NCBI GenBank assembly: GCA_031290475.1
Contig: JAITNM010000112.1
Span: 1 to 32,264 of the forward strand
DNA from: Treponema sp.
GTDB lineage: Bacteria; Spirochaetota; Spirochaetia; Treponematales; Breznakiellaceae
Length of the DNA: 32,264 nt
Reading direction: 5' to 3'
The notes below the pieces were generated by a model. The model was given only the letters and a program-made list of their open reading frames with translations. It did no database searches and was not told the origin of the DNA. Positions 1 through 32,264 of this stretch are shown here, piece after piece; within the stretch, counting starts at the first letter, position 1, and each line of letters begins with the position of its first letter. Position numbers and translations under genes: made by a program.

Positions 1-351
1 GCCCGTTACTCGGCGATCAACGTGCAGTTTATCAAGCTCATCCCGTACTGCATCACGGGCTTCACCGTGGCGGTCTCGGCGCTGCTCTGGTCCTCCCGGA
101 TCAACGGCATACAGCCAAGCCAGGTCGGCGCGAACTACGAGCTTGACGCAATCGCCGCGGTGGTCATAGGCGGGACGTCCATGTCCGGCGGCAAGGGAAG
201 CATTATCGGAACGGTTATGGGGGCCATCATGCTGGGGATAATCAACAATATGCTCGTTCTGGCGGGCGTATCGTCGTTCCTTCAGCAGGCGGCCCGTGGT
301 TTGGTGATCATTGCGGCTGTATTGCTGCAATATAATAACAGCAACAAGTAA
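1..351 (+). CDS. Sugar ABC transporter permease, C-terminal part (RbsC family, 5' truncated)
   Basis: The reading frame is open from the first base, so the window holds only the last 116 residues of a permease. It has the conserved RbsC/XylH C-terminal signature: LDAIAAVVIGGTSMSGGKGS around residues 47-66, then two hydrophobic segments ending in a short polar tail. The family forms the inner-membrane channel of pentose/hexose ABC importers. A GTG at base 22 is an internal valine codon, not a start. The stop lies 19 bases before the ATG of the binding protein, so the two are almost certainly one operon (permease, then binding protein). The ATPase and any second permease should lie upstream, outside the window. 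The substrate cannot be told from this fragment. Confidence 0.9.
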   Translation, partial: ARYSAINVQFIKLIPYCITGFTVAVSALLWSSRINGIQPSQVGANYELDAIAAVVIGGTSMSGGKGSIIGTVMGAIMLGIINNMLVLAGVSSFLQQAARGLVIIAAVLLQYNNSNK

Positions 352-370
352 TGTTTAGGAGGAAAGAGAA

Positions 371-1381
371 ATGAAGAAAATCGGAATGATTCTTCTGTGC
401 GTGCTCATGGCTGCGTCCCTGTTTGCGGGCGGCGGACAGCAAAAAGGCGGCGCCGCTGCCGGTGGAACCATAAAGATCGGCATCGCGGTTCCCACCGCGG
501 ACCACGGCTGGACTGGCGGTATCGGCTGGTGGGCGGATTTTGCGGTGAACGAGCTTAAGAGCCAGTATTCCAACATTGAATTCCGGGTAGTACATTCGGC
601 CAACGCCAATGCCCAGGTAAGCGATGTTGAGAACCTGTCGACCTGGGGCATGAACTACCTGGTAATTCTTCCCCACGAATCCGCCCCCCTTACCGCTCCG
701 GTTAAGCAGCTCCACAGCCAGGGCGTAAAGGTCATCGTGGTTGACCGGGGCCTTACGGACACCAGTTTCGGCTATGTGAACCTCGCTGGCGATAACCCGG
801 GCCTCGGCCGGGAGAGCGGCAAGTGGATGGCCAAGACCATGAAAGCCGAAGGGCTCACCAACTACGTGGTCATGGGCGGTATGCCGGTGGTTATCGACAC
901 CGAGCGCATGGACGCCTTCTTCGCGGAAATGGACAAGGAACCCACCCTGGTAGACCTCCACGGCAAGGACAAGTACGAGTTCGCCAACTGGTCAACCCAG
1001 GACGGCCTGCGCCTAATGGAAACCTTCCTCCAGCAGTACCCCAAAATCGACGCGGTGTTCTGCCAGGATGACGACGTCCTTACCGGCGTTCTCCAGGCCA
1101 TCAAGGAATCCGGCCGCAAGGATGTAAAGATCGCCATGGGCGGCGCGGGCAGCAAGCCTGTGTATCAGATGATCAGGAACAACGATCCCCTGGTACGGGC
1201 AACCGCCCTGTATCACCCCATGATGATCTACGACGGTATCATGTACGCCGTTGACGTGGCCCTCGGCAAGAAGAGCGACTCCTTCCATACGGCCAAAGCC
1301 CCGGTTTCGGTGGTCACCCCCACCGCGCTGATCGACAAGTCCAACGTGGATCAGTATTACAATCCTGATTCCAGCTACTAA
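371..1381 (+). CDS. Periplasmic sugar-binding protein of an ABC importer (RbsB/XylF type)
   Basis: This is a 336-residue exported binding protein. It starts with a basic, hydrophobic signal peptide (MKKIGMILLCVLMAASLFA) and probable signal peptidase I cleavage before GGGQQ. A lipobox is not convincing, because the only early Cys sits inside the hydrophobic core. The mature part follows the periplasmic binding protein 1 fold: KIGIAVPTADHGWTGG at the start of the first lobe, VKVIVVDRGL and the VNLAGDN segment at the hinge, then IDAVFCQDDDVLTG in the second lobe. These match the Peripla_BP_4 family that binds pentoses or hexoses. AGGAGGA at 357-363 is a strong ribosome binding site for the ATG. 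It follows the permease fragment and is closed by a hairpin repeat and a terminator. The ligand is not predictable by eye. Confidence 0.9.
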   Translation: MKKIGMILLCVLMAASLFAGGGQQKGGAAAGGTIKIGIAVPTADHGWTGGIGWWADFAVNELKSQYSNIEFRVVHSANANAQVSDVENLSTWGMNYLVILPHESAPLTAPVKQLHSQGVKVIVVDRGLTDTSFGYVNLAGDNPGLGRESGKWMAKTMKAEGLTNYVVMGGMPVVIDTERMDAFFAEMDKEPTLVDLHGKDKYEFANWSTQDGLRLMETFLQQYPKIDAVFCQDDDVLTGVLQAIKESGRKDVKIAMGGAGSKPVYQMIRNNDPLVRATALYHPMMIYDGIMYAVDVALGKKSDSFHTAKAPVSVVTPTALIDKSNVDQYYNPDSSY

Positions 1382-1390
1382 AATGAGTTT

Positions 1391-1444
1391 GTCCATAAAG
1401 CAGCGTCTGCTTTAAAGCAGCGCCTGCTTTATGGATAGACACTA
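1391..1444 (+). repeat. Nested inverted-repeat element after the binding-protein gene
   Basis: GTCCATAAAGCAG at 1391-1403 pairs with CTGCTTTATGGAT at 1424-1436 (12 of 13). Between them sits the perfect 14-base palindrome CTGCTTTAAAGCAG (1407-1420), so three CTGCTTT/AAAGCAG arms can pair in alternative ways. The right arm continues as CTTTATGGATAGACACTA (1427-1444), which matches 17 of 18 bases of two other copies in this window, at 9177-9194 and 17237-17254 on the minus strand. Each copy lies just after a stop codon and reads in the direction of that gene. Confidence 0.75.
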
Positions 1445-1470
1445 ATCCTGAAAGGAAGCAGACGCTTAAC

Positions 1471-1501
1471 GGGCACGGTTTTACCGTGTCCGTCTTTTAT
1501 T
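1471..1501 (+). terminator. Intrinsic terminator between binding protein and fic
   Basis: GGGCACGG (1471-1478) and CCGTGTCC (1484-1491) form an 8-bp stem with one G-T pair and a TTTTA loop, followed by GTCTTTTATT. It would end the transcript of the sugar ABC operon before the Fic gene. Confidence 0.6.
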
Positions 1502-1517
1502 CGTAAGGAATTAAATC

Positions 1518-2261
1518 ATGCCCGAACTTAATCTCCTTCAGCTCCTGCGGGAAGAAAAAAGTATGCGCCTCAAAGGCGGCTTGTATCACCAAACACAGAT
1601 AAAACTAACCTATAATTCCAATCGTATTGAAGGAAGCAGGCTGTCGGAAGATCAAACTCGCTATATTTTCGAAACGAATTCTATAAGCGTTGACCCGCAG
1701 GAAACCGCCAATATAGATGATATTATAGAAACGGTGAATCATTTTTCCTGTTTCGATTATATGCTGGATATTGCGGAACAGGATTTGTCGGAAGACATTA
1801 TCAAAGAATTCCACAGAATTTTAAAAAGCAATACTTCGGATTCACGCAAAGAATGGTTTAAGGTTGGCGACTATAAATCGCGCCCAAACGTGGTGGGCGA
1901 TATGGAAACAATGGCCCCGTCAAAAGTTGGGCACGCCCTTGCGGGTTTGCTTGCCGCGTATCATACAAAGAAACCGCTGGATTTTGCCGCTATCGTCGAT
2001 TTCCATTATCAGTTTGAAAAAATACATCCCTTTCAGGACGGTAATGGCCGTGCCGGCAGGATCATCATGTTTAAGGAGTGCCTCAAGCACGGCGTTATTC
2101 CCTTTATCATTGAAGATGAATACAAACTGTTTTACTACCGGGGGCTTAAAGAATTTGCCAAGATTCCGGGTTATTTAACAGACACCTGCCTTTCTGCCCA
2201 GGACAAATATAAAGAAATGATACGGTATTTTACGGAAAAGGGTCATGGTTATACACCATAA
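1518..2261 (+). CDS. Fic-domain protein (probable AMP/NMP transferase, self-inhibited class)
   Basis: This 247-residue protein carries the complete Fic active-site motif HPFQDGNGRAGR at residues 170-181, with catalytic His170, the Asp174 metal ligand and the GNGR nucleotide-binding turn. Fic enzymes usually transfer AMP from ATP to a Ser, Thr or Tyr hydroxyl of a target protein. Near the N-terminus, SNRIEG (34-39) fits the inhibitory motif [S/T]xxxE[G/N]. The inhibitory helix therefore appears to be in the same chain (class II), which argues against a two-gene toxin-antitoxin pair. The start is ATG with AAGGA about ten bases upstream. The gene is visibly richer in A+T than its neighbours, stands alone, and lies between a hairpin repeat plus terminator and a convergent operon, all of which suggest acquisition by transfer. 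The target protein is unknown. Confidence 0.9.
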   Translation: MPELNLLQLLREEKSMRLKGGLYHQTQIKLTYNSNRIEGSRLSEDQTRYIFETNSISVDPQETANIDDIIETVNHFSCFDYMLDIAEQDLSEDIIKEFHRILKSNTSDSRKEWFKVGDYKSRPNVVGDMETMAPSKVGHALAGLLAAYHTKKPLDFAAIVDFHYQFEKIHPFQDGNGRAGRIIMFKECLKHGVIPFIIEDEYKLFYYRGLKEFAKIPGYLTDTCLSAQDKYKEMIRYFTEKGHGYTP

Positions 2262-2288
2262 GAGTTTATCTGTGGTTTACACCGTGTA

Positions 2289-3845
2289 CTAGGTGAATTT
2301 TTTGGCAACGATCCCGCTGATTACTTCGTAGAGGGGCGACAGTTTGTCGAAAACCTTGGTAAACACTTCACTGTAAAGCTGCTCGTAGATCTGGTGTTCC
2401 TGCGGCTTGGGTTCAAATTCATCCTTTATGTGAACCATTTTCCCGATTCCTTCCTCGTAGGATGAAAAGACCCCTTTTGCCACGAAGGCTGCCAGAGATG
2501 AACCGATACCGGTGGCCTCATGGGTCTGGATCCGGTAAACCGGGAGGCCGAACATGGAGGCGGTGATCCGGCAGATCTCGTCACTCTGAGCCCCGCCGCC
2601 CGCGGCAAAGAGGCTTTTTATCTGCATATTTCCCCGCTTTTCCATGTAATGCAGCCCATCCATAAGGGCGAAGTTGATGCCTTCAATAATTGCACGGTAA
2701 ATGTGTATTCTTGTGTGTATGTCTGAGAAGCCAATAATGGCCCCCTTGGCAAAGGGCATGTTTACCCCGGGGGTAAAGTAGGGCTGCATGATTAGGCCGT
2801 CGCAGCCCGGCGGGATTTCCTTGAGCCTGTTGTCCAGCAGTTTTTCCGCGTTCAGCCCGAGTTTTGCGGCTTCTTCCATTTCTTTGGCGGCAAATTCCCG
2901 CTTGAACCAGTTGAGGAGCCAGTAGCCCCGGTAAATTTCAATCTCCGGGTTAAAATAACCTGGAACCACCGCCGCATAGGATGGCATGAAAGGCTGGGGC
3001 TCGAAGTATTTTTGAGACGACAGTTGTACTGTTGCGGTAGTGCCAAAACTCAGCGCCGCCTTGCCGTTATCCAGGCAGGAGAGCCCCAAGGTTTCGCAGC
3101 CCTTGTCGCTTCCTGTGGCGATGAGGGGCAGGCCTTTGGGAATACCTGTGTGTTCTGAAGTTTCCGCCGTAATGCCGCCGGTAACCGTTCCCGGTTCTAC
3201 CAAATCGCAGAGCTTGCCCTTGGTGACATAAAATATCGCCCAGCGGAAGTCCCGGTTTTTGTACCAGTTCCGCGTCTTGGAATCGAAGGGGAGGTGGCCT
3301 ATGGCGCTGGCGGTAGAGTCAACCAGGTTTCCGGTGAATTTGTAATTGAGCCAGGCTGAAATGAAGACATATTTCTCTGTCTTATCCCACCTTTCCCTGT
3401 CGTGGTAGGCGAGCCAGTTGCAGTGGCTTCCCGCCCGTTGGATGGCTACCCCCTCCTTCATTCCCACAAGACGGTACAAAGAATTGGCGAACGCGGACAC
3501 CGGCGGGATCTTATCCGCCTTGCGTTCATCAAGCCAGAGGATAACGTTCCCCAGAGGATTGCGGTTCCTGTCCAGGCAGACCACCGTGTCCCGGATAGTG
3601 GAGCAGGTTACGGCAATGATGTCCTTCCACAAATCACCGGCTTTTTCTTTTAAAGAGCGGCTTGTCTCACCGATACATCCCCAGTAATAATCAGCCCTCT
3701 GTTCCGCCCAGCCGGGGTTTTGTGAAAAATAGGGCGGATCATAAGGTTTTTGAACTTTGTGAAGAATGTCTCCCCTGGCGTTTACGAGGAGCGCCCTGGT
3801 GCTTTGGGTGCCTATATCAAAAGTTAAGATCAACGGTTCCGTCAT
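2289..3845 (-). CDS. FGGY-family carbohydrate/polyol kinase
   Basis: This is a 518-residue kinase of the FGGY family (xylulokinase, glycerol kinase, ribulokinase and relatives), which phosphorylates a sugar or polyol with ATP in the cytoplasm. The N-terminal phosphate-binding motif is DIGTQSTRALLVN with Asp10. The middle holds GSDKGCETLG and LSFGTTATVQ, and the C-terminal ATPase lobe has EGINFALMDGL and GGGAQSDEICRITASMFGLP. The sequence differs from classical GlpK around the substrate site, so glycerol should not be assumed. Its ATG overlaps the stop of the upstream FAD dehydrogenase by four bases (ATGA, 3842-3845), so translation is coupled and a shared pathway is likely: kinase makes a polyol phosphate, dehydrogenase oxidises it. 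Neighbouring ketose or erythritol-type pathways are alternatives. It converges on fic with a 27-base gap. Confidence 0.88.
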   Translation of the reverse strand: MTEPLILTFDIGTQSTRALLVNARGDILHKVQKPYDPPYFSQNPGWAEQRADYYWGCIGETSRSLKEKAGDLWKDIIAVTCSTIRDTVVCLDRNRNPLGNVILWLDERKADKIPPVSAFANSLYRLVGMKEGVAIQRAGSHCNWLAYHDRERWDKTEKYVFISAWLNYKFTGNLVDSTASAIGHLPFDSKTRNWYKNRDFRWAIFYVTKGKLCDLVEPGTVTGGITAETSEHTGIPKGLPLIATGSDKGCETLGLSCLDNGKAALSFGTTATVQLSSQKYFEPQPFMPSYAAVVPGYFNPEIEIYRGYWLLNWFKREFAAKEMEEAAKLGLNAEKLLDNRLKEIPPGCDGLIMQPYFTPGVNMPFAKGAIIGFSDIHTRIHIYRAIIEGINFALMDGLHYMEKRGNMQIKSLFAAGGGAQSDEICRITASMFGLPVYRIQTHEATGIGSSLAAFVAKGVFSSYEEGIGKMVHIKDEFEPKPQEHQIYEQLYSEVFTKVFDKLSPLYEVISGIVAKKFT

Positions 3846-5665
3846 GATGTTTCCTTCATTTTTTTTACGACAGCGGTACTATCTGCCGGCAGGGGTTCTG
3901 CTTTTTTCCAGAGCTGCCCCTTTGTGGGACCTGCCACAATATTACTACCGGGACCTTTCTTCGTCACTTCTTCCAGGCTTAACCCTTTTTCTTCCGCAAT
4001 GATCTGCGCCACAAGGGGTCCGCAGAAGCCTCCCTGGCAGCGGCCTCCGCCGGGGCGTACCCGGCGCCTTACCCCGTCCAGGGTGTTGCAGGGCACCGGC
4101 CGCCGGAGGCTTTCCAGGATCTCACCCCGGCTTACTTCTTCGCAGCGGCAGAGGATCACCCCGTAGCCGGAATCGGCCTTGATCAGCGCGTCCCGTTCAT
4201 CATCATCCATGGCGGCGGGGCGGGGAATGGGTTTACGGCGGGGGTTAAAATTATCATTCGGCTTTACGGTCTCACCGGCCGCCTCAAGTATTTCCGCCGC
4301 AAACCTGGACACATCTACGGCAATGGCCGGTGCGGCCGTAAGTCCCGGAGACTGAATTCCTGCGGCGTGGATCAGGTTTACTGTTTTTTTTCCTTTGCAG
4401 ACCACGAAATCTTCTTCGTAAGTGGCGGCCCGTACGCCGGTAAAGTAGGCAATGATCTGGGATGTAGAAAGAGCGGGAACCGTTTCCTTGAATTTGTTAA
4501 AGACCGCGTTTATAGAAGCGGCGGAGGTGGCGAAATTTTCCCGTTCATACGTTTCCTGCGCATCGGGACCTACGAGGAGGTTTTTGTGGGCCGTACGAAT
4601 CATGCCGCCGCCCTTTGTATGGGCCGATTTGGATGCGGTGCCCATTCTGCTCGCAATGGTCCGTACCAGAAAGGGTGTTTCCTTTTTATCCAGAATAGAA
4701 TTAGTACCCCTCCTGGGGTGTATTGAATAGAACTGGTCTTCTGCCATAGCGGCAACTTCATCGGCAAAGACCCCCGCGGCGTTTACCACCGCCTTGGGAT
4801 ACACTCTCCCCCGGTTGGTCTCAACTTTAAGGATACGGCCTCCCCGCACGTCCATTCCCAATACCGCCGTATCAAGACTGAGGCGGACGCCGTTCTCTAC
4901 GGCATTTTCCGCATAGGCTATGGTGAGGCCGTAGGGACAGACTACTGCGGCTGTTGGGAAGAAAAGGGCCGAACGGATGTCTTTTTTAAGGTTCGGTTCC
5001 AGCCTGTGGAGTTTCTTTCCGCCGATTACTCTTACACCCGGCACCCCAAGCCATTTCCAGTAAAACAGGGAAAAATACATAGCGATTTTTGCAAAGGGAT
5101 TATTGAAACAGAGATACTGTCCAGTCCGTTCAAAGGGAACTCCAAGTTCGGCAGTGATTTTGTCGTACATTTTGTTGCCGCGCTTGTTGTAATAGTGCTT
5201 AAGGGAGTCTTTTGCAAGGTCAATGCCCGGGTGCACCATGCCGTCGTTCCTGCTTGAAGCGTGGAGGGCGACATCATGTTCTTTTTCTACAAGGAGTATA
5301 TCAAATTTATACCGGGCCAGTTCCCTGGCAATTGCCGCGCCGGTTATCCCCGCGCCGATTACGAGCACATCGGGTCTCTCCCCTTCCAGGGCATTATCCC
5401 GGATCAGGGGAAGGCGCATGGGGGGAATGTTTCCGCCGGAAAACTGAATTTTATTTACTATTCCGGGAATTTGTTGTTCCTTTCGAAAATAGCGCTTTTT
5501 TATGGAACCCAGTGTTTTTGCCGCAATGTTTCCGGCTGTTACAATATCTTCCCAAACGTCAGAGTTTCCTTCAAGCGCGATACAGTTATCGCCTTCAATA
5601 GCAATAATTTTTCTGCCGAACATAAGGCGGAGTTTTTCGTTTACTATCTCAATGTAAGGTATCAT
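3842..5665 (-). CDS. GlpA-like FAD-dependent dehydrogenase with C-terminal [2Fe-2S] (BFD-like) domain
   Basis: In this 607-residue flavoprotein the FAD dinucleotide-binding motif GAGITGAAIARELARY starts at residue 104, with VEKE at 126-129 binding the ribose. A DAO/GlpA-like fold follows. Near the C-terminus, Cys506, Cys508, Cys543 and Cys548 (CxC...GRCQGGFC) form a BFD-like [2Fe-2S] site, as in anaerobic glycerol-3-phosphate dehydrogenase GlpA. It probably oxidises a polyol phosphate made by the coupled kinase. Oddities: about 95 residues precede the FAD motif, which usually sits at the very N-terminus, and no GlpB or GlpC partner lies nearby. The ATG at 5665 has no proper ribosome binding site and is only 7-8 bases past a good promoter, so it may be leaderless or start internally (Met15 or Met83). 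Family confidence is high; substrate and start are uncertain. Confidence 0.85.
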   Translation of the reverse strand: MIPYIEIVNEKLRLMFGRKIIAIEGDNCIALEGNSDVWEDIVTAGNIAAKTLGSIKKRYFRKEQQIPGIVNKIQFSGGNIPPMRLPLIRDNALEGERPDVLVIGAGITGAAIARELARYKFDILLVEKEHDVALHASSRNDGMVHPGIDLAKDSLKHYYNKRGNKMYDKITAELGVPFERTGQYLCFNNPFAKIAMYFSLFYWKWLGVPGVRVIGGKKLHRLEPNLKKDIRSALFFPTAAVVCPYGLTIAYAENAVENGVRLSLDTAVLGMDVRGGRILKVETNRGRVYPKAVVNAAGVFADEVAAMAEDQFYSIHPRRGTNSILDKKETPFLVRTIASRMGTASKSAHTKGGGMIRTAHKNLLVGPDAQETYERENFATSAASINAVFNKFKETVPALSTSQIIAYFTGVRAATYEEDFVVCKGKKTVNLIHAAGIQSPGLTAAPAIAVDVSRFAAEILEAAGETVKPNDNFNPRRKPIPRPAAMDDDERDALIKADSGYGVILCRCEEVSRGEILESLRRPVPCNTLDGVRRRVRPGGGRCQGGFCGPLVAQIIAEEKGLSLEEVTKKGPGSNIVAGPTKGQLWKKAEPLPADSTAVVKKMKETS

Positions 5666-5672
5666 GCCTTAA

Positions 5673-5701
5673 ACTATACTACGCTGTTTCCGGAGCGTCA
5701 A
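5673..5701 (-). promoter_or_regulatory. Sigma70-type promoter for the FAD dehydrogenase/kinase operon
   Basis: On the minus strand, TTGACG (5701-5696) and TATAGT (5678-5673) are separated by 17 bases. The expected transcription start, about 5666, touches the annotated ATG at 5665, implying a leaderless message or a later true start. Confidence 0.5.
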
Positions 5702-5733
5702 ACCGGGAAACAATCAGGAGATCTGTTTAGGGC

Positions 5734-5766
5734 AGGCGGCATTGGGATAGTTAATCAGCGCCGCCT
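5734..5766. repeat. Degenerate inverted-repeat element between divergent promoters
   Basis: AGGCGGC (5734-5740) pairs with GCCGCCT (5760-5766). The right arm includes AATCAGCGC, the same core found in the cloverleaf-like element at 6998-7065. The left arm lacks the matching GCTG, as if partly deleted. It sits between two divergent promoters, so it may matter for their control or simply be a relic. Confidence 0.45.
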
Positions 5767-5800
5767 AAGGACCGGAGGTCCGGCCTTTTACCATGAGGTC

Positions 5801-5829
5801 TTGACCTTTTACCGGTGATTTCCTACAAT
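5801..5829 (+). promoter_or_regulatory. Sigma70-type promoter of the cystathionine-enzyme operon, with inverted repeat over the -35
   Basis: TTGACC (5801-5806), a 17-base spacer and TACAAT (5824-5829) make a strong promoter. The predicted start at about 5836 rules out the GTG at 5815 and supports translation from ATG 5848. The perfect inverted repeat AGGTCttGACCT (5796-5807) covers the -35 box and could be an operator, perhaps for one of the Rrf2 regulators encoded downstream. The operator role is a guess. Confidence 0.55.
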
Positions 5830-5847
5830 TATGCTAGGATTATCCGA

Positions 5848-6993
5848 ATGAAACGCGGGACGCTCTTAATTCACAATGGGCATGAGACTGATGCGGTAGT
5901 TGGGGCCAATACAGGGGCCCTGGGGATACCCATATACCAGACTTCCACCTATGATCAGGGGGATCTGTCGGAGTATAGGGAGTACGACTACTCCCGGTCG
6001 GGAAACCCCACCCGTAAAGCCCTGGAGGAGATCATCGCCGTTCTGGAAGGGGGGGCCAAGGGCTACGCCTTTGGGAGCGGCATCGCTGCGGTGGCCTCCG
6101 CCCTGGGAATACTTGCCGCAGGGGATCACGTCATCGCGGCGGAGGACATATACGGCGGCTCCTGGCGCCTCCTCAATAGCTTCTACCGGCGCTGGGGTCT
6201 GGAACATACCGCAGTGGACGCTTCGGACCCGGATAATATCAGAAGGGCAATAAAACCCAACACTAAAGCTCTGTTTCTGGAGACCCCTTCAAACCCGCTC
6301 CTCAAGATAACGGATTTAAAAGCCTGCATCGCCATTGCCAGAGAAAAAGAACTCATTTCCATCGTGGATAACACCTTCATGACCCCTTATCTGCAGCGGC
6401 CTATTGAGGCGGGAGCGGATATTGTGATCCATTCGGCCACCAAGTTCCTGGGGGGCCACAGCGATGTGATTTCCGGACTGGCGGTAACCCGCACCGAGGC
6501 CCTGGGCAGGGAACTGTACCGGGTACAAAACGGATTCGGGGCGGTGCCCGCGCCCTGGGACGCCTGGCTTGTGATGCGGGGGATCAAGACTCTCAGGGTA
6601 CGGCTTGAAGCCCAGCAAAATTCCGCCCGGCGGATTGCCGCATGGTTTCAAGCGCATCCCAAGGTCACCGGCGTATATTACCCCGGCCTGGAGGACCATC
6701 CGGGCAAAGGCATACACGACGCCCAGGCGGATGGGCCGGGGGCGGTGTTCTCCTTTAAAACGGAAACCACAGAACAGGCGGTCAAATTCTTAGGCCAGGT
6801 TAAGTACGCCGCGGCTGCGGTCAGTCTGGGCGGGGTGGAGACCATCGCTTCCTACCCGGTAAGGATGAGCCACGCCTCAATTCCGCCTGCTGAACGGCAG
6901 CGCCTTGGAATCAGCGACACCTTGATCAGGATCTCTGTGGGCCTTGAAGAAAGCGAGGATCTCATCGCCGACTTTGACCAAGCACTACGATAA
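5848..6993 (+). CDS. Cystathionine gamma-synthase/lyase family PLP enzyme (first of two)
   Basis: This is a 381-residue member of the Cys/Met-metabolism PLP family. Visible are the PLP phosphate/substrate motif YSRSGNPTR, the aspartate that binds the pyridine nitrogen in IVDNTFMTP (Asp174) and the Schiff-base lysine in HSATKFLGGHSD (Lys199). The C-terminal SLGGVETIASYP and RISVGLEESEDLIADF are typical. Such enzymes make or break cystathionine, or use O-acyl-homoserine with sulfide; the reaction cannot be assigned by eye. The start chosen is ATG 5848, with AGGA at 5836-5839. The in-frame GTG 33 bases earlier lies upstream of the predicted transcription start. It leads an operon with a second family member and two Rrf2 regulators, which points to methionine-cysteine interconversion under redox or cysteine control. 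Confidence 0.9.
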   Translation: MKRGTLLIHNGHETDAVVGANTGALGIPIYQTSTYDQGDLSEYREYDYSRSGNPTRKALEEIIAVLEGGAKGYAFGSGIAAVASALGILAAGDHVIAAEDIYGGSWRLLNSFYRRWGLEHTAVDASDPDNIRRAIKPNTKALFLETPSNPLLKITDLKACIAIAREKELISIVDNTFMTPYLQRPIEAGADIVIHSATKFLGGHSDVISGLAVTRTEALGRELYRVQNGFGAVPAPWDAWLVMRGIKTLRVRLEAQQNSARRIAAWFQAHPKVTGVYYPGLEDHPGKGIHDAQADGPGAVFSFKTETTEQAVKFLGQVKYAAAAVSLGGVETIASYPVRMSHASIPPAERQRLGISDTLIRISVGLEESEDLIADFDQALR

Positions 6994-7075
6994 AGGAAGC
7001 GCTGATTGCCGAAACTTCGTTTCGGATGCAACCGGGCATTCGGACTTTAGTCCATAATCAGCGCTGCTTTAAAAG
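6994..7075 (+). repeat. Cloverleaf-like inverted-repeat element between the two PLP-enzyme genes
   Basis: The outer stem AGCGCTGATT (6998-7007) pairs perfectly with AATCAGCGCT (7056-7065) and can extend through AAAG/CTTT. Inside are three small hairpins: CCGAAAC/GTTTCGG (7009-7025), ATGC/GCAT (7026-7039) and GGACT/AGTCC (7042-7053). The result resembles a three-armed junction of about 68 bases. It is not a tRNA, since the arm sizes, anticodon arm and T-loop do not fit. The right end, starting GTCCATAATCAGCG at 7050, resembles the element at 1391. It may be a small non-autonomous mobile element or an intercistronic RNA structure that sets expression of the second enzyme. Confidence 0.65.
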
Positions 7076-7087
7076 GAACGGATAGTA

Positions 7088-8287
7088 ATGAATGAAGAAG
7101 CCCATTGTAAAACGTATCCTCAAGATGGATTTTCCCGGTCAACCCTGGCGGTCCACGGCGTCACCTTGTTTGACCCTGTTACCGGCGCTATCAGCACCCC
7201 TATTTACCAGAGTTCCACGTTCTGCCACCCCGGCCTCGGGAAATCCACGGGGTTTGACTATTCCAGGGAGGTCAACCCCACCCGGCAGGAGCTGGAAAAG
7301 ACCATTGCGCTTTTGGAAAAAGGGAAATACGGCTTGGCCTTTTCCAGCGGCATGGGGGCGATCTCGGCGGTCATCAAACTTTTCAAGCCCGGTTCCCACC
7401 TCATCATGTCCGAGGATCTCTACGGCGGCACCTATCGGCTCTTCAATGATTACTACGGCAAGTACGGCTACTCTTTCTCCTGGGTGGATACCAGCAGCTT
7501 TGCCAGCATCGAAAAGGCCCTGAAAAGTGAAACCGCGGGACTGTTCATAGAGACCCCTTCGAATCCTATGATGAAGGTTACCGGTATAAAGGGCTCTGCG
7601 GAATTCATCCACCGCCATGGGGGCCTCCTCGTTGTGGACAACACATTCCTCTCTCCCTGGTATCAGAACCCCCTGGAACTCGGCGCGGACCTGGTCGTCC
7701 ACAGCGGGACCAAGTACCTTTCGGGGCACAACGATACCCTCTCGGGCTTTATCGTCCTCTCGGATCCCGCTCTGGAAGCGGAACTGCGCACCATCCAGAA
7801 AAGTGAAGGCGCCTCCCTCTCGCCCTTCGATTCCTGGCTTACCCTGAGGGGGATCAAGACCCTGGGGATAAGGATGGAAAAACACAGCCTGAACGCCAAA
7901 AGGATCGCCTCCTGGCTCAGGGAACAGAGCCTGGTAGAAAAAGTGTTCTACCCGGGGTTCGAGGATCACCCCCAGTACAGGTTAAGCCGGGAACAGGCCA
8001 GGGGAGACGGGGGGATGGTGTCCTTTTACCTTAAACATGCTGAAGACGTGGCAGTATTACTGCGCAGTGTTTCCCTCATTCTCTTTGCCGAAAGTTTAGG
8101 CGGCGTGGAAACACTTATTACTTATCCCCTGGTGCAGACCCACTCGGCTATTCCGGAGGCCATGCGCCTTTCCGCAGGGGTAAACGACCGGCTCATAAGG
8201 CTGTCGGTGGGGATTGAAGATCCTGAAGATCTCATCGCCGATCTTTCTCAGGCGATTGAAACATGTAAAAAGGAGAGAAACAAATGA
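7088..8287 (+). CDS. Cystathionine gamma-synthase/lyase family PLP enzyme (second of two)
   Basis: This 399-residue paralogue of the preceding enzyme has the same fold marks: YSREVNPTR, LVVDNTFLSPWYQNP with Asp184, and the Schiff-base lysine in HSGTKYLSGHND (Lys209). C-terminal SLGGVETLITYP and RLSVGIEDPEDLIADL follow. Two such genes in tandem usually divide the labour, either a gamma-synthase with a beta-lyase (methionine synthesis) or a lyase with a partner for reverse transsulfuration. Which is which is not decidable here. AAAGGA at 7072-7077 lies ten bases before the ATG, directly on the edge of the upstream hairpin element. Its stop overlaps the start of the first Rrf2 regulator by four bases (ATGA, 8284-8287), so the regulator is translationally coupled to the enzyme. 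Confidence 0.9.
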   Translation: MNEEAHCKTYPQDGFSRSTLAVHGVTLFDPVTGAISTPIYQSSTFCHPGLGKSTGFDYSREVNPTRQELEKTIALLEKGKYGLAFSSGMGAISAVIKLFKPGSHLIMSEDLYGGTYRLFNDYYGKYGYSFSWVDTSSFASIEKALKSETAGLFIETPSNPMMKVTGIKGSAEFIHRHGGLLVVDNTFLSPWYQNPLELGADLVVHSGTKYLSGHNDTLSGFIVLSDPALEAELRTIQKSEGASLSPFDSWLTLRGIKTLGIRMEKHSLNAKRIASWLREQSLVEKVFYPGFEDHPQYRLSREQARGDGGMVSFYLKHAEDVAVLLRSVSLILFAESLGGVETLITYPLVQTHSAIPEAMRLSAGVNDRLIRLSVGIEDPEDLIADLSQAIETCKKERNK

Positions 8288-8715
8288 GAATCTCAACTAA
8301 AGGACGGTATTCCCTTGAAGCCCTTCTCTATATGGCCCTGCTTCCCGAACGGGAATATACCAGTACCCGTACCATTGCGGAACAAACAGGGATTTCCGAC
8401 GGTTATCTTGAACAGCTTTTTATCCCCCTGCGTAAGGCGGGGATTGTCCAGGGGATACGGGGCCCCCAGGGAGGATACCTCCCCGGCCGGGACTTCAGCG
8501 AGATTACCGTGGGAGACGTTCTGCGCACCGTGGAAGGCTCTCTGGAGCCTGTGGCCTGCGTCAAATCAGAGCCCTGTCCGCTCCAGGCGGACTGCATCAG
8601 CAAACATACCTGGGCGGAACTTTATCATGAAATTAACGATTGTGTTGACTCTATTACCCTGGAGGACCTGGTAGAAGCCTACCATGCCATGGACAAACAG
8701 GAGTACGCTATATGA
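8284..8715 (+). CDS. Rrf2-family regulator with IscR-type cysteine triad (probable [2Fe-2S] sensor)
   Basis: This is a 143-residue Rrf2 regulator. The N-terminal winged helix (MRISTKGRYSLEALLYMAL, then ISDGYLEQLFIPLRKAGIV, then the wing VQGIRGPQGGYL) binds DNA. Cys92, Cys98 and Cys104 have the C-x5-C-x5-C spacing of E. coli IscR and fall at the same residue numbers. A histidine is at 108, one position off the IscR His107 ligand. The protein therefore probably carries an Fe-S cluster and reports iron-sulfur, oxygen or nitric oxide status. It overlaps the upstream PLP enzyme and the downstream second Rrf2 gene by ATGA at both ends, so all are one transcript. The likely targets are this operon and nearby cysK, but no operator was proven. 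Confidence 0.9.
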   Translation: MRISTKGRYSLEALLYMALLPEREYTSTRTIAEQTGISDGYLEQLFIPLRKAGIVQGIRGPQGGYLPGRDFSEITVGDVLRTVEGSLEPVACVKSEPCPLQADCISKHTWAELYHEINDCVDSITLEDLVEAYHAMDKQEYAI

Positions 8716-9146
8716 AAATTTCAACCCGGGGGCGCTACGGCATCAGGCTGCTCATAGACCTGGCGGAGCACCCTTCGGAACCCCACATTGCCCTGGCCAA
8801 TGTAGCGGAACGGCAGTCAATTTCAGTACGGTACCTGGAACAGGTGGTTATCATCCTGCGCCGGGCCGGTTTTATCCGTTCGGTAAAAGGCGCGTCAGGG
8901 GGGTATGCCCTGGCCCGGCTGCCCCAGGACATTGTCATTGGGGATGTGCTCCGGGTCCTGGAGGGGGACATGCTCGTGGTAGATCCCCCCTTTCCCGGCG
9001 AAACGAAGTCGAAACTGCGAAGATGTATCCGTACCACGGTCTATGACCGGCTCAACGACCGCATTGCCCAGGTGATCGACCGGAAGACCCTTGCCTCCGT
9101 AATCGGCACCGTAGATCCCGACGAAAGCTATATGTACTTTATCTGA
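8712..9146 (+). CDS. Second Rrf2-family regulator lacking the Fe-S cysteine triad (CymR-like type)
   Basis: This is a 144-residue Rrf2 protein with the same winged-helix layout (MKISTRGRYGIRLLIDLAEH, SVRYLEQVVIILRRAGFI, SVKGASGGYAL). It lacks the three spaced cysteines of its neighbour: only Cys105 remains, at the place of IscR Cys104. It therefore probably does not hold a [2Fe-2S] cluster. In the Rrf2 family, cluster-free members include CymR, the cysteine-metabolism repressor of Bacillus that works in complex with CysK. Given the cystathionine enzymes before it and cysK about 0.7 kb away, a CymR-like role is plausible but inferred. ATGA overlap (8712-8715) couples it to the first Rrf2 gene. 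It ends 57 bases before the convergent hemerythrin gene. Confidence 0.88.
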   Translation: MKISTRGRYGIRLLIDLAEHPSEPHIALANVAERQSISVRYLEQVVIILRRAGFIRSVKGASGGYALARLPQDIVIGDVLRVLEGDMLVVDPPFPGETKSKLRRCIRTTVYDRLNDRIAQVIDRKTLASVIGTVDPDESYMYFI

Positions 9147-9175
9147 TACAAACGCAAGCTTGTTACAAACGCTAC

Positions 9176-9203
9176 TTAGTGTCTGTCCATAAAGTCGGTT
9201 ACT
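9176..9203 (-). repeat. Copy of the gene-3'-end element
   Basis: Read on the minus strand from the hemerythrin stop, AGTAACCGACTTTATGGACAG and then ACACTAA follow immediately. The segment matches 26 of 27 bases of the copy at 17237-17263. Just beyond, TACAAACGC occurs twice (9147-9155 and 9164-9172), 17 bases apart. Confidence 0.75.
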
Positions 9204-9668
9204 TTACTTAGGGGTGGCTACCTGGAACATGGCTTCGTCGAGCTGGCCTTTCGTGCGGAGATCTTCAAAGAAGTAGGAGAATTTTTTGTCCGATTTGGCA
9301 ATGTGGTTAAGAACCCATTGTTGCAGGAACTTGGCGAATTCGAAGGGAACGAGCTTCCCCCCTTCCTCAAAGCTCTTTACGTCATGCAGAACCTCGGCCA
9401 CAAATACCTCGTGTTCCTTTTTATGCTGTAAATATTCAGGGTACTTTAAACGGTCCATAATAATTTCTTCGGTTGTAAAATGGGTTTTGACGTATTTTAC
9501 CGCGCCCTGGATAACTCTCATAAAGTAAATTTCCGCTTCGTTCCCGCCTTTCTGACAGCCAATGGCAAGTTCATTGGCAATACGGATAAGCTCCTTATGC
9601 TGATCATCAATCAACTGAACTCCCACGGAATACGCGTTGTCCCATTTCACCACAATTTTTTCTGCCAT
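9204..9668 (-). CDS. Bacteriohemerythrin (non-haem di-iron O2-binding protein)
   Basis: This 154-residue single-domain hemerythrin has the full di-iron ligand set: His24 in DDQH, His63 and Glu67 in HFTTEE, His82 and His86 in HKKEH, and His122 with Asp127 in HIAKSD. WDNAYSVGV at the N-terminus and LKYPEYLQH are the usual family signatures. Such proteins bind O2 reversibly and are used by microaerophiles and anaerobes for oxygen sensing, storage or scavenging. There is no membrane segment or fused signalling domain, so it is soluble and cytoplasmic. The ATG has AGGT about 9 bases upstream. It is transcribed divergently from cysK, and the neighbouring Fe-S-type regulator supports a role in oxygen protection of sulfur or Fe-S metabolism. 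Confidence 0.93.
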   Translation of the reverse strand: MAEKIVVKWDNAYSVGVQLIDDQHKELIRIANELAIGCQKGGNEAEIYFMRVIQGAVKYVKTHFTTEEIIMDRLKYPEYLQHKKEHEVFVAEVLHDVKSFEEGGKLVPFEFAKFLQQWVLNHIAKSDKKFSYFFEDLRTKGQLDEAMFQVATPK

Positions 9669-9685
9669 ATATATTTAACCTCATC

Positions 9686-9709
9686 TGCATCCGAGCGTAA
9701 ATCAGCACT
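9686..9709 (-). repeat. Possible decayed relative of the cloverleaf-like element
   Basis: On the minus strand, AGTGCTGATT (9709-9700) is followed closely by CGGATGCA (9693-9686). The intact element at 6998 has AGCGCTGATT, then CGGATGCA with a hairpin between them. The copy here looks like a relative with the middle deleted, now lying in the hemerythrin leader. Confidence 0.3.
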
Positions 9710-9730
9710 TTTCTAATTTTCTTGGTATAG

Positions 9731-9759
9731 ATTATCGGATAGAACGAGAAAAATTACAA
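9731..9759 (-). promoter_or_regulatory. Probable promoter of the bacteriohemerythrin gene
   Basis: Minus strand TTGTAA (9759-9754), 17 bases, GATAAT (9736-9731). The expected start near 9724 gives a leader of about 55 bases. Confidence 0.45.
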
Positions 9760-9796
9760 GAAGTAAAATCATTCTCCAAATTTTAAGCCCGAAGGC

Positions 9797-9826
9797 TTGA
9801 CAATTCGATAACTTTTGGTATATAAT
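9797..9826 (+). promoter_or_regulatory. Near-consensus promoter of cysK
   Basis: TTGACA (9797-9802) and TATAAT (9821-9826) are both perfect hexamers, 18 bases apart, followed by a very AT-rich leader. A short inverted repeat AAGCCcgaaGGCTT (9785-9798) reaches into the -35 box and may be a regulator site. Confidence 0.7.
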
Positions 9827-9868
9827 TACTATATATATACTAGGAAATCATCATTCAGGAGGTATATG

Positions 9869-10789
9869 ATGGCAAGAGCGGAGAAAATTACGGATCTGAT
9901 AGGAAAGACCCCTATAGTAAAAATTAATAAACTCAACGAAGGGGGCGCGACGGTATATGTCAAGCTTGAATATTTTAACCCACTTCATAGTGTAAAAGAC
10001 CGGATAGCCCTGGCCCTTATCGAGACGGCGGAAAAAGACGGCCGGATCAAGGCGGGTACGGTACTTATCGAGCCTACCAGCGGCAATACCGGTATCGGCC
10101 TGGCCTTTGTGGCGGCGGTCAAAGGGTACCGGATCATCCTCACCATGCCGGAAACAATGTCCATTGAACGGCGGAAGCTCCTCAAAGCCCTGGGAGCGGA
10201 ACTGGAACTGACCGAAGGGGCCAAGGGCATGAAAGGCGCCATTGCCAAGGCTGAAGAACTGGCGGCTTCTATTCCCAATTCCTTTATCCCCCAGCAGTTC
10301 AACAACCCGGCAAATCCCTCAATCCATGAAACAACCACAGGACCGGAAATTTGGAAGGATACCAAGGGCGAAATTGATATCCTCATCGGCGGGGTTGGCA
10401 CCGGCGGCACCGTGACCGGCGCAGGCAAGTACCTCAAGTCCAAAAAGTCCTCGGTAAAGGTTGTCGCCGTGGAGCCCTCGGCGTCGCCGGTGCTTTCAGG
10501 CGGCCAGAGCGGGCCCCACAAGATTCAGGGAATCGGCGCGGGCTTTGTGCCCCAGGTGTACGACAAGAACCTTGTGGACGAAATCTACCAGACCGATGAT
10601 GTAAAAGCCGGAAACGCCGCCCGCGCCCTGGCTAAGAAGGAAGGCATCCTGGTGGGGATTTCCTCAGGAGCGGCCCTGGAAGCGGCCCTGACCATTTCCA
10701 AACGGCCCGAGAACAAGGGCAAGACCATCGTGGCCGTCCTTCCGGATACCGGGGAACGTTACCTTTCAACCTGGCTCTGGGAAGAGTAA
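9869..10789 (+). CDS. cysK: Cysteine synthase (O-acetylserine sulfhydrylase)
   Basis: This is a 306-residue PLP enzyme that makes cysteine from O-acetylserine and sulfide. Lys43 in NPLHSVKDR is the Schiff-base lysine, [12 protein letters not shown] is the substrate loop, [17 protein letters not shown] holds the PLP phosphate, and [11 protein letters not shown] with [13 protein letters not shown] closes the fold. The length and order match CysK. The start is placed at the second of two adjacent ATGs (9869), six bases after AGGAGG; a longer frame starting at 9815 lies before the predicted transcription start. It has its own near-consensus promoter and no operon partner. In some bacteria CysK also acts as partner of the Rrf2 repressor CymR, which fits the two Rrf2 genes nearby. 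Cystathionine beta-synthase activity is the main alternative. Confidence 0.93.
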
Positions 10790-10853
10790 AACTGCTCAGT
10801 TAAGCGCGAAGTGATTCGTTGCGAAGGGAGAAGTTATACTCTATTTGAATTTA

Positions 10854-10890
10854 AGGACCCGTGCGCGAATCTTATCCGCGCCGGGTTCCT
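10854..10890 (-). terminator. Hairpin terminator of the Gld-like ABC operon
   Basis: Just past the minus-strand stop at 10894, an imperfect stem of about 13 bp forms between AGGAACCCGGCGCG and CGCGCACGGGTCCT, with a short AT loop. The T-rich tail (TTAAATT) is weak. It lies between convergent genes and may also serve cysK. Confidence 0.4.
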
Positions 10891-10893
10891 GCC

Positions 10894-12342
10894 CTACCAA
10901 TCAACAGTAAAATTATCTCCCCGGGACAAAGCCTCTATGGCGTTGGTTACCACCGTAATATAACGCCGTAACATCGCAAATTCGATAATGCCCTTTACCT
11001 CCACGTTAAGCTTTCTTGAACCGCCGTCATAGAGCCGCATAACATCAGGGGCTTTTTGGCTGTCCCGGTAATTAAATGTTAATTCCAAAAGCATTTCCGT
11101 CTTCGGTACCGGCTGAGGGAGAAGCAGGCCGTCGTTGGAAGCGCTGATAAGCATGGTATAGAATTTACGAAACGATTCAATAGATAATGGATTTCCATTC
11201 AGGGAAACCGCAAGCTCCCGGTTCGTCTCCCCTGAAACAAGAAAGGTGTAGACATTCTGTCCAAGCCGCAATTTTATAGACGCTAAATCGGTGATAAAGG
11301 GCGTTAAAAACCAACGCATTACGAGCCGTTCATAACTGGTTTCCACAAACGCCTCATTCTCAATTCGGTGTACTACCCGTTGATCATCCCGCTGTAACAG
11401 GTATCCCCCCTCATGCCGGACTGCCTTTAGGATAATATGTTGAATATCCGCCTCGGCGTTCCTTTTAAAATCATATTCGGCCATGGCATAGGGCGCGTTA
11501 AACCCCAAAGTCTCTAACTCCTCATCGCTGCAATTATATGCAAAGACTTCCTTGTTAAGGAGCCCTGAAAGGGAGCCAAAAACCGCGATACATTCCTTCT
11601 GATCAATTTCATGCAGCGCCGGTTTCAGTACTAAATGGGTGGCAACGCCAAAACTTGCCGCCTCTCGCATACGGTCAGCATCATCACTTTGTACTTCCTC
11701 AATAACAATGCGCCGGGGGAAAGCGCCGCCGCTCAGGATCAGGTTTTTTACCGCCCTCAGGGGGGACTGAAATCCTATAAACGGTACAATTTCAAAATTG
11801 ATAAACCTGGTAACAGGCATTAAAAATCTTACCACCCGGCTATTATTCATCAAATATACATCATTTTTACCTTTTATTAAAAAATACTTTCCCCGGGAAA
11901 TTTTTTCTTCATCCCCTATGCAGAGCCCGAGGTATCCGCCGTCTTTATAGCTTATCGTCACCTCAGCCTGGGGCTTATCCAATCCATACTTGTCAAGATA
12001 CGCATCGTTTTCAGAAACCACCGACTCGTATTCCACCCTTGCGGATTCATCCAGCAGCATATCCAGATATTCGCCGTTAACCAAATCCATGGGAAGATCC
12101 GCGATTATAAAAGAACCATCCTCCTGCCATACTGAATATTCGCCGTATTGATTTTTTATATGTATTTCCTGTATTTCATTTATCTCATAAGAAGAAAGCA
12201 TGCCATTTTCCGGCAAAGCGCCGCTGTCCTTTTTTACTAATACCAGAGGCAGTATTAATAAGGCGCAGGTCATTATCAAAAGCAGACCAAGCAGTATCAA
12301 AAGGGGCCGGGTTTTTTTCACGAACGGCTTCTCCGCAGCCAT
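10894..12342 (-). CDS. DUF4340-family membrane-anchored protein of a Gld-like ABC module
   Basis: This is a 482-residue protein with one N-terminal transmembrane segment (about residues 12-36) and a large soluble domain expected outside the inner membrane. The repeating pattern of short beta-rich units (VTISYKDGGYLGLCIG, GKYFLIKGKNDVYLM, then a second set near LRLGQNVYTFLVSG) is that of DUF4340 proteins. These are regularly found beside GldG-like proteins and ABC-2 transporters. The molecular function of the family is unknown. Its start lies 25 bases inside the upstream GldG-like gene, so the two are translated together. It is the last gene of the four-gene module and is followed by a hairpin. 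Confidence 0.82.
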   Translation of the reverse strand: MAAEKPFVKKTRPLLILLGLLLIMTCALLILPLVLVKKDSGALPENGMLSSYEINEIQEIHIKNQYGEYSVWQEDGSFIIADLPMDLVNGEYLDMLLDESARVEYESVVSENDAYLDKYGLDKPQAEVTISYKDGGYLGLCIGDEEKISRGKYFLIKGKNDVYLMNNSRVVRFLMPVTRFINFEIVPFIGFQSPLRAVKNLILSGGAFPRRIVIEEVQSDDADRMREAASFGVATHLVLKPALHEIDQKECIAVFGSLSGLLNKEVFAYNCSDEELETLGFNAPYAMAEYDFKRNAEADIQHIILKAVRHEGGYLLQRDDQRVVHRIENEAFVETSYERLVMRWFLTPFITDLASIKLRLGQNVYTFLVSGETNRELAVSLNGNPLSIESFRKFYTMLISASNDGLLLPQPVPKTEMLLELTFNYRDSQKAPDVMRLYDGGSRKLNVEVKGIIEFAMLRRYITVVTNAIEALSRGDNFTVDW

Positions 12343-13811
12343 ATAATAATCCCGGCAAGCAGTATTAGTACGGGAATGATGATGATTAAAAGAGCGCCCA
12401 GCATATTGACAACGGTACGGGAAAGCATAAAACCCGAGCCTCCAAAACTTTTCGGCTGGAATACTATAGTATCCTCCCGCCCGGCAAGGGAGTTCAGTAA
12501 ATTTAAAAGATATTCGGCGTTGCTGAATACGGGATTATTCACCGCATAACCGTCCAGCATACCTGCGGAGCCGGAAACCAGAATATGGGACGCCTTTTCC
12601 ACCCTGGCGGTTTGTCTTGACAGCACCGAATAGCTGCAGAGCACCAGCGCCGGGATGGGACCGCGCCGTACCGCGTCATCGGCAGTAAAAGTATCCGGCG
12701 CGTTGGAAGGGCGGACCCCGGCGGATGCGGCAAATTCCAGCAATACCTTTGCCGAATAATTGTTCCGGTATTCGTACACCCTGCGCAGGGGCCGGCTTAT
12801 GGGAGCCAGTACGGGCTTTTCGATGTCTCGCAGCTTTCCCGAGTAAGTATCTTCGGAATAATCGGCCGTCGCGTAAAAGGGATGATAATTATATACCCGC
12901 TTGTCATTGGTTTCAAAAACGGCGCCATCCTCGATCATGACGCCCCATTCCTGAAGGAACCCCCCAAGATTGGGGAGATCCGGCTGTTCCGCGTCGGCGC
13001 AGTAAAGGAGAATCTTTCCGTATTGGCCGCCGTTTATCAAAAAATTATCCAGCTTTCCGAGCTCTTCATCGCTAAAATCATACCTGGGCCCTACAATAAA
13101 CAGGATATCAAATGCGGAATCGATCTCGCCGGTAATAAAATTACCCGAAGAAAGAGTATAATTATTATTTCCAAGAAGATCCGTAAAATCGGTCATAGTA
13201 TATTCCCCGTGACCGGAACTCACCAGTACCGGAACAGGCCTGTCGCTTGACACGGTCAATATGGCGGTATATATCGCTTCCTCCGCTTTTGACGAAGCGA
13301 TGGAAATATCTCCCGATGCACCTGCCGCATAATTAAAAAGTTCCTCTGTTTTTACCAGGGAACTTTTTCCTCCCCTTGATACCAGGATATCCCCGTGCTT
13401 CATGATTAAGCCGGGATAGGATGAGGCGAAGGTAGGATCCTTAACATAATCCACATACACCACCTGTATGGCTTCGCTGTTTTTTCCGTATTGCCGTATT
13501 ACCTCATTTGCCTGGGCATTGTAGATCGATGTATTAACAAATATTTCCTCTTTTGCCAATACGTAAATGGTTATCTTATTTTCCAAAGTCCTGATATTGT
13601 TGATCGTCTGCGGGGAAAGTTCAAACAGTCTTGTCCGGGTTAAATCAAAACTCAACAGCGGAAAATTAGCCGTCAAGACAGTCAGGATGAGGTTAAGTAC
13701 AAAGAGCAGCGCCGCTACGGTCAGGATAGTGGCAAAATAAACGCTCCGTTTACCCAGCTTATGTCCCTGAAATCTATTTTTCCTATTAGAGTTGTCCGTT
13801 TTGAGTTTCAT
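12318..13811 (-). CDS. GldG-like auxiliary protein of an ABC-2 transporter (ABC-type uncharacterised transport family)
   Basis: This is a 497-residue protein with a transmembrane helix near residues 24-46 and a second at the extreme C-terminus (about 467-491, followed by RRSRS). The large domain between them is probably periplasmic. LFELSPQTINNIRTLENKITIYVL, VLVSSGHGEYTM and the FLINGGQYGKILLY region match GldG/ABC_transp_aux proteins, which work with a GldA ATPase and GldF permease. ATG 13811 is preferred over a TTG 18 bases upstream, because the TTG lies inside the preceding permease gene and the ATG follows AAGGG. The family was named for gliding motility in Bacteroidetes but is widespread in non-gliding bacteria, where the cargo is unknown. 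Confidence 0.85.
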   Translation of the reverse strand: MKLKTDNSNRKNRFQGHKLGKRSVYFATILTVAALLFVLNLILTVLTANFPLLSFDLTRTRLFELSPQTINNIRTLENKITIYVLAKEEIFVNTSIYNAQANEVIRQYGKNSEAIQVVYVDYVKDPTFASSYPGLIMKHGDILVSRGGKSSLVKTEELFNYAAGASGDISIASSKAEEAIYTAILTVSSDRPVPVLVSSGHGEYTMTDFTDLLGNNNYTLSSGNFITGEIDSAFDILFIVGPRYDFSDEELGKLDNFLINGGQYGKILLYCADAEQPDLPNLGGFLQEWGVMIEDGAVFETNDKRVYNYHPFYATADYSEDTYSGKLRDIEKPVLAPISRPLRRVYEYRNNYSAKVLLEFAASAGVRPSNAPDTFTADDAVRRGPIPALVLCSYSVLSRQTARVEKASHILVSGSAGMLDGYAVNNPVFSNAEYLLNLLNSLAGREDTIVFQPKSFGGSGFMLSRTVVNMLGALLIIIIPVLILLAGIIIWLRRSRS

Positions 13812-13819
13812 TGCCGCCC

Positions 13820-14524
13820 TTATCCCCAACGTCGTTTTTCAAACTGCCCGGTGGTTAGAAAAATAAAAAAAACGCTGATGCTTATAAAAAACAAAAGATT
13901 GTCAACGCTGAAAATACCCAGGGTAAAGGGCTGGTACCGGATCCGGAAAGACATCCCATGAAGGAGAGCGGCGATAAAATTACCGGAAAAAATAGAAGCG
14001 ATACTGTCAAGGAGCATCATCAAAAAACCCGCGGAATATCCGCCTATAGCCGCGATAATCTGGTTTTCTGTTAACACGGAAATAAATATACCGATAGCAA
14101 TAAGAGAAGCCCCCAGCAAAAAGAGGCCTGCAAAGTGGCCTATGATTACCGGCCATTCGGGACTTCCGAAAACTTCCGCGATGATCGAAACTACCAGGGC
14201 CCCGCTCATTGCGATAAGGTACACGCATAAGGCCGCGGTATATTTCCCCAGAATCACCTGGGAACTCCGTACCGGCGCCATAAGCAGGATCTGATCGGTT
14301 TTCATTTTGCGATCTTCGCTCATGAGGCGCATGGTAAGTATTGGCGCCAGAAAGAGGGTAACCGTAAAAAGGATATCGAAGAGAGAACGCATATCGGCGG
14401 AATTTCCATAAAGGTTATAATTAAAAAAGAAAAAACCGGTAAACAAATAATAGGCCGCTATAAATACATATCCAAGGGGGGAATAAAAATAGGCCTTAAT
14501 TTCCCGCTTCCATATTGATATCAT
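13820..14524 (-). CDS. ABC-2 type permease (GldF-like)
   Basis: This is a 234-residue integral membrane protein with about six predicted transmembrane helices. It begins MISIWKREIKAYFYSPLGYV, the usual start of GldF/NosY-type permeases, whose N-terminal helix lies on the membrane surface before the first span. LTMRLMSEDRKMKTDQILL is the conserved coupling segment between helices 2 and 3. Its ATG overlaps the stop of the ATPase gene by four bases (14521-14524), so ATPase and permease are made together. With the GldG-like and DUF4340 proteins it would form an inner-membrane exporter or envelope machine. The substrate is unknown. Confidence 0.88.
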   Translation of the reverse strand: MISIWKREIKAYFYSPLGYVFIAAYYLFTGFFFFNYNLYGNSADMRSLFDILFTVTLFLAPILTMRLMSEDRKMKTDQILLMAPVRSSQVILGKYTAALCVYLIAMSGALVVSIIAEVFGSPEWPVIIGHFAGLFLLGASLIAIGIFISVLTENQIIAAIGGYSAGFLMMLLDSIASIFSGNFIAALLHGMSFRIRYQPFTLGIFSVDNLLFFISISVFFIFLTTGQFEKRRWG

Positions 14525-15468
14525 AGTTCACTCTCCCGGTCGGCATTTATCAATTCGATAAACACATTTTCCAGAGAGACATCCTCCTGTTTGGTGTTTA
14601 AAAGAAGGAAGCCTCCGGATGATAAAGCTGCGGAAACGCTTTTGCGGATATCTCTTTCTTTCCGTCCCGATATATGATATTCATACACATTCTCGCTTTC
14701 CATTTCCAGCTGTTTTACTTCTTCCACGTCATTCACAGCGGAAAGGGTTTGCAAAACTTTTTCCGCTTCCCCTTCAACCACCGCGATATAGCTGGAATAA
14801 TTCCGCATCGTCCTGAGCAGGTTCAGCGGACTGTCATCGGCGGCAATATCGCCCTTGTTCAATACTATCACCCGGTTACACACCGCCTGTATTTCCGACA
14901 GGATATGGGACGAAAGGATAACCGTATGATCCCTGCCGAAGCTTTTGATCAGATTCCGAATCTCCAGGATCTGCGCCGGGTCAAGGCCCACCGTGGGCTC
15001 ATCAAGGATGAGTATCCCGGGATTCCCGACCAGGGCCGCGGCCAGTCCCACCCGCTGCCGGTAACCCTTGGACAAATTCTTGATGAGCCTCCGGTACACC
15101 CCGTCAATACCGGTTTTCCCGCTTATCTCTTCCAGATGGGGGAGGCGCCGCTGTTTCGCCTTTTTCAGCTCGTATACAAAGCTTAGGTATTCACAAACCT
15201 TCATGTCCGCATAGAGGGGCGGAATTTCCGGAAGGTACCCGATATTCCCCTTGGCCTTTTCCGGTTCCTCTTCAATATCGATCCCGTCAATCAATACCTG
15301 CCCCCCGGTACTTGAGAGACAGCCCGCCATAATGTTCATGGTGGTTGATTTTCCCGCACCGTTAAGTCCCAATAAACCGATCACCTGCCCTGCTTCTACG
15401 GAAAAACTGATATTGTTTACAGCCTTCCGCAGCCCGTAATACTTGGTAAGATGGGAGACGGTTATCAT
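14521..15468 (-). CDS. ABC transporter ATP-binding protein (GldA-like)
   Basis: This 315-residue ATPase has Walker A GLNGAGKST (residues 34-42), a Q-loop near LPEIPPLYADMKV, signature LSKGYRQRVGLAAAL (from 132), Walker B ILILDEPTVGLDP (from 152) and the H-loop in HTVILSSH. A C-terminal domain of about 90 residues follows, as in GldA/NatA-type ATPases. It energises the ABC-2 permease encoded next. TAAGGA lies about ten bases before the ATG. Only 33 bases separate it from the deoC stop, and no promoter is visible in that gap, so the module may be read through from the sugar operon. That would tie a Gld-like machine to carbohydrate-dependent expression. Confidence 0.93.
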   Translation of the reverse strand: MITVSHLTKYYGLRKAVNNISFSVEAGQVIGLLGLNGAGKSTTMNIMAGCLSSTGGQVLIDGIDIEEEPEKAKGNIGYLPEIPPLYADMKVCEYLSFVYELKKAKQRRLPHLEEISGKTGIDGVYRRLIKNLSKGYRQRVGLAAALVGNPGILILDEPTVGLDPAQILEIRNLIKSFGRDHTVILSSHILSEIQAVCNRVIVLNKGDIAADDSPLNLLRTMRNYSSYIAVVEGEAEKVLQTLSAVNDVEEVKQLEMESENVYEYHISGRKERDIRKSVSAALSSGGFLLLNTKQEDVSLENVFIELINADRESEL

Positions 15469-15501
15469 AACAACAATTCCTTAGGGGGTATTGATACTGC
15501 T

Positions 15502-16242
15502 TTACCTGAGATAGGCAAGTTCCTGAACGTCCTCCGCCTTGGGAACGATAAGCCCGCCCTTGGCCTCCCGCTCCCGGGCGTCCTTCACCATTTTTTCCGT
15601 GGTGGTGCAGCCGAAACGGGTAACCCCCACGGCGCGAACCGCCAGGGCGTCGTCCAGAAGCCTGACCCCGCCCGCCGCCTTTACCCGCATGTGCGGGGGG
15701 GTATTAGCCCGCATGATCCTGAGATCCTCAATCCGTGCGCCATAGGGGGCGTACCCCGTGGAGGTTTTGGTAAAATCAACCCCTGCCTGTACGCAGAGTT
15801 CACAGGCCTTTTTTATTTGGTCCGCCGTGAGGTACGCGTTTTCCAAAATTACCTTTATAAGAACCTTGTTCTTATGGGCCTCTTCAGTTACCGCCCTGAT
15901 ATCATCCAGTACCAAATCATAATCCCCTGAAAGGAAACGGCCGATATTCATCACCATGTCGATTTCGCCGCAGCCTTGTTCAATGGCCCGTCTTGCTTCC
16001 TGCGCCTTGACTTCCGTAATGTTGCTGCCATGGGGAAAGCCGATAACACTGGTGGTAACCACCGCGCTGCCCTGAAGAATTCCGTAGGCCAAGGTTACGT
16101 CGCAGGGTTTTACACACACCGTAGCGCAGTCGTATTCCTTTGCCAGGCGGCACCCGGTCTCGACTTCCTGACGGGTGAATTTTGGATTGAGCAGAGAATG
16201 ATCAATCATCTTTGCGACATCCAAAGCGGTAATGTTGTTCAT
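15502..16242 (-). CDS. deoC: Deoxyribose-phosphate aldolase (DeoC family)
   Basis: This 246-residue class I aldolase cleaves 2-deoxyribose 5-phosphate to glyceraldehyde 3-phosphate and acetaldehyde. The Schiff-base lysine is Lys159 in VDFTKTSTGY. The proton-relay residues Asp95 (GEIDMVMN) and Lys188 (RVKAAGGVR) are also present, and VIGFPHG is the usual family motif. Length and order match DeoC. AGGAG lies eight bases upstream of the ATG. It sits at the end of a block of sugar dehydrogenases and epimerases rather than with nucleoside genes, so it may act on another deoxy- or keto-sugar phosphate produced there; that is inference. The spacing to the upstream dehydrogenase is 12 bases, so it is in the same operon. 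Confidence 0.93.
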   Translation of the reverse strand: MNNITALDVAKMIDHSLLNPKFTRQEVETGCRLAKEYDCATVCVKPCDVTLAYGILQGSAVVTTSVIGFPHGSNITEVKAQEARRAIEQGCGEIDMVMNIGRFLSGDYDLVLDDIRAVTEEAHKNKVLIKVILENAYLTADQIKKACELCVQAGVDFTKTSTGYAPYGARIEDLRIMRANTPPHMRVKAAGGVRLLDDALAVRAVGVTRFGCTTTEKMVKDAREREAKGGLIVPKAEDVQELAYLR

Positions 16243-16254
16243 CGTTGTTACTCC

Positions 16255-17217
16255 TTAAGTTATATTTTCAAGAATATCAATTAATCCGATAATTTGATCC
16301 TTTCGATATTGGGGGCCCCTGCCCTGGCGGATACGGTTCAGGAAGAATCCCAATTCCTCATAGAACATCCCGGTGGGAGGTATATTGATTCCGGTGGGGA
16401 TTTTTATTTTTTCCTCCACGTCGAATTGACGGGGGGCCTGGTCAAAGGCGTATGCCGTCGCATTAACGCCGTCATAGAGCGCCACGGCCTTTTCAAAGTA
16501 TACCCGCCATGTTGCGGTAAAGGGAATATCCGCATTATACCATGCGGCCTCGCAGCATACATTAAGGTTGCTGTAATGGTACAAAAAACGATAGTACTCT
16601 TTGTACCCAAGCCCTTCCCGGCCGCCTGAAACAACATCGTACTTTTCGGGGATACCGAAAAGGCTTATAAGGAGGTCCAGATCGTGGATGTGAAGATCGA
16701 AGGGAAGAAGTCCGCTCTTGGCCTTATCAAAGAGCCAGCCGTCCCGGCCCCATTGAGGGCAGGCGGAAAGCCGGAGAAACACCGCATCCAACGCCCTGCC
16801 GTATTCGCCGCTTTCTACCAGGGTATGGAGCAGCCTGGAAACAGGCGAAAATTGCAGCACATGACCTACCATAAGCTGAAGGCCCTTTTCTTCGGCCAAC
16901 GCGTACATCTCCCGGGCATCGGCGCCGTTTAATGCCAGGGGCTTTTCACAGATCACCGGGCGTCCGCTTTCCAGCGCCTGTATAACGCAGTTTTTGTGCA
17001 TGAAAGACGGGGTGCAAACATCCACCACATCAATGGAACTATCCGCCAGCATATCCGCCAAATTGGCATAACAGGTAATGCCGAATTCCGCCGCCGTTTT
17101 TTGCCCGGCCGCCGAAGGCTCGGCGGCCGCCCCCACGGTACAGTCTTCAAGATGGGCATACGTGGCCGCGTGGACCCTTCCTATTCCGCCAAGGCCCGCT
17201 ATTCCAATTTTAAGCAT
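16255..17217 (-). CDS. Gfo/Idh/MocA-family sugar dehydrogenase (third in the block)
   Basis: This is a 320-residue NAD(P)-dependent oxidoreductase. The Rossmann motif GLGGIG is at 8-13, and the CEKPLA motif with catalytic Lys92 at 90-95. In the C-terminal substrate domain, Asp174 and His178 (PFDLHIHDLD) are the usual catalytic pair. The family oxidises or reduces a hydroxyl/keto group of sugars, inositols and sugar glycosides. The start follows AAGGATGAG. Upstream lies a copy of the 3'-end repeat, then the TIM-barrel epimerase gene; downstream is deoC. The sequence differs clearly from the other two family members in this block, so three distinct substrates or steps are likely. The exact substrate is unknown. 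Confidence 0.9.
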   Translation of the reverse strand: MLKIGIAGLGGIGRVHAATYAHLEDCTVGAAAEPSAAGQKTAAEFGITCYANLADMLADSSIDVVDVCTPSFMHKNCVIQALESGRPVICEKPLALNGADAREMYALAEEKGLQLMVGHVLQFSPVSRLLHTLVESGEYGRALDAVFLRLSACPQWGRDGWLFDKAKSGLLPFDLHIHDLDLLISLFGIPEKYDVVSGGREGLGYKEYYRFLYHYSNLNVCCEAAWYNADIPFTATWRVYFEKAVALYDGVNATAYAFDQAPRQFDVEEKIKIPTGINIPPTGMFYEELGFFLNRIRQGRGPQYRKDQIIGLIDILENIT

Positions 17218-17235
17218 AAATCATCTCATCCTTAA

Positions 17236-17263
17236 ATAGTGTCTGTCCATAAAGCCGGTTACT
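17236..17263 (-). repeat. Copy of the gene-3'-end element inside the sugar operon
   Basis: On the minus strand it begins directly after the TAG of the TIM-barrel gene and ends just before the ribosome binding site of the next dehydrogenase. It matches 26 of 27 bases of the copy at 9177-9203. Its place within an operon argues that it is not simply a strong terminator. Confidence 0.75.
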
Positions 17264-18175
17264 CTAAATAAACTGACGCATATAGCGGTAGCTCTGTTCA
17301 ATACCCTGCTTCACCGCATCCACGCTTCCCTCAAAGGCTTTGTCCTCCACTTCAATACAGGCGGGCCCGTTGTAGCGAATGTCATAGAGGGCCGACGAAA
17401 AGACCCCAAAATCAACACCACCAAGACCGGGTAGTTTTGGAGAATGCCACAGGGCAGGATAAGAGAAATAACCGTATTCATCCAGTTTGTCCTGGTAAAC
17501 CTTTATGTCCTTAAAGTGAACATGGAATATACGATCTTTGAATTCATAGAGAGGCTTGGTGTAGCTGGCCCCGATTAAATAGAGATGGGAGGGATCGTAA
17601 TTTAAGCCAAAGTTCCTGCTGGGTATAATTGAAAACATCTTGCGCCAGATATCCGGAGTGCAGGCCAGGTTATTCCCGCCGGGCCATTCATTATCGGTGT
17701 AGAGCATCGGACAGTTTTCAATGCCGATCCTGACGTTTTTTTCTTCCGCCAGTTTGATAATCGGCGTCCATACCATCTTAAAAAGTTCGAGGTTCTCTTC
17801 CACGGTTTTGGTTTTATCCCTGCCGATAAAGGTAGTAACCATGCCGATGCCCATCCCGGCGGAAACGCCGATCAGTTTTTTAAGGTGATCAATCCCCGCC
17901 TCCGCAGCTTCCCTGTCGCTATCCAGGGGATTCGGATAATATCCCAGGGAGCTGATTTCAATTCCCCGATCCTTTGCATACTTTACATAATATCCCATCT
18001 TTTCCGGGGTAAGACTCTCCAGATCGATGTGGGTAATCCCCGCATAGCGCCGCGCCGCCTTTCCCTTGGGCCAGCAGCAAACCTCCAGACATTCAAAACC
18101 GGTTTTTGCCGCGTAGTCAACGACTTCCTCAAAAGTAAAATCCGGCAGAATCGCCGTAACCAATCCGAGTTTCAT
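17264..18175 (-). CDS. Sugar phosphate isomerase/epimerase-like TIM barrel (xylose-isomerase-like, AP endonuclease 2 family)
   Basis: This is a 303-residue protein of the xylose-isomerase-like TIM-barrel family. Metal-binding residues are visible in order: Glu in IGIENCPM, Asp in NYDPSHL, His in HVHFKD and Glu in CIEVEDKAF. Members isomerise, epimerise or dehydrate sugars and inositols, and some act as lyases or hydratases on 3-keto-glycosides. ATG 18175 is chosen because AGGAGGT lies six bases before it; a start 18 bases further upstream lacks this. It lies between two Gfo/Idh/MocA dehydrogenases, an arrangement that suggests it acts on their keto product. The exact reaction is not predictable from sequence alone. 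Confidence 0.88.
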   Translation of the reverse strand: MKLGLVTAILPDFTFEEVVDYAAKTGFECLEVCCWPKGKAARRYAGITHIDLESLTPEKMGYYVKYAKDRGIEISSLGYYPNPLDSDREAAEAGIDHLKKLIGVSAGMGIGMVTTFIGRDKTKTVEENLELFKMVWTPIIKLAEEKNVRIGIENCPMLYTDNEWPGGNNLACTPDIWRKMFSIIPSRNFGLNYDPSHLYLIGASYTKPLYEFKDRIFHVHFKDIKVYQDKLDEYGYFSYPALWHSPKLPGLGGVDFGVFSSALYDIRYNGPACIEVEDKAFEGSVDAVKQGIEQSYRYMRQFI

Positions 18176-18227
18176 CACAGTACCTCCTGTCAAATTTGCT
18201 GAATAAGCTCCCGCAGGAACACTACCG

Positions 18228-19409
18228 CTACTTTATACTGATCCAACGGCGTTCCCCTGCGCTTTGGATGATCTTTTCAATAAGTATCATTTCCTGCAGG
18301 CCGTCCTCAAAAGCGGCAAAATCCGGCCCGGCGAAATTCGCGGTTCCAGTCCGGCTGCCGGCAGCCGGATTTTGACTGCCCGCCCCAATCGCCTCGTAGA
18401 TCTTTCTGAAGTTTTGCTTAAAGGTATCGGGAAAGCCTTCCACATGTCCCCCGGGAAACCCCGTGATTCCCGAGGCGGCGGGACTGAGGATGGACGGGTC
18501 CTTAACCAGCTCGCCGTTTTCACATTCCCGCCGGCCAATCCAGAGGGCGTTGGAATTCTCCGAGTCCCAATGTACCGCGGATTTACTGCCGCCTATATCC
18601 AGCACCATTTGATTCTTGCGCCCGGCAAAGACCTGGCTGACCGTGCAGGAACCATACACCCCGTTTTCCAAATGGAAAGCTACCAGGGCATAATCCTCGG
18701 TACTAACCGGCTTCTCTTCATAATCTTCGGGCCGCAGAGCCATGCCGGAATAGGTGCCAACGGGCTTTACCGGTTTCTTGCGGGTTTTATGGAAGATGGC
18801 AAAATCCGCCATCACTTCGGTAACTTTTAAACCGGTGACAAATTGTACCATATCGATCCAGTGGGTGCCGATATCCCCAAAGGCCCTGGAATTCCCGCTC
18901 AAATCCTTTTCCAAACGCCAGCTATAATCGGTATCCAGAAAAAGCCAGTCTTGCAGGTAACTTCCTCCGATATGGTACAGGCTGCCAAGTTTCCCCGCCC
19001 TGATCATTTCACGGATTTGAAACACCAGGGGATAAAACCGGCAATTATAATTGACGGCATTCACAAGGCCCGTTTCTTTTGCTTTGGCGAGCATTTTTTC
19101 CGCCTCTGCAATTGTCGTGGCCATAGGTTTTTCGCATACCACATGCACCCCTTTTTCCAGAGCGTACATGGCAATTTCATAATGGGAACTGTTGGGAGTA
19201 CAGATATGCAGGCAGTCCAGGTTCTCCCGGTCTATCATATCATGATAATCCACATAGCCCTTGGGTACACAGAGGGCCTCGGCCTTTTTATCCGGATTCG
19301 TTGTTGAAGCCAGGGCAACTACTTCTACATTACCCAGGCGGCGAAGCTGTTCAATATGAGCCGCGCCAATAAATCCAATACCAACAACCCCTGCGCGATA
19401 CTTTTCCAT
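18228..19409 (-). CDS. Gfo/Idh/MocA-family sugar dehydrogenase (second in the block) with an inverted-repeat insert
   Basis: This is a 393-residue NAD(P)-dependent dehydrogenase. GIGFIG (10-15) binds the dinucleotide, VVCEKPMA carries the catalytic lysine, and AFGDIGTHWIDM holds the Asp/His catalytic pair. ATG 19409 is preferred over two ATGs 21 and 27 bases upstream, because it places the Rossmann motif at the usual distance and follows AGGCGGGG. Near the C-terminus, residues 346-364 (QNPAAGSRTGTANFAGPDF) look like an insertion compared with the usual short loop before FEDGLxE. At DNA level this stretch is a 58-base inverted repeat. A perfect-consensus promoter lies just upstream, so this gene heads the second transcript of the sugar block. 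Confidence 0.9.
   Translation of the reverse strand: MEKYRAGVVGIGFIGAAHIEQLRRLGNVEVVALASTTNPDKKAEALCVPKGYVDYHDMIDRENLDCLHICTPNSSHYEIAMYALEKGVHVVCEKPMATTIAEAEKMLAKAKETGLVNAVNYNCRFYPLVFQIREMIRAGKLGSLYHIGGSYLQDWLFLDTDYSWRLEKDLSGNSRAFGDIGTHWIDMVQFVTGLKVTEVMADFAIFHKTRKKPVKPVGTYSGMALRPEDYEEKPVSTEDYALVAFHLENGVYGSCTVSQVFAGRKNQMVLDIGGSKSAVHWDSENSNALWIGRRECENGELVKDPSILSPAASGITGFPGGHVEGFPDTFKQNFRKIYEAIGAGSQNPAAGSRTGTANFAGPDFAAFEDGLQEMILIEKIIQSAGERRWISIK
18317..18374. repeat. 58-base inverted repeat inside a coding sequence
   Basis: CAAAATCCGG (18317-18326) is perfectly inverted as CCGGATTTTG (18365-18374). Within it, 18351-18368 is a perfect 18-base palindrome (CCGGCTGCC then GGCAGCCGG). It is translated in frame as a Gly/Ala/Asn/Pro-rich loop of the dehydrogenase. 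Confidence 0.7.
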
Positions 19410-19474
19410 AAATCCCCGCCTACCCGCCATGCTCATAAAACCGGAGCAAACCCTTTGCCCATACTCTCCGGTAT

Positions 19475-19504
19475 ATTATAAAAGAACCTTGCAGCATGTG
19501 TCAA
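19475..19504 (-). promoter_or_regulatory. Consensus promoter of the second sugar transcript
   Basis: Minus strand TTGACA (19504-19499), 18 bases, TATAAT (19480-19475). The flanks (TTTTG before the -35 and GTTCTT inside the spacer) match those of the promoter at 26554-26583, suggesting common control of both halves of the sugar block. Confidence 0.75.
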
Positions 19505-19545
19505 CAAAATATTTCCATTTAGAGCCTCTTATTTACCGCAGGTAA

Positions 19546-20448
19546 CTATACCCCCTGTCGCTTAAGAACCCCGTCCACAAATGCCTTTGCCCGGAGTATG
19601 TCGTTCTCGTCCACATGTTCGATGATGAGCGGAATATTGGAATGATTTGCGGCAAGAAGCTTTACATAGAGATCGTAGTTCAGCGCCCCGAGTCCGGCGG
19701 CGGGTAGTTCTACTGTGCCGGAGCCCCGGAATGTATGGGATTCATCGGCGTCAATGTCCGCATGCTTCTCTTCGGTACTGGCCGCCCGCTTGCAGTCCTT
19801 GGCGTGGGCTATGGCCATCTTGTCGCTTAGGGCGTCGAAGATTCTGCGGAGTTGTACGTCTACCGTATCAATATTGCTTTCGTCAAAGTAGTTGGTAGGA
19901 TCGCAGATCAATTTGAGGTTCGGCATGTTGATATCCTTGAAGAGCCGCAGCACCTGTTCTACCGAACCTATCACATTATTGACATAGTTTTCCACGATAA
20001 ACGCTGCCCCCGTTTCCCGGCCGAAGCGCACCAGGTCGTAGATAACTTCGCAGGCTTCCTGATACGCGGATTCCCTGGCGTTGTCGTCATGCCATACCCA
20101 ATCGCTGTCCCGGTTGTAGGTTCCGGTTTCGCTGGCCACATAGGGGCTGCCCAGGTCCAGGGCCCGCTCCATCATCATCTTGACATAGGCAATGTTGGCC
20201 TTCCGCTTTTCAGGATCGGGGTGCACCAGATTGGTGTAGGACGATACCGCGATGACAGGAAGATTCGCATCCCGAAATTTATCGCGGATAAAATTGGCCT
20301 TCTGTTTGGTAAGAGGCTCTTTTGCCGCGTCGCAGTCCTTAAATGATACATCAAGCTGCACGCAGGAAAAGTCCGAAGCTTTAATCCGCTTGATGGTTTC
20401 ATCAATACTATAGGGGTAATACCCGGTAAAAATACCTGTCGATAACAT
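19546..20448 (-). CDS. Sugar phosphate isomerase/epimerase-like TIM barrel (second copy)
   Basis: This 300-residue xylose-isomerase-like TIM barrel differs clearly from the one at 17264. Candidate metal ligands occur in order: Glu in FIVENYVN, Asp in ICDPTNY, His in IAHAKD and Glu in LIIEHVDEND. The N-terminal FTGYYPYSIDETIKRIKASDF opens the first beta-alpha unit. The family covers isomerases, epimerases, dehydratases and keto-glycoside lyases. The upstream dehydrogenase ends nine bases before its ATG, and that stop codon overlaps the AGGAGG ribosome binding site, so the two are coupled as a dehydrogenase-epimerase pair. This is the last gene of the transcript that starts with the transporter binding protein. 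Confidence 0.88.
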   Translation of the reverse strand: MLSTGIFTGYYPYSIDETIKRIKASDFSCVQLDVSFKDCDAAKEPLTKQKANFIRDKFRDANLPVIAVSSYTNLVHPDPEKRKANIAYVKMMMERALDLGSPYVASETGTYNRDSDWVWHDDNARESAYQEACEVIYDLVRFGRETGAAFIVENYVNNVIGSVEQVLRLFKDINMPNLKLICDPTNYFDESNIDTVDVQLRRIFDALSDKMAIAHAKDCKRAASTEEKHADIDADESHTFRGSGTVELPAAGLGALNYDLYVKLLAANHSNIPLIIEHVDENDILRAKAFVDGVLKRQGV

Positions 20449-20457
20449 AATTCCTCC

Positions 20458-21564
20458 TCATCTCTCCAAAATTTCCCGTAAAGTAACGGTACGTTCCTCC
20501 CGGATGGAGGCGTAACACGCCTCCACACAGGCGATAGTCTTAATGTTGTCTTCGGCGCTGATCTCAGGTTCCGCGCCGGTTTCCACCGCCCGCAGCAGTC
20601 CTGCCATGGTTCCCACAAAAGCATCGGGGAACCACACCGTATCCCAATGCGGCTCCACCCAGCCGCCGCCGATCTGACGGCTGGTAAGGCGCAGAGTGCT
20701 GGGCTCCCGTGCGGGATACACCGGCCAGCCCACGGTTCCCGAAGCCATGCCGTCAAGCCCTTCCACCCGCCATTTGATGTAGATATCCTTTTCGCAGGGT
20801 TCATTCGGCCATGCCCACACGTCGTCAAGGCTTGTGGCAAGCAATGTATCCCCATACTGAAAACTATACTGTGTGATGCCGTCCTGGTGGGGGAAGGCGG
20901 TTCTCGGATCGGGCCGGCAAATGGCGGTGATTTTTTCCGGGTCCCCAAAGAGGTACCTGAATATATCCACATGGTGTATCCCCATGCTGTAGAGTTCCAG
21001 AAGGGGGTAGTTCTTTAAGAATTCCTGCCAATGGGGAATAGCCCGCATCTCAATGGTGGCGATCACCGGCTTTCCCAAAATACCCTTGTCCAGGGCGTAC
21101 TTGAGCGCCCGCATGGACTGATCGTAACGCATATTGGAATTGACCGCGATTGGGATCCCCGCTTCCTTCCCGAGCCGGACTATCTCCCGGGTATCTTTGA
21201 GGGACATGGCGATGGGCTTCTGGCAGAGGATGCCCTTGATGTGCTTTTGCTTTACCCCATAGCGTATCACCTCCAGTTGTACATCGGGCGGAACGGCAAT
21301 ATCAAGAATTTCAATATCGCGGTCATCCACCAGATGCTGCCAGGTATCGTAGACTTTTTTAATGCCATGCCGTTTGGCCGCGGCTTCCCGTTTTTCGGCG
21401 GTAAGGGAATTAATGGCTACCGGGTTAAAGCCCGCGTTCCTGTAGGCCGTCAAATGACAGTCGTCCATGATAAAGCCCGCCCCCACGCAGCCGATGGCGA
21501 AATCCCTGCGCATGGGCAGCGCCGGCAGCGTAGCGGCTTCCAACTGTTTTTTCAAATCCTGCAT
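20458..21564 (-). CDS. Gfo/Idh/MocA-family sugar dehydrogenase (first in the block)
   Basis: This is a 368-residue NAD(P)-dependent dehydrogenase. The Rossmann motif is IGCVGAGFIMDD, close to residue 28 because of an N-terminal extension of about 20 residues. The catalytic lysine is in LCQKPIA, where Gln replaces the usual Glu of EKP. SMGIHHVDIFRYLFG provides the histidine region of the substrate domain. AGGAGG is seven bases before the ATG. It follows the ABC transporter genes by a 72-base gap with no obvious terminator and leads directly into the second TIM-barrel gene, so import and first oxidation of the substrate are probably co-expressed. The substrate is unknown. Confidence 0.9.
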   Translation of the reverse strand: MQDLKKQLEAATLPALPMRRDFAIGCVGAGFIMDDCHLTAYRNAGFNPVAINSLTAEKREAAAKRHGIKKVYDTWQHLVDDRDIEILDIAVPPDVQLEVIRYGVKQKHIKGILCQKPIAMSLKDTREIVRLGKEAGIPIAVNSNMRYDQSMRALKYALDKGILGKPVIATIEMRAIPHWQEFLKNYPLLELYSMGIHHVDIFRYLFGDPEKITAICRPDPRTAFPHQDGITQYSFQYGDTLLATSLDDVWAWPNEPCEKDIYIKWRVEGLDGMASGTVGWPVYPAREPSTLRLTSRQIGGGWVEPHWDTVWFPDAFVGTMAGLLRAVETGAEPEISAEDNIKTIACVEACYASIREERTVTLREILER

Positions 21565-21636
21565 GAAATCCTCCTTGTTCTGGTATTTGAGTTTATTCCA
21601 AAATCTGCCTTTTCATTTTGCACTCGTTTATCCCCG

Positions 21637-22635
21637 TTACTGACGCACCGAAGCGGTACGGTTGTATATGGCCAAAATAACGATAAGCACCATACCCATA
21701 ACCATGTCGGTAGTAGCTTGAGACATATTGAGTACCGCGAGGCAGTTGGTCAGCACGGTAATGAGCAGGGTTCCTACCAGAGTACCAACATAGGAGCCCT
21801 TGCCGCCGGTGAGCAGCGTTCCGCCGATTACCACCGCGATAATCGACTTCATGGTATAGTTATCAAAAGTTTGGCATTTGACGAAGTTCATATAACCGGC
21901 GCCCAAAAATCCCGCAATGCCCGCGAGAGCCCCCGCCAGAACATAGGCGGTGATTTTTACCCACACCGTTCGTACGCCGTTAAGGTAGGCGGCCCGTTCA
22001 TTATTGCCGGTCAGAAACAACCGCATACCGTAGCGGCTGCGGTTGAGTATAAACAGTACCACCAGGAAAATCAGGGCGCCGTAGACGATACTCGCGGGTA
22101 TTACCCCAAACAAGCGGTTTGTCATGCTCCTGGTAAACCAGGGGCTGGCAGTCCCGCTGGGCTTCCCTTCGGTAAACACATACTGCAAACGGGTAACTAC
22201 ATTGGACACACACAGGGTTACTATCATGGGAGGAAGGCCGATCTTGGCAACCCCGGTGCCGTTCACCAGCCCTATCACGGCGCCGATGCCAACGGACATG
22301 AACAGGGTGGGAATGAAATATCCCCCCCGGCCGTTCATGATACCCACCGTCATGAGGGCGGTAAGGGACATAATGGCCCCCACCGACATATCAATGCCGC
22401 CGCCCCCGGAGATGATGATAATCGTCTGCCCCGCCGATGTTATGGTAAGCATGATGGTAAGGGCGAAGATGGCGCCGAAGGCGTTTATGTTGAGGGACCT
22501 GGGACTCAGGATCACATTGGTAAGAAACAAGAGAACGGAAAGGACGAGGGCCATACCGATTTGGTTCGTGGTAACAAAACGTTTAATCCCCCCGGTAAAG
22601 GAGCGGCCCGGTTGACCGGTACTACGCATCGCCAT
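21637..22635 (-). CDS. Sugar ABC transporter permease (RbsC family, second permease)
   Basis: This is a 332-residue membrane protein with about eight to ten predicted transmembrane helices and the RbsC family marks: GGGGIDMSVGAIMSL, the cytoplasmic coupling segment AYLNGVRTVWVKITAYVLAG, and MKSIIAVVIGGTLLTGGKGS near the end. It would form half of the inner-membrane channel together with the preceding permease. Its start lies 14 bases inside that gene, with GGGAGG about ten bases before the ATG. A start two codons later is possible. The long opposite-strand open frame over this gene is a shadow. Confidence 0.92.
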   Translation of the reverse strand: MAMRSTGQPGRSFTGGIKRFVTTNQIGMALVLSVLLFLTNVILSPRSLNINAFGAIFALTIMLTITSAGQTIIIISGGGGIDMSVGAIMSLTALMTVGIMNGRGGYFIPTLFMSVGIGAVIGLVNGTGVAKIGLPPMIVTLCVSNVVTRLQYVFTEGKPSGTASPWFTRSMTNRLFGVIPASIVYGALIFLVVLFILNRSRYGMRLFLTGNNERAAYLNGVRTVWVKITAYVLAGALAGIAGFLGAGYMNFVKCQTFDNYTMKSIIAVVIGGTLLTGGKGSYVGTLVGTLLITVLTNCLAVLNMSQATTDMVMGMVLIVILAIYNRTASVRQ

Positions 22636-23707
22636 TTATTGGCCCTCCCTTTATCTGTTTTATCAAGCCCTCTTTCAGGGCGTCCCGTTGTACCTTGTTG
22701 GTAAATACCGTCGCCGCAAGGCCCACAAGGATTATGCTGTCCGAGACAAGGTTCTGCCAGTACGAGGTAGCCACAAAGCCCGGAATGACCCTGGGCAGCA
22801 GGCTGAAAAGCTGGAACACCGTATTTTGTATCAGCACCAAAAATCCGGAACCGAAAAGGGCGCAGGCCATGGTTCCCCAGCCGCCCGCCAGGGATACCCC
22901 TCCCAGAATACAGGCGCTGATGCTCCGCAGGCCGTAACTTTCGCCCATGATCGGATTTCCGGCTGCGCTCATGGCGGTAAGACAAAAACCGGCGATCCCG
23001 ACATATACCCCTTCCAGGACATACATCTTCAGCTTTGTGGCGGTAGTATTAATACCGTTGGCATACGCGTTGCGCTCGTTGCCCCCCACCGCATAAACAT
23101 GCTTCATGGTGGGGGTCCGGCGGAGATACGCCCATATAAGCCAGGCAACGAGCAGCACCAGGAACGAAAAGGGAATAAAGCCAAAGATGTTTGTATCGTA
23201 GGTCAGGTAAATTACCTCAGGGATCTTCCCCTGGGGCTTTGGCATGACAAGCAGATTGATTCCCTTGACGATATAGATCATACAGAAACTGGTGAGCAGC
23301 GGAGGAATTCGCAGAAAAGAAACGATCACTCCGTGGAGGGTCGAAATGAGTATAACCGCAAAAAAGGCGGCGGCCCACGCTGCGGGAACGGGCATACCGG
23401 GAACATAGGTGGGGAGCATAACCGCCACCACGTTGACAAAGGACATCTGCACCCCGATGGAGATATCAATGATCCCCAGGAGCATCAGCGCCAGCTGTCC
23501 CATGGTTACGAGGATCAGGGGGGCGTTTTTGGCCAAGATGAGGGCGATATTTCTTACGGTAAAGAATTTAGCCGGCCCCTGAACGGCGATATTAATGATA
23601 AAAACAATGCCAAACAGCACCAATCCGGTAAAGGCCGGGGATCGCTGCAGTTTATGCAGCCGCTCTTTCACCGTACGTAACCCGGCGCCTTGCAGGGATT
23701 CTTTCAT
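22622..23707 (-). CDS. Sugar ABC transporter permease (RbsC family, first permease)
   Basis: This is a 361-residue permease of the same family as the next gene but clearly different in sequence. Conserved stretches are IDISIGVQMSFVNVVAVML, the coupling segment AYANGINTTATKLKMYVLEG and LRSISACILGGVSLAGGWGT. A roughly 20-residue basic N-terminus (KERLHKLQRSP) precedes the first helix. Two unlike permeases indicate a heterodimeric channel, as in YtfT/YjfF-type or autoinducer-type importers rather than the RbsC homodimer. ATGA overlap (23704-23707) couples it to the ATPase. Confidence 0.92.
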   Translation of the reverse strand: MKESLQGAGLRTVKERLHKLQRSPAFTGLVLFGIVFIINIAVQGPAKFFTVRNIALILAKNAPLILVTMGQLALMLLGIIDISIGVQMSFVNVVAVMLPTYVPGMPVPAAWAAAFFAVILISTLHGVIVSFLRIPPLLTSFCMIYIVKGINLLVMPKPQGKIPEVIYLTYDTNIFGFIPFSFLVLLVAWLIWAYLRRTPTMKHVYAVGGNERNAYANGINTTATKLKMYVLEGVYVGIAGFCLTAMSAAGNPIMGESYGLRSISACILGGVSLAGGWGTMACALFGSGFLVLIQNTVFQLFSLLPRVIPGFVATSYWQNLVSDSIILVGLAATVFTNKVQRDALKEGLIKQIKGGPINGDA

Positions 23708-25290
23708 ACCGCACCTCCCTGGGGACCGTGCTCTCCGGTGAGTCCCAACATAGCCGCTACCAGCCGTTCTTCAAGCCGCTCATCCCCGCGAAGTTCGGCG
23801 CTGATCCTGCCTTCGTAAAAAACATAAATCCTGTCGGATATCTCCAGGAGTTCTTCATTATCGCTGGAACTGTAGAGGGCGCACATGCCGCCGGACGTAC
23901 ATTCCTTCAAAATCCGGTGAATCTCCTGGCGGGTGCTGATATCCACCCCCTTGGTGGGATCATCCAGCAACAGGAGATCCGGCGCAAGGGCTATCCAGCG
24001 CCCGATTACCAATTTTTGCTGATTACCGCCCGAAAGGGATGATGCGGGAAGATGCAGCCCTCCGGTGAGGATATTGTATTTATCAACCGCCTGCCGCGAA
24101 AAATTATCCACCGTACCGGGGCTGAGGAATGAAAAGGCCATCCCCTTGGTAACCGCCCCGGCGAATATATTTTCCGACACTGAGCGGATCGGAAAGATCG
24201 ATTCCTTGTTCCGGTCGCCGGAAATAAACCCCATACTCCGTTTTACCGCATCCGCGGGCTGATGGAACTTTGCTTTTTCAGTATGGAAGACAATATCCCC
24301 ATGGTCGTACTTCTCGTCCCCCAGAATGGCCCGCAGGAATTCCTGCTGTCCCTGACCGTCAAGTCCGCCGATACCGACAATCTCCCCGGCATAGGCTTGA
24401 AAATTAATACCCTGTAGTTTACCCCTAAGGGTAAGATCCTGTACCTTTAGTACAGCGGCCTCATCCGCCTTATGCGCGGCCCGGGGACCCCCGCCAGGCT
24501 GAAACGAAGTGAAATCGGAAGTTCCCCTCCGGACAGAATGATCCGTGCCGGTAATATCCGGCTTCTTGCCGGTCATGTGAAATACGACCGTCTCAAGGTC
24601 CATATCCCGAACGGAACCTACCGCCACCGTTTCCCCGCCCCGCAAGATAGTACAACTATCGCAGATCCGGTAGATTTCGTTCATCCGGTGGGTCACCATG
24701 ATTATCCCAAGGCCCTCCTGTTTCAATTCCCGAAGGGCCTCGAACAAAATATCCACCTCATCCGAATGCAGAGAGGCGGTGGCTTCATCCAATATCAGAA
24801 GCCGGGGTTTTGAGGCGATTGCCTTGGCAATCTCAATCATGCTTTGGGTTGAGGGCATAAGGCTTTGGACCAGCGCGTCGGGGCTGCATTCTATCCCCAG
24901 CCGCTTCATGTAAGCCAGGGCGAATTCCCGGGCCTTTGGCTTATTGATTATCCCGAAGGCGTTTTTGGGTTCCAGACCCATGACGATGTTATCAATAACA
25001 CTCATGGCGGGGACCAGGCTGAGATCCTGATAGGCCGTGGCGATACCCAGGGTCCGGGAATTGGCCGACGAATGGATATGAGCCGGCTTCCCGTTATAGG
25101 TCACGGTCCCCTTATCGGGGTTCACCAGGCCGCTCAACACCTTAACCAAGGTTGATTTTCCTGAACCGTTGGCCCCCAGCAAGGCCAGGATTTCACCGCC
25201 CCGCACCCTGAGGGACGCGTCCTTGAGCGCCACCACGGCGTCAAATTTCTTTGAGATTCCCTGCATTTCCAGCACAGGAGGGCCCTCCAT
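23704..25290 (-). CDS. Sugar ABC transporter ATP-binding protein, two-domain (RbsA/MglA type)
   Basis: This is a 528-residue double ATPase. Domain 1 has Walker A GANGSGKST and Walker B LLILDEATASL, but the signature between them reads LMPSTQSMIEIAKAI instead of the usual LSxGQQQ. Domain 2 has the degenerate Walker A typical of this family (GIGGLDGQGQQE) with a canonical signature LSGGNQQKLVIGRW and Walker B LLLLDDPTKGVD. A long linker (RRGTSDFTSFQPGGGP region) joins them. It powers the two permeases encoded next. The ATG at 25290 is used; Met9 is an alternative start closer to the family N-terminus. A strong hairpin in the gap after the binding-protein gene overlaps the only upstream AGG, so its translation may be tuned down. 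Confidence 0.92.
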   Translation of the reverse strand: MEGPPVLEMQGISKKFDAVVALKDASLRVRGGEILALLGANGSGKSTLVKVLSGLVNPDKGTVTYNGKPAHIHSSANSRTLGIATAYQDLSLVPAMSVIDNIVMGLEPKNAFGIINKPKAREFALAYMKRLGIECSPDALVQSLMPSTQSMIEIAKAIASKPRLLILDEATASLHSDEVDILFEALRELKQEGLGIIMVTHRMNEIYRICDSCTILRGGETVAVGSVRDMDLETVVFHMTGKKPDITGTDHSVRRGTSDFTSFQPGGGPRAAHKADEAAVLKVQDLTLRGKLQGINFQAYAGEIVGIGGLDGQGQQEFLRAILGDEKYDHGDIVFHTEKAKFHQPADAVKRSMGFISGDRNKESIFPIRSVSENIFAGAVTKGMAFSFLSPGTVDNFSRQAVDKYNILTGGLHLPASSLSGGNQQKLVIGRWIALAPDLLLLDDPTKGVDISTRQEIHRILKECTSGGMCALYSSSDNEELLEISDRIYVFYEGRISAELRGDERLEERLVAAMLGLTGEHGPQGGAV

Positions 25291-25295
25291 AAGTC

Positions 25296-25337
25296 AAGAA
25301 CCTATACTCCCTCTATATAAAAAGAGCATAGGTTCCT
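25296..25337 (-). promoter_or_regulatory. Intercistronic hairpin between binding protein and ATPase genes
   Basis: AGGAACCTATGCTC and GAGTATAGGTTCTT (minus strand) form a 14-bp stem with two non-Watson-Crick pairs and a 14-base AU-rich loop. A smaller perfect stem, TGTTCC/GGAACA, lies at 25377-25392 just after the binding-protein stop. Such structures often protect the binding-protein mRNA and lower expression of the distal genes. The larger one also buries the AGG nearest the ATPase start. Confidence 0.65.
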
Positions 25338-25400
25338 GTAATAAAGACTTAAAGACTAAAGGCGGATATTTGAGCTTGTTCCAACCGGAACAGCCTCGAT

Positions 25401-26483
25401 TTATTTGAAGTAGGCGCTGCGAGCCTGTTCCACAGACATATACGATGATACAGAGGTCGAATCGGGCATGTTCTTAATTGATTCAAGCCGTTCAGCCATG
25501 TTGTCCCGTGTCATAATCCACTGGGGCGCATAATATATGCTGTTTCCCTTTAGCCCGGATGATGCTATTCCATCCTTCAATTGTCTCCCCTGCCTCAGAT
25601 TTACCGCTATGGCCAATGCCGTCGCTCCGATTCCGGGGGGATTCTCCACTACGATAAACGGCATCACCAGCCGATCCTTGTTCAGGTTCGCCATCCGCCG
25701 GATCCAGGCCACTTCTTCCGATGAGGTGATACATCCGGGATAGGGGATCTTCGCTTCCTCTATCGCGCTTAATACACCCGTTGCCGCTTCCTGGTTGATG
25801 ATCCCGTCAAACTGAAGCCCGGATGCGATTATTTCTCCCATCAGCCGCTTCGAGTCCGTATCGACCCAGTTGTTCGCCACGGTCTTCACGATGTTCAAGC
25901 CCGCATTCGTCAGCTCCCGCACCCAGACCTCGCTCCTCATCTCGGACGCGGAGTTCCCGTCTATCCCGTTGAACTGCACTACCCTTTTCCCGCGTCCCAG
26001 GGTCTTGATCACAAAATCAGACTGGATCCGCGCCCATTCCCGCTGATCCACCACGACGTTCAGAATCTTCGCCGATTCATACTCGCAGTCCGCGTTCACG
26101 TAGGTGATCCCGGCCCGTACCGCCTTGTCGATGATCGGGTCCAGCCCGGTGGCCGCTATGGGGTTCACCATGATGATATCGTACCCTTCGTTCACGGTCT
26201 GCTCTATCTGCTGTGACTCCACCGCGGGGTCGTTATTCGCCGTAAACGTCGCATACTCCGAGATGATCCCCGACCCCCGCAGGGTCTTTACCGCCTCGGT
26301 CATCTGATCCTCGTACACTATCCGGTACGCGTTACCTTCTATTACCGCGTTGTGGGATGCCACCCGGAACCCCGATGTCTTCGGGGTTTTGGACTGCTGT
26401 CCGCCGCCTCCGGCCACCGCCGGGCTTACCACCCCCGCCAGCAATACGCTGACGCATACCAAAATACCTGCAAATTTTTTCAT
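25401..26483 (-). CDS. Periplasmic sugar-binding protein of the ABC importer (RbsB-like)
   Basis: This is a 360-residue exported binding protein. The start is ATG 26483, with AGGAGG four bases upstream; an open frame continues 72 bases further but would destroy the signal peptide. The signal peptide is MKKFAGILVCVSVLLAGVVSPAVA, cleaved before GGGGQQ. The mature protein has the sugar-binding periplasmic fold: IIMVNPIAATGLDPIIDKAV, ITYVNADCEY at the hinge, RVVQFNGIDGNSASEMRSE and FDGIINQEAATGVLSAIEEA in the second lobe. It opens the transcript that continues through the ATPase, permeases, dehydrogenase and epimerase, so its ligand is presumably their substrate. The ligand cannot be named from sequence. 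Confidence 0.92.
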   Translation of the reverse strand: MKKFAGILVCVSVLLAGVVSPAVAGGGGQQSKTPKTSGFRVASHNAVIEGNAYRIVYEDQMTEAVKTLRGSGIISEYATFTANNDPAVESQQIEQTVNEGYDIIMVNPIAATGLDPIIDKAVRAGITYVNADCEYESAKILNVVVDQREWARIQSDFVIKTLGRGKRVVQFNGIDGNSASEMRSEVWVRELTNAGLNIVKTVANNWVDTDSKRLMGEIIASGLQFDGIINQEAATGVLSAIEEAKIPYPGCITSSEEVAWIRRMANLNKDRLVMPFIVVENPPGIGATALAIAVNLRQGRQLKDGIASSGLKGNSIYYAPQWIMTRDNMAERLESIKNMPDSTSVSSYMSVEQARSAYFK

Positions 26484-26543
26484 GTTTCCTCCTGGTTTCT
26501 GTTCTATGCTGCGGTTCCTACCGCCCCTTAGGACAATAAGACC

Positions 26544-26583
26544 ATAATGAATCATTATAGAAGAACATTACGGAATATGTCAA
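26544..26583 (-). promoter_or_regulatory. Consensus promoter and candidate operator of the sugar block
   Basis: Minus strand TTGACA (26583-26578), 18 bases, TATAAT (26559-26554). A perfect palindrome, ATAATGATTCATTAT (26558-26544), overlaps the -10 box and the expected start, an ideal position for a repressor. No regulator gene for it is visible in the window. Confidence 0.72.
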
Positions 26584-26610
26584 CAAAATTCAGCAATTCA
26601 GCCAGGGCCA

Positions 26611-26660
26611 ACGCATTTACTTTGAAAGCGCCGGAATTTGGTGTCTGACACCAAATGCGT
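26611..26660. repeat. Overlapping, mutually exclusive hairpins upstream of trpS
   Basis: A perfect palindrome at 26636-26656 has arms ATTTGGTGTC and GACACCAAAT around a single T. An outer pair, ACGCATTT (26611-26618) and AAATGCGT (26653-26660), shares the AAAT with it, so the two stems exclude each other. It could be a repeat relic or a leader switch for trpS. Confidence 0.6.
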
Positions 26661-26691
26661 CTTTACATGAAAGCCCTATTCCGGCTATTTT

Positions 26692-27732
26692 ATGATTATG
26701 AAAAAAGTCGCTTTAACTGGAATAAAACCTACAGGAATACTCCACATTGGAAATTACTTCGGCGCCATCAAGCCCGCCCTGGAGCTGGCTAAAGAGTACG
26801 ATGCCCGTTATTTCATCGCCGACTATCATGCCCTTAACACCATGAAAGACCCGAAGGAACTTTCGGCGACCATACGCCAGGTGGCGGCAGGCTGGCTTTC
26901 CTCCGGCCTGGACCCGGAAAAGGTGATCTTCTACCGCCAAAGCTCCATCCCCGAAACCTTTGAGCTTACCACTATTCTCATGGCCTTTACCGCTAAGGGG
27001 CTCATGAACCGGGCCCATGCCTACAAGGCGGCGGTTCAGGAAAATACCGAAAAGGGCGACGATCCCGACGGGGGGATCAACATGGGCCTCTTTACCTACC
27101 CGGTGCTCATGGCGGCGGACATCCTCCTCTTTGATTCCGATGTCGTGCCGGTGGGGAAAGACCAGGTGCAGCATGTGGAAATGGCCCAGGATATAGCCCA
27201 GTCCCTGAACTACAATTACCAAGGAGAACGTGAGTTCTCAGAACGCCAGTTCTCCAGGGAGCTGCTCAGGTTACCCCGGGCGGCGGTCCAGGAAAACGTC
27301 GCGGTAGTACCCGGCCTTGACGGGAGGAAGATGAGTAAGAGTTACGGTAATGTAATTCCCCTCTTTGCCCCGGAAAAGGAACTCAGAAAACTCATCATGC
27401 GGATCGTTACCAATTCACAGGGCGTAGATGAACCTAAGGATCCCGATACATCCCAGATATATTTGCTGTACAAACTCTTCGCCACCGGTGAAGAACAGGC
27501 TTCCCTGGCGAAACGTTACCGCCAGGGCGGCATGGGCTGGGGCGAGGCAAAGGAGGCGCTCTTTGCCGCGGCAAACCGGACCCTTGCCCCTATCCGGGAA
27601 AAATTTGACGCGCTCATGGCGGACCCGAAAAAGCTCGACGCCATTCTGGAAGAGGGCGCGGAAAAAGCGCGGCCCATTGCGGCAGCCACGGTGGCCAGGG
27701 TCCGGAAGGCTGCGGGAATCGACTTCTCATGA
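26692..27732 (+). CDS. trpS: Tryptophanyl-tRNA synthetase
   Basis: This 346-residue class I aminoacyl-tRNA synthetase charges tRNA-Trp. The ATP-binding HIGH motif appears as HIGN (18-21) inside GILHIGNYFGA, and KMSKS is at 213-217 (PGLDGRKMSKSYGN). FIADYHALN and VPVGKDQVQHVEMAQDIA are further family signatures, and the length is typical. ATG 26692 and ATG 26698 are both possible; neither has a clear ribosome binding site, and the second gives the more usual MKKVALTG start. No T-box is visible upstream, only the paired palindromes. Its stop overlaps the start of a glycosidase gene by four bases, an unusual partner for a housekeeping synthetase. Confidence 0.95.
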   Translation: MIMKKVALTGIKPTGILHIGNYFGAIKPALELAKEYDARYFIADYHALNTMKDPKELSATIRQVAAGWLSSGLDPEKVIFYRQSSIPETFELTTILMAFTAKGLMNRAHAYKAAVQENTEKGDDPDGGINMGLFTYPVLMAADILLFDSDVVPVGKDQVQHVEMAQDIAQSLNYNYQGEREFSERQFSRELLRLPRAAVQENVAVVPGLDGRKMSKSYGNVIPLFAPEKELRKLIMRIVTNSQGVDEPKDPDTSQIYLLYKLFATGEEQASLAKRYRQGGMGWGEAKEALFAAANRTLAPIREKFDALMADPKKLDAILEEGAEKARPIAAATVARVRKAAGIDFS

Positions 27733-30125
27733 AGCATATAAAATACCATTACGATTTAAATGATGATTGGGAATTTTTTTCTGTTTACCGGGATTCTTTG
27801 CAAACCGGCGGTGAAGCCGGTGAGGGAGAAAAAGTACGGCTGCCCCATACGGTAAAAAATATCCCCCTAAGTTACTGCGATGAAAAGAGTTATCAAATGG
27901 TTTCGGCGTATCGCAGGAAACTCAGGGCGGATAAAGAATGGCAGGGTAAACGGGCGTTCCTTAACATTGGCGCGGCGGCCCACTGCGCGGAAGTATTTGT
28001 AAACGGAACCTTTGCGGGGGAGCACCGCTGCGGGTACACCGCCTTTACCGTTGACATCACCGGTTTTCTTGACTACGACAGGGATAATGTTATCCTCATT
28101 AAAGTTGATTCCCGGGAAAGCAGGAACGTACCTCCCTTCGGCTTTGTGATCGATTACCTTACCTACGGCGGCATGTACCGCGAAGTCAGCCTGGATATTA
28201 AAAACCCTTCGCACATCTCCGGTTTATTTGCCAAGCCGGGGGAGGAAGACGGAGAGGCTGTTCTTAACTGCGATGTATTCGTAAACCGCGAGGGGTTAAC
28301 GGTAAAAGGCGCCGTCTATGATGGAGAAAAGCTTATAGCCGATCTGGGAACTGCCCGGACAAACGGGGACAGGGCCCGCTTTACCCGGAAAATTTCCGGC
28401 GCCAGGCTATGGCATATCCTGGATCCCGCCCTTTACACCCTGCGGGTGGAACTCTTCGATCCGGAAGACAGTAATGCTGTCAGCGTTATTGATATAAAAG
28501 AGCTAAAAATAGGATTCAGAACATGCGAATTCCGTTCCGATGGTTTTTATTTGAACGGAGAAAAAATCATTCTCCGGGGTCTTAACCGGCACCAGAGCTG
28601 GCCCTATGTGGGGTATGCCATGCCGAAGCGCCCTCAGCGGTTCGACGCGGATATCCTCAAATACGAGCTTAAATGCAACGCGGTACGGACCAGCCACTAC
28701 CCCCAGAGCCATCATTTTATCAGCCGCTGCGATGAAATTGGCCTTTTGGTTTTCACCGAAATTCCGGGCTGGCAGCACATTGGCGACAATGCCTGGAAGG
28801 ATGAGGCCTGCAAAAATACCCGGGACATGGTAATCGAATACCGCAACCACCCGTCGATAATTCTATGGGGGGTACGGATCAATGAATCCCAGGATGACGA
28901 TGAATTCTACGCCCGCACCAACGCTATCGCCCATGAACTCGATCCTACCCGCCAGACCGGAGGCGTGCGTTTTATCAGCAAAAGCCATCTTCTGGAGGAT
29001 GTGTATACCCTGAACGACTTCAGCCATGACGGAACAAACGCCGGGGTCAGGCCGAAAAAAGAGGGCACTGCGGATATGTCCAAGGGCTATATGGTGACCG
29101 AATACTGCGGGCACATGTATCCCACCAAAACCTACGACGACGAGCCCCATCAGCTTAACCACGTCCTGCGCCATGCCCGGGTGCTGAACGACGCCGCTTC
29201 CCACCGCGATATTGCCGGGACCTTTGGCTGGTGTTTTGCGGACTACAATACCCACGCCAGTTTTGGAAGCGGAGACCGGATCTGCCACCATGGCGTGATG
29301 GACATGTTCCGCAATCCAAAACCGGCGGCTGGGGTTTACAAAAGCCAGCAGGATGAAGAGCCTTTTCTTGGGGTAACAAGCAGTATGAATATCGGGGATT
29401 ACCCCGGGGGCTACCTGAAGGATGTTTATGTCTTCTCCAATGCCGATACCATACGGTATTACAAGGACAACGTATTCATCAGCGAAACTGCTCCCAGCCG
29501 GGAATTCCCCGCCCTTGCTCATAGCCCCTTTCACGTCATCGACTTAATCGGAAACCAAATTGTTGAAAACGGCGATCTTGACGCGGCTTCCGCGAAAACA
29601 TTCAAGAAACTGGTCCGCGCCGTGCTGCAATACGGGCCGGACAGGCTTCCGCTGGTAGAAAAACTGCGGTTCTTCTGGTTCATTGCCGTTAAACGGATAA
29701 GTATGAAAAAGTTATACGCCCTGGTGGGAAAATACGTAATCAACTGGGGCAGCGGAACTAATTCCCATCGTTTTGAAGCGCTGAAGAACGGCAGGGTAAT
29801 AGCGGCGCTCACCAGGGAACCGGTAGAATCCCCGGACCTGGAGCTTATTGCGGATACGGCGATTCTGAGGGAAGAGGAAACCTACGATGCCGCAACGGTA
29901 CGGATCCTCGGGGTGGATCAAAACGGCAACATACTCCCCTACTTGTTTGAACCCCTGGAGCTTGCTATAAGCGGTCCCGGCGAAATCATAGGCCCCAGGG
30001 TGATTGCCCTGCAAGGCGGCATGGCGGGGACCTATGTAAAAACGACCGGCGGCAAGGGCACGGTACGGTTGACGGTAAAGACCCACGGATTTGCGCCCAA
30101 AATCCTGGACTTCGAAGTACAATAG
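27729..30125 (+). CDS. Glycoside hydrolase family 2 enzyme (beta-galactosidase/glucuronidase-like), cytoplasmic
   Basis: This 798-residue GH2 enzyme has an N-terminal jelly-roll sugar-binding domain (about 1-160), an immunoglobulin-like domain (160-265), a TIM-barrel catalytic domain (265-560) and C-terminal Ig-like domains (about 670-798). The acid/base is Glu386 (GVRINES) and the nucleophile Glu458 (MVTEYCGHM), both within expected family contexts, so it should be an active retaining beta-glycosidase. LRGLNRHQSWPYVG and CNAVRTSHYPQ are typical GH2 barrel motifs. No signal peptide is present, so it acts on imported glycosides or oligosaccharides. The subfamily specificity (galactose, glucuronate, mannose) is not clear. 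ATGA (27729-27732) couples it to trpS; a toxin-like gene follows after 15 bases. Confidence 0.93.
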   Translation: MKHIKYHYDLNDDWEFFSVYRDSLQTGGEAGEGEKVRLPHTVKNIPLSYCDEKSYQMVSAYRRKLRADKEWQGKRAFLNIGAAAHCAEVFVNGTFAGEHRCGYTAFTVDITGFLDYDRDNVILIKVDSRESRNVPPFGFVIDYLTYGGMYREVSLDIKNPSHISGLFAKPGEEDGEAVLNCDVFVNREGLTVKGAVYDGEKLIADLGTARTNGDRARFTRKISGARLWHILDPALYTLRVELFDPEDSNAVSVIDIKELKIGFRTCEFRSDGFYLNGEKIILRGLNRHQSWPYVGYAMPKRPQRFDADILKYELKCNAVRTSHYPQSHHFISRCDEIGLLVFTEIPGWQHIGDNAWKDEACKNTRDMVIEYRNHPSIILWGVRINESQDDDEFYARTNAIAHELDPTRQTGGVRFISKSHLLEDVYTLNDFSHDGTNAGVRPKKEGTADMSKGYMVTEYCGHMYPTKTYDDEPHQLNHVLRHARVLNDAASHRDIAGTFGWCFADYNTHASFGSGDRICHHGVMDMFRNPKPAAGVYKSQQDEEPFLGVTSSMNIGDYPGGYLKDVYVFSNADTIRYYKDNVFISETAPSREFPALAHSPFHVIDLIGNQIVENGDLDAASAKTFKKLVRAVLQYGPDRLPLVEKLRFFWFIAVKRISMKKLYALVGKYVINWGSGTNSHRFEALKNGRVIAALTREPVESPDLELIADTAILREEETYDAATVRILGVDQNGNILPYLFEPLELAISGPGEIIGPRVIALQGGMAGTYVKTTGGKGTVRLTVKTHGFAPKILDFEVQ

Positions 30126-30140
30126 CGGTAGAATAGAACT

Positions 30141-30395
30141 ATGGAGCCGGGGATTATATGCATCCCATCCGCATTCAAGCATGGGATTACTGTAGAGAAC
30201 ATTCGATGGGCTTTATTGCACCATCTGGCGGATGGAAGTATTGAGGAAGCCGATGAAAACAAGTATATTGCCATCGGCTTTGGCAAATCCGGTAATTTGC
30301 TTGAAATTATGTATAATCATATAGATGAGCAGACCGTTAAGGTGTTTCATGCTGTGAAATGCCGTAAACAGCTTCGTGAAAATTTAGGTATATAG
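30141..30395 (+). CDS. Small BrnT-like putative toxin
   Basis: This is an 84-residue protein. FKHGITVENIRWALLHH opens it, and KYIAIGFGKSGNLLEIMYNHI followed by VKVFHAVKCRKQL makes a beta-sheet plus basic tail reminiscent of BrnT/RelE-fold mRNA interferases, in which the last strand carries basic catalytic residues (compare the RIISARKA motif of BrnT). The gene precedes a small gene with a ribbon-helix-helix-like C-terminus, the toxin-first order of brnTA. It has only a weak ribosome binding site and may depend on the upstream glycosidase transcript. The assignment rests on pattern resemblance and context, not on a proven match; a non-toxin conserved protein is possible. Confidence 0.6.
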   Translation: MEPGIICIPSAFKHGITVENIRWALLHHLADGSIEEADENKYIAIGFGKSGNLLEIMYNHIDEQTVKVFHAVKCRKQLRENLGI

Positions 30396-30403
30396 GGAAA
30401 ACT

Positions 30404-30634
30404 ATGGCAGACATGACAGACGAAGAATATGACGCTCTTGACGAACTTTGGACGAAAACAACCCCCAAGGTGAATTTCTCGCGGCCCGGTGTTTTTGCCC
30501 GCCAGCGTTACCTTTTGGATTGCTTGGACACTGTCACCGCAAATTACATTCAAGCTTGCGCGGAAGCCGCCAATCAGACTCCGGCGCAGGTTATCGGAAA
30601 AATGGTACGGGAAAAAATCGCTGTCTTCCCATAA
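30404..30634 (+). CDS. Small ribbon-helix-helix-like putative antitoxin
   Basis: This is a 76-residue acidic-start protein (MADMTDEEYDALDELWTKTTPKVNF). The first half resembles the flexible toxin-binding part of BrnA/CopG-type antitoxins. The second half fits a ribbon-helix-helix: strand LLDCLD, helix TANYIQACAEAANQT, then helix PAQVIGKMVREKIA. Antitoxins of this type neutralise the partner and repress their own promoter as dimers. The gene starts nine bases after the putative toxin stop, with AGGGA as ribosome binding site. Together they form a plausible two-gene type II module downstream of the glycosidase. Confidence 0.62.
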   Translation: MADMTDEEYDALDELWTKTTPKVNFSRPGVFARQRYLLDCLDTVTANYIQACAEAANQTPAQVIGKMVREKIAVFP

Positions 30635-30650
30635 CAGTACTTAGACCCCC

Positions 30651-30671
30651 GGCGCCTTTCTTGAGGCGTCC
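30651..30671. terminator. Weak hairpin between convergent genes
   Basis: GGCGCCT and AGGCGTCC pair with one bulged base around a six-base loop. There is no good T-run on either side. It could act as a bidirectional terminator between the antitoxin-like gene and the permease gene. Confidence 0.3.
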
Positions 30672-30699
30672 GTTGTGAAAGTTTGAATTGCCGGCGGCA

Positions 30700-31686
30700 T
30701 CACTTTTTTCCGCCCACCGCGACAATAAAGCGCTGAAGGCCGATAAAGACAAGCAACAAGATACCCACGGTAATTTTTGTCCACCAGGAATTGATAGTCC
30801 CGTTAAACATGATCAGGGACTGGATGATGGCCAGGGTGAGCACCCCGAAAATTGAGCCGTATACATAGCCCACGCCGCCCGAAAGCAGGGTGCCCCCGAT
30901 AACCACCGCGGCGATGGCATCCATCTCCATGCCCTGACAATGCAGGCCGTAACCCGAAAGCATGTAAAGGCTGAACACCACCCCGGCCACAGCGGAGCAG
31001 AAGCCGTTAATCGTGTAAATCAGAATTTTGGTACGCTTTACCGGAATGCCCAGGAGGATGGCCGACTGCTCGTTCCCGCCTACGGCGTAGATGTTCCGTC
31101 CAAACTTCGTGTGCAGCGAAAGGTAGATAATCGCCGCCACCATCACGATGGCGATAATCACGTTGAGCGAAATAAACCAGTCGCCGAAGCGCAGCTTCCA
31201 GAGGGCCAGGTCGTACAGTGTTTTGTTCTTAATGGAGATGGACTGTATGCTGATGAGATAACAGGCGCCCCGTGCAAAAAACATCCCCGCCAGGGTGGCG
31301 ATAAAGGGCGGCACTTTCCAGCAGGCGATGATGCAGCCCATGAGGAAACCGATGAGGGCCCCTGCGGCCAGGGCGGTCGCCACCGCGAAGAGGGCGTCGA
31401 CTTTTGCGAACTCCGTCATGGACGAGATGATCATGGTGGTCAGGGCCACCACGGAACCCACCGAAAGGTCGATGCCCCCGGAGAGGATCACCAGCGTCAT
31501 GCCCATGGCCGAGACCAGGAGAAAAGACTTGTCGATGAACAGATTAAAGAAGGTCTGCAGGTCAAAGAAGCCCCGGTAGGACACGGAGCCGAAAATAAAG
31601 GCGATAAAGAACAGGGCAGTGGCGGCCACTACCGAAAGATATTTGGTGGTAAAGTTTTCCATCCTTTGTGTGGTTGCTTTGCTCAT
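30700..31686 (-). CDS. Sugar ABC transporter permease (RbsC family)
   Basis: This is a 328-residue permease with about eight to ten membrane segments. GGIDLSVGSVVALTTMIISS, the coupling segment SAILLGIPVKRTKILIYTING and MDAIAAVVIGGTLLSGGVGY are the family signatures. It pairs with the permease gene immediately upstream (four-base ATGA overlap, 31683-31686), so this system also uses two unlike permeases. The rest (ATPase, binding protein) should lie beyond the right edge. It is not close enough to the permeases at 1-351 or 21637-23707 to be a recent copy. Confidence 0.92.
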   Translation of the reverse strand: MSKATTQRMENFTTKYLSVVAATALFFIAFIFGSVSYRGFFDLQTFFNLFIDKSFLLVSAMGMTLVILSGGIDLSVGSVVALTTMIISSMTEFAKVDALFAVATALAAGALIGFLMGCIIACWKVPPFIATLAGMFFARGACYLISIQSISIKNKTLYDLALWKLRFGDWFISLNVIIAIVMVAAIIYLSLHTKFGRNIYAVGGNEQSAILLGIPVKRTKILIYTINGFCSAVAGVVFSLYMLSGYGLHCQGMEMDAIAAVVIGGTLLSGGVGYVYGSIFGVLTLAIIQSLIMFNGTINSWWTKITVGILLLVFIGLQRFIVAVGGKK

Positions 31687-32264
31687 GCCACGGCCCTCCC
31701 CGCGCTTACCTTGCCGGCTATACGGCCGGAAATCCTAGCGAAGAAGTCCGCCGAGATGCTTGACTGCAGGAAGCAGACCAGCACCACCACCAGGGATTTC
31801 ACGACAAGCGAAACTTCAGGCGGCACCCCGAAGGAATAAATCGTGGTGGTCAGGGTCTGTATCAGCAGGGCGCCCACGAGGCCCCCGGCGAGGCTGAACT
31901 TGCCGCCGGCCATGTTCGTGCCGCCGATGACCGCCGCGAGGATGGCGTCAAGCTCCGTGTTGAGGCCCGCGTTGTTGGCGTCCGAGGCCTTGATGTTGGA
32001 GCAGACGATGAGGCCCGCAACGCCCGCGCAGAAAGCGCAGAACACAAAGCTGAAAAGCTTCACGGCCTTCTCGTTGATGCCCGCATACCAGCTTGCCTGG
32101 GCGTTGCCGCCCACCGCCGCCGTGAAGAGTCCCAGGGATGTTTTCCGCGTCAGGAAGAGCGCCAGGATGAACACCGCCAGGGCTATGAAGATGGTGAAGG
32201 GGAGACCCATTACCCAGCCGCCCCCGATGAAGTGGAAGGGCTCGTAGTAGACCGTGATGATCTG
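31683..32264 (-). CDS. Sugar ABC transporter permease (RbsC family, N-terminus outside window)
   Basis: The last 193 residues of a permease are visible. The frame is open through the right edge, starting QIITVYYEPFHFIGGGWVMG, so the Met at 32210 is internal rather than the true start. The coupling segment ASWYAGINEKAVKLFSFVFCA and LDAILAAVIGGTNMAGGKFS near the C-terminus identify the RbsC family. The gene has noticeably higher G+C at third positions than most of the window. It forms an operon with the permease that follows; the substrate is unknown. Confidence 0.88.
   Translation of the reverse strand, partial: QIITVYYEPFHFIGGGWVMGLPFTIFIALAVFILALFLTRKTSLGLFTAAVGGNAQASWYAGINEKAVKLFSFVFCAFCAGVAGLIVCSNIKASDANNAGLNTELDAILAAVIGGTNMAGGKFSLAGGLVGALLIQTLTTTIYSFGVPPEVSLVVKSLVVVLVCFLQSSISADFFARISGRIAGKVSAGRAVA

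Follow-up and report, generated by a model that had tools for sequence, protein, structure and literature searches.

The cloverleaf-like element between two Cys/Met metabolism PLP enzyme genes (A and B) in the 32,264-nucleotide stretch of Treponema sp. DNA analyzed here (the window) combines a simple hairpin with two inserted micro-hairpins and does not represent the basic form of its family; its shape arose because the micro-hairpins H1 and H3 entered a repeat unit, P1. A two-layer origin is probable. In the first layer, P1 would be a palindromic, MITE-like repeat with TA(A/G) as its insertion site, frequently within a gene's stop codon, and would spread alone or in mosaics with two further hairpins, P2 and P3, using a transposase supplied in trans. 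In the second layer, P1 would act as a landing site for micro-hairpins of ~15–19 nt (H1, H3, and others in related species), the insertion of which at a fixed point of the P1 arm would convert one hairpin to a three- or four-way junction. Unrelated genes, mainly transposases, would also receive these micro-hairpins, and the window copy would be a P1 unit in which H1 and H3 have both been inserted.

Anatomy of the Window Copy

The cloverleaf itself is real (Table 1). The arms AGCGCTGATT and AATCAGCGCT pair perfectly in a structure spanning 68 bases (6998–7065), and the 10-bp stem and the hairpins of 7 and 4 bp given in the preliminary description were all recovered, whereas its third hairpin of 5 bp has only 4 pairs in this copy, one fewer than the 5 pairs of the family consensus. 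The last A of H1 doubles as the first base of the inner P1 stem. The minimum free energy was −32 kcal/mol on the transcribed strand, compared to an average of −19.3 for shuffled sequences (z −3.4), and −28.8 kcal/mol on the opposite strand (z −3.1), with a branched fold on either strand. ARAGORN found no tRNA at the element (locus L001), in agreement with the earlier reading. However, 1.2 pairs of perfect 10-bp arms spaced 30–60 apart are expected per Markov-shuffled window, and since an inverted repeat of this length is thus expected by chance, the anatomy of a single copy is weak evidence and recurrence decides.

Table 1. Positions of the P1 unit, its parts and the adjoining genes in the window.
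Feature	Position	Strand	Evidence
Gene A, Cys/Met metabolism PLP enzyme	5815..6993	+	ORF; PF01053 E 7e-141 on 5848-6993
TAA, stop codon of gene A and left flanking triplet of the element	6991..6993	+	Sequence
P1 repeat unit with both micro-hairpins (cloverleaf)	6994..7069	+	15 places in own genome at E ~1e-8 or better
Outer stem (10 bp), left arm AGCGCTGATT	6998..7007	+	Fold, inverted repeat
Micro-hairpin H1, G-CCGAAACTTCGTTTCGG-A, in P1 left arm	7008..7026	+	13 exact copies of the core in own genome; net 16-nt insertion in C253 transposase pseudogene
Inner P1 stem-loop ATGC-AACCGG-GCAT	7026..7039	+	Fold, covariation, covariance model
Micro-hairpin H3 in P1 right arm, TCGGACTTTAGTCCAT, decayed from TCGGACTTTAGTCCGC	7040..7055	+	Core copies elsewhere; insertions in IS630, IS256 and C253 transposases
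Outer stem, right arm AATCAGCGCT	7056..7065	+	Perfect pairing with left arm
Right flanking TAA triplet	7070..7072	+	Sequence
Gene B, Cys/Met metabolism PLP enzyme	7088..8287	+	PF01053 E 1.7e-137
Decayed right half of another P1 unit	9686..9716	+	80% over 30 nt, E 0.002 for window

P1 Is a Dispersed Palindromic Repeat

When the 82-bp element was used as query against its own genome (3.2 Mb, 306 contigs, 87% complete assembly), the 15 places found included the element itself, so the further genome-wide copies that had been anticipated are present. The common form of P1 reads AGCRYTGATT-inner stem-AAYCGA-inner stem-AATCAGYGCT with the right end CTTTAA, and its base unit is a covarying hairpin of 15 bp bounded by TA(A/G), often with the hairpins P2 and P3 next to it; in many copies, P2 and P3 follow and make up a 127-bp mosaic with P1. 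Searching with a P1 covariance model gave 79 matches in the own genome, which is not a locus count because palindromes are counted on both strands, and matches in 26 of 58 genomes sampled from the family. Thus, P1 belongs to a dispersed, multi-copy, non-coding family with inverted repeats and not, as first proposed, to a small family clustered around the sulfur operon, while its description as a family of mobile or structured elements holds in that the copies are structured, with a covarying base stem, and probably mobile. P1 copies adjoin unrelated genes, examples of which, judged from their ORF translations, are presumably rpmI, uvrB, accA, fabG, and radA. The link between P1 and P2 was found in 13 named stretches, all from metagenome-assembled Treponema or Spirochaetaceae genomes, which we take from their isolate codes to be of termite-gut origin, and gave 0 matches in viral contigs (viral_contigs). 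No paper on such repeats in Breznakiellaceae was found in the literature searched, and a term look-up in PMC13067680 brought up no comparable repeats or transposons.

The stem was compared across 23 of the 25 distinct plain P1 sequences, two of 47 nt being left out; the listing of units itself excludes two rejected by the loop filter, as well as some variants that the pattern did not capture. In this alignment, 96.5% of the cells were paired and 7 of 15 pairs had changed on both sides, and the covariation score was reached by none of 500 shuffles, so that the covariance check across copies came out in favor of a covarying 15-bp base stem. A DNA palindrome copied from arm to arm would covary as well, and the covariation is therefore no proof of an RNA function.

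Two further P1 units were seen directly after tRNA genes: one after tRNA-Met in L018, where the terminator-like hairpin of the tRNA follows the unit, and one after tRNA-Cys in L013.

Within the window, one of the two additional copies claimed earlier, at about 9686–9709, corresponds to a decayed right half of P1 (Table 1), while the other, at 5734–5766, is reduced to a stretch (5749–5765) too weak to call (E 0.23–0.25).

Ends and Probable Insertion Sites of P1

The base following TA was identical on the left and right side in 19 of 23 composite copies (permutation p ~1e-4; 30 loci, minus 3 without a right end and 4 without a left end). The match of this TAN triplet is asymmetric, CTAA being far above TTAG, unlike a classical symmetric target duplication. 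The left end of P1 lay on an upstream stop codon, or one base from it, in 8 of 30 units compared to 6 of 78 controls (p 0.0015), when upstream ORFs of at least 100 codons were considered and 78 non-disrupting CTAR sites served as controls. Further examples of this siting are found at genes that we assume from their translations to be rpmI, uvrB, accA, and radA. As the triplet is present on both sides, the upstream stop codon is kept.

The position of the element in the spacer of two Cys/Met-type PLP genes was confirmed, and the corresponding spacer was empty of the element in 19 of 19 relatives having A and B adjacent on the fetched locus, in several of them consisting of a ribosome-binding site only. 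This comparison started from 30 fetched loci, out of 39 genomes with a match among the 58, and 10 relatives' loci, in which no upstream gene A could be located, were dropped. Matched triplets, stop codon siting and the empty spacer of the relatives together fit a MITE-like insertion, and P1 is most likely a MITE-like repeat. In one relative (L135, G002:C106), a P1-P2-P3 copy was located ~50 bp downstream of the gene B ortholog, a different place beside the same gene.

Micro-Hairpins in P1 and in Transposase Genes

P1 units were found in all four possible states, namely plain, with H1 only, with H3 only, and with both, as in the window copy. Since P1 is palindromic, the left slot equals the right slot on the other strand, and both represent one site, GATT/ATGC. 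The hairpin sequences of the slot include TCGGACTTTAGTCCGC and GNCGAAACTTCGTTTCGNA, and in other genomes it holds CGCCATATATGGCG, CGCCAACTGCGTTGGCG, CGGGCTAAAGCCCG, a longer CGCCAACGC hairpin, a AGATAACCG hairpin, or a CGTCAACC hairpin.

The cores of H1 and H3 were also found outside P1. Among 13 exact copies of the H1 core, 12 lie in P1-like units, one of which has a decayed outer stem, and the remaining copy lies in contig C253 of the same genome. The 8 exact copies of the H3 core are distributed over P1 (three), IS630 (two), C253, a MazF-like gene, and an intergenic site (one each). In C253, both hairpins are located within one broken transposase gene, which was named from its reading frames and homologs, Pfam giving no match for the two segments tried. 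Exactly 14 nt are missing at the H3 site in 4/4 homologs covering it, and the H1 site is a net 16 nt shorter in 3/3. The same broken gene contains a third additional segment of ~58 nt, which carries GC-rich hairpins and is bounded by CAT repeats (L220, G000:C253, ~3490–3550). In the IS630 transposase, H3 (+15 nt) adds five residues inside TPKHGSWLNMAEIE compared to three plasmid homologs (TPKHGS-[DFSPR]-WLNMAEIE), and in a genome of another genus (G052), H3 (+15 nt) occurs in an IS256 transposase as a 5-residue insert (VQLC..VH) compared to two homologs. The MazF-like gene (C93) is at most a possible fourth case of such an insertion, as one homolog has a 5-residue gap and the other none, and the loop length varies. 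Very short repeats are thus precisely inserted at unrelated sites: H3 occurs in three transposase genes, H1 occurs in one of them, and P1 contains both, with homologs that are free of the inserts.

The occurrence of the same tiny hairpins inside transposase genes makes them look like extremely small mobile DNA, and from the sequence comparisons we infer that H1 and H3 are independently spreading hairpins that move as units. We tentatively propose that H1, H3, and the other slot hairpins may be true mobile DNA of ~15–19 bp, among the smallest known in bacteria, which would enter in single-stranded hairpin form, bearing a T..C (or G..A) edge and replacing ~1 base, prefer existing palindromes and transposase genes, and build cloverleaf-like structures stepwise. 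The edge rule is based on few cases, with L141 and L093 as exceptions. A broad class of T..C micro-hairpins was considered and rejected: a 418-kb sample contained 513 perfect short hairpins compared to ~335 in the Markov expectation, only 6 of 1270 hairpins recurred, and T..C/G..A flanks were not enriched (69 vs. 57), indicating that the micro-hairpins are few. The weak recurrence and the unenriched edge suggest that they may spread rarely or arise by templated insertion.

According to the latter explanation, the micro-hairpins would not be mobile at all but would be copied from P1 by templated insertion or gene conversion, through template switching during repair or replication. Template switching favors hairpins, and the low number of recurring micro-hairpins in the 418-kb sample, the varying net sizes of the inserts (+14, +15, +16, and +17), and the lack of a clear target duplication at the inserts are consistent with such copying; the presence of H1 in two P1 subfamilies could likewise reflect gene conversion. 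On the other hand, the inserts stop at the hairpin boundaries and carry no random P1 flanks, H3 is found in three unrelated transposase genes from two genera, one of which is represented by G052, where the covariance model search gave no match to P1, and, apart from H1 and H3, the P1 slot accommodates at least six other hairpins. We regard templated insertion as rather unlikely, though it deserves serious consideration.

If the micro-hairpins do move as units, they would place a very low size limit on mobile DNA, and the near-exact empty sites would provide a concrete system in which to look for the enzyme or replication process that inserts 15-nt hairpins. It would also follow that a plain hairpin can develop step by step into a branched nucleic-acid structure, that covarying cloverleaf folds should be read as riboswitches with caution, and that part of the intergenic structure and some of the disrupted genes in these spirochetes are explained.

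Candidate Machinery and Function of P1

No transposase with ends matching P1 was found in an end comparison that covered IS630. IS630 itself was rejected as the parent, as its two partial copies in the own genome have different ends, and a transposase between neighboring P1/P3 copies was likewise rejected, the contigs holding ordinary genes with none evident.

A mobilization of P1 by a RAYT (Y1 tyrosine) transposase, which would make it a REP/REPIN-type repeat, is improbable. P1 does resemble the GTAG/CGTC REPs, BIMEs, and REPINs, in the sections of PMC3733652 and PMC3116915 considered here, as a short intergenic palindrome arranged in BIME-like mosaic arrays near the 3′ ends of genes, and its common right end AAAGTAGC, when reversed, shows GTAG beside the stem, as do many copies on the reverse strand. 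In contrast to these repeats, P1 has a 15-bp stem and end triplets that match on both sides, and the window copy has GCAG instead of GTAG. Furthermore, no association with a RAYT transposase emerged: the own genome lacks Y1_Tnp (0 matches), and this family was present in 13 of 26 P1-bearing compared to 21 of 32 P1-free genomes (58 genomes; Fisher p 0.29).

The preliminary description had also connected the element to the stoichiometry of the two enzymes, and a sulfur-operon regulatory RNA (attenuator, riboswitch, or processing site) that sets the relative amounts of the two PLP enzymes would agree with the stable fold on the transcribed strand between co-directional genes and with the covarying stem, but we rejected it as highly improbable, as the element is present in the spacer of 0/19 usable relatives, other copies adjoin unrelated genes, no Rfam family matched at gathering score in the whole window, and no T tract follows the stem, the sole terminator-like site in 6900–7180 being at 7146, away from the element. 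With the family dispersed and the spacer of the relatives free of it, a role in enzyme stoichiometry is unlikely to be conserved, and, as a side effect, the A–B intercistronic mRNA probably gains a stable hairpin from the element.

Comparison with Known Repeats

Small dispersed repeats of cyanobacteria, attributed to Elhai 2008, are reportedly tiny, hairpin-forming, and precisely inserted, also into other repeats. The micro-hairpins, likened to them here by description, measure ~15–19 nt, come from spirochetes, and occupy a fixed palindrome slot as well as transposase genes. By analogy, P1 seems to work like MITEs and H1/H3 like the cyanobacterial repeats. The repetitive hairpin-forming elements of mitochondria, as presented in the sections of PMC2800124 considered, are similar in that single or multiple hairpins spread, some of them in genes without frameshifts; here, however, the hairpins are bacterial and are located mostly within transposase genes and a host repeat.

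Bacterial MITEs with TA ends include RUP, CREE/NEMIS, and ERIC (PMC2229807). With these, as far as the sections considered describe them, P1 shares a size below 200 bp, non-coding and palindromic sequence, TA ends, intergenic location, and multiple copies. It differs by the modular palindromes P1, P2, and P3, by a matched TAN triplet that often lies on a stop codon, by the invasion of micro-hairpins, and by a parental insertion sequence that was not found in the comparison with IS630.

Associated Palindromes

Another palindromic repeat (TAGGAGYYTGTCGG...) abuts the P1-P2-P3 mosaics at CTAG in L047, L075, L050, L063, L041, and L072, and in L072 it stands in place of P3. A lone P2-like hairpin, GCACTTTC-GCAATGAAATGA-GAAAGTGC, was seen in L081 (G013), from another family of the order, which suggests that P2 may predate P1 or be more widely distributed.

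As to the resemblance previously noted between the right arm and an element at 1391, the palindrome at 1387–1440 shares only the GCGCTGCTTTAA end with P1, and the best model match had E 0.05. This palindrome, with 27-nt arms ending in GGATAGACACTA, is a different dispersed one, to which a TAGTGTCTGTCCATAAAG stretch near 9176 of the window is related, and a similar stretch is located upstream of the same PLP gene in L113 (G052).
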